NCBI GenBank assembly: GCA_947451045.1
Contig: CANFXM010000007.1
Location: 1 to 38,870 of the forward strand
Direction of reading: 5' to 3'
Source of the DNA: Actinomycetota bacterium
GTDB lineage: Bacteria; Actinomycetota; Actinomycetes; Nanopelagicales; Nanopelagicaceae
DNA: 38,870 nt
In this document: positions 1 to 38,870 of the stretch, one piece after another
How the letters are laid out: each line of letters begins with the position of its first letter
Numbering within the stretch: the first letter of the stretch is position 1
The notes under the pieces: model-generated
The model's database searches: none
The model's input: the letters and a program-made list of their open reading frames with translations, nothing else
What the model was told of the DNA's origin: nothing
Translations under genes and position numbers: made by a program

Positions 1-199
1 TCGCATTGTAAACAGCAAGTGCGTACTTAGCTCCTGCTAATTCATCCTGGCCTGCTTGCGCAGCTCCACCTGTAAGTGGACCCTGGAATGCGAGTGTTAC
101 TGTCTTTGTGGCAGCGTTCGCTGGTGATGTTGCAACTACGCCAAAAGTAAGCGCAGCTGAAGCAGCAATCGCAAGACCACTAATGATCTTCTTGTTCAT
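1..199 (-). CDS. livK: Branched-chain amino-acid ABC transporter substrate-binding protein, N-terminal fragment
   Basis: Partial gene: the first 66 codons are visible and the frame runs off the left edge. It starts at an ATG with a good Shine-Dalgarno sequence (AGGAAGG, about 6 bases upstream). Residues 1-29 form a classic signal peptide: MNKK, a hydrophobic core, then an Ala-rich cleavage site near SPANA. No lipobox cysteine is seen, so the protein is secreted or tethered in another way. The mature start, TVTLAFQGPLTGG followed by GAKYALAVYN, is typical of periplasmic-binding-protein type I (LivK/Leu-Ile-Val binding) proteins. It is expected to capture branched-chain or related amino acids for a LivHMGF permease, whose genes would lie to the left. 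I recall a liv operon next to the pdtaR homologue in Streptomyces, which fits. The exact ligand cannot be told from this fragment. Confidence 0.85.
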   Translation of the reverse strand, partial: MNKKIISGLAIAASAALTFGVVATSPANAATKTVTLAFQGPLTGGAAQAGQDELAGAKYALAVYNA

Positions 200-229
200 G
201 TAGTGCCTTCCTGTTTTTTCTTACATGTC

Positions 230-285
230 TCCCGGGACAGGGAAGCGCTCAGGGTAACGGTGAACAGAAGGTGAACACAACTCAA
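230..285 (-). promoter_or_regulatory. Promoter region of the livK-type gene with an 11-bp-spaced direct repeat (PHO-box-like)
   Basis: Two exact GGTGAACA copies lie at 259-266 and 270-277 on the plus strand. Read in the direction of livK they are GTTCACC units with an 11-base period. This matches the described Streptomyces PhoP box (11-nt direct repeats with a GTTCACC core). A possible -10 (TACCCT) lies just downstream and a weak -35 (TTGTGT) overlaps the repeat. Nearer the start codon, at 226-239, is an imperfect palindrome (TGTC, spacer, GACA around TCCCGGGA). The repeat is directly visible; that it binds PhoP is inference. Confidence 0.5.
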
Positions 286-338
286 ACTCACGCTCAGATT
301 GTTTCTCTTTCGTTATATTTGCATGAAATTTTTGCCTC

Positions 339-359
339 AAAGGGGCTCGCGTGCCCTTT
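339..359 (-). terminator. Hairpin overlapping the pdtaR stop codon, possible U-less terminator
   Basis: AAAGGG and CCCTTT arms pair with a short loop; a further C-G pair forms if one base bulges. In the pdtaR direction, two bases of the TAA stop codon form part of the first arm. An A/T-rich stretch follows but no clear U-run. It may end the gltB-to-pdtaR transcript or protect its 3' end. Actinobacteria often use hairpins without U-tails, but no sequence feature proves termination here. Confidence 0.4.
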
Positions 360-939
360 ATTTATCTGGAACGGCATCCGGGTTCAGGACGGCGTTGGCG
401 ACCTCTTTCATGGTCAATCGCCGATCCATTGCCGCCCGTTGAATCCATGAAAAAGCTTGGGGCTCAGAGAGATTGAGTGCGCTCATCAAAATGCCTTTTG
501 CCTTATCAATAATTTTGCGAGTTTCAAGGCGATCGTGTAAATCTGCGACCTCTTGGGCAAGTAAACGCATTTGAGAATGTCGGCTAATTGCAATTTCGAT
601 TGCCGGAACTAAATCGCCAATACTAAATGGTTTCACAACATATGCCATAACTCCGGCATCGCGAGCACGTTCTATAAGTTCGCGTTGACTAAATGCTGTC
701 AACATTAGAACTGGCGCAAAGCTAATTATTTTTTCTGCAGCAGATATTCCATCGAGTACTGGCATCGCTACATCAAGAATCGCTAAATCTGGTTTGTGTA
801 ACTGCGCTAATTCAATTGCTTCGACACCATTGGTGGCTTGAGCAACTACCTCATAACCCGCTTCAATGAGCATCTCAACTAAATCCATACGGATGAGCGC
901 TTCATCTTCAGCGACCAAAATGCGAGTGGTAGATGTCAT
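358..939 (-). CDS. pdtaR: ANTAR-domain response regulator (PdtaR-like transcription antiterminator)
   Basis: 193 residues. A receiver domain fills residues 5-120, with the acidic pair E11/D12, phospho-acceptor D56 (LAILD-VAMP), T81 and K103 (YVVKPFS). A coiled linker follows, then an ANTAR RNA-binding domain at about 130-185 (ETRKIIDKAKGILM, then AFSWIQRAAMDRRLTM). Phosphorylated ANTAR regulators bind paired hairpins in nascent mRNA and prevent termination. The closest known relative by motif is mycobacterial PdtaR (Rv1626), which is phosphorylated by the kinase PdtaS; no such kinase is in this window. The ATG lies one base after the 3' end of a tRNA gene, so there is no room for a normal leader; the only G-rich stretch upstream is the tRNA acceptor strand. 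The family's usual N terminus supports this start. It is probably transcribed with the tRNA and pyk. Confidence 0.9.
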   Translation of the reverse strand: MTSTTRILVAEDEALIRMDLVEMLIEAGYEVVAQATNGVEAIELAQLHKPDLAILDVAMPVLDGISAAEKIISFAPVLMLTAFSQRELIERARDAGVMAYVVKPFSIGDLVPAIEIAISRHSQMRLLAQEVADLHDRLETRKIIDKAKGILMSALNLSEPQAFSWIQRAAMDRRLTMKEVANAVLNPDAVPDK

Positions 940-940
940 G

Positions 941-1013
941 TGCCCCGAGTCGGATTCGAACCGACACTATGCAGTGTTTGAGACTGCCCTCTCTACCGTT
1001 GGAGTACCGAGGC
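941..1013 (-). tRNA. tRNA-Leu (anticodon CAA) with a short variable loop
   Basis: The reverse strand folds into a full cloverleaf of 73 bases: 7-bp acceptor stem GCCTCGG/TCGGGGC (two G-U pairs), discriminator A, D-stem CTC/GAG with a C-A mismatch at 13-22, anticodon stem GCAGT/ACTGC with loop CTCAAAC (anticodon CAA, reading UUG), five-base variable loop ATAGT, and T-arm GTCGG/CCGAC with loop TTCGAAT. CCA is not encoded. Bacterial tRNA-Leu normally has a long variable arm, so this class-I shape is unusual, although I recall similar short tRNA-Leu genes at this position in other Actinobacteria. It sits 12 bases after the pyk stop and 1 base before the pdtaR ATG, so it is probably part of the same transcript. 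Confidence 0.88.
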
Positions 1014-1025
1014 GCAGTGAGAATT

Positions 1026-2465
1026 CTACCTGTATGCCGGTACTACTCCGCCAACTGCATCACCCACGCGATGTACGCGCATCGCATTAGTTGAGCCAGG
1101 AATTCCTGGTGGAGATCCAGCAACAATCATCACATTATCGCCAATGACAGCGCGAGCCGAATCAATGAGTAGGTGGTCGGCCTGTTTCACCATTTCATCT
1201 GTATGACTAACCAAAGGTGTGATCATTGGTTCAATCCCCCATGAAAGAGCAAGTCGGTTGTAAGTGCCTCGATCTGGAGTAAGTGCCAAAATCGGAATTG
1301 GTGAACGCAAACGCGACATGCGTCGAGCTGAGTCACCGCTTTGAGTAAAAGTAACAAGGAATTTAGCACCAACAATGAGTCCAACTTCTGTTGCTGCTTT
1401 TGTTATTGCACCACCTTTAGTCTTTGGCGCAGTTCTCATGGGACGAATCATGCTAAATCCGCCCTCTTCCGTACGTTCAATTATTCGAGCCATAGTTTGA
1501 ACTGATTCGATGGCAAAATCACCGACACTGGTCTCTCCTGAGAGCATGAGTGCATCTGCTCCATCAAGAACCGCGTTCGCACAATCTGTTGCTTCGGCGC
1601 GAGTTGGGCGTGAATTAGTAATCATTGAATCAAGCATTTGTGTAGCAACGATGACTGGCTTTGCCGCTTCACGAGCAAGTTCAATGCAGTGCTTTTGCAC
1701 CAGCGGTACATCTTCGATTGGAAGTTCTACGCCCAGATCACCGCGGGCCACCATGATGCCGTCAAAGGCATCGACAATTCCTTGGAGATTTTCAACGGCT
1801 TGTGGCTTCTCAATTTTCGCAATGACAGGAACACGGATACCCACTTCATCCATGATTCGATGCACATCCACAATATCGGCTGCACTTCGCACAAATGAAA
1901 GTGCGATGAAATCAGCACCGGCTCGAAGTCCCCATCGAAGATCATCCATATCTTTCTCCGATAAAGCTGGAACAGAAACAGCGACGCCTGGAAGATTTAT
2001 GCCTTTGTTATTACTTACGGCGCCTGGCTCGATGACTTTAGTAATTACATCATTACCTTTTACTTCAATAACTTCTACCGTAACTTTTCCATCATCGATA
2101 AGAATTCGATCCCCTGGTTTGCAATCGCCCGGAAGGCCTTTATATGTTGTTCCTACGCGATCTTTTGTTCCTTCAATCTCATCGGTCGTAATTGTAAAAA
2201 TGTCACCACGAGCTAAATCGTGTGGACCAGCTTTAAATCTGGCCAAGCGAATCTTTGGTCCTTGAAGATCAACAAGAATTGCAACTGGTTGACCTGCTTG
2301 AGCAGCAGCGGCTCGAACGAGATCTAATCTTTTTTGATGCTCATCGTATCCACCATGAGAAAGGTTTAAGCGCGCCATATTCATACCAGCAGCAATCAAC
2401 TCACGAACTTTCTCTGGAGATTCAACTGCAGGACCCATTGTGCAAACTATTTTGGCGCGGCGCAT
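1026..2465 (-). CDS. pyk: Pyruvate kinase
   Basis: 479 residues, the usual size. It catalyses phosphoenolpyruvate + ADP to pyruvate + ATP, the last step of glycolysis, in the cytoplasm. The N terminus (RRAKIVCTMGPA), the substrate/Mg loop around MNMARLNLSHG, the MVARGDLGVELP motif and the ATQMLDSM helix are all present. Residue 71 lies in GPKIR and is lysine where potassium-dependent enzymes have glutamate (GPEIR). From published work on this position I infer a potassium-independent enzyme. The C-terminal regulatory domain is complete. The ATG has AAGG about 8 bases upstream and lies 17 bases after gltD, with no room for a separate promoter, which suggests gltB-gltD-pyk are one transcript. 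Confidence 0.97.
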   Translation of the reverse strand: MRRAKIVCTMGPAVESPEKVRELIAAGMNMARLNLSHGGYDEHQKRLDLVRAAAAQAGQPVAILVDLQGPKIRLARFKAGPHDLARGDIFTITTDEIEGTKDRVGTTYKGLPGDCKPGDRILIDDGKVTVEVIEVKGNDVITKVIEPGAVSNNKGINLPGVAVSVPALSEKDMDDLRWGLRAGADFIALSFVRSAADIVDVHRIMDEVGIRVPVIAKIEKPQAVENLQGIVDAFDGIMVARGDLGVELPIEDVPLVQKHCIELAREAAKPVIVATQMLDSMITNSRPTRAEATDCANAVLDGADALMLSGETSVGDFAIESVQTMARIIERTEEGGFSMIRPMRTAPKTKGGAITKAATEVGLIVGAKFLVTFTQSGDSARRMSRLRSPIPILALTPDRGTYNRLALSWGIEPMITPLVSHTDEMVKQADHLLIDSARAVIGDNVMIVAGSPPGIPGSTNAMRVHRVGDAVGGVVPAYR

Positions 2466-2482
2466 ATTCTTACCTTATCTCT

Positions 2483-3937
2483 CTAAACCATTAATGGACG
2501 AGCTGTTGGCGCAATTGGCGCCGGAAGTTGCGTATCTCCAGTGAGATATTTATCAACTGCTGCAGCAGCGCTGCGTCCTTCAGCAATCGCCCAAACAATG
2601 AGTGATTGACCACGACCGCAGTCGCCGGCAACAAAAATGCCATCCACATTTGTTGCATAGTTTTCATCACGTGCAATATTGCCACGTGAATCTAGTGACA
2701 CTTCCAATTGTTCAATCAGTGGGCTTTTTTCAGGGCCTGTAAAACCCATTGCTAGAAATACAAAATCAGCAGGAATTTCTTTTTCAGTTCCAGGAACTGT
2801 GACAAATTTGCCATCCACAAATTGTGTTTCAATGATTTGAATCGCGCGCAAGTTTCCTTGTTCATCACCTAAGAATTCCTCAGTGCTCACGGCAAATAGA
2901 CGGTTATCGCTTTCTTCATGTGCGCTAGAGACTCGATAAATCATTGGATACATAGGCCATGGGGCGCTACTTGGACGCTCATCAGATGGTCTTGGCATAA
3001 TTTCTAGTTGAGTAATACTTGCAGCACCTTGGCGAATCGATGTCCCAAGACAATCTGCACCTGTATCTCCGCCGCCCAAAATAACTACATTCTTGCCGGC
3101 AACATTGATTGGAGGATTTTCTACCTCACCTAACGCTTGCTTATTTCCCCAAGGAAGAAATTCCATAGCTTGATAAATGCCCTTGAGTTCACGGCCAGGA
3201 ATGGGCAGGTCCCTCCATTGTGTGGCACCAATTGCTAAAACAATTGCATCGTATTTTGTGCTGAGTTGGTCTCCGGTTATTTCCCCGCCAACGTCGGCAC
3301 CAGGGCGAAAGCGGGTTCCCTCTTTTTCCATCTGTTCTAAGCGACGATCCAAAATATGTTTTTCCATTTTAAATTCTGGAATTCCATAACGAAGTAATCC
3401 ACCAATTTTTTCCGCGCGTTCATAAACTGCAACAGTGTGTCCAGCACGAGTTAATTGCTGAGCAGCAGCCAGTCCTGCTGGTCCTGAACCAATTACTGCA
3501 ACAGTTTTTCCGGAGATACGATCTGGCGGTAATGGTTTTACATTTCCCGCACCGAAAGCCTCTTCAATTGTGCGTAATTCAACTTGTTTGATTGTTACTG
3601 CATCAGCATTGATGCCAACAACACATGCTGTCTCACAAGGAGCTGGACAGAGTCGACCAGTAAATTCTGGGAAGTTATTGGTTGCATGCAAACGTGCGAT
3701 TGCTTCTTCTTTATCGCCGCGCCAAATGAGGTCATTCCATTCGGGAATCAAGTTTCCGAGCGGGCATCCCATGTGACAGAAAGGAATTCCACAGTCCATG
3801 CAGCGACCTGCCTGCTTTTGCAGATGCTCCATACTCTGAGGTTCGTAGACCTCTTTCCAGTCTTGGATGCGCACATCGACAGGGCGACGAGTTGGAGTTT
3901 CGCGCGGTGTAGTGAGAAAACCTTTTGGATCTGCCAT
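2483..3937 (-). CDS. gltD: Glutamate synthase (NADPH) small subunit
   Basis: 484 residues. This is the beta subunit of bacterial GOGAT. It takes electrons from NADPH through FAD and iron-sulfur clusters and passes them to GltB. Cysteine-rich motifs for two low-potential clusters lie in the first 110 residues (CMDCGIPFCHMGC and CPAPCETAC). An FAD-binding GSGPAGLAAA motif follows, then an NADPH-binding GGGDTGADCLG motif, and a C-terminal FAD motif (GIFVAGDCGRG). The start codon shares one base with the gltB stop (TAATG), so translation is likely coupled and keeps the two subunits in balance. Confidence 0.97.
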   Translation of the reverse strand: MADPKGFLTTPRETPTRRPVDVRIQDWKEVYEPQSMEHLQKQAGRCMDCGIPFCHMGCPLGNLIPEWNDLIWRGDKEEAIARLHATNNFPEFTGRLCPAPCETACVVGINADAVTIKQVELRTIEEAFGAGNVKPLPPDRISGKTVAVIGSGPAGLAAAQQLTRAGHTVAVYERAEKIGGLLRYGIPEFKMEKHILDRRLEQMEKEGTRFRPGADVGGEITGDQLSTKYDAIVLAIGATQWRDLPIPGRELKGIYQAMEFLPWGNKQALGEVENPPINVAGKNVVILGGGDTGADCLGTSIRQGAASITQLEIMPRPSDERPSSAPWPMYPMIYRVSSAHEESDNRLFAVSTEEFLGDEQGNLRAIQIIETQFVDGKFVTVPGTEKEIPADFVFLAMGFTGPEKSPLIEQLEVSLDSRGNIARDENYATNVDGIFVAGDCGRGQSLIVWAIAEGRSAAAAVDKYLTGDTQLPAPIAPTARPLMV

Positions 3938-6900
3938 TAGCCTGCAACCTCCATTACGAATTTATCAATTGGTAAACCTTCACGTGTTGCACGATCCATA
4001 GCCTCTAACACTCGCGCGTAGTCACGTGGCATTACGAGTGAAATGCGAGATATTGATTCATCCCATGAATTGAGCAGTTGTGATGCAATCTCTGATCCAG
4101 TCTCTGCATGGAATTTAGATATGTGTGATTTCAATATTTCGCGCTGATCTTGTGGAACGGCCAAAATATCGACCATATCTGTATTTACATTGGCAGGATC
4201 AATGTCGAGCATGAATGCACGACCACCAGACATACCTGCCGCAAAATTGCGTCCCGTGCGACCTAATACAACTACGGTTCCGCCAGTCATATATTCGCAT
4301 CCGTGATCGCCGATACCTTCAACTACTGCAATCGCTCCTGAATTTCGTACACAGAATCTTTCTCCGACAATACCGCGTATAAATATTTCACCGGATGTAG
4401 CGCCATAACCAATTACATTTCCGGCAATAACATTTTCATGAGAGGCGAAAATTGCCTTTTCATCAGGTCGAATAACTACTCGGCCACCTGAAATTCCTTT
4501 TGCAACGTAATCATTTGAATCACCATAGAGTCGTATTGCAATTCCTCGAGGAATGAATGCGCCTAATGATTGCCCAGATGAGCCATGAAGAGTGATATCA
4601 ATTGTGCCTTCAGGTAGCCCTTCTCCCCCAAAGCGACGAGTAACCTCTGCGCCTAACATTGTTCCAACAGTTCTATTTACATTTCGAACAGGAAGATCGA
4701 TTCGAACTGGCTCAGACTTTGTCAGTGCAGCACTGGCTAGTTCAATCAACTTATTATCGAGGGCGCCAGCTAAGCCGTGATCTTGTTTGGTCGTATTATA
4801 AAGTGCACTTTTTACATCTGGGCGCACGAGAAGTGGAGAAAGATCTAGACCACTCGCTTTCCAATGATTGACCGCATCTTTTGTATCTAAATATTCGACA
4901 CGGCCTATTGCTTCTTGCAAAGTACGGAAACCAAGTTCGGCCAATATTTCTCGCACTTCTTCGGCGATATATTCAAAGAATGTTTCAACGAATTCAGGTT
5001 TTCCAGTAAAACGCTTACGAAGTTCCGGGTTTTGTGTCGCGACGCCTACTGGACATGTATCTAAGTGACATACACGCATCATCACGCAACCAGAAACAAC
5101 CAGTGGCGCTGTTGCAAATCCAAATTCTTCAGCACCAAGAAGTGTTGCGATAACTACATCACGACCTGTTTTTAGCTGACCATCAGTTTGCACGACGATG
5201 CGATCGCGAAGCCCATTGAGTAAAAGGGTTTGCTGCGTCTCTGCAAGACCAAGTTCCCATGGTGCACCTGCATGTTTAAGCGAAGTCAGTGGTGATGCAC
5301 CTGTTCCACCATCATGACCTGAAATGAGAACGACATCAGCATGGGCTTTACTTACTCCTGCAGCAACTGTGCCTACGCCAACTTCGGCAACAAGCTTTAC
5401 GTGGATGCGCGCATTCTTATTCGCATTCTTCAAATCGTGAATTAATTGAGCAAGATCTTCAATCGAATAGATATCGTGATGGGGTGGTGGTGAAATAAGT
5501 CCCACGCCCGGAGTTGAATAACGAACTTTCGCAATCCAAGGATAAACCTTGTTGCCAGGAAGCTGTCCGCCTTCACCAGGTTTTGCACCTTGTGCCACTT
5601 TGATTTGAATGTCATCGGAGTTGACCAAATAATCACTTGTAACTCCAAAGCGTCCACTCGCTACTTGCTTAATAGAAGAACGCTTCGAGTCGCCATTTTT
5701 TTCTGCCACATAGCGGGAAGGATCTTCTCCGCCTTCACCAGTATTGGATTTACCACCGAGTCGATTCATGGCAATAGCAAGGGTTTCATGTGCCTCTTGT
5801 GAAATAGAACCGTAGGACATTGCACCAGTGGAGAATCGCGCAATAATCGCACGAGCAGATTCGACCTCATCGATTGGAATTGCAGGTTGAACCCCATTTT
5901 TGAATTGAAAGAGACCACGCAAAGTCATAAGCTCTTTACTTTGCTCGTTGACTGAACCCGTGTATCGCTTAAAGATGTCATAGCGCTTATTGCGAGTGGA
6001 ATGTTGAAGCGCAAAAACAGTTTCAGGATTGAATAGGTGTGGTTCACCTTCACGTCGCCATTGGTACTCGCCACCGATAGGTAAGCGTTTTGTTCCTGGA
6101 ACTTCGCCACCAGGTGGGTACGCAATGTGATGACGAGCAATAGTTTCTTGGGCAATGATGTCTAGACTCACTCCGCCCAGTCGCGAAGTAGTGCCAACGA
6201 AGAATTCATCGACGACTTCTTGACTCAAGCCAATTGCTTCAAATACTTGAGCACCCGTGTATGAGGCAATAGTAGAAATACCCATCTTTGACATTACTTT
6301 GAGAACGCCTTTACCTAAACTTTTAATAAGATTTCGTACTGCTTTCTCTGGCGTAATTCCGGTAATTACTCCTTGAAGCACAAGATCTTCTGCGCTTTCC
6401 ATTGCAAGATATGGATTTACTGCTGCTGCTCCATAGCCAATGAGCAGCGCAACATGATGAACTTCTCGAACATCTCCTGCTTCAACGACAAGACCTACTT
6501 TTGTACGAGTCTTTTCACGAATCAAATGGTGGTGTACCGCTGATGTCAACAAGAGTGAAGGAATTGGTGCATCTTCTGCATCGCCGTCACGGTCGGAAAG
6601 AATAATTAGGTGAGCGCCTTTGGCGATTGCATCACTGACTTCTTTTTTGATTTCATCGAGTCGAATGCGAAGCGCATTTCCATCGCCATTGACTGGGAAT
6701 AAACCTCGAACAACATATGCTTCAAGTCCAGGAAAATCGCCATCGACGTTAACGTGAATGATTTTTGCTAATTCATCATTATCAATAACGGGAAATGCCA
6801 ATGAAATCTGACGACAAGAATTTGGTCCGGGATCTAAAAGATTGTGCTCTGGTCCAATTGATCCACCCAAACTTGTTACTAATTCTTCGCGAATCGCATC

Positions 6901-8448
6901 CAACGGTGGATTAGTTACTTGTGCAAAGAGTTGGGAGAAATAATCGAAGATGAGTCGAGGTTTTTCAGAGAGTGCGGCAATAGGTGAATCACTGCCCATC
7001 GAGCCCAGTGGTTCCATTCCATTTTTTGCCATTGGGGTAATAAGGATGCGTAAATCTTCTTCTGTGTATCCAAATGCTCTTTGGCGACGAATGACTGATG
7101 AGTGCGGATAGACAATATGTTCGCGGGCAGGAAGTTCATTGAGTTTTACGATTCCGGCATGAAGCCATTCACCATATGGTGCCGCGTCAGCTAATTGATC
7201 TTTAATCTCTTCATCTTCGATTATTCGTCCAGCTTCAATGTCAACAAGGAACATCTTGCCTGGTTGCAAGCGCCCTTTGCGAACTACTTTTTCGGCTGCA
7301 ATATCTAAGACTCCAACTTCACTTGCAAGAACGACAAGTCCATCATCGGTTACCCAAAAACGTGAAGGTCGAAGCCCATTGCGATCAAGTACTGCACCAA
7401 CGTGATGACCATCTGTAAAAGTCACACATGCAGGTCCATCCCATGGTTCCATCAAGGATGCATGGAATGCGTAAAAATCACGGCGCTTTTGTGACATTGA
7501 AGTGTGGTTCTCCCACGCTTCTGGAATCATCATAAGCACGGCGTGCGGAAGGGAACGACCTCCCAAGTAAAGAAGTTCTAGAACTTCATCAAAGGATGCA
7601 GAGTCGCTACCTGACATTTCAACAATTGGGAATAGTCGATCGAGTTCTCCAGGTATTAATTCACTTGCCAATAAAGATTCCCGTGCGCGCATCCAATTGC
7701 GATTACCTTTGACAGTATTAATTTCACCGTTGTGAGCAATGAAGCGATATGGATGGGCAAGTGGCCATGAAGGAAATGTATTTGTCGAAAAGCGAGAGTG
7801 GACTAAGGCAAGTGGAGAAACAACACGCACATCGCTGAGATCCGGGAAAAATTCTTCTAACTGCCCAGTTGTAAGCATTCCTTTATAAACAATTGTTTGC
7901 GAAGAAAGTGAAGGGAAATATATTTCTAGGGCATGTTCTGCGCGCTTGCGCAGCGCGAATGCCAACCGATCTAAAACAATTCCAGTTTCTCCTTTTTTAC
8001 CAGCAAGGAAGAGCTGTTCGAAACGAGGCATAACAGAGAGGGCGGTCTTACCAAGTGAGGATGAATTGATTGGAAGATCTCTCCAACCCAATATTTCTAA
8101 ACCTTCTTCATTGGCGATCTTTGCTATCTCTTCACGAACTTCTACGCCTTGCGCAATAAAAGCGATACCAGTTGCATAAGCGCCAGCAGATGGAAGTTCA
8201 AAAATTGTTTCTGCTTGATAAAAAGCATCTGGAACTCTAATAAGAATTCCTGCTCCATCACCACTATCTGGTTCAGCTCCAGATGCGCCGCGATGTTCTA
8301 AGTTGCGAAGCGCAGTCAGTGCCTTTTCAACAATGTCATGGGTTGCAACTTTGTTGAGAGTCGCAACCATTGCAACACCGCATGCATCATGTTCGTTGGC
8401 AGGGTGATATAAACCTTGAGCCTTCGGATAATTCGATGTGAGTGCCAC
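3937..8448 (-). CDS. gltB: Glutamate synthase large subunit
   Basis: 1503 residues, typical for the alpha subunit. It makes two glutamates from glutamine and 2-oxoglutarate. The protein starts with a propeptide of about 22 residues, followed by the predicted catalytic N-terminal cysteine ([10 protein letters not shown], Cys23) of the class II glutaminase domain. The central domain, the FMN-binding synthase barrel (about residues 790-1190, with GEGGEDPSR and [11 protein letters not shown]) and the 3Fe-4S motif (CHLDTCPVG) come next. The C terminus is the GXGXG beta-helix domain ([21 protein letters not shown]). The GTG start is supported by GGAG upstream. The gene leads a likely gltB-gltD-pyk-tRNA-pdtaR transcript. 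Confidence 0.97.
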
Positions 8449-8565
8449 GGCGTAAATCTCCAGTTGTCTTATTCCTAATGCGGGACAACCTTGGCCCTGG
8501 TGATTTCAAACTTACCCTTTGAAGGGTGGTAAAGAGTAGCAAGAAGTGGAGTGAATCCGCTCTCC
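8449..8565 (-). promoter_or_regulatory. gltB upstream region with two dyads
   Basis: This 117-base spacer lies between the VIT-family stop and the gltB GTG. It holds GTTGTC (8463-8468) facing GACAAC (8484-8489) with a 15-base centre, and a tight palindrome ACCCTT-TG-AAGGGT (8514-8527). The first is close to gltB and could be an operator. The second could be an operator or a short hairpin that ends the upstream trp/lgt transcript. I found no convincing -35/-10 pair. The function is unassigned; nitrogen-responsive control would be expected for GOGAT but is not shown by the sequence. Confidence 0.35.
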
Positions 8566-9273
8566 CTACAAACCACTCACATGGGCAAGCTGACCAATTC
8601 CAGCGGTAATGGCCATACCAAGACAACCACCCAGGATGACTCGAATTGTAGGTATGAGCACTTTAGAGCCGGCAGTTTTTGCGCTGACAATACCCGTAAT
8701 GAGTAGGCCAACAATGGTGAAAAGCACAATGCTCCAAGCTTTTGCTCCTGGAGATGGTGCGAATGCACCTAAGAACGGAATCGTTCCACCCAATATAAAG
8801 CTAATTGCCGATGCTGTTGCTGCTTGTACCGGTCTCGCTTTCGTATGCGGGTGTTGTCCAAGTTCATCACGTAGATGCGCAGCTAAAGGATCTTTAGCAT
8901 GCATTGCTTGCGCGACTTGCATTGCTAATTCTGGAGTAAGTCCACGTTGAATATAAATATGTTGTAATTCAAGAAGTTCGCCTTCGGGATCAATTTCAAG
9001 ATGAGAAATTTCCAAGAGGCGATCAGATTCTTCAATATCATTTTGGGAGCGAACCGAAACATATTCACCAACAGCCATCGACATTGCACCAGCGCTAATG
9101 CCAGCAAGACCAGTTGTAATCAAAAAATTATCTGCTTTTGCTGCAGCTACACCAATCATCAAACTGGCAGTTGCAACTAAGCCATCATTTGCACCTAACA
9201 CTGCAGCGCGCAACCAACCAGCCCTGTGGGTTCGGTGACTAAGGTTTCTTTGGAATACATCCTCGAGTGCCAT
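8566..9273 (-). CDS. VIT1/CCC1-family iron/manganese transporter
   Basis: 235 residues. The N terminus (HRTHRAGWLRAAVLGANDGLVATASLMIGVA) is the signature of the VIT1/CCC1 family, which moves Fe2+ or Mn2+ across membranes. Two membrane segments near residues 20-80 carry GAMSMAVGEYVSVRSQ. A charged cytoplasmic helical part (about 80-145, rich in Glu and His) fits the metal-binding domain. Three further membrane segments complete the protein, giving the usual five. The ATG is only three bases after the lgt stop and its ribosome binding site lies in the lgt coding end, so the gene is likely co-translated with lgt. The direction of transport and the metal cannot be decided here; in bacteria, efflux or detoxification is the common proposal. 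Confidence 0.9.
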   Translation of the reverse strand: MALEDVFQRNLSHRTHRAGWLRAAVLGANDGLVATASLMIGVAAAKADNFLITTGLAGISAGAMSMAVGEYVSVRSQNDIEESDRLLEISHLEIDPEGELLELQHIYIQRGLTPELAMQVAQAMHAKDPLAAHLRDELGQHPHTKARPVQAATASAISFILGGTIPFLGAFAPSPGAKAWSIVLFTIVGLLITGIVSAKTAGSKVLIPTIRVILGGCLGMAITAGIGQLAHVSGL

Positions 9274-9276
9274 GTT

Positions 9277-10089
9277 TTAGAGCCTACCCGATGGTCGAGC
9301 TAATCGCTTATATGTCAGGAGTGCAAAGGCTCCCACGAGGATACTTACCCATACATTTATACGAAGTCCTGCAAATGTATGGGCTTGGTCAATACGAATG
9401 ATCTCGATGAAAAATCGTCCCAAACAATAACCAGCAATATATAAAGAAAAGAGCTGACCTGGTTTCGCGCGACTTCCCCAGCTAATCAAAATAATTGCTA
9501 ATGCAATACACCAGAGTGATTCATAGAGAAAAGTCGGGTGGAAGCTTTCGTATTGCGCATAACCATTTGGCCGATATGACAGGGGAACTTTGAGCGCCCA
9601 TGGTGCATTCAAGGGCCTGCCAAATAATTCGATATTAAACCAGTTACCAAATCGACCTATAGCTTGAGCAAATAACACACCAGGTGCAAGTGCATCTAAG
9701 AAATACCCAAAATGTGGCAGTGTGACTTTTTTAGCTAACACTCGATAGCGAAGATAAGCAACATAGGCACCTAAAGAAATTGCACCCCAGATTCCCAAAC
9801 CACCGTTCCAAATTTTAAGTGCATCAAGTGGATGTCCACCCAATCCGAAATATGCATCAGGTGAAGTTATGACATGGTAAAGACGTCCACCAATAATTCC
9901 AGCAGGAACTGCGTAGATCGCAACCTCAGAAACAACTGATTTTGTATTTTCACCATGACGAACAAAACGCTTATCACCCAACCAGATTGCAAGAATGATT
10001 CCTAGGATTATGCAGAGGGCATAGAAATGGAGAGTAAACGGCCCAATACTCAACTCCGAAATACTCGGAGAAGGTATTGAGCGAATCAT
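9277..10089 (-). CDS. lgt: Prolipoprotein diacylglyceryl transferase
   Basis: 270 residues with about seven membrane segments. Lgt transfers diacylglycerol from phosphatidylglycerol to the lipobox cysteine of prelipoproteins at the outer face of the membrane, the first step of lipoprotein maturation. The Lgt signature is clear: PAGIIGGRLYHVI, then LFAQAIGRFGNWFNIELFGRPLNAPW, and the late YCLGRFFIEIIRIDQ. The ATG lies 4 bases after the dsbA-like stop. It is placed downstream of trpA, as in other Actinobacteria. The partner enzyme LspA is encoded 15 kb away in this window. Confidence 0.96.
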   Translation of the reverse strand: MIRSIPSPSISELSIGPFTLHFYALCIILGIILAIWLGDKRFVRHGENTKSVVSEVAIYAVPAGIIGGRLYHVITSPDAYFGLGGHPLDALKIWNGGLGIWGAISLGAYVAYLRYRVLAKKVTLPHFGYFLDALAPGVLFAQAIGRFGNWFNIELFGRPLNAPWALKVPLSYRPNGYAQYESFHPTFLYESLWCIALAIILISWGSRAKPGQLFSLYIAGYCLGRFFIEIIRIDQAHTFAGLRINVWVSILVGAFALLTYKRLARPSGRL

Positions 10090-10093
10090 GTAA

Positions 10094-10762
10094 CTAGCCT
10101 TTTTCGATTACGCTAGCAAAGGCTGCAGCATCAAAATATTGAGTCTTTCGATTGATTTCTTTACCGTTAACAAAGACTGTTGGAGTCGAGTTGATAGTCT
10201 TTTGGGCTCCATCATTTTCAACATTGCCTACCCAAGAAGTGTATTTATTTGAATTTACACACGCTGAGAACTTAGCGGATGCAATTCCGACTGCAACACC
10301 TGATGAATCCAAAACTGTCGAACTCCACTTACCGCTATTTTCAGGTTGTTGATTTTGGTAAAGAAAACGATGGTAAGGCAAGAATTGATTTTCATCAGCC
10401 GCACAAGCCGCTGCATTTGCTAAGAGGACTGAATCAGGACCAATAAATGAAAGAGGATGATAAATAAAAGTTGCCTTTTTAGTTGTAATTAATTTTTCAA
10501 TGTAATCACCATTAAGTTTTTCAAATGCCTGGCACACGGGGCATTGGAAATCTTCCCAAATATCGACTACAGGAACGCCTTTGAGTTCTCCATTGAAAAC
10601 AATTCCATATCCTTGAGCCTTCGATGCGCCATTTGGCAGACTCGCATTCTGGCTAGTTTTATGACTCAATACTGAAAAGAGAACGCCGACAACGAGGACG
10701 AGGGAGACCATTCCAATAACTATGTACTTGGTGACTTTATCTCCACCTGATTGTGTGGCCAT
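10094..10762 (-). CDS. Membrane-anchored DsbA-family thioredoxin-like protein
   Basis: 222 residues. A single membrane segment at about 13-32 anchors the protein, with the rest outside the cell. The domain is DsbA-like, with active site CPVC at 74-77 in the context DIWEDFQCPVCQAFEK. A helical insert follows, and a cis-proline motif (STPTVFVNG) lies near the end. Two further cysteines (AAACAADEN and FSACVNSN) may form a second disulfide. It probably oxidises or isomerises disulfides in exported proteins; the partner is unknown. The start has GAGG about 8 bases upstream. It follows trpA after 71 bases, so it may share the trp transcript or have its own weak promoter. Confidence 0.88.
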   Translation of the reverse strand: MATQSGGDKVTKYIVIGMVSLVLVVGVLFSVLSHKTSQNASLPNGASKAQGYGIVFNGELKGVPVVDIWEDFQCPVCQAFEKLNGDYIEKLITTKKATFIYHPLSFIGPDSVLLANAAACAADENQFLPYHRFLYQNQQPENSGKWSSTVLDSSGVAVGIASAKFSACVNSNKYTSWVGNVENDGAQKTINSTPTVFVNGKEINRKTQYFDAAAFASVIEKG

Positions 10763-10833
10763 TTACATTCCTCGCTTCTAGAGTTTCTTCGTGATTTCAA
10801 AAGATGTCATAGGGTATCGAATCAAAATAGCTT

Positions 10834-11637
10834 TTATCGACCTTCTCGAACGCCTTTCGACAATTCCTTCGCTAATTCAGTGATTGCCTCTAATCCTTGC
10901 GCTTCATCCTCAGCTTCTGCTAAACATTTAATAAATGCTGAACCAACAATTACGCCATCAGCATAGTGAGCTACCTCTTTAGCCTGAACTCGGTTAGATA
11001 CTCCCAGCCCTACCGCTAAAGGCAAGTCAGTCACTTTTCGAACTCGTGCAACAAGATCACCTGCACCAGATGAGATCGAAGTTCTGGTCCCAGTTACACC
11101 CATCAAACTTGCGACATAGACAAAGCCAGAACACTGGGATGTTACTTTTTCTAAACGTCCATCATTAGTGCTAGGTGCAACTACATAGATGCGATTGATT
11201 TTATGCGCATGCGCCGCTTCACTCCATCTCTCAGATTCTTCAATAGTGAGATCTGGTGTAATGACTCCAGAGCCGCCATTTTCAGAAATGGATTGCGCGA
11301 ACTCATCCACTCCATATTTTTCAATTGGGTTCCAGTAAGTCATAACTACTGCGCTAACACCTGCATCGGTTGCGCACTTAAGCGCAGCAAATACATCACT
11401 TGCTCCCGTGCCTTGTGAAAGGGAACGTTCCGCAGCAGCCTGAATAATGGGTCCGTCCATCACTGGATCGCTATATGGAAAACCTATTTCAATGGCATCG
11501 ACTCCACCTGCCACCAGCGCTTTGATTGCTTTGTGGCATCCTTCAATTGATGGAAAGCCAGCAGGAATATAGGCAATAAGAGCTGCGCGATTTTCTGCGC
11601 GCACTTTTGCAAAAAGTTGATCTAAAGATGTTGCCAT
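10834..11637 (-). CDS. trpA: Tryptophan synthase alpha subunit
   Basis: 267 residues, a TIM barrel. It cleaves indole-3-glycerol phosphate to indole and glyceraldehyde 3-phosphate and channels indole to TrpB. The catalytic acids lie in the GVDAIEIGFPYSDP motif (the family Glu49 and Asp60 positions), followed by MDGPIIQAAAERSL. Phosphate-binding GLGVSNR and GVIVGSA motifs are present. The ATG lies two bases after the trpB stop, which indicates coupled translation and equal subunit levels. This is the last tryptophan gene of the his-trp group. Confidence 0.97.
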   Translation of the reverse strand: MATSLDQLFAKVRAENRAALIAYIPAGFPSIEGCHKAIKALVAGGVDAIEIGFPYSDPVMDGPIIQAAAERSLSQGTGASDVFAALKCATDAGVSAVVMTYWNPIEKYGVDEFAQSISENGGSGVITPDLTIEESERWSEAAHAHKINRIYVVAPSTNDGRLEKVTSQCSGFVYVASLMGVTGTRTSISSGAGDLVARVRKVTDLPLAVGLGVSNRVQAKEVAHYADGVIVGSAFIKCLAEAEDEAQGLEAITELAKELSKGVREGR

Positions 11638-11639
11638 TT

Positions 11640-12836
11640 CTATAGTTGTATTCCAAAATATTTAGCCGCAGTCTCTACATCCTTATCGCCACGGCCTGAA
11701 AGATTGATGAGAAGGATTGCATCAGGACCAAGTTCATTTCCAACTTGAATCGCTCCAGCTAGTGCATGAGCAGTTTCAATTGCAGGAATAATTCCTTCAG
11801 TCTTTGAAAGTAGGGCAAATGCATGCATCGCTTGGGCATCCGTAATAGCACGATATTCCGCGCGTCCAATATCATGAAGGTAAGCATGCTCAGGGCCAAC
11901 TCCCGGATAATCCAGACCGGCTGAAATCGAATGTGATTCAACTGTTTGGCCATTCTTATCTTGGAGAACATACGAACGTGTTCCATGAAGAACTCCTGGA
12001 CTGCCACCAGTAATTGTTGCCGCGTGACGTCCAGTCTCAACACCATCGCCACCAGCTTCTAAACCAATCAATCTCACCGAAGTATCTGGAATGAAATCGT
12101 GGAAAATTCCAATTGCATTTGAGCCACCACCTACACACGCTAAAACTGCATCAGGCAAACGTCCTACTAATTCTTGTACCTGAATCTTTGCTTCTTCTCC
12201 AATAATTTTATGAAAATCTCTGACCATCGTTGGGAATGGATGTGGCCCAGCAACAGTTCCGAGTAAATAATGTGTTGTTTCAACATTTGTTACCCAGTCA
12301 CGCATCGCTTCATTAATTGCATCTTTGAGAGTACGTGAACCCGTTGTCACTGGAATAACTTCGGCTCCGAGTATTTTCATTCGTGCAACATTGAGAGATT
12401 GGCGACGCGTATCTTCTTCGCCCATATAAACAACACATTCAAGTCCCATCAGTGCAGCTGCTGTTGCCGCTGCAACTCCATGCTGGCCTGCGCCTGTTTC
12501 TGCAATTATTCTTTTCTTACCCATTCTCTTCGTCAGAAGAGCTTGTCCAAGAACGTTGTTAATTTTATGACTTCCTGTGTGATTGAGATCTTCACGCTTC
12601 AATAAAATACGAGCGCCGCCTGCATGTTCTGCAAATCTTTTTGCTTCCGTCAAAATACTTGGGCGACCCGTGTATGTGAGATGAAGATGTGAAAGTTCGG
12701 CTTGAAAAACTGGATCTTTGAGCGCGCTATTGTGTGCCGCTTCTAATTCTTCGAGTGCCCCAATGAGTGCTTCTGGAACAAAGCGTCCGCCGTAAGGGCC
12801 AAAGTGTCCGAGGATCGTGGACTCGATTTTAGTCAT
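11640..12836 (-). CDS. trpB: Tryptophan synthase beta subunit
   Basis: 398 residues, a PLP enzyme that condenses indole with serine to give tryptophan. The PLP lysine is in the motif [11 protein letters not shown]. The phosphate loop GGGSNAIG and the GAGQHGVA motif of the active site are intact. The start is an ATG nine bases after the trpC stop. No strong Shine-Dalgarno sequence is visible, but TAGACT sits six bases before the ATG and resembles a -10 element, so an internal leaderless start is possible (weak). The length is normal for the TrpB1 type. Confidence 0.97.
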
Positions 12837-12845
12837 GAAATAAGT

Positions 12846-13619
12846 CTACCGAGTGCCACGTAATTCACGCATCGCGAGAATTGGATCGGCAGAACGCACC
12901 AGTGCCTCACCCACCAAAATTGCATTTGCTCCATACTCTTGTGCGTATTCCACATCAGAGCGTTGAGATATTCCAGACTCTGCAACCCTGACCATGGACT
13001 CTGGTATTCGCGGCAACAGCTCGGCAAATGCTGCGGGATCAACTTCTAATGTTTTTAGATTTCGAGAATTAATCCCAATAAATTGCGGGGAAATTTCAAG
13101 AGCTCTCTCTAATTCATCGTTGGTGTGAACTTCAACTAGTGCGCTCATACCTAGCTCTCGCGAAAGTTGAAAATAATCATCGAGTTGGTTCTGACTTAGA
13201 GCTGCAACAATAAGTAATACCAGGTCGGCGCCATGTGCGCGCGCTTCTAAGAATTGGTAATCATCGACCATAAAATCCTTGCGCAAAATGGGAATATCTA
13301 CCCGAGCGCGAACCGCATCTAAATCTGAAAGTGAGCCACCGAAGCGACGCCTTTCTGTCAGCACACTTATTGCAGTTGCACCAGCTTCTTCATATTGACA
13401 AGCCAGAGCTGCTGGATCAGTAATTGGTGCAAGCGAACCTTTGCTCGGTGACGAACGTTTTACTTCAGCAATAATAGAAATTTCTGGATTGGAAAAAGCT
13501 CTCTCAACATTTCTTACTGGTGGAGCACTCTCAAGTTCTTCACGAATTTGCGCCAGTGGTAAACGGCGCATTGCTAAATCTTCACGGACGCCTTCAATTA
13601 TCGAATCAAGAACGCTCAC
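12846..13619 (-). CDS. trpC: Indole-3-glycerol-phosphate synthase
   Basis: 257 residues from the GTG start chosen here. The open frame extends 17 codons further upstream, but the family begins with SVLDxIIxGVREDLAxR, and GAGGA lies about 7 bases before this GTG. It converts carboxyphenylaminodeoxyribulose phosphate to indole-3-glycerol phosphate. The KRSSPSKG motif with the catalytic lysine, the central RKDFMVDDYQ and the late VAESGIS motif are all intact. It is a TrpC-only protein, not fused to TrpF; PriA upstream probably supplies the TrpF step. The GTG overlaps the stop of the 57-aa ORF (GTGA). Confidence 0.95.
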   Translation of the reverse strand: MSVLDSIIEGVREDLAMRRLPLAQIREELESAPPVRNVERAFSNPEISIIAEVKRSSPSKGSLAPITDPAALACQYEEAGATAISVLTERRRFGGSLSDLDAVRARVDIPILRKDFMVDDYQFLEARAHGADLVLLIVAALSQNQLDDYFQLSRELGMSALVEVHTNDELERALEISPQFIGINSRNLKTLEVDPAAFAELLPRIPESMVRVAESGISQRSDVEYAQEYGANAILVGEALVRSADPILAMRELRGTR

Positions 13620-13789
13620 TTCTTTTCCTCGAGATCGGTTGGGTCTATCCCTTGATCTAAAGAGTTCCACGGTGTTACGACTCGATCTTTTCGTTCATAA
13701 CGAGTAGAAATTCGAAATCTCTTTCCAATGAGAAGTACGAAGGCAATAACTACTCCGAATGAAATTGCAAGGGATAAAACGTTATTCAT
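13616..13789 (-). CDS. Small single-pass membrane protein coupled between trpE and trpC (57 aa)
   Basis: A 57-residue ORF that is easily missed because of its size. Its ATG overlaps the trpE stop (ATGA) and its TGA stop overlaps the trpC GTG (GTGA), so it fills the gap between the two genes exactly. Residues 5-22 form one membrane segment (LSLAISFGVVIAFVLLIG). A basic stretch follows (KRFRISTRYERKDR), then an acidic tail with the motif WNSLDQGIDPT. The basic side suggests the tail is cytoplasmic. Actinobacterial trp clusters often hold small or membrane proteins of unknown role here (such as TIGR02234 and HGxxPAAW families). I suspect this is a shortened member or analogue, but I cannot confirm that by eye. 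The overlaps on both sides argue strongly that it is translated. No enzymatic motif is seen. Confidence 0.75.
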   Translation of the reverse strand: MNNVLSLAISFGVVIAFVLLIGKRFRISTRYERKDRVVTPWNSLDQGIDPTDLEEKK

Positions 13790-15285
13790 GAAATTGCCTT
13801 CATTGTGTGTGCCGCTGCGATTGCGCCGAGTACTGCCGCTGCCTTATTAATACACTCTTGATTTTCAGATTCTGGATCTGAGTCTGCAACTATTCCGGCA
13901 CCTGCTTGAACATATGCTTTGCCTTCAAATATGAGCGCTGTTCTAATTGCAATGCATGCATCAATATTGCCAGTGAAATCTATGTAACCAATTGCGCCAC
14001 CATAAATACCGCGCCGAGTTGGTTCTAGCTCTTCAATAATTTCCATCGCTCGGGGTTTGGGCGCTCCAGAGAGAGTACCTGCAGGAAATACTGCATAGAG
14101 CGCATCAACAGGTGAAGAATTTTTTGCTAACGTTCCAGTTACAGTCGAAACAATGTGCATTACATGGGAATAGCGTTCGATGTGCATAAAATCTACAACT
14201 TCGACTGTGCCAGGTTCGCAGATTCGCCCTAAATCATTTCGACCCAAGTCCACTAACATCAAATGCTCGGCCCGTTCCTTGGGATCAGCTAATAACTCTT
14301 CAGCCAAGCGATGATCCTCTTCTGGAATGTTGGATCTCTTACGTGTGCCAGCTATGGGGTGAACCATGACTTCTTTATGTTCGCCGCGATTGGTGACTTT
14401 AACTAATGCTTCAGGGCTGGACCCGACAATATTGATCCCGCCATTGAATCTAAACAAATACATATACGGACTCGGATTATGAAGTCGTAGGGCGCGATAA
14501 ACATCGATGGGATCAGCACTGCACTCAGTCGAGAATCTTTGGGAAAGAACAATTTGAAATGCTTCTCCAGCAACAATTTCTTCTTTAGCTTGAAGAATCT
14601 TGTCTTTGTACTCAGCGCTCGACATAGTCGTTTCGACTTTGGGCGCTGCATGCGGATTTATATGTGAGATGGCAGAAGGAATTGATTGAGCAAGTTCCTC
14701 TTCCATCCGATCTAGACGCGCTATTGCAGCATCGTAGGCTTCATCAACTCTCTCAGTACTTCCATCCCAGTTGATTGCATTAGCAATAAGAATAAGTGTG
14801 CCATCACTGTGGTCCATCACTGCTAAATCACTTGTCAACATAAAATTAAGTTCTGGAAGTGGTAAGTCTTTTTTAGAGATTGTAGGCAATTTCTCGAGGC
14901 TTCGAACGCTGTCGTAACCCATGTAACCGACAAGTCCACCTGTCAAAGATGGTAAGCCTTCAATGACCGGAGATTTTAGATGCGCAGCACTCAATCGCAG
15001 AGCTGTAAGAGGTTCCATTCCAGTTGGCGCACCAGCAGGTGGAGTACCTTCCCAAAAAGCTTTTCCATCACGTTCGGTAAGTGTGGTTTCACTTCGCACG
15101 CCGATAAAAGAATATCGCGACCACGCTCCCCCGTGCTCTGCCGATTCAAGCAAAAAAGTGTTTGGCAAATTTTTTGCAAGTTTTCTATAAATTCCAAGTG
15201 GGGTTTCACCATCAGCAAGCAGCTTTCGTGAAACAGGAATTACATTATTAGTGCGTGCATATTCGCGAAACTCTTCGCGATTCAT
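13786..15285 (-). CDS. trpE: Anthranilate synthase component I
   Basis: 499 residues from the ATG chosen here; a TTG one codon upstream is also possible. It converts chorismate and ammonia (supplied by TrpG) to anthranilate. The N-terminal domain carries the LLES motif (FLLESAEHGG), which forms the tryptophan-binding site in feedback-inhibited enzymes, so this enzyme is probably sensitive to tryptophan. The chorismate-binding domain has intact PEALVKV, HPIAGTRKR, and FPAGTLSGAPKPRAMEII followed by YGGAIGYIDF. The ATG overlaps the hisI stop (TGATG). No trpG or trpD is present in this window, so those must be elsewhere. Confidence 0.96.
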   Translation of the reverse strand: MNREEFREYARTNNVIPVSRKLLADGETPLGIYRKLAKNLPNTFLLESAEHGGAWSRYSFIGVRSETTLTERDGKAFWEGTPPAGAPTGMEPLTALRLSAAHLKSPVIEGLPSLTGGLVGYMGYDSVRSLEKLPTISKKDLPLPELNFMLTSDLAVMDHSDGTLILIANAINWDGSTERVDEAYDAAIARLDRMEEELAQSIPSAISHINPHAAPKVETTMSSAEYKDKILQAKEEIVAGEAFQIVLSQRFSTECSADPIDVYRALRLHNPSPYMYLFRFNGGINIVGSSPEALVKVTNRGEHKEVMVHPIAGTRKRSNIPEEDHRLAEELLADPKERAEHLMLVDLGRNDLGRICEPGTVEVVDFMHIERYSHVMHIVSTVTGTLAKNSSPVDALYAVFPAGTLSGAPKPRAMEIIEELEPTRRGIYGGAIGYIDFTGNIDACIAIRTALIFEGKAYVQAGAGIVADSDPESENQECINKAAAVLGAIAAAHTMKAIS

Positions 15286-15632
15286 CAATTTCTTTCCATT
15301 TCAAGCTCTTGGTGAAAACAGGTTACATCTCCCGTGTGGCATGCCGCCCCTACTTGAATAACTTGAAGCAGAAGCGCGTCACCATCGCAATCCAAAGAAA
15401 TTGATTGCACTTCTTGCGTATGTCCTGAAGTCAAACCTTTGACCCATAATTCGTTTCTACTACGAGACCAGTAGGTTGCATTTCCAGTCTTCAATGTAAG
15501 TGAGAGTGACTCTTTGTTCATATATGCCAACATCAAGACTTCATGCGTACTTGAATCTTGCGCGATTGCAGGAATCAATGAATCTGCGTCTTTGAGCAAA
15601 GCAAGGACATCGGCCGAGAGTTCAATTGCCAT
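15285..15632 (-). CDS. hisI: Phosphoribosyl-AMP cyclohydrolase
   Basis: 115 residues, the monofunctional form without a HisE domain. It opens the adenine ring of phosphoribosyl-AMP in histidine synthesis. The conserved start [21 protein letters not shown] and the [18 protein letters not shown] segment are present. The metal site [11 protein letters not shown] and the zinc cysteines (ACHTG and CF) are intact. It lies 14 bases after hisF and its stop overlaps the trpE ATG, which joins the histidine genes to the tryptophan genes. Confidence 0.96.
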
Positions 15633-15646
15633 AGGTAAATTCTGCC

Positions 15647-16420
15647 TTACTTATCCGCGCTCATGCGCACTGAATAACCCTGTGCATCTAAATAGCGCTT
15701 CACATCACCAATACGATGAACGCCAAAGTGAAATACGCTCGCCGCAAGCAGTGCGTCAGCTCCAGCATCGAGGGCCAGCGCAAAATCCTCTAACGTACCT
15801 GCTCCACCACTTGCGATTAGTGGAACTTTGGAAATGGCACGAACCGCGGTAATCATGCCAATGTCATAACCAGCACGAGTTCCATCTGCATCCATTGAAT
15901 TGAGAAGTATTTCTCCGACTCCTAGCGCAAATGCTTTTTCGATCCATGCGAGAGCGTCGATATCGCTACCTTGACGGCCTCCATGCGTAGTTACTTCAAA
16001 TCCTGATTCTGTATTTGCGCGACGTGCATCAACTGAAAGCACAAGAACTTGTGATCCAAATCGATCTGCAATATCTGCGATGAGTTCGGGCCTAGCGATA
16101 GCCGCTGTGTTAATAGAAACTTTATCCGCACCTGCACGTAATAAACGATCTACATCATCCACACTGCGAATTCCACCACCAACAGTAAGTGGAATAAAAA
16201 CTTGCTCAGCGGTGCGACGTACGACATCAAGTGTCGTTTCTTGATTACTGCTGCTGGCAGAAATATCTAAAAACGTAAGTTCGTCTGCTCCTTCTAGGCC
16301 ATACAAAGCAGCCATTTCAACTGGATCGCCTGCATCGACGAGGTTTGTAAAATTGACTCCTTTTACTACGCGTCCATCAGTGACATCAAGACATGGAATT
16401 ATTCGGATGGACAGTGTCAT
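15647..16420 (-). CDS. hisF: Imidazole glycerol phosphate synthase, cyclase subunit
   Basis: 257 residues, a half-barrel-duplicated TIM barrel. With HisH it makes imidazole glycerol phosphate and AICAR from PRFAR. The catalytic aspartates lie in the N-terminal [12 protein letters not shown] and the central [15 protein letters not shown] and the late [10 protein letters not shown] phosphate-binding motifs are intact. Its ATG overlaps the stop of the HisA/PriA gene (ATGA). Confidence 0.97.
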
Positions 16421-17142
16421 TTGCCTGATGCCTTGAGTGCTTCCTGTAATGAAAAATTCCCGGCGTATAAAGCTTTACCCACTATCGCACCTTCTACGCC
16501 AATACTTCGCAATTGCGCCAGGCCTTCAATATCTGCAAGTGAAGATATCCCCCCGCTAGCAACAACAGGTTTAGAAGTTGCAGCACAGACTTCTTTGAGT
16601 AATTCAAAATTGGGACCAGCCAGAGTTCCATCTTTGGCGACATCCGTGACAACATAGCGAGCACAACCATTGCGATCTAATCGTTCTAAAGTTTCAAATA
16701 AATTTCCACCCTCTTTAGTCCAGCCTCTGGCTGCTAGAGTATGGCCACGAACGTCTAACCCAACAGCAATACGATCTCCATATTGCGCAATAACTTGCGC
16801 AGTCCAATCTGGGTTTTCAAGCGCTGCAGTACCTAGATTCACGCGAGTACATCCAGTTGCTAGCGCACGCTTCAAAGACTCGTCATCACGAATTCCGCCT
16901 GAAAGTTCTACTTTGATATCAAGGGCTCCAACAACAGCGGCAAGTAATTCACTATTTTCTCCGTGTCCAAATGCTGCATCCAAATCTACGAGGTGTAGCC
17001 ACTCTGCTCCCGCGTTTTGAAACTCTAAAGCTACTTCAAGTGGCGCACCATAAATACTTTCGCGATCAAGCTCGCCTTGCACAAGTCGAACAGCACGACC
17101 ATCTTTGACATCAACTGCTGGTAGAAGTTCTAAGTAACTCAT
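16417..17142 (-). CDS. priA: Bifunctional HisA/TrpF isomerase (PriA)
   Basis: 241 residues, a TIM barrel. HisA isomerises ProFAR in histidine synthesis; actinobacterial PriA also performs the TrpF step in tryptophan synthesis. The catalytic aspartates D11 ([15 protein letters not shown]) and D167 ([10 protein letters not shown]) are present, as is D130 (AVGLDV). R19, R139 and W141 (AARGW) match residues that mycobacterial PriA uses for its dual role. The protein aligns by eye with mycobacterial PriA over its whole length. No separate trpF is visible in the joined his-trp cluster, which supports the dual function. It overlaps its neighbours by ATGA on both sides. Confidence 0.92.
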
Positions 17143-17741
17143 AATGAATTAACCCAATTCTTGATAAGAGCTAATCCAGCACGACCAGATTTTTCGGGAT
17201 GAAATTGAGTTGCACTTACATACCCATCTTCTACGGCTGAAACGAATTTTTCATTGTGGGTGCTCCACGTTGTAAGTTCCCCCACTTCTTTTTTTGCCGC
17301 ATAGGAATGTACGAAGTAAAAAGATTCTCCTTCAACTCCAGCGAAGAGTGTGGAATTTGGCTTAGTCTCAACAGTGTTCCATCCCATGTGCGGCAATATT
17401 GTTGCATTCAATCGAGAAATTTCGCCCTCCCAAATTCCAACACCATCATGAGCTCCACCGTCGGAATGCTCCAGGCCTTTCGAGAAAAGAATCTGCATTC
17501 CAATGCATATGCCCAAAGTAGGGCGTTCTAGTTCCTTTCTTTTGCGAATAATGTGCGCACCATCGATAGCATTCAAACCTTTCATACAGGCAGAAAATGC
17601 ACCGACACCTGGCACTACTAAACCATTGGCTTCGATTGCTTTATTGAAATCCGAGGTTAGAAAAACATTATCTGAGGCTGTTGCAAATGCCCGTTCTGCC
17701 GAACGAAGATTTCCGGAACCATAATCAAGAATCGCGATCAA
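17139..17741 (-). CDS. hisH: Imidazole glycerol phosphate synthase, glutaminase subunit
   Basis: 200 residues, a class I glutamine amidotransferase that supplies ammonia to HisF. The start [14 protein letters not shown] and the oxyanion region VPGVGAF are typical. The nucleophile cysteine is in LGICIGMQ, and the histidine/glutamate pair is in TQFHPEKSG. The start codon is a TTG that overlaps the hisB stop (TTGA), with AAGG about seven bases upstream. No ATG or GTG would give the conserved N terminus, so the TTG is probably real. Confidence 0.95.
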
Positions 17742-18322
17742 AGAGAACCTTTTGTCGATGGGATACCTGATACGCGGCCATCGAGTGAAACAGCATCACG
17801 AAGTGCACGCGCAACTGCTTTGAATTGCGCTTCAAAAACATGGTGCGCATTTCGACCTTCGAGCACTCGAATATGTAGAGCTATATGTGCCTCTGCAACA
17901 ATTGATTCCCAAATATGTTTGCCAAGTGTTGTGTCAAATGTTCCAATGAGTTCGACAATTTCTGGTTGACGATGAACTAGGTATGCTCGACCTGAAAGAT
18001 CTACCGCTGCTTGTACGAGAACTTCATCGAGAGGGACCATCGAATCACCAAAGCGACGAATTCCAGCTTTATCACCGAGTGCTTCACGCAGTGCTTGTCC
18101 AAATGCAAGGGCGGTATCTTCAACGCTGTGGTGTGAGTCAACATCGATATCACCAGTTGTCTTGATTGTTAGATTGAAACCGGAATGCTTACCAAGTTGA
18201 GACATCATGTGATCGAAGAACGGAACCCCCGTATCAACAGAGATGCTTCCATCTCCATCGAGATTTAGTTCTACGAGAACATGGGACTCTTTAGTTTTAC
18301 GTTCTACTCTGGCTTTTCTCAT
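17738..18322 (-). CDS. hisB: Imidazoleglycerol-phosphate dehydratase
   Basis: 194 residues, the monofunctional dehydratase without the phosphatase domain. It converts imidazole glycerol phosphate to imidazole acetol phosphate. The two-metal site motifs are clear: [21 protein letters not shown], and the late [15 protein letters not shown]. The ATG overlaps the hisC stop (ATGA). The histidinol-phosphatase must be a separate enzyme that is not in this window. Confidence 0.97.
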
Positions 18323-19434
18323 AACTGCTCTCCCGTTTTCTGCGAAACAATCTGTGCTAAAGCTTCTATAAAAAGATTATTTTCGGCTTCATTGCCGATT
18401 GTCACTCTGAGATAACCCGATAATCCCACATCGCGAATAAGAATGCCTCGATCAAGCATTGCTTGCCATAATTGTGGCGCACTCTGCGCAAAACCAGAAA
18501 ATAGAACGAAGTTAGCGCTGCTAGGAATGGATGAGAGTCCAAGACCAGTCAAGGCCTTTACTACTCGCTCGCGCTCCGAAATCAAGGTCGTGACACTGGA
18601 TAAGAGTTCCTTACGAAAATCCAAGGCTACGACTGCAGCTCCTTGAGTCAGTGCACTGAGGTGGTATGGCAAGCGAACGAGTGACATGGCATCGACAATT
18701 TTTGAATCTCCCACTAGGTAACCGACACGGGCTCCTGCAAATGCAAACGCTTTACTCATCGTTCGAATTACAACGAGGTGAGGATTTTCTTCAATCAAGG
18801 ATACCGACGAGACCTTTTGTGAGAATTCTGCATATGCCTCATCAACGATGAGAAGGCCACCAACGGAGGCGACTGCTTTGGATAATGCAAGAATATCTTT
18901 GATTGCTATTGCATCACCAGTGGGATTATTTGGGGTCGTAATAAAAGTAAGTCGAGGTTTAAATTCTTTGACTTGAATCAATGCACGATCGATATTGAAA
19001 GTGAGATCGTTATTTCGTGCCCCATCAATCCATTCAACAGAAGTTACCTTAGCGATAAGCGGGTGCATTGAATAAGAAGGAGTAAAGCCGAGGGCCTTAC
19101 CGCCTGAGAATGCAAGGAATACTGATTGCAAAATCTCATTACTTCCATTTGCTGCCCACACTTGATTTTGTGAAAAATTTGTCCCTGATAATTCATTGAC
19201 GAAATTAGCAAGTGCGCCACGCAAAAGAACTGCGTCACGATCTGGATATCTGTTGAGAGTTGCACTCACTTCTGCAAGTTTGGCGGCAATGGCAGCCTGT
19301 AATTTTGGTGATGGCGGGAATGGGTTTTCATTAGTGTTCATTGCCGCTTGTGATGGAACTTGCGGAGCACCATACGGACTCAGTGCTTGTAAGTCGCTGC
19401 GAAGGGGTAACCACGATGGCCATTGCGCCGTCAC
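18319..19434 (-). CDS. hisC: Histidinol-phosphate aminotransferase
   Basis: 371 residues, a fold type I PLP enzyme. It transfers the amino group of glutamate to imidazole acetol phosphate. The PLP lysine is in the motif [16 protein letters not shown]. The conserved [13 protein letters not shown] and IVDEAYAEF segments are present, together with the C-terminal [10 protein letters not shown] that binds the substrate. It starts with a GTG that overlaps the hisD stop (GTGA). The Shine-Dalgarno sequence is weak, so translation probably depends on coupling to hisD. Confidence 0.96.
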
Positions 19435-20741
19435 GAAAGTTCCTCAAATCTTGCCGACATTGCTTCACCGTGCGCAGGTAGATCTTCCGAATTCGCAAGA
19501 GTGATAACTGTTGAAGCGATATCAGTAAATGCTTTTTTGTCATATTCAATGAAATGAATTCCACGAAGAAATGTTTGCACAGATAAACCGCTTGAGTGAC
19601 AGGCGCATCCACCGGTTGGTAGAACGTGATTAGAGCCAGCCGAATAGTCACCCAGTGAGACCGGAGAATAACGCCCGATAAAAACGGCTCCCGCATTTCG
19701 AATCTTTTTCGCAACGGTAGACGCATGAGCGGTTTGAATTTCTAAGTGTTCTGCAGCGTAGGCATTGATTACATCGAGTCCTTGGTCAATCGAATCGACA
19801 ATCGCAATTGCTGATTGAATACCACTGAGCGCAGTTTCTATTCTTTGCGCATGCTTTGTCCGAGGAACCCGAAGTGCCAATTCTTTCTCAACGCCTTGTG
19901 CTAGCTCCAAGGAATCCGTCACAAGTACAGCTGCGGCAATGGTGTCATGCTCTGCTTGGCTAATCAGGTCTGCAGCAACATCACTAGCAATGGCAGTTGA
20001 ATCAGCAAGAATCGCAATCTCCGTTGGTCCTGCTTCTGAATCAATGCCAACAATTCCTCTCAGAGCACGCTTTGCTGCGGCGACATAAATATTTCCGGGT
20101 CCAGTAACCATGTCACATTTTTCGCAAAGGTCGCGCATTCCATATGCAAAAAGTGCAATTGCTTGCGCTCCCCCAACTGCATAAACCTCATAAATGCCAA
20201 GCAAGGCGCACGCAGCCAAAATTGTTGGGTGCGGAAAGCCGCCAAAATCTTTTTGAGGAGGAGATGCAACAGCAATACTTTTTACCCCAGCAATTTGTGC
20301 GGGAATTACATTCATCATCACAGAACTTGGATAAACCGCGCGCCCACCAGGAACATAGAGGCCAACGCGATCAACGGGAATCCAACGCTCGAGAACTGTT
20401 CCGCCATCTACTACGGTTGTAACTTTTTCATCTCTGCGTTGATCATTATGAACTTTCGTGATTCGCGTAATTGATAGCTCGAGTGCGCTTCGAACAGCTG
20501 GATCAAGTTGCGCGAGTGCATCTTCGATAACTTTTTGAGGAACTCGAATGGATGCTGGTGCGATCCCATCAAATTCTTGGGCAAGAGCAATGAGGTCACT
20601 TTCATTGCCATGTTTTACTCTATGTAAAATTGGTTCAATCAGAGTCATCGCTTGAGCAACATCCATGCTCGCACGAGGCAGCGCCTCTTGGTATTGAGAT
20701 TTTGTAAGCGAGCGTCCGCGCAGGTCAACGGTACGAATCAT
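19431..20741 (-). CDS. hisD: Histidinol dehydrogenase
   Basis: 436 residues. This zinc enzyme oxidises L-histidinol to L-histidine with two NAD+, the last step of the pathway. Intact motifs: [37 protein letters not shown], and the catalytic AAEHLEIQT, followed by the zinc-binding [12 protein letters not shown]. It is the first gene of the his-trp supra-operon. Only 40 bases separate it from the dnaE stop. No Shine-Dalgarno sequence precedes the ATG; a -10-like TACAAT ends six bases before it, so the message may be leaderless. Confidence 0.97.
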
Positions 20742-20747
20742 TGTCTT

Positions 20748-20753
20748 ATTGTA
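20748..20753 (-). promoter_or_regulatory. Candidate -10 element for a leaderless hisD (his-trp) transcript
   Basis: In the hisD direction TACAAT is followed by AAGACA and then the ATG. With the usual 6-7 base distance from -10 to start site, transcription would begin at or next to the A of the start codon. No Shine-Dalgarno sequence is present between the dnaE stop and hisD. No good -35 is seen. Leaderless messages are common in Actinobacteria. The evidence is one hexamer and its spacing. Confidence 0.45.
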
Positions 20754-20781
20754 GAGGTTGAGATTAAAGAGTTGCGCGCTA

Positions 20782-23700
20782 TTAAATAGTGACGAGGCAG
20801 GCTGGGCCCAATATTGACTTGAGATCTGCGCTCAGACTCGGTGATGCGGTGATGAGGGCATCGACTTTCATTATTGTCTTTGCGCCGTTGTCATCAAGAT
20901 GCAGATGTACCTCACGCTTTCCAGGGTGGGTGCGCAATATCTCTTTCATCCGCTCGACTATTGGGGGCGTACATTGATTGATAGGCATCGAAATAACAAG
21001 TGGTCCAGAGGGGCCGCGAGAAATATCTGGCATTGCCATTTCGACAGCCGTAAATCGCAACTGTTCTTCTCGGCGATCGACGCGACCGCGAATAGTGACA
21101 ATTCGATCTTCGGTAAGTGACATTGCATATTGGATATAAGTTTTCGAAAAGAAAAGTGCCTCAACCGAACCTTCTAGATCTTCAATTGTTACAACTGCCC
21201 AGGAAGCTCCCTGTCTTGTAACTTTGCGAGTAACACTTGTAATCAAGCCGCCGACCGTCACCATTGATTCATGGGTGGCACCTTCTTCAACAAGTTCACT
21301 AATTGTCATATCCGTATTTGCGCGCAAGATATGTTCTACACCAAGTAATGGATGATCAGATACATAGAGTCCAAGCATTTCGCGCTCATAACTCAGAAGC
21401 ATTGCCTTTTCCCATTCCCCTGTAGGAATTTCAATATCGAGTCCAGCAACTGCGGTAACAGTTTCACCGCCAAATAAATCAAATTGACCAATCGCCTCAG
21501 CACGCTTTGTTTCAATAATGGAATCAATTGCCTCTAGATAAATAGACATCAAGCCTTTTCGAGTCGCGCCAAGTGAACCAAAGGCTCCGCCCTTGATCAG
21601 AGATTCAATTGTCTTCTTATTACATACGGCAACATCTACCTTTGCTAAGAAATCACCAAATGAGGCGTAGCGCCCTTTAGATTCGCGAGCCAACTTAATA
21701 GAGGCAACAACTCCTTCACCTACATTTCGAATTGCAGCTAAACCAAATCGAATATCTTTACCGCGCGGTGTGTATTCGGCATTTGATTCATTGACATCAG
21801 GTGGTAGAACTTGAATTCCCATGCGTCGACATTCACTGAGATAAAGCGCTGACTTATCTTTATCATCGCGAACACTTGTGAGAAGTGCTGCCATATATTC
21901 AGTTGGATAATTAGCTTTGAGATAAGCGGTCCAGTAAGAAACCATTCCATAACCAGCGCTGTGAGCACGATTGAATGCGTAATCCGAGAATGGAATAAGA
22001 ACTTCCCACAGACGAGTAATGGCTGCGCTAGAAAAACCATTTTCTTTCATTCCTGCTTCAAAGGGAACGTATTCTTTATCGAGAATCTCTTTATTCTTTT
22101 TACCCATAGCTTTGCGCAATAAATCTGCGCGACCTAGAGAGAAGCCAGCAACCTTTTGTGCAATTGCCATTACTTGTTCTTGATAAACAATGAGGCCGTA
22201 AGTGTCACCCAGGATTTCATCGAGTGGTTTGAGTAATTCAGGATGAATTGGTTCTACCGGTTTGCGACCATTTTTACGGTCGGCATAGTTATTGTGCGCA
22301 TTTTCACCCATTGGTCCTGGGCGATAAAGGGCTATTACCGCAGAAATATCTTGAAATGAATCAGGTGAGAGCGATCGCAAGAGTGCGCGCATCGGTCCAC
22401 CGTCGAGTTGAAAAACTCCTAACGTATCTCCACGCGATAAAAGTTGATATGTCTTGAGATCATCAAGGGTTAGATCTTCAAGTACAACGTCAATACCTTG
22501 ATTAGCTTTTATGTTGAGCAGGCAATCATCGAGGACAGAAAGGTTTCGTAGCCCGAGAAAATCCATCTTAAGCAGACCAATTGATTCGCAGGCACCCATA
22601 TCGAATTGCGTAATAATTGCGCCATCAGCTTCGCGACGATGAATAGGAATGACGTCGAGTAGTGGTTCGCGCGAAAGAATTACGCCGGCAGCATGAACTC
22701 CCCATTGTCGTTTGAGTCCTTCGAGGCCGCGCGCAGTATCTACTACTTTTTTTGAATCTGGATCGCTCTCATAGAGTGTTCTAAATTCTCCAGCTTCAGA
22801 ATATCTTTCATCCTTTGAATCAAAAACTCCGGCCAAAGAAATATCTTTTCCCATAACAGATGGTGGAAGGGCTTTAGTTAACTTTTCACCAATGACATAT
22901 GGGTAACCAAGAACGCGGGTTGAATCCTTGATAGCCTGCTTTGATTTAATAGTTCCGTAGGTGATGATCTGCGCAACTCTGTCTTCACCATATTTTTCTG
23001 TGGCATAGCGAATCATTTCGCTGCGTCGACGCTCGTCAAAGTCCAAGTCAATATCTGGCATAGAAATACGTTCCGGATTCAGGAATCGTTCAAAGAATAA
23101 ACCGTGCACTAATGGATCAAGACCCGTTATACCGAGGGCGTAGGCCACAAGTGAACCCGCAGCAGATCCACGACCTGGACCAACACGAATTCCAACCTTT
23201 TTTGCATGTGCAACTAAGTCAGCGACAACGAGGAAGTAGCCGGGAAATCCCATCTTCTCCATAACGCCAAGTTCATATGCAAGTCGTTCTTTGTATTGAC
23301 CTGGAAAATTTTCGCCAAGGCGTACTTTCAAACCTCGTTCAGATTCTTTTACAAGCCAAGAGTCTTCACTCTCCCCCTCAGGGACAGTGAACTGCGGAAG
23401 TAAATTTTCGCCTTCGCGCAATTTCACATCACAGCGCTCTGCAATCAATAAAGTGTTATCGCAAGCTTCTGGTAACTCTTTGAAAAGTTCACGCATCTGT
23501 GCTGGCGTCTTGAGGTAGAACTCATCATTTTCAAATTTGAATCGTTTGGGATCGGCAAGCGTTGAACCCGATTGCACACAGAGAAGGGCCTCATGTGAAG
23601 GAGCATCTGAATTGAATGTGTAGTGAAGGTCATTTGTTGCTAGAAGTGGCAGGCCAAGCTCCTTGCCTAATTTTAAGAGATCGGCTTTGACTCGAGTTTC

Positions 23701-24285
23701 GATTTCTATTCCATGATCCATGAGTTCAAGAAAGAAATTTTCCTTGCCAAAAATATCTCGGAGTTCACTTGCCGCCCGGATTGCCTCTTTATAAGCACCC
23801 ATGCGAAGACGAGTTTGAATTTCACCACCTGGGCAGCCAGTCGTTGCAATGAGCCCAGTTGAATACTGTGCAAGTAGTTCGCGATCCATACGAGGCTTGT
23901 AGTAATAACCTTCCAGAGATGCAAGGGATGAGAGTCGAAATAAATTATTGAGCCCCTGATTATTTTCAGCGAGAATTGTCATGTGCGTATATGCACCGCC
24001 ACCTGAAACATCATCTTCGCCACCATCGGCCCATTTGACTCGCTTTTTTTCAAAGCGCGACTCGGGTGCGACGTAGGCTTCAATTCCGATAATCGGTTTG
24101 ACGCCAACTTTTTTTGCCTGTTTATAAAAATCAAATGCCCCAAATACATTTCCATGATCAGTCATTGCGATAGCAGGCATCTCTTGACGCGCAACCTCAG
24201 TTACTAAATCGCCAACACGAGCAGCGCCATCGAGCATTGAATACTCAGTATGGACGTGGAGGTGGACAAAAGATTGCGATGACAT
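20782..24285 (-). CDS. dnaE: DNA polymerase III alpha subunit (DnaE1)
   Basis: 1167 residues, the replicative polymerase. The N-terminal PHP domain begins [15 protein letters not shown] and includes TDHGNVFG. The polymerase core has [10 protein letters not shown] and the catalytic acids in [12 protein letters not shown] (about residues 405-415), with a further acid in [12 protein letters not shown]. The beta-clamp/helix-hairpin-helix region and a C-terminal OB-fold ([18 protein letters not shown], about 990-1070) follow. The ATG lies 18 bases after the rluD stop and has only AAGGA about 15 bases upstream; TAATCT eight bases before the ATG is a weak -10 candidate. The gene lies between rluD and hisD. 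Confidence 0.97.
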
Positions 24286-24303
24286 GATGAGCGAGATTAG
24301 TCC

Positions 24304-25242
24304 TTACGGAAGTACTGCGTCAGAAAGCAACGCCAATGAGGCTACGAGATCAGCAGGGTAGGGTGCTTCAAATCTCATATCTTGACCAGTAACAGGATGC
24401 TTAAAATGTAATTCTTTAGCATGAAGCCATGGTCGAGACATCGCAAGACTCGCAGCTAAGACTGGATCGGCTCCGTATGTCATATCGCCAACTAGTGGGT
24501 GATTGAGTGCTGAGAAATGAACTCGAATCTGATGCGTACGCCCAGTTTCTAATTCCACTTGTGCAAGTGAGACTCCACGATAAAACTCAATCACTTCATA
24601 ATGCGTAATTGATGGCTTGCCTTGCGCAACAACTGCAAAACGATGATCTTCTTTTGGATGACGATCTATTGGTGCATCGATGGTCCCAGTTGTTGGATCC
24701 ATGTGTCCTTGAATAAGTGCATGATAAATTTTTTCAACACTGCGATCGCGAAATGCTTCTTTGAGAACACTAAATGCTCGATCGCTTTTTGCCACAATCA
24801 TGAGACCGCTTGTACCAACATCGAGGCGATGCACGATTCCTTGACGCTCTGCTGGTCCACTCGTTGACACTGTGTAACCCGCTGCCATCAAAGCGCCAAC
24901 AACTGTTGGGCCCGTCCAACCTGGACTTGGATGAGCTGCGCAACCCACTGGTTTATCGATGACAATAATGTCATCGTCATCGAATACAACACGTAATCCA
25001 TCAAGTGGAGTGAGAGGAATCGGTACTGCATTTATCTGAGCAGGCATGAGTACTTCAATAATTTGGCCCGCTTCAACTCGAGCTGATTTTTGCATCGGTT
25101 CGCCATTTGTTGTGATGTCGCCATCATCGAGGAGGCGTACTACCGAAGTCCGAGAAAGTCCTAGAACGCGTGTTAGAGCGCTATCGATTCGCTCTCCTGC
25201 AACGCCCTCGGGTACGGAAAGAGTTCGTAATTCTCGTGACAT
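24304..25242 (-). CDS. rluD: RluA/RluD-family ribosomal large-subunit pseudouridine synthase
   Basis: 312 residues. An N-terminal S4-like RNA-binding domain (about 12-75, ERIDSALTRVLGLSRTSVVRLLDDGDI) precedes the catalytic domain. The catalytic aspartate is in GIVHRLDVGTSGLMIVAKS, and GRTHQIRVH near the C terminus is typical of the family. It converts uridines to pseudouridine, probably in 23S rRNA helix 69 if RluD-like; the exact target sites cannot be read from the sequence. The ATG is two bases after the lspA stop, as in the lspA-rluD pair of many bacteria. Confidence 0.94.
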   Translation of the reverse strand: MSRELRTLSVPEGVAGERIDSALTRVLGLSRTSVVRLLDDGDITTNGEPMQKSARVEAGQIIEVLMPAQINAVPIPLTPLDGLRVVFDDDDIIVIDKPVGCAAHPSPGWTGPTVVGALMAAGYTVSTSGPAERQGIVHRLDVGTSGLMIVAKSDRAFSVLKEAFRDRSVEKIYHALIQGHMDPTTGTIDAPIDRHPKEDHRFAVVAQGKPSITHYEVIEFYRGVSLAQVELETGRTHQIRVHFSALNHPLVGDMTYGADPVLAASLAMSRPWLHAKELHFKHPVTGQDMRFEAPYPADLVASLALLSDAVLP

Positions 25243-25244
25243 TT

Positions 25245-25790
25245 CTAAACTCCAGGCTGATCTGGTCGATTATCGCCTTGGGTGATCGGCGCGATATTGC
25301 GCGCTGAAAGGACGATTGCGATTCCAGCTGCCACAACAATAGCGCTATCTGCAATATTAAATATTGGCCAATGCGGAAGCTCTATCCAGTCGATGACATG
25401 TCCGCGTAAGAAACCAGGGGAACGAAATATGCGATCACTGAGATTTCCAAGAATTCCGCCTAGAAGTAATCCCAACAAGAGTGCCCAGCCGCGATGCGCT
25501 ATTCGGGGAGCAAAGTAAGCAATGATGGCGATTACACCAATTGCAAAAAATGAAAATACCAAAGTTGCGCCTGTCGCAAAACTAAATGCAGCACCTGAAT
25601 TTCTAACAAAAGTTAGCTTGAGGAATGAGCCCAGAATTCGAATTGAATCACGAGTGGATAAATAAGAGACCGCCCAGCCTTTTGTGACGCTATCGAGCAG
25701 AAAGACTATCCATGCGCACAAGTAAAGCGAGCGCCAATGTTTGTGAGTTGCGGGGCGCAAAATTAGCGCCGTTCTTCCTTCTGCTTGCAA
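25245..25790 (-). CDS. lspA: Lipoprotein signal peptidase (signal peptidase II)
   Basis: 181 residues if the upstream TTG is used; about 171 if a TTG at 25760 is used. It cleaves signal peptides from diacylated prelipoproteins in the membrane. Four membrane segments are visible. The catalytic aspartates are in GNLSDRIFR and NIADSAIV, and the motif FVRNSGAAFSF is present. The longer frame overlaps the end of the DksA/TraR gene by 28 bases and has no Shine-Dalgarno sequence. The shorter start lies just after that stop, with GGAAG some distance upstream. Both are TTG, so the start is uncertain. It works after Lgt, which lies further left. Confidence 0.93.
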   Translation of the reverse strand: MQAEGRTALILRPATHKHWRSLYLCAWIVFLLDSVTKGWAVSYLSTRDSIRILGSFLKLTFVRNSGAAFSFATGATLVFSFFAIGVIAIIAYFAPRIAHRGWALLLGLLLGGILGNLSDRIFRSPGFLRGHVIDWIELPHWPIFNIADSAIVVAAGIAIVLSARNIAPITQGDNRPDQPGV

Positions 25791-26515
25791 AGCATGCAGA
25801 GAGTTGCACGTGGAAATACCTGCAGGCGCGCTTTACCGATTACATTTCCGCACTCTTCGCATTTTCCATATGTCTTATTATCAATTCGCTCAAGTGCGCG
25901 CTCTGTTTGTAGAACCATTTCACGTGCATTGATTACTAGTGACATTTCGTGCTCACGTTCAAAAGTCTTAGTTCCAGCATCGGCTTGATCATCGCCTGAG
26001 CCTTCACCTGATTCTTTGATGAGGGAATCCATTTCAGCCTCAACGAGTGTGAGTTCATTTTCAAGGCGTTGAAGATCTTTAGCAACTTCTGCGCGTATCG
26101 CTTTTAATTCAGCGGCGCTCCATGGTGATTCGTTATCGCTAACGACCACTGGCTTTGGTGCACTCTTGATGGGTTTGAGGGGTGCAATCTTCTTTCCAGT
26201 CTTTACTGGACGTGGGGGTGGTGGCATCACTAGGCGACGCTCTTCAATGACGGGTGCAACAACTGGGGCGGTGATTGTTGAAACGCTTACTGTCTGCGAT
26301 TTCTCATCAACGGTCAGCGTTGTCTTTGAAGGAAAAGGACGACCCGGGGCTTTTTTTACGGGAATACTCTTTACTGCGCTCTTCTTTGCAGCAGCTTTCT
26401 TAGCTGGAGCTTTTTTAGCAGGCGCCTTTTTAGCTACCGCCTTCTTCGCAGGAGTTTTTTTCGTAGGCGCTTTCTTGGCCACGCTCTTTTTCACTGGGGC
26501 GCTTTTCTTTGGCAT
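25763..26515 (-). CDS. DksA/TraR-type C4 zinc-finger protein with histone H1-like Lys/Ala/Pro tail
   Basis: 250 residues from the ATG with AAGGTG six bases upstream; an in-frame GTG three codons earlier is less likely. Residues 1-60 are low-complexity Lys/Ala/Pro repeats (KKAPAKK-like), strongly basic, as in histone H1 and mycobacterial HupB tails. A disordered Pro/Val-rich stretch follows. A coiled-coil helix pair (about 130-205) leads to a C4 zinc finger at C219, C222, C240 and C243 (CEECG and CMLC) and ends KQKEERR. DksA proteins enter the RNA polymerase secondary channel, but the acidic coiled-coil tip typical of DksA is not obvious here. The tail probably binds DNA or RNA. The same architecture occurs in other Actinobacteria next to lspA. 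Its exact function is unknown. Confidence 0.88.
   Translation of the reverse strand: MPKKSAPVKKSVAKKAPTKKTPAKKAVAKKAPAKKAPAKKAAAKKSAVKSIPVKKAPGRPFPSKTTLTVDEKSQTVSVSTITAPVVAPVIEERRLVMPPPPRPVKTGKKIAPLKPIKSAPKPVVVSDNESPWSAAELKAIRAEVAKDLQRLENELTLVEAEMDSLIKESGEGSGDDQADAGTKTFEREHEMSLVINAREMVLQTERALERIDNKTYGKCEECGNVIGKARLQVFPRATLCMLCKQKEERR
26336..26515 (-). repeat. Imperfect tandem codon repeats encoding the Lys/Ala/Pro tail
   Basis: Short, nearly repeated units encode KKAPAKK/KKAVAKK-like stretches. On the plus strand they appear as recurrent CTTTTTTAGC, GCAGG and GCCTT patterns. Such DNA is prone to slippage and length variation. It also creates a long open frame on the plus strand that I consider a shadow, not a gene. 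Confidence 0.75.
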
Positions 26516-26585
26516 GGCGCGCACCTTATGCGTAATTCGGGCATCACACCAACTTCGCCACGAGGAATTAGCACTCTTGATGCTC

Positions 26586-26807
26586 TAGACTCCTCTTCAA
26601 TCACATATTGAGCGTTGACGGGGCTATCACCTCACGAGTTCGTTGGAAGAGTTGGAGCCAGAGCGCTTCGAGGTAGAACCAACAGTGGTTGTAATAAGAG
26701 GTATCGAGTAATCGGTACAAGGCGGGTGGTACCGCGAGTTGGCCAGAAAAAGATGGTCAGTTCGTCCCTCCAGTTCCATATGTCGGAGCTATCTGGAGGA
26801 TTTTTTT
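26586..26807 (+). promoter_or_regulatory. ileS leader: T-box riboswitch of the short stem I, translational type
   Basis: The conserved T-box sequence GGGTGGTACCGCG lies at 26724-26736. Its TGGT (26727-26730) can pair with the uncharged ACCA end of tRNA-Ile. A probable specifier ATC (isoleucine) is at 26626-26628 in GGCTATCACC, at the tip of a very short stem I. GTCCCT at 26764-26769 fits the antisequestrator partner. CCTCCAG (26767-26773) pairs with CTGGAGG (26793-26799), which hides the ileS Shine-Dalgarno GGAGG. The two partner sites overlap, as expected for a switch. Uncharged tRNA would favour the open state. A -10-like TAGACT lies at 26586-26591 (weak). The family and type are established for actinobacterial ileS; stem boundaries are my reading. 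Confidence 0.88.
26767..26807 (+). terminator. Sequestrator helix followed by a seven-U run (translational or transcriptional off-state)
   Basis: Seven perfect base pairs (CCTCCAG with CTGGAGG) close a 19-base loop. The helix buries GGAGG. One base later comes TTTTTTT and then ATG. The helix can block ribosome binding, and helix plus U-run also resembles a weak intrinsic terminator. Which activity dominates cannot be told from sequence. Confidence 0.6.
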
Positions 26808-29800
26808 ATGTCATTTCGTGCGATACCAGCATCGATAGATCTGCCTGCAATGGAACATTCAATTTTAAAATTTTGGGAAGAGAATGCAATCTTTCAAGAG
26901 AGCATCAAAGCTCGAGCTAACGCACAATCGTGGACATTTTATGAAGGTCCACCGACTGCAAACGGTTTACCTGGAACCCACCATATTGAAGCGCGTGTTT
27001 TCAAAGATGTCTTCCCTCGCTTTCAAACTATGAAAGGCAAACTCGTAGAACGTAAAGCGGGTTGGGATTGTCATGGTTTGCCGGTAGAGATTGCAGTTGA
27101 AAAGGAACTTGGTTTTACCGGTAAAGGCGATATTGAAAAATATGGAATTGCGCCCTTCAATGATAAATGTCGCGAATCGGTGACACGACACGTTGATGCA
27201 TTTTCAAACATGACACATCGAATGGGTTTCTGGGTGGATTTTGATCAGGCTTATTGGACGATGGCCCCTGAATATGTTGAGAGCGTTTGGTGGAGCCTGA
27301 AAGAAATTTGGAAAAAAGGTTTACTAGTTCAAGACCATCGCGTTGCGCCATATTGCCCGCGCTGTGGAACTGGATTATCTGATCACGAATTAGCTCAAGG
27401 TTACGAAAGCGTTGTAGATCCCTCTGTCTATGTTCGTTTTCCCATTACTTCGGGCGAACTCAGCGAATTAGGTGCATCTCTACTTGTATGGACTACAACT
27501 CCTTGGACTCTAGTCTCAAATACTGCAATTGCCGTACACCCCGAAGTTGAATATGTTCTGGTTCAAGTAACCCATGAAGATAAAGTTGAACTTCTTGTAG
27601 TAGCTAAAGAATTGCAATCTTGCCTCACCGGGAAAGTAAAGATTCTCAAAACAGTTCTGGGTAAAGAATTAGAACGTACAACCTATAAGCGCCCATTTGA
27701 TTACATAGAAATTCCCGATTCACATTACGTTGTTTTAGCAACATATGTAACGACTGAAGATGGAACTGGACTTGTGCACCAATCCCCCGCATTCGGTGCA
27801 GATGACTTACAGGTATGCCGTGCCTATGGATTGCCTGTTGTAAATCCTGTTGCACCTGATGGAACTTTTCTTCCAGAAGTTCCAGTTGTAGGAGGACTAT
27901 TTTTTAAAGATGCAGATAAGCCGCTAGTAAAAGAATTGCGTGCTTCCGGTCTCCTCTATAAGCACCAACCATACGAACACCAATATCCCCATTGTTGGCG
28001 CTGCCACACAGCACTTATCTATTACGCACAACCATCGTGGTACATCCGCACAACTTCGATTAAGGATGCCCTTATTCGTGAAAATCAAAATACAGACTGG
28101 CACCCAGAAACAATCAAAGATGGTCGTTACGGAGATTGGCTCAATAACAATATTGATTGGGCGCTTTCTCGTAATCGCTATTGGGGTACTCCGCTTCCAA
28201 TATGGCGTTGTGAAAATAAACATGAAATATGTATTGCATCATTAGCCGAACTTGGAGAATTAGCTGGAACAAACCTTTCTAATTTAGATCCCCATCGCCC
28301 TTTCGTCGATGACATCTTCTTTCCATGTGCTGAGTGCAACGAAACTATGACTCGTATTCCTGAAGTTATCGATTGCTGGTATGACTCAGGTGCAATGCCA
28401 TTTGCACAGTGGGGCTACCCTCACAAAGAAGGTTCGGTCGAAAAATTCAAGAAGGCATATCCGGCGGATTTTATTGCTGAAGCAATTGATCAAACACGTG
28501 GTTGGTTCTACACACTAATGACTATTGGAACATTGGTCTTCGATAAGAGTTCATATTCGACCGTGCTGTGTTTAGGACACATCCTTGATGAGGATGGTCG
28601 GAAAATGAGCAAGCACCTTGGAAATGTGCTGGAACCTATTTCATTGATGGAACAACATGGTGCCGATGCCATTCGTTGGTACATGCTTGCAGCTGGTTCT
28701 CCATGGGCTGCACGCCGTGTTGGCCATACTGCAATTAATGATGCATTGCGTAAAACATTGCTCACCTATTGGAATACGGTTTCATTCCATGCTCTCTACG
28801 CACATGCTGCGCAATTTGAACTCTCACTTTCCCCTTCCGTCTCTGATCGTCCATTGATGGATAAATGGATAATTTCAGAACTCAATCTCTTGATACAAGA
28901 AGTTGACGCTGCATATTCAGACTTCGATTCTCAGCGAGCAGGTAAAGAGCTGGCTCGCTTTATCGATGATCTCTCTAACTGGTATGTCCGTCGCTCACGC
29001 AGACGTTTCTGGGATGGCGACGCAAGTGCCTTAGCCACATTGCATGAATGCCTCAGAGTCCTTACGCAATTGCTTGCACCGATGGTTCCATTTATTACAG
29101 AACAGGTCTGGCAAGAATTAGTTCGTCCGACAGATTCGAAGGCTGCTCAATCAGTTCACCTTAGCGATTTCCCAATTTCCGACATCACACTCATAGATGA
29201 GAAACTCCGAGCTGAGGTCTCACTCACAAAACGTATCGTTGAATTAGGCAGAGCAGCTCGCGCTGAATCTGGTGTGAAGATTCGTCAACCACTTTCAAGA
29301 GCTCTCATAGCTGCAAGTGGTTGGGCTTCTCTACCAACAGCGATGCGCGAACAAATTGCAGATGAACTCAATGTCATTGTGCTCGAAGATATTGCCGATG
29401 CCGATGGAGATCTGGTGGACATCTCGATAAAAGCCAATTTCCGAACATTAGGAACAAAATTTGGTGGAGCTGTTCAAGAAATTGCAAAAGCAATTGCACA
29501 AGTAGATGCCACGCAATTGGTTCGCACTCTTAGAACTCAAGGAAAGAGTTCAATTTCCTTAGGCGAAAAATCTTGGGAAATTTCTTTGGAAGATTTAGCC
29601 ATAACAGAGGTTCCAAAAAGTGGCTGGATGGTCGCTACTCATGATGGCGAAAGTGTTGCACTTGATCTTGAACTCACACCGACCCTTATTGCCGCCGGAA
29701 ATGTTCGAGAAGTAATTCGACTGATTCAGGAGCGTCGCAAAAGCGATGGCTTTGATATTTCCGATCGAATCGAAATTTCTTGGAATGCCAATGATGTCGT

Positions 29801-29933
29801 AGCCGCTGCTGTATTAGCCGATATCGAACATATCAAGGATGAAGTACTCGCATTAGTAATGCTTCACGATGGCACGTTACCAATTGCTGAAAATGAACTG
29901 GGTATGTCGTTAGAACTTAAAAAGATTTTGTAG
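26808..29933 (+). CDS. ileS: Isoleucyl-tRNA synthetase
   Basis: 1041 residues from the ATG with GGAGG eight bases upstream. The open frame continues 23 codons further upstream through the T-box leader, but family start MxFRxxPAxxDLPAxEH supports this ATG. It charges tRNA-Ile with isoleucine. The HIGH-region is GLPGTHHIEARVFKD (about 53-67), a form typical of Actinobacteria. The editing domain is inserted at about 190-390. The KMSKS-region is DGRKMSKHLGN (KMSKH at 599-603), followed by the anticodon-binding domain. These features fit the eukaryote-like IleS group. It is the only plus-strand protein gene in the window, and it converges with yggT with a 4-base gap. Confidence 0.97.
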   Translation: MSFRAIPASIDLPAMEHSILKFWEENAIFQESIKARANAQSWTFYEGPPTANGLPGTHHIEARVFKDVFPRFQTMKGKLVERKAGWDCHGLPVEIAVEKELGFTGKGDIEKYGIAPFNDKCRESVTRHVDAFSNMTHRMGFWVDFDQAYWTMAPEYVESVWWSLKEIWKKGLLVQDHRVAPYCPRCGTGLSDHELAQGYESVVDPSVYVRFPITSGELSELGASLLVWTTTPWTLVSNTAIAVHPEVEYVLVQVTHEDKVELLVVAKELQSCLTGKVKILKTVLGKELERTTYKRPFDYIEIPDSHYVVLATYVTTEDGTGLVHQSPAFGADDLQVCRAYGLPVVNPVAPDGTFLPEVPVVGGLFFKDADKPLVKELRASGLLYKHQPYEHQYPHCWRCHTALIYYAQPSWYIRTTSIKDALIRENQNTDWHPETIKDGRYGDWLNNNIDWALSRNRYWGTPLPIWRCENKHEICIASLAELGELAGTNLSNLDPHRPFVDDIFFPCAECNETMTRIPEVIDCWYDSGAMPFAQWGYPHKEGSVEKFKKAYPADFIAEAIDQTRGWFYTLMTIGTLVFDKSSYSTVLCLGHILDEDGRKMSKHLGNVLEPISLMEQHGADAIRWYMLAAGSPWAARRVGHTAINDALRKTLLTYWNTVSFHALYAHAAQFELSLSPSVSDRPLMDKWIISELNLLIQEVDAAYSDFDSQRAGKELARFIDDLSNWYVRRSRRRFWDGDASALATLHECLRVLTQLLAPMVPFITEQVWQELVRPTDSKAAQSVHLSDFPISDITLIDEKLRAEVSLTKRIVELGRAARAESGVKIRQPLSRALIAASGWASLPTAMREQIADELNVIVLEDIADADGDLVDISIKANFRTLGTKFGGAVQEIAKAIAQVDATQLVRTLRTQGKSSISLGEKSWEISLEDLAITEVPKSGWMVATHDGESVALDLELTPTLIAAGNVREVIRLIQERRKSDGFDISDRIEISWNANDVVAAAVLADIEHIKDEVLALVMLHDGTLPIAENELGMSLELKKIL

Positions 29934-29937
29934 CGCT

Positions 29938-30222
29938 TTAGAGTGATCCAACTAGTGGAATCAATAGTTGGATTGCAAAAAAGAGGACAATGAAAGATAG
30001 ATCTAAACTCACTGCGCCAATTCGCAGAGGCGGAATAAATCTGCGTACAAATCCCATCGGCTTATCAGTGATGGCGTAAACAGCTTCAACTAAATAAAGC
30101 ACGGGACCACGTGGACGCCAATTCCTGGCAAACATTCGGATGTAATCCAGTATCAAGCGCGCCAAAAGAGCCATCAAAAATATTTGGAGTACGGCAACTA
30201 AAATAGAACCAATATGAAACAT
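29938..30222 (-). CDS. yggT: YggT-family small membrane protein
   Basis: 94 residues with two membrane segments (about 5-25 and 72-92). Between them is the family motif RPRGPVLYLVEAVYAITDKPMGFVRRFIPP. YggT proteins lie in division clusters of many bacteria. They have been linked to division, osmotic tolerance and plastid or nucleoid organisation, but their exact role is not settled. The ATG shares a base with the sepF stop (TAATG). Its 3' end lies 4 bases from the end of ileS and contains a strong hairpin. Confidence 0.9.
   Translation of the reverse strand: MFHIGSILVAVLQIFLMALLARLILDYIRMFARNWRPRGPVLYLVEAVYAITDKPMGFVRRFIPPLRIGAVSLDLSFIVLFFAIQLLIPLVGSL
29943..29976. terminator. Strong hairpin between convergent ileS and yggT, inside the yggT 3' coding end
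   Basis: ATCCAACTA (29946-29954) faces TAGTTGGAT (29965-29973), a perfect 9-bp stem with a 10-base loop, extended by G-U, U-G and G-C to 12 pairs. It begins 10 bases after the ileS stop. In the yggT direction it codes for QLLIPLVGS just before the stop. No U-run follows on either strand. It may stop ileS transcription, or both transcripts, as a U-less hairpin. Confidence 0.5.
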
Positions 30223-30692
30223 TAGTTCTGATTAAAGAAACTTGCTTGAGCGGCTGCAGATTTATCTTCTGAGCTCACTGAAACATTTGCGGGTGAGAGT
30301 AAGAAAACTTTCTTTGTTACTCGCTCGATTGTTCCATTGAGACCAAATGCAAGGCCGCTAGCAAAATCAATGAGACGTGTACATGCAGCCTCATCCATAT
30401 CAGTGAGATTGATAATGACTGGATTACCTTGACGATAATGCTCGCCAATAGTCCGTGCCTCATTATAAAAACGTGGATGCAATGTAATGATGCGATCCAA
30501 TACCGGAAGGTCGAGTTGTGGTGCAGCAACAGCGGTGCTCATTGTTTGCACAGAATTTACTGAACGCCCTTCGCGTGTCTTGATGCGAACATCAGGAACG
30601 CGCGCTGCTTCTTGAGCAGCAATAGGGGTATCAAATTCAGGGTCATCCATCAACCCGAGGTAGTTTGCGACACGTCGCATTGCATTAGCCAT
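30222..30692 (-). CDS. sepF: Cell-division protein SepF
   Basis: 156 residues. The N-terminal helix MRRVANYLGLMDDP fits the SepF membrane-binding amphipathic helix. A linker of about 40 residues follows, then the conserved SepF domain (about 65-140, with RPRFYNEARTIGEHY-like, NPVIINLTDMDEAACTRLIDFASGLAFGLNG). In Actinobacteria SepF anchors FtsZ to the membrane, a role FtsA has in E. coli. No ftsA is seen here. A second in-frame ATG (MRRVAN) four codons later is possible. Confidence 0.94.
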   Translation of the reverse strand: MANAMRRVANYLGLMDDPEFDTPIAAQEAARVPDVRIKTREGRSVNSVQTMSTAVAAPQLDLPVLDRIITLHPRFYNEARTIGEHYRQGNPVIINLTDMDEAACTRLIDFASGLAFGLNGTIERVTKKVFLLSPANVSVSSEDKSAAAQASFFNQN

Positions 30693-30702
30693 GTGTAAAA
30701 GG

Positions 30703-31389
30703 TTACAACGCAGGCGTGCGCGAACCGAGGATTGAGCTGCCTAGGCGTATATGTGTCGCGCCATGATGTATCGCACTTTCGTAGTCATTACTCATCCCTG
30801 CCGAAAGTGCTTTTGCTTGCGGATATCTACCTGAAAAATCATTATGTATCACTGCTAATTGCTCGAATGCACTATCGGGTTCGACCCCCAACGGAGCCAC
30901 GGCCATAAGTCCCATCAGTTTCAAACCTGGTGACTTGAGCACACAATCTGCCAATGGGGGCAGAAATTTTGGTAGAACTCCCCCGCGACCCTCGGCTCCA
31001 TCCAGGGATACCTGTATAAAAATTCCAAGCGGATCTGCGACTCGTTGCGCGCACAGTCCTGCAATTTTTTCGCAATGCTCAAGTGAATCCAATGAATGAA
31101 TAAAGCTAGCCCACGCAGTTATTGATTTTAATTTCTTGCTCTGTATCTGTCCTTGAAAATGCCAATGTCCAGAGACCTGAGTTGATTTAGCAGCTCCTTC
31201 GCTATCTCTATTTTCACCAAATTGCGTCAAGCCTAATTCGCACAGTAATACTGCATCGCTAATGGGAAAAGTTTTCGTAACTGCGATGAGTTCGATCTCT
31301 GATGATTTACGACCTACAGAACGGGCACTGTTTTCTATTCGTTCACGAACGTGCGAAAGGTTCTGTGCAATTTCCTCTTTTCGACTCAT
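30703..31389 (-). CDS. yggS: PLP homeostasis protein (YggS/PLPBP family)
   Basis: 228 residues from the ATG; a GTG directly upstream would also fit. It is a single-domain fold type III PLP-binding barrel without known catalytic activity. The PLP lysine is in LIAVTKTFP (about 35-43), and the conserved GENRDSEG, HWHFQGQIQSKK, LSAGMSNDYESAI and THIRLGSSILG motifs follow. It buffers pyridoxal phosphate in the cytoplasm and is nearly always found with division genes in Gram-positives. The ATG overlaps the pgeF stop (TGATG). Confidence 0.92.
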   Translation of the reverse strand: MSRKEEIAQNLSHVRERIENSARSVGRKSSEIELIAVTKTFPISDAVLLCELGLTQFGENRDSEGAAKSTQVSGHWHFQGQIQSKKLKSITAWASFIHSLDSLEHCEKIAGLCAQRVADPLGIFIQVSLDGAEGRGGVLPKFLPPLADCVLKSPGLKLMGLMAVAPLGVEPDSAFEQLAVIHNDFSGRYPQAKALSAGMSNDYESAIHHGATHIRLGSSILGSRTPAL

Positions 31390-32051
31390 CACAGCGCAAT
31401 AACTCCCAACGTTCTACCCGTTATCCCATCTCGACGATAAGAAAAATGATCCATACTCTCTACGGTGCAAACTTGCGAAGTTTGAACATTGACTCCGTGG
31501 ACAGTCAATTCATCTGATAGTGCGCGGGCTAGATCTAGTGAAAATGTATCTTCAATGGTCTTTGACGCACTCAACGGATACAGGCTAATTACCTCATGGT
31601 AGATATCTTCAGATACTTCATAGCAACGTCCACAGATGTGGGGCCCAATCCACGCCGTGAAATTTTCTCCACCGAGATTCTTCATCTCACTTATTACGTT
31701 GAGCGAAATTTTGTTGAGCAGTCCTTTTCTTCCAACATGGACAGCGGCAACAACTCCGCTTGCATGAATAAGTAACGGGATGCAATCAGCTACCTGCACC
31801 GCCAATGACAGACCGGGTGCGGTGGTAATAAGGGCGTCACACGTAGGTTGCTCAGATGTTGTTGCATCGACAATAACAAATTGATCACCGTGGACTTGAT
31901 TCATAAAAATTGTCGGGCCTAAACGTGAAATGAGCGCCTGTCGATTATTGGCAACTGCGGCTGGATCATCACCCACATGATTACCGAAATTGAGAAAGTC
32001 ATAGGGCGGCGCACTTACACCACCATATCTATCCGTAAAGAGAGTGAACAA
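31389..32051 (-). CDS. pgeF: Laccase-domain protein (PgeF/YlmD, purine nucleoside or peptidoglycan-editing enzyme)
   Basis: 220 residues. The metal/catalytic residues are in NQVHGD (H54), VADCIPLL (C90) and AAVHVGRKG (H105). The family has been reported as a factor that edits peptidoglycan (removing L-Ser-containing precursors) and as a purine nucleoside phosphorylase/deaminase; which is true here is not visible. The VHVGRKG form differs from the AGWRG form of E. coli but resembles other actinobacterial members. The start is a TTG with AGGGG upstream, six bases after the ftsZ stop. Confidence 0.9.
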   Translation of the reverse strand: MFTLFTDRYGGVSAPPYDFLNFGNHVGDDPAAVANNRQALISRLGPTIFMNQVHGDQFVIVDATTSEQPTCDALITTAPGLSLAVQVADCIPLLIHASGVVAAVHVGRKGLLNKISLNVISEMKNLGGENFTAWIGPHICGRCYEVSEDIYHEVISLYPLSASKTIEDTFSLDLARALSDELTVHGVNVQTSQVCTVESMDHFSYRRDGITGRTLGVIAL

Positions 32052-32057
32052 GTACCC

Positions 32058-33191
32058 CTACTTCATAAAGTCAGGAATATCGATCTCGTCTTCAGCAACG
32101 AGCTCTTCAAAAGTGACTCTCCTCTTAGGAGTGAACTCTTCTTCTGCCTCCATCGCAAATGAGATTGGATCATTTGCAGCAATGGGATCGGCAACACCGT
32201 TGAGTGAGGCTGCATTGATAACAGGCATTGCTACGCGCTTAGGCTCGCCTCCTTCAAAACCAGCGGCAACAACGGTAATGCGTACTTCATCACCTAGAGC
32301 ATCATCGATAGTTGTACCAAAGATAAATTTCGCATCTGGGTGAACTGCGCTTTGTACTAATTCACATGCTTCATTTACTTCGAATAATCCGAGATCTGAA
32401 CCACCGGAGACTGAAAGCAGTACTCCCATTGCACCATCTATCGAAGCTTCCAGCAGTGGACTTGAAATTGCGAGCTCGGCTGCACGGATTGCTCTATTTT
32501 CTCCTCTGGCAGAACCAATTCCCATGAGCGCTGATCCTGCACCTGACATAACAGCTTTAACGTCAGCAAAATCAAGATTAATTAATCCCGGTTGTGTAAT
32601 TATTTCTGTGATTCCTTGAACACCCGAGAGCAGAACTTGATCTGCACTCTTGAAGGCGTCAGCCAAAGTTATGTTGCGATCTGAAATGGCGAGAAGTCGA
32701 TCGTTAGGAATAACAATTAATGTGTCAACCTCTGCGCGCAAATTTTCAATTCCAATATCAGCTTGCGCTGAACGAAGTTTTGCTTCAAAGGAAAATGGTC
32801 GAGTTACAACACCAATTGTTAGTGCACCAATTTCACGAGCAATCTTTGCAACAACAGGTGCAGCACCAGTTCCTGTTCCTCCGCCTTCACCTGCGGTAAC
32901 AAAAACCATATCTGCACCGCGTAACATCTCTTCAATATCATCTGCATGATCCAAGGCCGCTTCACGTCCTTTTTCTGGATCCATTCCTGCGCCTAAACCT
33001 TTAGTTGTTTTACGACCAATATCTAATTTCACGTCAGCATCACTCATTAACAAATGTTGTGCATCTGTATTAATTGCAATGAACTCAACACCTTTGAGAC
33101 CAACATCAATCATTCGATTAATTGCATTGACTCCACCGCCACCGATACCAACAACTTTGATGACAGCTAAATAATTTTGTGGTGAAGCCAC
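32058..33191 (-). CDS. ftsZ: Cell-division protein FtsZ
   Basis: 377 residues from the GTG chosen here. The open frame extends seven codons further to a TTG, but AAGGAGG lies about six bases before this GTG and the family starts [19 protein letters not shown]. It is the tubulin-like GTPase that forms the division ring. The tubulin signature [10 protein letters not shown], the [13 protein letters not shown] start and the T7 loop [11 protein letters not shown] are intact. The C-terminal tail ends [10 protein letters not shown], the short peptide that binds SepF. It is preceded by a 133-base spacer with a likely promoter. Confidence 0.97.
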
Positions 33192-33257
33192 GTTTATCCT
33201 CCTTGGGAACAATAACCCTCAAGTTGAGAATTACTGTTCATATTTACTCGTGAGGTG

Positions 33258-33286
33258 AACGTAAAGCGAGAAGGGCAAGTAAGCAA
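33258..33286 (-). promoter_or_regulatory. Candidate ftsZ promoter
   Basis: In the ftsZ direction, TTGCTT (-35, 33281-33286) and TACGTT (-10, 33258-33263) are separated by exactly 17 bases. The start site would lie near 33251, giving a leader of about 60 bases that ends in AAGGAGG. The 133-base ftsQ-ftsZ spacer is by far the largest gap in the cluster, which supports separate ftsZ control. I see no clear terminator in it. Confidence 0.55.
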
Positions 33287-33324
33287 ACACCGACTCGAAT
33301 TTTTTTTATATTTCTATCAGAGCG

Positions 33325-33984
33325 CTATTTTACAATGGGGGCATGTGGTGCAGAAAGATCAATAGAAATAATTTTTGAATTCTCCGGTAATGAAATAATT
33401 GCTCGGTAAACCTTTATCTTTAGCGCCAAATCGCTAGCACTTCCCCATGTCAGGAGAAGAGTTTTTGAGCCAGCTCTGACTTTGATAGTAAATGAGTCTT
33501 GATTTATTGCACTGACTTGTACGACCTGACTTTGAAAATCTTGAGGTAATTTTGTAAAGAGATTGATTGCAGAGAGACCATTATCTGGCGACTTTGCTTG
33601 AACTATCGGAAGGCTGGAAGATGGGCTCCCCGCAAGTTCGAAGATTATGCCTTCACTGTCTATGTATTTGCCGTCATAGATTGCAAGTGGGATTCGCGGG
33701 GTAATCGCTATCTTGACATGGCCATTGAGCCAATTTCTACTGACACGCGACTTCTTTATCCAATGAGGACGAGATATCTGAGCCGATGATGCTCGAGGTT
33801 CAACACGGGCCAATTTTTCTCCGATATAGATTCCACTTGCACTCTTGATCGATTGCTGACTTTGCGTATCACTTACGCCTACAATTTCTAAAGTGGAAAC
33901 CGTGAAAGCACTTGACCAAGCAAGAAGATAAACAATTCCCACAAAAAGAAGCAACAAAATAGGGATAACTATTTTTCGATTCAT
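33325..33984 (-). CDS. ftsQ: Cell-division protein FtsQ
   Basis: 219 residues. A short cytoplasmic start and one membrane segment (about 5-24) lead to an extracytoplasmic part. The FtsQ-type POTRA domain is at about 28-100 (FTVSTLEIVGVS, later KIAITPRIPLAIYDG). It links FtsB/FtsL to later division proteins. The family is poorly conserved, and the position between murC and ftsZ is strong support. The ATG overlaps the murC stop (ATGA). Confidence 0.9.
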   Translation of the reverse strand: MNRKIVIPILLLLFVGIVYLLAWSSAFTVSTLEIVGVSDTQSQQSIKSASGIYIGEKLARVEPRASSAQISRPHWIKKSRVSRNWLNGHVKIAITPRIPLAIYDGKYIDSEGIIFELAGSPSSSLPIVQAKSPDNGLSAINLFTKLPQDFQSQVVQVSAINQDSFTIKVRAGSKTLLLTWGSASDLALKIKVYRAIISLPENSKIISIDLSAPHAPIVK

Positions 33985-35375
33985 TCATTCTCGCTGAAAC
34001 GTTTATAAAGTCCCTCAACAATGATGGGCGCTAACGAACTTACATCTCCCGCACCCAATGTAAGAATTACATCACCAGGCTTTGCGTCCTCAATCAATGA
34101 TTGCGTTGCATCGATAAAATTGGGAATAAATTCGCCATTCTTCATTTGATCTACAATAAGTTGAGCACTTATACCTTTGATGGCAGTCTCACTCGCAGCA
34201 TAGATTTCCAATAGAACTGCTCTGTCAGCACGATCTAATACTTTTGCAAATTCAGTAATAAAAGCTTTCGTTCTGGAATACCTATGTGGTTGAAAAATTA
34301 CAATGACGCGACCATCACCTGCAAAACGTCGAGCAGCCTCCAGAGTGGCCGCTATCTCTGTCGGATGATGTCCATAATCATCGACGACGCGTATACCGTG
34401 AACAGTTCCAATGAGTTCAAAGCGCCGACCAGTGCCTTGAAAAGTTCCCAGTCCTTCGAGAATGGAATTTGCATCTAAATCTAAAGACAAACCCATGGCG
34501 ACTACAGAAACTGCATTGAGCACGTTATGGTGGCCAGGAACGCGTAGCTCCAACTTTCCTAAACTCTTTCCTCGCCAAATAACGCGTGAGCGAGAGCCCA
34601 TTGGTAAAAGCTCAATCTGATCTACCAAAAGGTCAGAGCCTGAAGTAGTTCCATATGAAACCCTACTTATTTCTGAATGCGCCTCTCCTAATGCTCGAGA
34701 GCCAGCATCATCGTTACAGAAAACAAGGCAACCCTGTGGATTTATCGTTTGAACAAAGCTATTGAAGGCATCTACAACTGATTCGGGAGTGGCAAAAAAA
34801 TCAACATGATCGTGTTCGACATTTGTAACTATTGCGGCGAATGGATGGTATTCAACAAAGGAGCCATCTGATTCGTCAGCCTCTGCTACAAAAAGTGATC
34901 CAGTTCCTTTGTGAGCATTCGAACCTGATGCTGTAATCGTTCCCCCAATAGCAAATGAAGGATCCAAACCACAGGATTGAAGAGCCACGGCCATCATGGA
35001 CGAAGTAGTGGTTTTTCCATGTGTACCTGCAACAGCGATGCTTTTGGATTCTGACATTAAGATTGAAAGTAATTGTGCTCGCGAAAGAATTTCTAATCCC
35101 AATTCTTTAGCCCTAGCAAGTTCGACATTGTTGCTTGTGATTGCGGTAGAAAAAACAACAACCTCCGACCCATCAACATGTTTTGCATCATGGGTTACAT
35201 CTATATGTGCACCTAGAACTCGTAGTGCAGTTACTACAGAGGAATCTTTGGCATCTGACCCGCTGACATTAAATCCCTCCGAGAGTGCTATCCGCGCAAG
35301 GCCACTCATTCCGGCGCCACCGATGCCGATGAAATGTATTCGTTTTCCGCGAAGAGAATGCATACGCGTGGCCAT
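33981..35375 (-). CDS. murC: UDP-N-acetylmuramate--L-alanine ligase
   Basis: 464 residues from the ATG; a GTG directly upstream is an alternative that gives GTGA. It adds the first L-alanine to UDP-MurNAc using ATP. The N-terminal FIGIGGAGMSGLA motif binds the UDP sugar, the central GTHGKTTTSSM is the ATP loop, and EADESDGSF and HHPTEIAAT are conserved ligase motifs. It overlaps the murG stop (TGATG). Confidence 0.97.
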   Translation of the reverse strand: MATRMHSLRGKRIHFIGIGGAGMSGLARIALSEGFNVSGSDAKDSSVVTALRVLGAHIDVTHDAKHVDGSEVVVFSTAITSNNVELARAKELGLEILSRAQLLSILMSESKSIAVAGTHGKTTTSSMMAVALQSCGLDPSFAIGGTITASGSNAHKGTGSLFVAEADESDGSFVEYHPFAAIVTNVEHDHVDFFATPESVVDAFNSFVQTINPQGCLVFCNDDAGSRALGEAHSEISRVSYGTTSGSDLLVDQIELLPMGSRSRVIWRGKSLGKLELRVPGHHNVLNAVSVVAMGLSLDLDANSILEGLGTFQGTGRRFELIGTVHGIRVVDDYGHHPTEIAATLEAARRFAGDGRVIVIFQPHRYSRTKAFITEFAKVLDRADRAVLLEIYAASETAIKGISAQLIVDQMKNGEFIPNFIDATQSLIEDAKPGDVILTLGAGDVSSLAPIIVEGLYKRFSENE

Positions 35376-36457
35376 CACGATGTAGTTGCCATCGCGTGTT
35401 CCATCAAACTTACAATCTTCTCTGTTGCCAACAATTCGTATTCATCTCCATCGATAGCTGCGCGTGAAGATTTCTCCATGAGCCTCTTTAAATTAGCAAC
35501 TAAATACTCAGGAGTAAAATATTTCTGGTCAATTACTTCTGCCCTACCTTGTTGCACTAAATCTTGAGCATTCAAAAATTGCTCACCGTTTCCAATTGGT
35601 AATGGTATGAAAAGAGCAAAGCGTCCGAGAGTTCGAAATTCGCTACATGTGACAGCGCCACTGCGTGCAATGACCAGATCGGCTGCTAAGTAAGCATCAT
35701 TCATATAATCGACATACGGTACTGGAGAATAATTCGCCTTCACATCCGGCAAACGATTCGACTTTCCTACTGAGTGCAGTATGGAGACATTCTCAGATAT
35801 TAATGAGTCTAATGATTGTGCAATCACTTTATTGATGGCAACGGAGCCTTGCGAGCCTCCCATGATGAATATCAACTTCTTATCTATCTCAAAGCCAAGT
35901 CTCTGCTTAGCTCTTTCTCTGGATGCTTTCCAATCTTTCTGCGAATTATGAAAACTCTCGATAATATTTATTTTCAATGGTAAACCTGTGATTAAGGCTG
36001 AAGAAAATCTTCCCTTTTCAATGCTTTGGGTACATGCTAAAAATGGTGTGAAATAAGAACCCAAGCGATTGGCAATTCCCGGGCGTGCATTAGCTTCGTG
36101 AATAACTATAGGAACGCGCGCAATCTTCGCTGCAATATACGCAGGCGCACTTACATATCCGCCGAACCCTATAAGTAGATCTGATTGTGAGATTTCAGAC
36201 TTTGCAACTGCTATCGCACGAATCAAGTGAAAGGGTAGCGTCAAAATACTCAAAGATAATTTTCGAGGCGCGACTACTTTAGGAATATAGAAAAGTTGAA
36301 AACCTGCTTCGGGAATGAGAGTTTCTTCTAAGCCAAACTTAGTTCCACAAAAAATTATTTCATCTACGGGATGAGATTTCTTCCAAAGTCTTGCTATCGC
36401 TAATCCAGGTTCAATATGACCCGCCGTTCCACCACCTGCAATGACTATGCGAGCCAT
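35375..36457 (-). CDS. murG: UDP-GlcNAc transferase to lipid I (MurG)
   Basis: 360 residues, a GT-B glycosyltransferase at the inner face of the membrane. It adds GlcNAc to lipid I to give lipid II. The N-terminal loop GGGTAGHIEPGLA and the second G-loop IMGGSQGSVAIN are present, as are the central HEANARPGIANR and the late ARSGAVTCSEF motif with NGEQFLNAQDLVQQ for UDP-GlcNAc. The ATG lies inside the end of ftsW (13-base overlap). Confidence 0.96.
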   Translation of the reverse strand: MARIVIAGGGTAGHIEPGLAIARLWKKSHPVDEIIFCGTKFGLEETLIPEAGFQLFYIPKVVAPRKLSLSILTLPFHLIRAIAVAKSEISQSDLLIGFGGYVSAPAYIAAKIARVPIVIHEANARPGIANRLGSYFTPFLACTQSIEKGRFSSALITGLPLKINIIESFHNSQKDWKASRERAKQRLGFEIDKKLIFIMGGSQGSVAINKVIAQSLDSLISENVSILHSVGKSNRLPDVKANYSPVPYVDYMNDAYLAADLVIARSGAVTCSEFRTLGRFALFIPLPIGNGEQFLNAQDLVQQGRAEVIDQKYFTPEYLVANLKRLMEKSSRAAIDGDEYELLATEKIVSLMEHAMATTS

Positions 36458-37632
36458 GGAAATTTTGACCTTTTCAGTTCTTCATAAATGCGCGGATCTC
36501 TGCGAGCTGCTCCTAATACGAAACCTATCCCACAATAAGTTGAAACTAATGCAGACCCACCATATGAAAGGAATGGGAGCGTGACTCCAACAACAGGAAG
36601 GAGACTGAGTGCGGATCCGATATTGAAAACAACTTGTATTGTCATCCAGCAACCAATACCCGAGCAGGCATAGCGAACAAGAGGTTCATGAGTTCTCATT
36701 GCAATCTTAAATATTGCAAAAATCAACGCAGCAAATAATAGAAGTACGCTAATCGTTCCAACTAAACCTAACTCTTCGCCTATAACTGAAAAGATAAAGT
36801 CCGTGTGTGCTTCAGCTAAGTTTCCCCATTTTTGGCGACTCGCACCTAAGCCCACGCCAAAGAGACCACCACTTGCCAGCCCGAGCAGACTATGCGCCGG
36901 TTGCCATCCTGCATTTTTATAGTCAGCTGTCGCAAAAGGATGTAAGACCACAAGGAATCGTTGTGCTCTATTGGGTGAAGTAACAATGAGTGTTGCAATG
37001 CCTGCAAACCCGATAGAAGTTACGAATGCAAACAGTCGCATCGGTACTCCTGAGACCCATAATAAACCCGCAAGAATTGCTGCAAATACCGATGCCGTCC
37101 CCAAATCGTTTCCAAGCAGAATTAAGACCATTGCAGCAGCAAAGCCTGGGGCAATAAGTAATAAAACATTTGCTTGAACCACTCCAGATCGCTCACGCGT
37201 AGCCAACATGTAGGCAGCCCACAAAATGAGAAGAAATTTTGCGATCTCACTTGGTTGCACATCTACGAATCCCAAACTAATCCAGTTGTGGTTTCCATTG
37301 ACACTCTTTCCAACCCCAGGAATTTGGACCACGGCTAGAACAATTAATGCAAGCATCAAAGACTTTTTAGCTAAGCGCTGCCAATGCGTAATGCTCAAGC
37401 GGGAGGCTAGAAAACCAAGGGGCAGTGAGATTACAAAGAAAATGAATTGGCGCAAAACTATTGCGTATGTGTTTCCTTTGGTCTCCAAAGAGTGAATCGA
37501 CGACGCCGAAAAGACCATTATCAAGCCCATGAAGCTGAGAGCAAGACTGCTTCCTAAGAGCATGTAATAAAGACTTACTGGTTTACTCAGATATATTGAA
37601 AGACTAGATTTTTTTTCAACTTTATTGCTCAT
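36445..37632 (-). CDS. ftsW: SEDS-family septal peptidoglycan glycosyltransferase FtsW
   Basis: 395 residues with about ten membrane segments. FtsW polymerises lipid II at the septum together with its partner PBP3. The motifs NGNHNWISLGFVDVQPSEIAKF, LLGNDLGTA, AHTDFIFSVIGEELGLVG and PFLSYGGSALVS match the family. The N-terminal tail of about 20 residues is short compared with many Actinobacteria. It overlaps murD by 11 bases and murG by 13 bases, an unusually tight packing. Confidence 0.96.
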   Translation of the reverse strand: MSNKVEKKSSLSIYLSKPVSLYYMLLGSSLALSFMGLIMVFSASSIHSLETKGNTYAIVLRQFIFFVISLPLGFLASRLSITHWQRLAKKSLMLALIVLAVVQIPGVGKSVNGNHNWISLGFVDVQPSEIAKFLLILWAAYMLATRERSGVVQANVLLLIAPGFAAAMVLILLGNDLGTASVFAAILAGLLWVSGVPMRLFAFVTSIGFAGIATLIVTSPNRAQRFLVVLHPFATADYKNAGWQPAHSLLGLASGGLFGVGLGASRQKWGNLAEAHTDFIFSVIGEELGLVGTISVLLLFAALIFAIFKIAMRTHEPLVRYACSGIGCWMTIQVVFNIGSALSLLPVVGVTLPFLSYGGSALVSTYCGIGFVLGAARRDPRIYEELKRSKFPWLA

Positions 37633-38870
37633 TGAGAACCACTTTCTTAACTGCTAGGGCGAATCGATCGCCACGATCTGAATATGAAACGAATTGATCC
37701 ATTGAAGCGCACGCAGGTGCTAACAGAACTACATCACCCTCGGTGGCTAATTCCTTTGCAACCTTCACGATGTTTTCCATAAATAGGTTTGATTCATCAT
37801 CTTTGCGATACGTAGTAGGTGGATCTATTTCTACAATCTGAACGTCGGGAGCGTTCGCATGTAACGCATCTGCAATCAAGGCTCGATCGCTTCCGATTAA
37901 CACTGCAGCTTTGATACGTCCCTTGCATCGGAGAACAAGTTCTTCCATTTTTGCACCTTTTGCCAATCCCCCAGCAATCCAAATGACACTCAAATGTGAC
38001 ATCAGAGATGCCATCGCTGCATGTGGGTTTGTTGCCTTGGAATCATCTACAAATGAAATTCCATCTTTATGTGTAACGAGTTCTATTCGGTGTCTTCCGG
38101 GTTTGAACTTTTGGAGTGCACGAGTAATCGCCTCATGCGATACGCCGACAGAACGCGCTAAACCAGCTGCTGCTAGTGCGTTAGAAACATTATGCGGAAC
38201 TGTCGGTGTGACATCCGTGAGCTGAGCTAGCGCTACCGCCTCCTGCGGATCTGCAACAAAGGCTCTATCAACGAGCAAATCCTCAACAACGCCAATTTCA
38301 CCCGGACCGGGTGTATCTAAAGTAAAAAATACTTTCCGGCCTTGCCAATGCGCAGTCTTGCTCACGATTACTGGGTCTGCACTGTTGAGTATTGCAGTGG
38401 TCGAACGATCAAGAATTGAAATTTTTGAATTGGCATAGTTTTCGAATGTCCCATGCCAATCAGTGTGATCATCAGCGATATTGAGAATCGCACTTGATAC
38501 GAACTGGGCTTTTTTAGACCAGAACAATTGAAAAGATGAAAGTTCAATCACTAAGTAGTCGTATCTCTCACTTGAATCAACACATGAAATTACGGTTTCA
38601 CCTACATTGCCACAAGCGATTGCACTCAATCCTTCTTCACGAATCATGCTCGCGACCATTTCAACAGTTGTAGTTTTGCCATTGGTACCAGTTAGAGCTA
38701 ACCATTTCTGCGATGGATAAATTTCCTGATGTAAATCCCACGCTATATCAATTTCGTTCAAAATCTCTTTGCCAGCTTCAATCGCAATTTTTATAATCTT
38801 ATGCTCTGGATTCCAGCCAGGTGATGTAACGATGTAATCCCATTCAGATATTTTGACCTCTGTTTCTGAA
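37622..38870 (-). CDS. murD: UDP-N-acetylmuramoylalanine--D-glutamate ligase, N-terminal part cut by the window edge
   Basis: The frame stays open to the right end of the window, so the N terminus is missing. About 415 residues are visible. The part nearest the edge reads WDYIVTSPGWNPEHK, the MurD equivalent of the SPG motif of the UDP-binding domain. The ATP loop LTGTNGKTTTVEM is intact, followed by NIADDHTDWHG and the late FVDDSKATNPHA. A TTG codon at 38761 is only an internal codon, not the start. MurD adds D-glutamate to UDP-MurNAc-L-Ala. Its stop overlaps the ftsW start by 11 bases. Confidence 0.95.
   Translation of the reverse strand, partial: SETEVKISEWDYIVTSPGWNPEHKIIKIAIEAGKEILNEIDIAWDLHQEIYPSQKWLALTGTNGKTTTVEMVASMIREEGLSAIACGNVGETVISCVDSSERYDYLVIELSSFQLFWSKKAQFVSSAILNIADDHTDWHGTFENYANSKISILDRSTTAILNSADPVIVSKTAHWQGRKVFFTLDTPGPGEIGVVEDLLVDRAFVADPQEAVALAQLTDVTPTVPHNVSNALAAAGLARSVGVSHEAITRALQKFKPGRHRIELVTHKDGISFVDDSKATNPHAAMASLMSHLSVIWIAGGLAKGAKMEELVLRCKGRIKAAVLIGSDRALIADALHANAPDVQIVEIDPPTTYRKDDESNLFMENIVKVAKELATEGDVVLLAPACASMDQFVSYSDRGDRFALAVKKVVLNEQ

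What the first reader, a model, noticed from the sequence alone, without database searches (positions are those of the whole stretch)
937..1013. tRNA-Leu ends one base before the pdtaR start codon: tRNA processing may create a leaderless mRNA
The tRNA discriminator is at 941 and the ATG starts at 939, so pdtaR has no leader of its own. The gene before, pyk, ends 12 bases before the tRNA, leaving little room for a promoter. CCA is not encoded, so RNase Z-type cleavage after base 941 would release an mRNA beginning one base before the ATG. Leaderless translation is common in Actinobacteria. PdtaR output could therefore depend on tRNA maturation. The only alternative ribosome site is the G-rich acceptor strand, which would be available only in unprocessed RNA.
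Basis: partly seen in the sequence, partly recalled or inferred. Interest (0 to 1): 0.72.

Follow-up and report, generated by a model that had tools for sequence, protein, structure and literature searches.

The report
tRNA cut may expose start codon
In a group of small-genome freshwater bacteria, several genes, including this regulator, begin exactly one base after a tRNA gene, so cutting out the tRNA would by itself create a messenger RNA that starts at its start codon, much as happens in animal mitochondria.

Summary
Confirmed: the tRNA discriminator is base 941, one C (940) follows, and pdtaR's ATG is 939-937 (minus strand). It is not an accident of this window. In 42 of 52 related pdtaR loci the start codon (ATG/GTG) lies exactly one C after the same tRNA; the other 10 have leaders of 28-64 nt with Shine-Dalgarno-like pairing. 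Thirteen genomes of the order hold 32 tRNA-C-RTG-gene junctions in 10 pairings (pdtaR, leuS, an Orn-like exonuclease, cyclophilin and others); one base further on none was found. Every tRNA gene checked encodes C at position 74, with or without CCA. (1) No RNase Z reaches the cut-off in 101 genomes of the order; RNase E, or the enzyme that cuts between the Cs of CCA in other actinobacteria, would fit. (2) The tRNA probably has its own promoter: a TANNNT box that here overlaps pyk's stop codon. (3) The acceptor strand's Shine-Dalgarno likeness is weak or absent at the other junctions. Best reading: bacterial "tRNA punctuation" making leaderless mRNAs. I had no RNA data; the cut and the leaderless translation are inferred.

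The parts
941..1013 (-). tRNA gene, anticodon CAA, 73 nt, class I (5-nt variable loop), discriminator A at 941, CCA not encoded
   Evidence: ARAGORN; Rfam RF00005 52.1 bits; cloverleaf and variable loop
940..940 (-). single encoded C (position 74) between discriminator and start codon; the proposed cut lies on one side of it or the other
   Evidence: C74 in 39 of 39 own tRNA genes
358..939 (-). pdtaR-like gene (response regulator receiver + ANTAR), start ATG 939-937, no leader outside the tRNA
   Evidence: junction conserved
1023..1028 (-). TAGAAT, -10-like (TANNNT) box proposed for the tRNA-pdtaR unit; its TAG is the pyk stop codon
   Evidence: TANNNT 12-46 nt upstream of the tRNA in 75 of 77 junctions; 500 single-base shuffles: mean 38, max 48; the strict sigma-70 scan found no site here
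1014..1025 (-). 12-nt spacer between pyk and the tRNA
1026..2465 (-). pyk (pyruvate kinase), upstream neighbour on the same strand

Best explanation
The tRNA and pdtaR form one short transcription unit, started by a TANNNT promoter at the end of pyk. RNase P would trim the tRNA 5' end. An endonuclease, probably not RNase Z, cuts next to C74: between A73 and C74 (as mycobacterial RNase E cuts 5' of cytidines) or between C74 and A75 (as mapped within CCA in P. acnes and S. coelicolor). The downstream product is a 5'-monophosphate pdtaR mRNA beginning CAUG or AUG, translated by the leaderless route that is common in actinobacteria. The same architecture serves about ten different genes in this order, so it is a general expression mode (tRNA punctuation), not a device peculiar to pdtaR. 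Shown: anatomy, conservation, recurrence, the exact one-base offset, C74 in every tRNA gene sampled, no RNase Z match over the cut-off, RNase E present. Inferred: co-transcription, the cut, its exact position and enzyme, and leaderless translation.
For: 42 of 52 related loci have C + ATG/GTG. Among 77 distinct junctions (a set enriched on purpose for exceptions) 56 are fused (48 CATG, 8 CGTG, no CTTG) although the stretch from start to first conserved motif varies from 4 to 22 codons, and 47 of these 56 have no other possible start before the motif. The 21 others have their best-supported start 12-66 nt downstream; 17 of 21 pair with the anti-SD at -5.4 kcal/mol or better. The tree needs 6-7 switches between the states, at least 4 on supported branches. 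13 genomes: 34 tRNA-C-RTG junctions, 32 with ORFs of 79 aa or more in 10 tRNA-gene pairings; at the next offset 4 tRNAs and 2 tmRNA-like ends, longest ORF 57 aa. At the 19 non-pdtaR junctions the acceptor strand pairs weakly or not with the anti-SD (+1.3 to -3.1 kcal/mol, sites ending 3 nt or more before the start) and no TANNNT begins 16-11 bases before the start. C74 is encoded in 39 of 39 own and 40 of 40 P. lacus tRNA genes, of which only 15 and 12 encode CCA. TANNNT upstream of the tRNA in 75 of 77. RNase E present (503.7 bits). Literature: cuts between the Cs of CCA (PMC3848588, section read; PMC4681348, section read); mycobacterial RNase E cuts 5' of C (PMC10641625, passages); [quoted passage not shown]
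Against: No transcript, 5'-end or protein data for this order were found (search listings). RNase Z, the textbook enzyme for this cut, has no match over the cut-off in 101 near-complete genomes, so the enzyme is unassigned. 10 of 52 loci use a leader, so the arrangement is not essential for pdtaR. Three leadered junctions have a further in-frame start codon at offset 5, 8 or 10, so intermediate spacings are not strictly excluded. The pdtaR acceptor strand itself pairs with the anti-SD at -4.5 to -5.3 kcal/mol, about as well as some of the leaders. Mycobacterial work asks for RTG at the very 5' end; if the cut leaves C on the mRNA it begins CAUG. The minimum-energy fold of a 131-nt stretch including pyk's end is not a cloverleaf, though that stretch includes bases upstream of the proposed start. 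A strict promoter scan found no -35/-10 pair. Tight packing alone could bring a gene next to a tRNA.
Confidence: 0.68

Rival explanations
1. Genome packing only: the gene sits next to the tRNA by deletion, and the ribosome starts on uncut RNA, using the G-rich acceptor strand (CGAGG/CGGGG, 3 nt before the ATG) as a Shine-Dalgarno site while the tRNA is unfolded.
For: The acceptor tail pairs with the anti-SD at -5.3 (45) or -4.5 kcal/mol (11) in the 56 fused junctions; the better GAGG form is in 45 of 56 fused but 4 of 21 leadered junctions.
Against: Spacing is short and the site lies inside a tRNA stem. The 19 fused junctions at other tRNAs show only +1.3 to -3.1 kcal/mol, among them leuS after tRNA-Ala at +0.3. 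GAGG is also simply the U4-A69 pair of the tRNA, and its distribution may follow phylogeny.
Confidence: 0.15
2. RNase Z cuts after base 941.
For: The position fits textbook RNase Z (just after the discriminator) and would release CAUG.
Against: 0 of 101 near-complete order genomes reach the TIGR02651 cut-off, against 9 of 14 control genomes; 86 of 101 have weak partial matches, mostly in frames of about 720-810 or 560 aa. In the own genome these are ComEC and RNase J plus a glyoxalase II-like enzyme. The best small-protein match, a 248-aa frame of one genome, fits other metallo-beta-lactamase families better than RNase Z.
Confidence: 0.05
3. pdtaR is leaderless by direct transcription start at the ATG, from a promoter inside the tRNA gene.
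For: Leaderless transcripts by direct initiation are common in actinobacteria (24% of M. smegmatis transcripts, PMC6448022, passages).
Against: No TANNNT begins 16-11 bases before the start codon at any of the 32 junctions examined.
Confidence: 0.06
4. The start codon is elsewhere: a downstream in-frame start is used and the junction ATG is incidental.
For: 9 of 56 distinct fused junctions have another in-frame start codon before the conserved motif.
Against: 47 of 56 have none, and the codon at the junction is always ATG or GTG, never TTG, in the 56.
Confidence: 0.04

Closest known systems
Mitochondrial tRNA punctuation (Ojala, Montoya and Attardi 1981: recalled; related reference titles seen)
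   Same: Start codons abut tRNA genes; excision of the tRNA would yield leaderless mRNAs.
   Different: Free-living bacterium; only a few genes per genome; a promoter per unit is likely; RNase Z, the mitochondrial enzyme, was not found.
Actinobacterial leaderless mRNAs (mycobacteria, P. acnes, S. coelicolor)
   Same: ATG/GTG at or within a few bases of the 5' end; no Shine-Dalgarno site needed.
   Different: The cases I read about are mapped as transcription starts; here the 5' end would come from tRNA processing and carry a monophosphate.
3' tRNA cuts between the Cs of CCA in P. acnes and S. coelicolor
   Same: Endonucleolytic cut next to C74; P. acnes also lacks an obvious RNase Z.
   Different: In the sections read the downstream piece is not described as an mRNA; here a start codon lies at the cut.
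MazF-made leaderless mRNAs in E. coli (as described in PMC3848588, passages)
   Same: Leaderless mRNA made after transcription by an endonuclease.
   Different: A stress toxin giving 5'-hydroxyl ends, versus tRNA maturation expected to give 5'-phosphate ends.

Membership tests
Leaderless mRNA | mRNA 5' end at the start codon or within 5 nt of it | not testable with these tools
   Needs 5'-end mapping; the sequence leaves 1 nt after the tRNA
Leaderless mRNA | Start codon is ATG or GTG | tested here: met
   48 ATG, 8 GTG, 0 TTG in 56 distinct fused junctions
tRNA punctuation | ORF abuts the tRNA gene directly, on the same strand | tested here: met
   pdtaR in 42 of 52 loci; 10 tRNA-gene pairings in 13 genomes
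tRNA punctuation | tRNA and ORF lie in one transcript | tested here: inconclusive
   TANNNT upstream of the tRNA in 75 of 77; no minus-strand terminator-like site in 200..1200; no RNA data
tRNA punctuation | tRNA excision creates the mRNA 5' end | not testable with these tools
   No RNA data
RNase Z-type 3' maturation | RNase Z encoded in the genome | tested here: not met
   0 of 101 order genomes over the TIGR02651 cut-off; own genome. A much diverged RNase Z is not excluded
RNase E-type cut 5' of cytidine | RNase E present and a C at the junction | tested here: met
   RNase E 503.7 bits in the own genome; C74 in every tRNA gene sampled
RNase E-type cut 5' of cytidine | RNase E cuts this precursor | not testable with these tools
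   Needs an enzyme assay or 5'-end mapping
PdtaR (ANTAR response regulator) | Receiver domain followed by an ANTAR domain | tested here: met
   PF00072 1.6e-24 and PF03861 1.9e-22

The most novel reading that the evidence does not exclude
A whole order of free-living bacteria uses tRNA punctuation as a general gene-expression mode: a nuclease other than RNase Z cuts at the encoded C74 of tRNA precursors, and for about ten different genes, among them leucyl-tRNA synthetase, an oligoribonuclease-like exonuclease and pdtaR, that cut makes the leaderless mRNA and ties protein output to tRNA synthesis and maturation.
Probability: 0.5. Interest if true: 0.85.

Novelty: new variant of a known kind. 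Interest (0 to 1): 0.73.

Why it matters
It would carry a mitochondrial principle, mRNA 5' ends made by tRNA excision, over to free-living bacteria, suggest how very compact genomes can drop leaders, and make testable which actinobacterial nuclease matures tRNA 3' ends where RNase Z is missing. It would also physically couple proteins such as leucyl-tRNA synthetase to tRNA output.

Tried and rejected
Rejected: RNase Z as the enzyme; direct initiation inside the tRNA; the acceptor-strand Shine-Dalgarno site as a mechanism common to all junctions; chance. A first regex for the junction was wrong and found nothing; corrected. In other families of the class the same pattern gives mostly matches without a tRNA: of 28 new loci read, 3 tRNAs fitted and 1 of them had a long ORF (428 aa); a tmRNA followed by C-ATG had a 2-codon ORF. 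Most matches were not read and its list was cut, so I can say only that the arrangement looks rarer there. Paper searches that bear on a prior report (open-access library only) listed none on tRNA punctuation in bacteria or on leaderless mRNAs of this order; beyond the listings I saw only the sections and passages named in this report.

Dropped rows: of 40 fetched regions, 6 gave no readable junction (L177-L181 with the tRNA inverted, L206 cut at the contig end); the tree left out one of 21 leadered junctions (20 used) as too short; one truncated tRNA-Ser (L119) was not placed. The 13 genomes were picked as near-complete; 11 of the 13 were already known to have the pdtaR junction, so the 13 of 13 for pdtaR is not an unbiased rate; the 19 other junctions were not picked.

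Full report
Observation. On the minus strand the order is pyk (2465..1026), 12 bases, tRNA (1013..941), one C (940), pdtaR (939..358). The tRNA scores 52.1 bits against Rfam; the protein has receiver and ANTAR domains. The tRNA has anticodon CAA and a 5-nt variable loop, unlike the other tRNA-Leu genes found in this genome (GAG 87 nt, TAG 84 nt as printed). By the titles of its relatives the window belongs to the freshwater actinobacterial order Nanopelagicales.

Conservation. A search of genome contigs with the protein gave 80 loci, and ARAGORN finds a CAA tRNA upstream of pdtaR in all 80. In 52 of them (L031-L081 of this order by titles and identity, and L083, a divergent MAG at 65%) the tRNA lies on pdtaR's strand; in 42 of 52 the start is exactly C + ATG/GTG, and the 10 others have their best start 28-64 nt downstream. 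To study exceptions I fetched 40 regions from order genomes lacking the exact fused pattern; 34 were readable, 21 fused (with a tRNA end differing from the pattern) and 13 leadered. With the window that makes 87 loci and 77 distinct junctions: 56 fused (48 CATG, 8 CGTG) and 21 leadered, with best starts 12-66 nt downstream and anti-SD pairing from -2.6 to -11.1 kcal/mol, 17 of 21 at -5.4 or better. L044 keeps CATG at the junction, but in a short frame that stops before pdtaR. At genome level the exact GTTCG... fused pattern occurs in 122 of 296 order genomes and the tRNA end alone, with up to one mismatch, in 263 of 296; the first pattern misses the common GTTCA variant, so 122 is a lower bound.

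Two states. No junction has its best-supported start at offsets 2-11, though three leadered ones (L043, L081, L205) have a further in-frame start codon at offset 8, 10 or 5. A tree of 76 proteins with such junctions and 5 outgroups needs 6-7 changes between fused and leadered, at least 4 on well supported branches (its bootstrap had not settled). In 47 of 56 fused junctions the junction codon is the only possible start before the first conserved motif, while that stretch varies from 4 to 22 codons. In five fetched genomes of two other genera (L177-L181) the tRNA is followed by what reads, by eye, as the reverse complement of the end of pyk, so it is inverted there; it is on the strand opposite to pdtaR in 22 of 28 loci of other actinomycetes, so the same-strand arrangement may be derived.

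Not only pdtaR. In the own genome and Ca. Planktophila lacus, ATG/GTG starts of ORFs of 100 codons or more fall at offset 1 after 5 of 78 tRNAs and once at offsets 2-16, where the same ORF also has a start at offset 27. A pattern for any T-arm followed by C-RTG in 13 near-complete genomes matched 45 times (reversed control 14). All 45 were read: 34 are tRNAs with C-RTG by ARAGORN, 32 with ORFs of 79 aa or more: pdtaR 13, leuS 4, Orn-like exonuclease 4, short-chain dehydrogenase 3, cyclophilin 2, a 79-aa protein without a Pfam match 2, and one each of EamA transporter, homocysteine S-methyltransferase, Sbt_1 transporter and CDP-alcohol phosphatidyltransferase (Pfam on one representative each; one dehydrogenase by NCBIfam; the name Orn rests on the RNase_T match and on my recollection). 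Two had ORFs of 23 and 7 aa, as chance would give. Eleven of the 13 genomes were already known to have the pdtaR junction; the 19 other junctions were not selected. The same pattern one base longer matched 21 times: 4 tRNAs (longest ORF 37 aa) and 2 tmRNA-like ends (3 and 57 aa). Relatives are not independent, so I give no p-value.

The C. Position 74 is C in 39 of 39 own tRNA genes (15 with CCA), 40 of 40 in P. lacus (12 with CCA), 44 of 44 in the loci of the 13-genome searches (7 with CCA; chosen by pattern, so partly circular) and 28 of 28 tRNA-Leu(CAA) genes of other actinomycetes (8 with CCA). In own and P. lacus genes without CCA, position 75 is mixed. Infernal lists 41 matches in the own genome and ARAGORN gives 39 distinct genes with readable 3' flanks, so a bias of ARAGORN towards C is unlikely. 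Cuts between the two Cs of CCA are reported for P. [quoted passage not shown] coelicolor, which has an RNase Z homologue (section read). A cut there would start the pdtaR mRNA exactly at AUG.

Enzyme. RNase Z (TIGR02651) reaches the cut-off in 0 of 101 near-complete order genomes and in 9 of 14 control genomes; 86 of 101 have weak partial matches. In the own genome those frames are ComEC and RNase J. RNase E is present (503.7 bits), and mycobacterial RNase E cuts immediately 5' of cytidines (passages). Where E. coli RNase E has Phe67 the own enzyme reads ...RNAVLY... (the alignment to E. coli is recalled, not computed), which would be compatible with the Val reported for mycobacteria. M. tuberculosis is said to have RNase Z (PMC10673834, passages), so its absence here is not a trait of all actinobacteria.

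Promoter. TANNNT lies 12-46 nt upstream of the tRNA in 75 of 77 junctions (500 single-base shuffles: mean 38, max 48). In the window TAGAAT (1028-1023) uses the pyk stop codon TAG. A strict sigma-70 scan finds nothing there. So there is room for a promoter, which tRNA and pdtaR would share.

Translation. The pdtaR acceptor strand pairs with the anti-SD at -4.5 or -5.3 kcal/mol, but the 19 other junctions show +1.3 to -3.1 (sites ending 3 nt or more before the start), so Shine-Dalgarno use is unlikely to be the common mechanism. [quoted passage not shown]

Verdict. The anatomy is real, conserved and repeated; the most likely mechanism is tRNA 3' processing that makes leaderless mRNAs, with RNase Z unlikely. 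RNA evidence is missing. I found no report of this in bacteria in the searches (open-access library only).

Noticed in passing
941-1013; L085, L091-L094, L096, L098, L099, L102-L104, L106, L107, L109: tRNA-Leu(CAA) at this locus is class I (5-nt variable loop) in this order and in 14 of 28 other actinomycete loci (Mycobacterium, Kineococcus, Pseudonocardiaceae, Demequina, Serinibacter), but class II in the other 14. P. lacus tRNA-Leu(TAA) is also 73 nt. How LeuRS recognises them is open; the listings named no paper on it, and mentions a short-loop tRNA-Leu(TAG) in a mycobacterial tRNA cluster.
   Followed up: partly
L116 1-301 (own genome contig C46) and L115: ARAGORN reports a tRNA-like gene with a 4-base anticodon (gacg), near in sequence to an odd second tRNA-Val(GAC) in L115.
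   Followed up: no
L302 (G306): A tmRNA gene of another actinobacterial family is followed by C-ATG, but the ORF has 2 codons, so this one looks like chance.
   Followed up: yes
L032, L033 just after the tRNA: Leaders of two leadered loci carry a run of 6-10 T followed by GGGGG right after the tRNA.
   Followed up: no
L034, L039, L040, L047, L050, L081: Contigs titled Bifidobacterium breve MAG fall among this order's sequences in the pdtaR tree; the record names look wrong.
   Followed up: no
L208 (G004): A genome of another genus has a second tRNA end on a short contig whose pdtaR groups with the window's genus; possible contamination of that MAG.
   Followed up: no
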